Source of the DNA: Dehalococcoidia bacterium
GTDB lineage: Bacteria; Chloroflexota; Dehalococcoidia; Tepidiformales; Tepidiformaceae
Length of the DNA stretch: 5,624 nt
Assembly (NCBI GenBank): GCA_009838385.1
Contig: VXRS01000039.1
Span: 3,413 to 9,036, forward strand
Reading direction: 5' to 3'
The notes beneath the pieces are model-generated. The model saw nothing but the letters and a program-made list of their open reading frames with translations, ran no database searches and had not been told where the DNA came from. Within the stretch, counting starts at the first letter, position 1; each line of letters begins with the position of its first letter. A program made the translations under genes and the position numbers. Shown piece after piece: positions 1 to 5,624 of this stretch.

Positions 1-209
1 TCGGCCAGCGCCTTCAGGTCGTCGTAATCGCGGCCATCGCAGCGAACGGCGGTGCCGCCGATCTGGCCTGCCAGCTTCTCCAGGTTCTCGACGCGGCGGG
101 CGGCGACGATGACGTCGGCGCCGTGCTCGGCGAAGCGCTCGCTGATGGCCCAGCCGATGCCGCTCGAGGCCCCCAGGACGACGGCCTTCTTCCCTTCCAG
201 CAGCTTCAT
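1..209 (-). CDS. Short-chain dehydrogenase/reductase (SDR), N-terminal part, cut by window edge
   Basis: Translating the minus strand from the ATG at 209-207 gives 69 residues starting MKLLEGKKAVVLGASSGIG, still open at the window edge. This is the first half of an SDR Rossmann fold: strand beta1 (KAVVLG), the glycine-rich loop GxxxGIG at residues 13-19, and a second strand ending VIVAARR (33-39). The basic pair after beta2 is the usual sign of NADP(H) preference. A C-D pair at 57-58 sits where SDRs contact the adenine ring. The usual Thr before the first Gly of the motif is Leu here. The catalytic Ser/Tyr/Lys lie outside the window, so substrate and activity are unknown. A ribosome binding site (GGGGAG, 221-226 on the complement) lies about 11 nt upstream of the ATG. 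The gene is divergent from the selenoprotein gene. Confidence 0.88.
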   Translation of the reverse strand, partial: MKLLEGKKAVVLGASSGIGWAISERFAEHGADVIVAARRVENLEKLAGQIGGTAVRCDGRDYDDLKALA

Positions 210-332
210 CCAGTCATTCTCCCCACACTCGCCCGTCATTGCGGGCTATACTCTGCGGCAGGATACGCGAAGGCGCGGAACCGGTCGGCTCGCGTGTGCG
301 TTGCAGCCCGGGAGAGCGCGAAGGAGCAGGCT
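210..332. promoter_or_regulatory. Divergent intergenic promoter region between SDR and selenoprotein genes
   Basis: This 123-bp gap separates two divergently read genes and should hold both promoters. On the plus strand TATACT at 247-252 matches the sigma70-type -10 box at five of six positions and would place a transcript start near 260, about 73 nt before the selenoprotein ATG. No good -35 hexamer is found at the usual spacing (224-229 is CACACT). Immediately upstream, 231-246 is an imperfect palindrome, GCCCG-N6-CGGGC, which could be an operator or chance in GC-rich DNA. On the complement the corresponding -10 candidate (TATAGC) is weaker. Confidence 0.4.
321..326 (+). promoter_or_regulatory. 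Ribosome binding site deciding the selenoprotein start
   Basis: AAGGAG lies 6 nt before the ATG at 333, a near-ideal Shine-Dalgarno match and spacing. It favours 333 over the in-frame ATG at 360, which lacks such a site, and over a possible GTG at 294. Confidence 0.75.
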
Positions 333-938
333 ATGCCGAGAGTGAGTGAAGTCGGCGGCATGGAGGGGTTTGGCGGCGTCTACGGGCACCGCCCCGACCT
401 CTTCAAGGGGTTCATGTTCAACTACGGCGTGCTGTGGTCCCACAGCACCCTCGATCCCCTCCTCAAGGAGCTCATCAGGCTCTACTCGTCCAACACCAAC
501 GGATGCCGATACTGAATCCCCGCACGTACTGCTGCGGCGCAGCAGGAAGGCATGACGGAAGAGATGATCCAGCAGGCGCTGGACTTCCGGAACTCGGACC
601 TCCCCGAGCGCACGAAGGTCGCGCTTGAGCTGGCCGAGGACTTCATCCTCAACCACGCCAACAACGTCGATGACGCGTTCATGGACCGGCTGAAGGAGCA
701 CTTCACCGAAGACCAGATCGTCGAGCTGACGATCGGCATCGGGATCTGGGACTCCGTGCACAAGTTCAATAACGTGTTCGACGTTCCACCGCCCGTTGAG
801 GACGGCCTGTTCGTCCTCGAGCGTCTGGCCGACGCCCCCGAGGACATGCAGCATCTGATCACGCACCTCGACGGGAACGGCAATCCCATGGATCGCTGGG
901 AGCCGGCCGAGGCGGAAGCCGCGGGAGGCGCCTCCTAG
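333..938 (+). CDS. Selenocysteine-containing carboxymuconolactone decarboxylase/AhpD-like protein (TGA 513-515 = Sec61)
   Basis: Read through the TGA at 513-515, this is one 201-residue protein. The two halves are in the same frame with no other stop between them. Residues 40-75 (LDPLLKELIRL, then NGCRYU, IPARTAAAQQEG) follow the CMD/AhpD active-site pattern, in which helix Glu and CxxC spacing is conserved; here E46, C58 and U61. The TGA replaces the second Cys of CxxC. C58 is the only Cys in the whole protein, so a Cys-Sec pair is the only possible redox couple. The downstream half (DLPERTKVALELAEDF, then VELTIGIGIWDSVHKFNNVF) is typical of the second part of CMD-fold proteins. The family includes AhpD peroxidase-reducing partners and uncharacterised thiol oxidoreductases; CxxU suggests redox chemistry rather than ring decarboxylation. 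A SECIS-like hairpin follows the TGA. Ordinary TGA stops occur elsewhere in the window (4144-4146). Alternatives are a nonsense mutation or sequencing error; preserved downstream coding and the hairpin argue against them. Confidence 0.87.
529..545 (+). promoter_or_regulatory. Putative bacterial SECIS element (selenocysteine insertion hairpin)
   Basis: CTGCTGC (529-535) pairs perfectly with GCAGCAG (539-545) around a three-base loop GGC (536-538). The loop begins 20 nt after the TGA at 513-515. Known bacterial SECIS elements lie in the coding sequence just after the UGA, have a small apical loop with a G among its first bases, and sit roughly 16-37 nt from the UGA; this hairpin meets all three. 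Through the hairpin the frame reads TAAAQQ, so the RNA structure and an Ala-rich helix are encoded together. Below the stem, T527-A547 can pair after one mismatch. SelB binding is inferred, not shown. Confidence 0.75.
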
Positions 939-967
939 GCGCTATCCCGCTACCACGTTGCAGTAGC

Positions 968-999
968 CGGGGCGCGCGGCGTTATCGCCGTGCGCCCCG
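968..999 (+). terminator. Strong hairpin between convergent genes, likely terminator
   Basis: Bases 968-981 pair with 986-999 around the tetraloop TTAT, giving a 14-bp GC-rich stem with one G-T position (976/991). In plus-strand RNA that position is a G-U wobble; in minus-strand RNA it is a C-A mismatch, so the structure is best on the selenoprotein transcript, whose stop is at 938. No U-run follows on either strand, so it is not a classical intrinsic terminator. It may act on both convergent transcripts or protect the 3' end. The loop holds the TAA stop of the small membrane protein read on the complement. Confidence 0.5.
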
Positions 1000-1104
1000 C
1001 TTGCGTCCGGAGCGAGTCGTGCGACTCGAGCGGACCTTCTGCCAGGCCGCGTAGATAACGCCCACGAGCAGGCCCGCCCCGAACATGATGAAGATGTACT
1101 CCAC
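982..1104 (-). CDS. Small single-helix membrane protein, 40 residues, function unknown
   Basis: From the GTG at 1104-1102 the complement reads MEYIFIMFGAGLLVGVIYAA (residues 1-20), then a tail of 20 residues of which 9 are Arg or Lys, ending at a TAA at 984-982. Residues about 3-20 form one hydrophobic helix. By the positive-inside rule the basic tail would lie in the cytoplasm and the short N-terminus outside. A good Shine-Dalgarno (GAGGG, 7 nt before the GTG) lies in the 14-nt gap after the histidine kinase stop, so it is placed as the last gene of the regulator-kinase operon. I recognise no family. It could modulate the kinase, or be a stand-alone small membrane protein. The 3' half overlaps two hairpins (968-999, 1005-1035), so some of its sequence may reflect RNA structure. 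Its length makes it easy for gene callers to miss. Confidence 0.55.
   Translation of the reverse strand: MEYIFIMFGAGLLVGVIYAAWQKVRSSRTTRSGRKRGARR
1005..1035. other. Second strong inverted repeat, inside the small-protein coding region
   Basis: CGAGTCG (1013-1019) and CGACTCG (1022-1028) are perfect inverted copies separated by TG. After a small internal loop an outer helix follows, GTCCG (1005-1009) with CGGAC (1031-1035). It lies only 5 bp from the 968-999 hairpin, so transcripts crossing this junction carry two consecutive stable structures. It may add to termination between the convergent genes. Confidence 0.5.
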
Positions 1105-1118
1105 GGCCTGACCCTCGC

Positions 1119-2492
1119 CTAGGCCGGCACGCGGGGCTCGGGCCCCACGAACCGCTTCGGGAGGCGGACGGTCATGGCCGCCCCCCGGCCGTCCTCGTTG
1201 CGGGCGGCGACGGTGCCGCCGTGCGCCTGCACGAGGTGCTTCACGATGGCGAGGCCCAGCCCGGCGCCGTCGTCCGCGCGCGAGTGCTCGGCCTTGTAGA
1301 AGCGCTCGAAGACGCGGTCGAGATCCTGGGCGGCGATGCCGGGCCCGTCATCGCACACCTCGACGGCGACGAGCGGGTCCTCGTCGCGCACATCGATGGT
1401 GATGACGCTCCCGTCGGGGCTGAACTTGAGGGCGTTATCGAGCAGGTTGGTGACGATGCGGACGGTGGCGGTGCGGTCGGCCTCGACAGGGGGCGTGGCG
1501 CCGTCCGGTCCCTCGACGCGAACGTCGCAGGCTTCGAGCCGGGGCGCGAGGGCGGCCTGCGCCTCGGCCACGGACGAGGCCAGGTCCACGGGCTCGGGTT
1601 CGAGGTGAATCGCCCCGGACTCGATACGGGAGAGGTCGAGCAGCTCGTTGGTGAGGAGGGCCATGCGCTCGACCTGGTTGTGGATGCGGCTGAGGAAGGC
1701 GGCCTGCTCATCCCCTTCGAGGTCGCCCAGCTCAAGCGTCTCGACGAGGGCGCCGATGGCGGCGATCGGCGTGCGCAGCTCGTGGGAGACGTTGCTGATG
1801 AAGTCGCGACGGACGTGGTCGACGCGCTGGACGTCGGAGAGGTCGACGAGGACGAGGAGGGCGGCCCAGCTCCCTCCCTCGGCAACGGGCACGGCCAGCG
1901 CGCGCAGGGGCGTACGGTCGCGGCCGAAGGGCACGACCCTGGGCTGGGGGACGCTCTCACCGGCGAGGGCTTCGCGCACAAGCGCGTCGAACTCGTAGTC
2001 GCGCACGCTTTCGATGAGGGTGCGGCCGACGACCTCGCGTTCCTCCATGCCCAGGAGAGCGAGCGCCGCGGGATTGGCGTACTGCACGTCGGTGGTGGCG
2101 TCGACGGCCATGATGCCGTCGGCGGCGGCGGCGAGGGCCGCCTCCAGCCGGGCGTGCTCGGCGGTGATCGCCCGCGACGAGGCCTCGATCTCGGTGGCCA
2201 TGACGTTGAACTCGTGGGTGAGCTGGGCGGTCGGCCCGGTGGTGCGCACGGCGCGCGCGGAGAGGCTGCTACCCCGCAGGGCGCGAGCCGCTTCGGCCGT
2301 CTCGCGGACGGAGAGGGCCACGGGACGCAGGAGGAGGTAGGCGCCAACGAAGGCGGCGGCGCCCGCCGCGAGCACGGTGACGGCGACCCAGAGGGCATCG
2401 CCGACGGTGGCGCCGACGATGGCGGCGGCAGAGGCCGCGAGGAGGCCGGCGATTCCGCTGGCGAGAGCCGCTCGCCCGGCGAGGCCGCTCAC
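1119..2492 (-). CDS. PhoR/SenX3-like sensor histidine kinase with PAS domain
   Basis: The kinase partner of the adjacent response regulator, 457 residues. Order: two hydrophobic helices at about 8-29 and 34-54, joined by a turn of only a few residues; a HAMP-like linker (55-110); a PAS domain (about 113-220, DGIMAVDA then YANPAALALLGM); the dimerisation/phosphoacceptor helix with SHELRTPIAAI, H237 being the phosphorylated His; and the ATP-binding domain with N box NLLDN (349-353), G1 box DDGPGI (381-386) and G2 box GAGLGLAI (409-416). All catalytic motifs are intact. There is essentially no extracytoplasmic domain, so the signal must come through the membrane, the PAS pocket or a partner, as in SenX3/PhoR-type kinases. 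The start is a GTG 9 nt after the regulator stop, with a partial Shine-Dalgarno (AGGG). The specific stimulus, phosphate or otherwise, cannot be read from sequence. Confidence 0.93.
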   Translation of the reverse strand: MSGLAGRAALASGIAGLLAASAAAIVGATVGDALWVAVTVLAAGAAAFVGAYLLLRPVALSVRETAEAARALRGSSLSARAVRTTGPTAQLTHEFNVMATEIEASSRAITAEHARLEAALAAAADGIMAVDATTDVQYANPAALALLGMEEREVVGRTLIESVRDYEFDALVREALAGESVPQPRVVPFGRDRTPLRALAVPVAEGGSWAALLVLVDLSDVQRVDHVRRDFISNVSHELRTPIAAIGALVETLELGDLEGDEQAAFLSRIHNQVERMALLTNELLDLSRIESGAIHLEPEPVDLASSVAEAQAALAPRLEACDVRVEGPDGATPPVEADRTATVRIVTNLLDNALKFSPDGSVITIDVRDEDPLVAVEVCDDGPGIAAQDLDRVFERFYKAEHSRADDGAGLGLAIVKHLVQAHGGTVAARNEDGRGAAMTVRLPKRFVGPEPRVPA

Positions 2493-2501
2493 GGGGCTAC
2501 C

Positions 2502-3233
2502 CTAGCCTTCGAAGAGGTACCCGCTTCCACGAACGGTGCGGATGCGCTCGGGATTGGCCGCATCGGGCTCAATCTTCTGGCGAAGCCAGCGCATATGAAC
2601 GTCCACCGTTCGCGCGTCACCATTGAAGTCGTGCTCCCAGACCGACTCGAGGATGTGCTCGCGGGAGAGCACCTGGCCGGGATTTCGCAACAAGAATAGC
2701 AAGAGCTCGAACTCCCGCGGCTTCAGACGCAGTAGCTCGCCGGCTCGGCGCACCTCACGGCGCACCGCGTTCACCTCGAGATCCCCCGACTCGACGACGT
2801 CTTCGTCGGGAGGCGCGCTCTGGCGGGTGGGGGCGCGACGGAGGAGGGCGCGGACGCGGGCGAGGAGCTCGCGCATGCCGAAGGGCTTAGGCAGGTAGTC
2901 GTCGGCGCCCGTGTCGAGTCCGGCGACGCGGTCGCCCTCCCCGCCAAGGGCGGTGACCATGATGATCGGCACCTGGGTGTCGCGGCGCAGGGCGCGGCAG
3001 ACGCCCATGCCGTCGACGCCGGGAAGCATCAGGTCGAGGACGATGACGTCGGGGTCGTGGTCGCGGGCCATGCGCAGGCCGTCGTCGCCACGGTCGGCGG
3101 TGAGCACTTCGTAGCCTTCGCGGCGAAGGTGGTGCGCCATCGAGAGGAGGAGGGCTTCCTCGTCCTCGACGACGAGCACGGTGGCCGTTGTGGCAGGCGC
3201 CGCAGTCATTCCGCTTTCAGACTCTTCCGACAT
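2502..3233 (-). CDS. OmpR/PhoB-family DNA-binding response regulator
   Basis: Two-domain transcription regulator of 243 residues. The receiver domain (about 18-133) has the acidic pocket E23/D24/E25, phosphoacceptor D67 in VIVLDLMLPGVDG, T94 and K116 in LPKPF. A linker of about 15 residues leads to a winged-helix DNA-binding domain (about 148-243) with LKPREFELLLFLLRNPG, the recognition-helix stretch RTVDVHMRWLRQKIE, and the closing wing TVRGSGYLF. It should be phosphorylated by the kinase just downstream. It is closest in style to PhoB/RegX3/PhoP regulators; the regulon is unknown. The start is uncertain: the ATG at 3233 gives MSEESESG as leader, while the ATG at 3209 (MTAAPATT) also leaves the receiver domain whole and has GGAAGAG about 12 nt upstream; neither has an ideal ribosome site. 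The gap from the phosphotransferase gene is 47 bp with no convincing promoter. Confidence 0.93.
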   Translation of the reverse strand: MSEESESGMTAAPATTATVLVVEDEEALLLSMAHHLRREGYEVLTADRGDDGLRMARDHDPDVIVLDLMLPGVDGMGVCRALRRDTQVPIIMVTALGGEGDRVAGLDTGADDYLPKPFGMRELLARVRALLRRAPTRQSAPPDEDVVESGDLEVNAVRREVRRAGELLRLKPREFELLLFLLRNPGQVLSREHILESVWEHDFNGDARTVDVHMRWLRQKIEPDAANPERIRTVRGSGYLFEG

Positions 3234-3280
3234 TGTGTGAACAGCGCGCGATCGGCGGTCTCCCGCGATCGTCGCACAGG

Positions 3281-4141
3281 CTAGCTTCTCGTGCCGAGGC
3301 GACGCCGGGCGTGGGCGATGAGCTGCTCGACATCCTCCACCGGGTCGGGAATGTCGGCGTCGGGCGGGCTGATGGCGCGAACGATGGCGAGGTGTTCGAT
3401 GGCGCGCACGATGACCCAGCGCCACATCAGCGGGATGTCGACGGGCGCGACGAGCTGGTACCCCCGCAGGTAGACGAAGGCCGCCAGCGGCCGGAACAGC
3501 CGGGTGATGACGCGCATGGCGGGGCTCGGATCGAGCGGCTCTCCCAGCCTCAGCAGCGCCACGGAGCGGGCGACATCCGACTCCAGGGGTCCGGCCGCGC
3601 AGAAGCCCCAGTCGATGACGACGCGGCGCCCTCCCGGCTCCAGCAGGATGTTCCCGGGGTGGAAGTCGCTGTGGCAGAACCGGTCGCCGCCTTCCAGTTC
3701 GGCGAGCGTTTCTTCAGCGATGGCGGTCAGGTGCGGGGGAACCTCGACGTTCCCGATCCACTCGCGAACGCGCTCGTGCACCGTCGCCAGACCATCGGGG
3801 GCGGGGAGCGCGTTCAGTTTCGCGTGGATCTTGCCCGTCTCCCAGGCCTCTCGCGTCATGAACCAGGGCTTGCGGCCGACCAGGTCGAGCAGGTTCTCCC
3901 CGTTGATGCGCTCCATGACCGTGCCCTCGCGGCCGGCCACGTGCAGCGGCTCCCCGATTCGGGGGGCGGGAATGCCGCCCTCAATGGCGGCGGGGATGGC
4001 GATGCGCTCCGGCTCGACGTTGCGCTCGTGCCCTTCGCGGAAGAGGCGCAGGGCCTGGCCGTCCTCCCACGCGAATATCTCGGCTTCGTAGCCCTCGCCG
4101 AGCTTCTCGAGGGTTTCGAGGTCGATGTCCAGGCCGTCCAT
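3281..4141 (-). CDS. APH-family (aminoglycoside phosphotransferase-like) small-molecule kinase
   Basis: A 286-residue protein with the fold of aminoglycoside/choline/homoserine kinases. The C-lobe has the catalytic loop HSDFHPGNIL at 157-166 (D159 as base, N164 for metal) and the metal-binding IDWG at 176-179 (D177). The N-lobe has a Gly-rich strand (GEGYEAEIFAW, 15-25) and ALRLF at 30-34, where the usual ATP-binding Lys of beta3 appears to be Arg32, a substitution I recall in other family members. All expected motifs are present, so it is probably an active ATP-dependent kinase. The substrate cannot be deduced, and a resistance role should not be assumed, because most chromosomal members act on metabolites. 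The start at 4141 is chosen because it lies 2 nt after the CCA-enzyme TGA; the longer reading to 4288 only copies the overlapping gene in another frame. A GAGGA ribosome site lies 12 nt upstream. Tight coupling implies co-expression with the tRNA enzyme. Confidence 0.88.
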   Translation of the reverse strand: MDGLDIDLETLEKLGEGYEAEIFAWEDGQALRLFREGHERNVEPERIAIPAAIEGGIPAPRIGEPLHVAGREGTVMERINGENLLDLVGRKPWFMTREAWETGKIHAKLNALPAPDGLATVHERVREWIGNVEVPPHLTAIAEETLAELEGGDRFCHSDFHPGNILLEPGGRRVVIDWGFCAAGPLESDVARSVALLRLGEPLDPSPAMRVITRLFRPLAAFVYLRGYQLVAPVDIPLMWRWVIVRAIEHLAIVRAISPPDADIPDPVEDVEQLIAHARRRLGTRS

Positions 4142-4143
4142 CG

Positions 4144-5532
4144 TCAGGACCCGTCCTCGGTGTCGGCGAGAAGCGCCGCGGTGCCGCCCATGCGGCGAGC
4201 GATGCGGGCCGCTTCTTCCTTGTCGCCGGGAGCCAGCTCGCCGTCGAGCACGAGGGTACTGAGGCGCTCCTTGATGCGCGCGATCCACGGCCCCGGTTCG
4301 CGGTCCAGGAGAACCATCAGCTCGCGGCCGTCGAGGGGGCTCTCGGCACGGAGCATGGCCGCCTCCTCGGCCTCGACGCGCTCGCAGGCGGCCTCCAGGC
4401 GGTCGTGGTACTCGTTGTCGTCGTAGGCGTGGCTAGCGTTGTCGGCGCGCTTGAGCGCGAGGAGGTCGCGCCAGTGCCCATCGAGGCGGCGCATGAAGCG
4501 GCGCACCAGGCGCCCGTCGTCGGGGTCGGGGCGGTCCATGTGGCGCCGCACAAGCAGGGAGAGCAGGGCGCTTTCGCGCTTGCCCAGGCGCAGCCGCTCG
4601 GCGAGCGCGTCCGTCATCTCGGCGCCCACGATCTCGTGGCGGTAGAAACCCCACTCGCCGTTCTTCTTGACGTGCCTGACGGGGGGCTTGCCGAGGTCGT
4701 GCAGGAGCGCCGCCCAGCGGCGGAGCGACAGGCTCTCGGGGTCGGTGGCGATGGCTTCGACGGTCGCGGTCGTGTGGCCCCAGACATCGAACTTGTGGAA
4801 GCGGTTCTGGTCGCAGCCGGGCATTGGGGCGAGCTCGGGCAGGACGTGGGGAAGGGCGCCGATCTCGCGCAGCGTCTCCAGTCCCTCCGCGGGATGCTTG
4901 CCGCACAGCAGCCGGTCGATCTCGGCGGTCACGCGTTCCTGCGAGAGGGTCTCCAGTAGCTCGACGGTGGCGGCCATGGCCGCCTTCGTCTCCTCTTCGA
5001 TGGTGAATCCGAGCTGGCTGACGAAGCGCACGCCGCGGAGGATGCGGAGCGGGTCCTCGGCGAAGCGCGTTCGGGCATCGCCGGGCGCGCGGAGCAGGCG
5101 CCGTTCGATGTCGTCGCGCCCGGCGAAGGGGTCGCGCAGCTCGCCAGTGGCCGTGTTCCGGGCGATGGCGTTCACGGTGAAGTCGCGGCGGGCGAGGTCC
5201 TCGTCGATGGAGCTGCCGAAGGTGACGTCGGGCCAGCGGCTGCCGGCCGTGTAGCTGTCGCCACGGAAGGTCGTGATCTCGGCCATGCCCTCCTCGAGCA
5301 GCACACCCGTCGTGCCGAAGCGCTGCCCGATGGTGGCGACGGTCGCGCCCAGGGCGCGGCCGATCCGCTCGGTCTCGTCGGGGAGGGCGCTGGTCGCGTA
5401 GTCGGCATATTCGGCGTCGCCGCGGTCCCGAGGCACGCCTCGCAGCTCGTCGCGCACGAATCCTCCGGCCAGCCACAGCTCGTGTCCGGCCTCGGCGAAG
5501 GCGGCGATCAGGGCCTCGCGCGTCGGAGTCAT
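4144..5532 (-). CDS. cca: Class II CCA tRNA nucleotidyltransferase/poly(A) polymerase-type protein with HD domain
   Basis: 462 residues, the usual size for an HD-containing bacterial CCA enzyme, which builds or repairs the 3' CCA of tRNA in the cytoplasm from CTP and ATP. Motif A starts normally (LAGGFVRDELRG, 21-32). The strand TTFRGDSY follows, then RRDFTVNA (115-122) and the nucleotide-selecting EDPLR (159-163) with ILRGVRF. The HD domain has H253, HDLGKP (278-283) and YRHE (298-301). The odd point is the catalytic Asp motif. Instead of a compact DxDxAT it reads D39-A-E-Y-A-D44-Y-A-T47, with what looks like a 3-residue duplication (AEY-ADY, DNA 5398-5415). Whether CCA, A-only or no addition results is unknown. 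I chose the ATG at 5532 over a GTG at 5559 because a -10 box sits 6 nt before it, which suits a leaderless message. The gene ends with a conventional TGA. Confidence 0.9.
   Translation of the reverse strand: MTPTREALIAAFAEAGHELWLAGGFVRDELRGVPRDRGDAEYADYATSALPDETERIGRALGATVATIGQRFGTTGVLLEEGMAEITTFRGDSYTAGSRWPDVTFGSSIDEDLARRDFTVNAIARNTATGELRDPFAGRDDIERRLLRAPGDARTRFAEDPLRILRGVRFVSQLGFTIEEETKAAMAATVELLETLSQERVTAEIDRLLCGKHPAEGLETLREIGALPHVLPELAPMPGCDQNRFHKFDVWGHTTATVEAIATDPESLSLRRWAALLHDLGKPPVRHVKKNGEWGFYRHEIVGAEMTDALAERLRLGKRESALLSLLVRRHMDRPDPDDGRLVRRFMRRLDGHWRDLLALKRADNASHAYDDNEYHDRLEAACERVEAEEAAMLRAESPLDGRELMVLLDREPGPWIARIKERLSTLVLDGELAPGDKEEAARIARRMGGTAALLADTEDGS
5398..5415 (-). repeat. 9-bp imperfect tandem duplication in CCA catalytic motif
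   Basis: Two adjacent 9-bp units on the complement, GCCGAATAT and GCCGACTAC, differ at two positions and encode AEY then ADY. They fall between the two metal-binding carboxylates expected in class II nucleotidyltransferases. The reading frame is kept. Confidence 0.55.
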
Positions 5533-5538
5533 GTCTCG

Positions 5539-5544
5539 ATTGTA
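5539..5544 (-). promoter_or_regulatory. Leaderless-type -10 promoter box of the CCA gene
   Basis: TACAAT on the complement matches TATAAT at five of six positions. Exactly 6 nt separate it from the ATG at 5532, so the A of the ATG would be the transcription start. No Shine-Dalgarno precedes this ATG, which suits leaderless translation. No good -35 is found at 16-18 bp; TTCACC lies 21 bp upstream. If real, it makes this the first promoter of the minus-strand operon. Confidence 0.55.
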
Positions 5545-5591
5545 GAAGAGGCTCGCCACAACGAGGGTGAACGCGCTGTGAGGATGGCCAG

Positions 5592-5624
5592 CTAGGGGCT
5601 CGCCGGTGAGGGGCCGTCCTCGAC
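5592..5624 (-). CDS. Possible C-terminal tail of an upstream minus-strand gene (cut by window edge)
   Basis: On the complement the edge reads VEDGPSPASP followed by TAG (5594-5592). A Pro/Ser-rich tail would suit the end of a gene entering from the right. Ten residues cannot be assigned, and the other two frames are also open here. Between it and the CCA start are 59 bp holding the -10 box described above. Confidence 0.2.
   Translation of the reverse strand, partial: VEDGPSPASP

Follow-up and report, generated by a model that had tools for sequence, protein, structure and literature searches.

A putative CxxU selenoprotein gene of the CMD/AhpD superfamily common to Chloroflexota and Gammaproteobacteria

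Results

Organization of the locus

The window, that is, the whole stretch of 5,624 nucleotides of Dehalococcoidia DNA analyzed here, carries a gene of the CMD/AhpD family located between an opposite-strand SDR gene and a two-component system. The features discussed below are as follows.

3–239: SDR fragment
321–326, + strand: AAGGAG, probable ribosome-binding site, 6 nt 5' of the ATG
333–938, + strand: predicted whole selenoprotein gene of the CMD/AhpD family, 201 aa with UGA read as selenocysteine (Sec), TAG stop at 936–938
504–515, + strand: codons of the putative CxxU redox motif, C58-R-Y-U61, aligned to the CxxC of 2gmy and 2ijc
513–515, + strand: in-frame TGA, predicted to be decoded as Sec; TGA in 29/29 loci, Cys in homolog L079
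525–527, + strand: codon of R65, an Arg that replaces the His found in 2gmy and 2ijc four residues past the second Cys
529–545, + strand: bacterial-type SECIS hairpin, stem 529–535/539–545, loop GGC at 536–538; recognized by pairing, covariation and codon shuffles
552–938, + strand: C-terminal fragment of 128 aa, reported by gene callers in place of the whole protein
1119–2492, − strand: sensor kinase
2502–3233, − strand: OmpR-type regulator
3281–4141, − strand: APH-type kinase
4144–5532, − strand: CCA-adding tRNA nucleotidyltransferase-like protein

Between the ATG at 333 and the TAG, the frame is broken only by the TGA, which is codon 61, lies three residues past C58 and is followed by 140 sense codons. 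The sequence-only reading that drew attention to this gene had placed the TGA at the second Cys position of a CxxC motif, with 140 further sense codons up to the stop, and both coordinates and frame are as it claimed. It had also anticipated that gene calling would split the gene, and the standard ORF list indeed contains the 128-aa piece, with the upstream frame ending at 515. Purine-rich stretches of G and A precede the start in most relatives. Because another gene of the window (4144–5532) ends normally with TGA, the standard code applies here, and a changed genetic code was rejected on this ground; the three other same-strand genes that were checked end with TAG.

The order SDR gene, CMD/AhpD gene, two-component system is kept in those loci that match the window over its whole length. 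Chloroflexota loci, and some gammaproteobacterial ones, have an SDR gene upstream, but identity between the proteins of the two phyla is just 31–34%, and the SDR is therefore not taken as a conserved link. Neighbors are otherwise mixed (10 proteins from six gammaproteobacterial loci and one Chloroflexota locus, from a crude ORF calling that retains false antisense frames in GC-rich loci) and include Rieske oxygenase, amidohydrolase, FAD-binding, acyl-CoA dehydrogenase and CoA-transferase genes. At the loci looked at, we found no partner gene conserved across Chloroflexota and Gammaproteobacteria, and the earlier hint of undescribed partner genes was thus not borne out.

Conservation of the in-frame TGA across two phyla

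Related loci were recovered from 31 species genomes, 10 of Chloroflexota (L001–L009 and L018) and 21 of Gammaproteobacteria, including clades such as Halieaceae and Pseudomonadales, which we take to belong to the latter. Three of them (L001, L002 and L005) match the whole window at 94–96% DNA identity, and L006 matches it as two segments with 94% and 91% identity. All 29 loci that cover codon 61 (10 from Chloroflexota and 19 from Gammaproteobacteria; L030 and L031 both start downstream of the codon and were omitted from the count) have TGA at this position, and in 12 of the 29 the first stop thereafter is another TGA. A full-length homolog with Cys at position 61 was found as well: L079, the closest further family member without a stop, has the motif CKMC with TGC at this codon and is 46% identical over 188 columns. 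In a quick tree of 135 family members, L079 is sister to the Sec member L080 with 94% SH-aLRT support, just below the starred level of 95. Thus, the two kinds of homolog by which the sequence-only reading had proposed to check its claim, with TGA and with Cys at this position, both exist. Among plasmids, 129 records contain a match, none of which covers 80% of the query, and all are below 60% identity.

Synonymous and nonsynonymous counts against eight relatives indicate purifying selection on either side of the TGA. In the comparison with L008, for example, there are 5 nonsynonymous and 17 synonymous changes before the TGA and 12 and 24, respectively, after it; against L009, the synonymous rate downstream of the TGA is saturated. 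These counts bear on the notion of a decayed gene or a sequencing or assembly error, under which the TGA would be either a genuine stop or a misread base and what follows it a remnant frame. A nonsense mutation would indeed look like an in-frame TGA, and standard gene calling ends the gene at exactly this codon. However, the TGA recurs in every covering locus, in separate records from two phyla, which refutes the idea for the family, nonsynonymous changes are few on both sides, and the hairpin described below co-varies. A pseudogene or sequencing error was accordingly rejected, and for the window itself we consider decay or error very improbable.

The gene in protein databases

Protein databases hold the family almost exclusively as its downstream part. 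Our set comprised 58 matches of a protein search and the best 120 of 222 matches of a profile search, the latter 105–128 aa long, together 147 distinct proteins. Every one of these 147 matches solely downstream of residue 61, and in 133 of them the match starts at residue 74, the ATG at 552. A search with residues 1–72, which covered exact 5-residue words in proteins of about 110–351 aa, returned no full-length member and no candidate sharing three words. Given that the 147 database proteins (from the 58 and the best 120 of 222) match only past residue 61 and that this N-terminal search gave no full-length member, annotation loses the active site.

Taken at face value, the preponderance of starts at ATG 552 and the occurrence of the 127–128-aa form from several contigs would fit two separate genes, one for a 60-aa peptide and the other for a 128-aa protein. 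Yet the CMD domain match, which extends over residues 23–89, crosses the TGA, the downstream piece has neither redox residue, and the Cys homolog L079 is a single unbroken protein. Furthermore, L014 and L017 have TTA in place of the window's ATG 552, and RNA-level conservation is seen for the hairpin between the two pieces. We hence regard a pair of genes as highly unlikely and treat 333–938 as one gene.

A conserved hairpin downstream of the TGA

Bacterial SECIS elements are hairpins located just downstream of the UGA, with a G opening the apical loop. The SECIS-like hairpin that had been claimed to follow the TGA lies 13 nt beyond it: a 7-bp stem, starting at column 17 (the T of the TGA being column 1), closes a GGC loop with G in first position. 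On its own, the hairpin of the window is unremarkable (z −0.68, with 46 of 200 shuffles folding equally well), and Rfam yielded no family for the window at gathering scores and none for positions 480–620 at E up to 1, but across the family the hairpin is far beyond chance. In alignment A1, which comprises the window plus 29 loci and has 24 distinct rows, all 168 cells of the distinct sequences are paired, and three of the seven stem pairs change on both sides, i.e., co-vary, whereas sliding the partners by 1–3 columns as a control left 15.5–69.6% paired. None of 500 letter shuffles attained the observed covariation score, the count of paired cells or the count of cells with both partners changed, and 3 of 500 attained the count of stem pairs in which both partners change; one of the five covariation measures, further pair types, did not exceed the shuffles (97 of 500 reach it). 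A consensus fold recovers the same 7-bp stem.

Since the stem lies within coding sequence, synonymous codons were also shuffled, which preserves the protein (1,000 shuffles; L029, which has ambiguous bases, was left out of this test and of protein alignment A2). The full stem occurs in 24 of the 24 distinct sequences, compared with a mean of 0.42 and a maximum of 3 of 24 in the shuffles, and the 168 pairs compare with a maximum of 118. None of the co-varying pairs is silent for the protein on both sides. Ala67 (GCT or GCC) pairs with C as the first base of codon 71 and Ser67 (TCT) with A or G at that base (Lys or Glu); a silent change in codon 67 is paired with Gln70 to Arg in L012 and L015; and in L017 the uppermost stem pair is A-U, accompanied by Glu68. 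Fold-energy z scores against the codon shuffles range from +0.09 (L017) to −3.61 (L021), the signal being weak in close Chloroflexota (−0.80 for the window and −0.22 for L006) and absent in L017.

Selenocysteine machinery

In bacteria, SelA and SelD make Sec-tRNA(Sec), which SelB delivers to the ribosome at a UGA with a hairpin. The corresponding genes were scored over curated cut-offs in the 31 genomes carrying the related loci and in 14 control genomes. Among the former, selA is present in 31 of 31 (1/14 controls), selB in 30 of 31 (2/14) and selD in 30 of 31 (2/14). A tRNA-Sec passes the cut-off in 25 of 31, leaving 6 without, as well as in 5 of the 14 controls, so the tRNA-Sec model is not fully specific. 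All four components are found in the 10 Chloroflexota genomes (G001–G010), in nine of which (G001–G009) the best selB match spans only about positions 2–355 of 581. Sec incorporation itself, in the strain from which the window derives, we infer. Across 54 genomes of the class of G001, selA is present in 23 of the 27 with a TGA member listed vs 20 of the 27 with only non-TGA members, and G311, the genome of the Cys homolog L079, has selA and selB; in these genomes, the Sec state and the presence of the machinery do not clearly go together.

The selD gene itself has an in-frame TGA in all 10 Chloroflexota genomes, where SelD is therefore probably a selenoprotein, and a selD copy with such a TGA is also present in two gammaproteobacterial genomes (G019 and G030).

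Insertion of Trp at the UGA, another suppressor or a changed code would equally keep the frame open, as would any code in which TGA specifies an amino acid. Against such non-Sec readthrough, TGA stops another gene of the window and serves as the later stop in 12 of the 29 loci; the position is occupied by Cys in L079, 2gmy and 2ijc, and by Trp in none of the 135 family members read; and the SECIS hairpin as well as the sel genes in the genomes of relatives are those expected for Sec. We consider this explanation extremely improbable. Collectively, the conserved TGA, the Cys homolog and the hairpin make us highly confident that 333–938 is one intact selenoprotein gene of the CMD/AhpD superfamily.

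Fold and predicted chemistry

The Pfam CMD model (PF02627) matches with 45.5 bits against a gathering cut-off of 23. Among NCBIfam models, TIGR00778 (AhpD core domain) is the sole match past its cut-off (38.6 vs 27.8 bits). The best-scoring one, NF053654 (YciW-related (seleno)protein), reaches 65 bits but not its cut-off of 310, and TIGR01926 (peroxidase-related enzyme) matches residues 17–138 with 40.2 bits, below its cut-off of 81.8. A profile search of the PDB returned 2gmy (Atu0492) at 57.7 bits, PA0269 at about 51–52 and the debrominase Bmp8 at 35.7. In agreement with this, a Foldseek search with a structure model of middling quality (mean pLDDT 71, built from the 29 sequences of alignment A2) placed 2o4d first (E 1.7e-5, TM 0.80 by target length) and also found Bmp8 (E 1.9e-3). 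The fold is thus shared with 2gmy and with PA0269 (2ijc, 2o4d and 7xw1), whose CxxC aligns with C58 and Sec61; at about 23–26% identity, these structures have Cys where the window has Sec.

The CxxC pair of AhpD is represented by CxxU, formed by C58 and U61. In AhpD, protons are relayed by a His located four residues past the second Cys. This His, which 2gmy and 2ijc possess, is lacking here, and Arg65 is invariant in all 29 rows of A2. With its low pKa, Sec might dispense with the His of AhpD. According to the mechanism that we propose, SelA and SelD would provide Sec-tRNA(Sec), and SelB would bring it to the UGA at 513–515 owing to the hairpin at 529–545. The product would be an all-helical AhpD-like fold with a C58/Sec61 redox pair, in which the selenolate of Sec61 may reduce a peroxide, a disulfide or another electrophile, and the Sec61–C58 selenenylsulfide that then forms would be reset by a cellular thiol system. 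The protein is most likely a thiol/selenol oxidoreductase with a CxxU pair, and peroxide or disulfide reduction appears a probable substrate class.

A selenoprotein with another role, namely a Sec-based reductive dehalogenase or a specialized CMD-fold enzyme comparable with Bmp8, is also conceivable. Bmp8 (6ohi and 6ohj) is a Cys enzyme, and its deposited title refers to a brominated pyrrole. It is one of the solved relatives, shares the fold and has an aligned CxxC, and Rieske oxygenase, amidohydrolase or FAD-binding genes adjoin the gene at some of the gammaproteobacterial loci inspected. Nevertheless, Bmp8 matches less well than 2gmy or PA0269, and the neighbors are mixed, with none found conserved across phyla, which leaves a dehalogenase or similar specialized enzyme very unlikely compared with the thiol/selenol oxidoreductase.

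Paralogs and the wider family

Profile search of G001, the genome of L001, revealed five superfamily members (L001, L082, L088, L089 and L090), all of which contain TGA at the CxxU position. The class of G001 is presumably Dehalococcoidia, and of 393 genomes sampled from this class, 64 yield a profile match with E no higher than 1e-10. From 100 chosen stretches, we collected 105 further members; this is not a random sample, and near-duplicates were left out. TGA occupies position 61 in 58 of them, always together with Cys58, while 24 have Cys and the other 23 carry Glu, Val, Gly or Asp. The quick tree, many branches of which are weak, implies that the position switched among Sec, Cys and other states at least 9 times.

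Four residues past position 61, Arg is found in 46 and Asn in 10 of the 58 Sec members, as opposed to Arg in 3 and Thr, His or Gly in 21 of the 24 Cys members. Over the tree of 135 members, the association of Sec61 with this Arg is not significant, as supported branches provide just 2 independent pairs; kinship explains much of the pattern, which is therefore suggestive only.

Several CMD paralogs form tandem pairs, in which one member has CxxU and its neighbor replaces Sec by Glu or Asp (CEAE, CDTE or CAYD); such pairs occur at L091 (G009), L088 (G001), L130 (G007), L126 (G010) and L085 (G033). The Glu/Asp neighbor is perhaps a non-redox partner subunit. Another CxxU paralog, L090 (G001:C31:10971–11432), ends with TGA and is followed 12 nt on, in the same frame, by an ATG whose frame, judged by eye, is alpha/beta-hydrolase-like, the two making a possible two-gene operon. 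The hairpins of the paralogs are the best stems in range, taken without a control.

Discussion

Selenoproteins of the AhpD type are not new as a class. A paper of 2005 (PMC1088965) lists 27 AhpD-like and 4 CMD domain-containing sequences, both with CxxU, and one of 2008 (PMC2398784) lists 299 selenoproteins as AhpD-like 1 (COG2128) and 70 as AhpD-like 2 (PF02627). Since CxxU proteins of this kind have thus been in print since 2005, the class was already known, and the statement in the sequence-only reading that AhpD-like selenoproteins had been reported in marine metagenomes is borne out by both papers. The Sargasso Sea and GOS proteins described there are likewise of the AhpD/CMD type, with Sec second in CxxU, and are marine metagenomic; our comparison of the present family with AhpD-like 1 and 2 and with the CMD selenoproteins is one of their published descriptions. 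AhpD-like and CMD selenoproteins are listed again in two reviews (PMC9312934 and PMC13188914), in which the term Chloroflexi does not occur, nor does Chloroflexota in PMC13188914; the latter names MCB9421940.1 and MBW1767730.1 as accessions of AhpD-like and CMD-like selenoproteins. Among the titles and abstract openings of open-licence PMC literature, we found nothing on the family in Chloroflexota.

It is tempting to combine these observations into a broader scenario, in which the gene represents an undescribed Sec-only CxxUxxxR lineage, a branch of a Dehalococcoidia radiation of AhpD/CMD selenoproteins in which Sec rather than Cys is usual, and in which Sec would carry out chemistry that Cys enzymes do poorly, such as the reductive dehalogenation of brominated or chlorinated compounds. 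Compounds of this sort are common in sponges and sea water. As a joint proposition, however, this scenario is speculative and, in our judgment, improbable.

The present analysis nevertheless points to a well-supported selenoprotein family common to Chloroflexota and Gammaproteobacteria that is largely invisible in protein databases. One of its members, L017, belongs to a named strain, Candidatus Litorirhabdus singularis IMCC14734, which allows testing. Moreover, because several CxxU paralogs are found per genome, the results suggest that a sizeable share of the selenium used by these Chloroflexota goes into AhpD-type chemistry.
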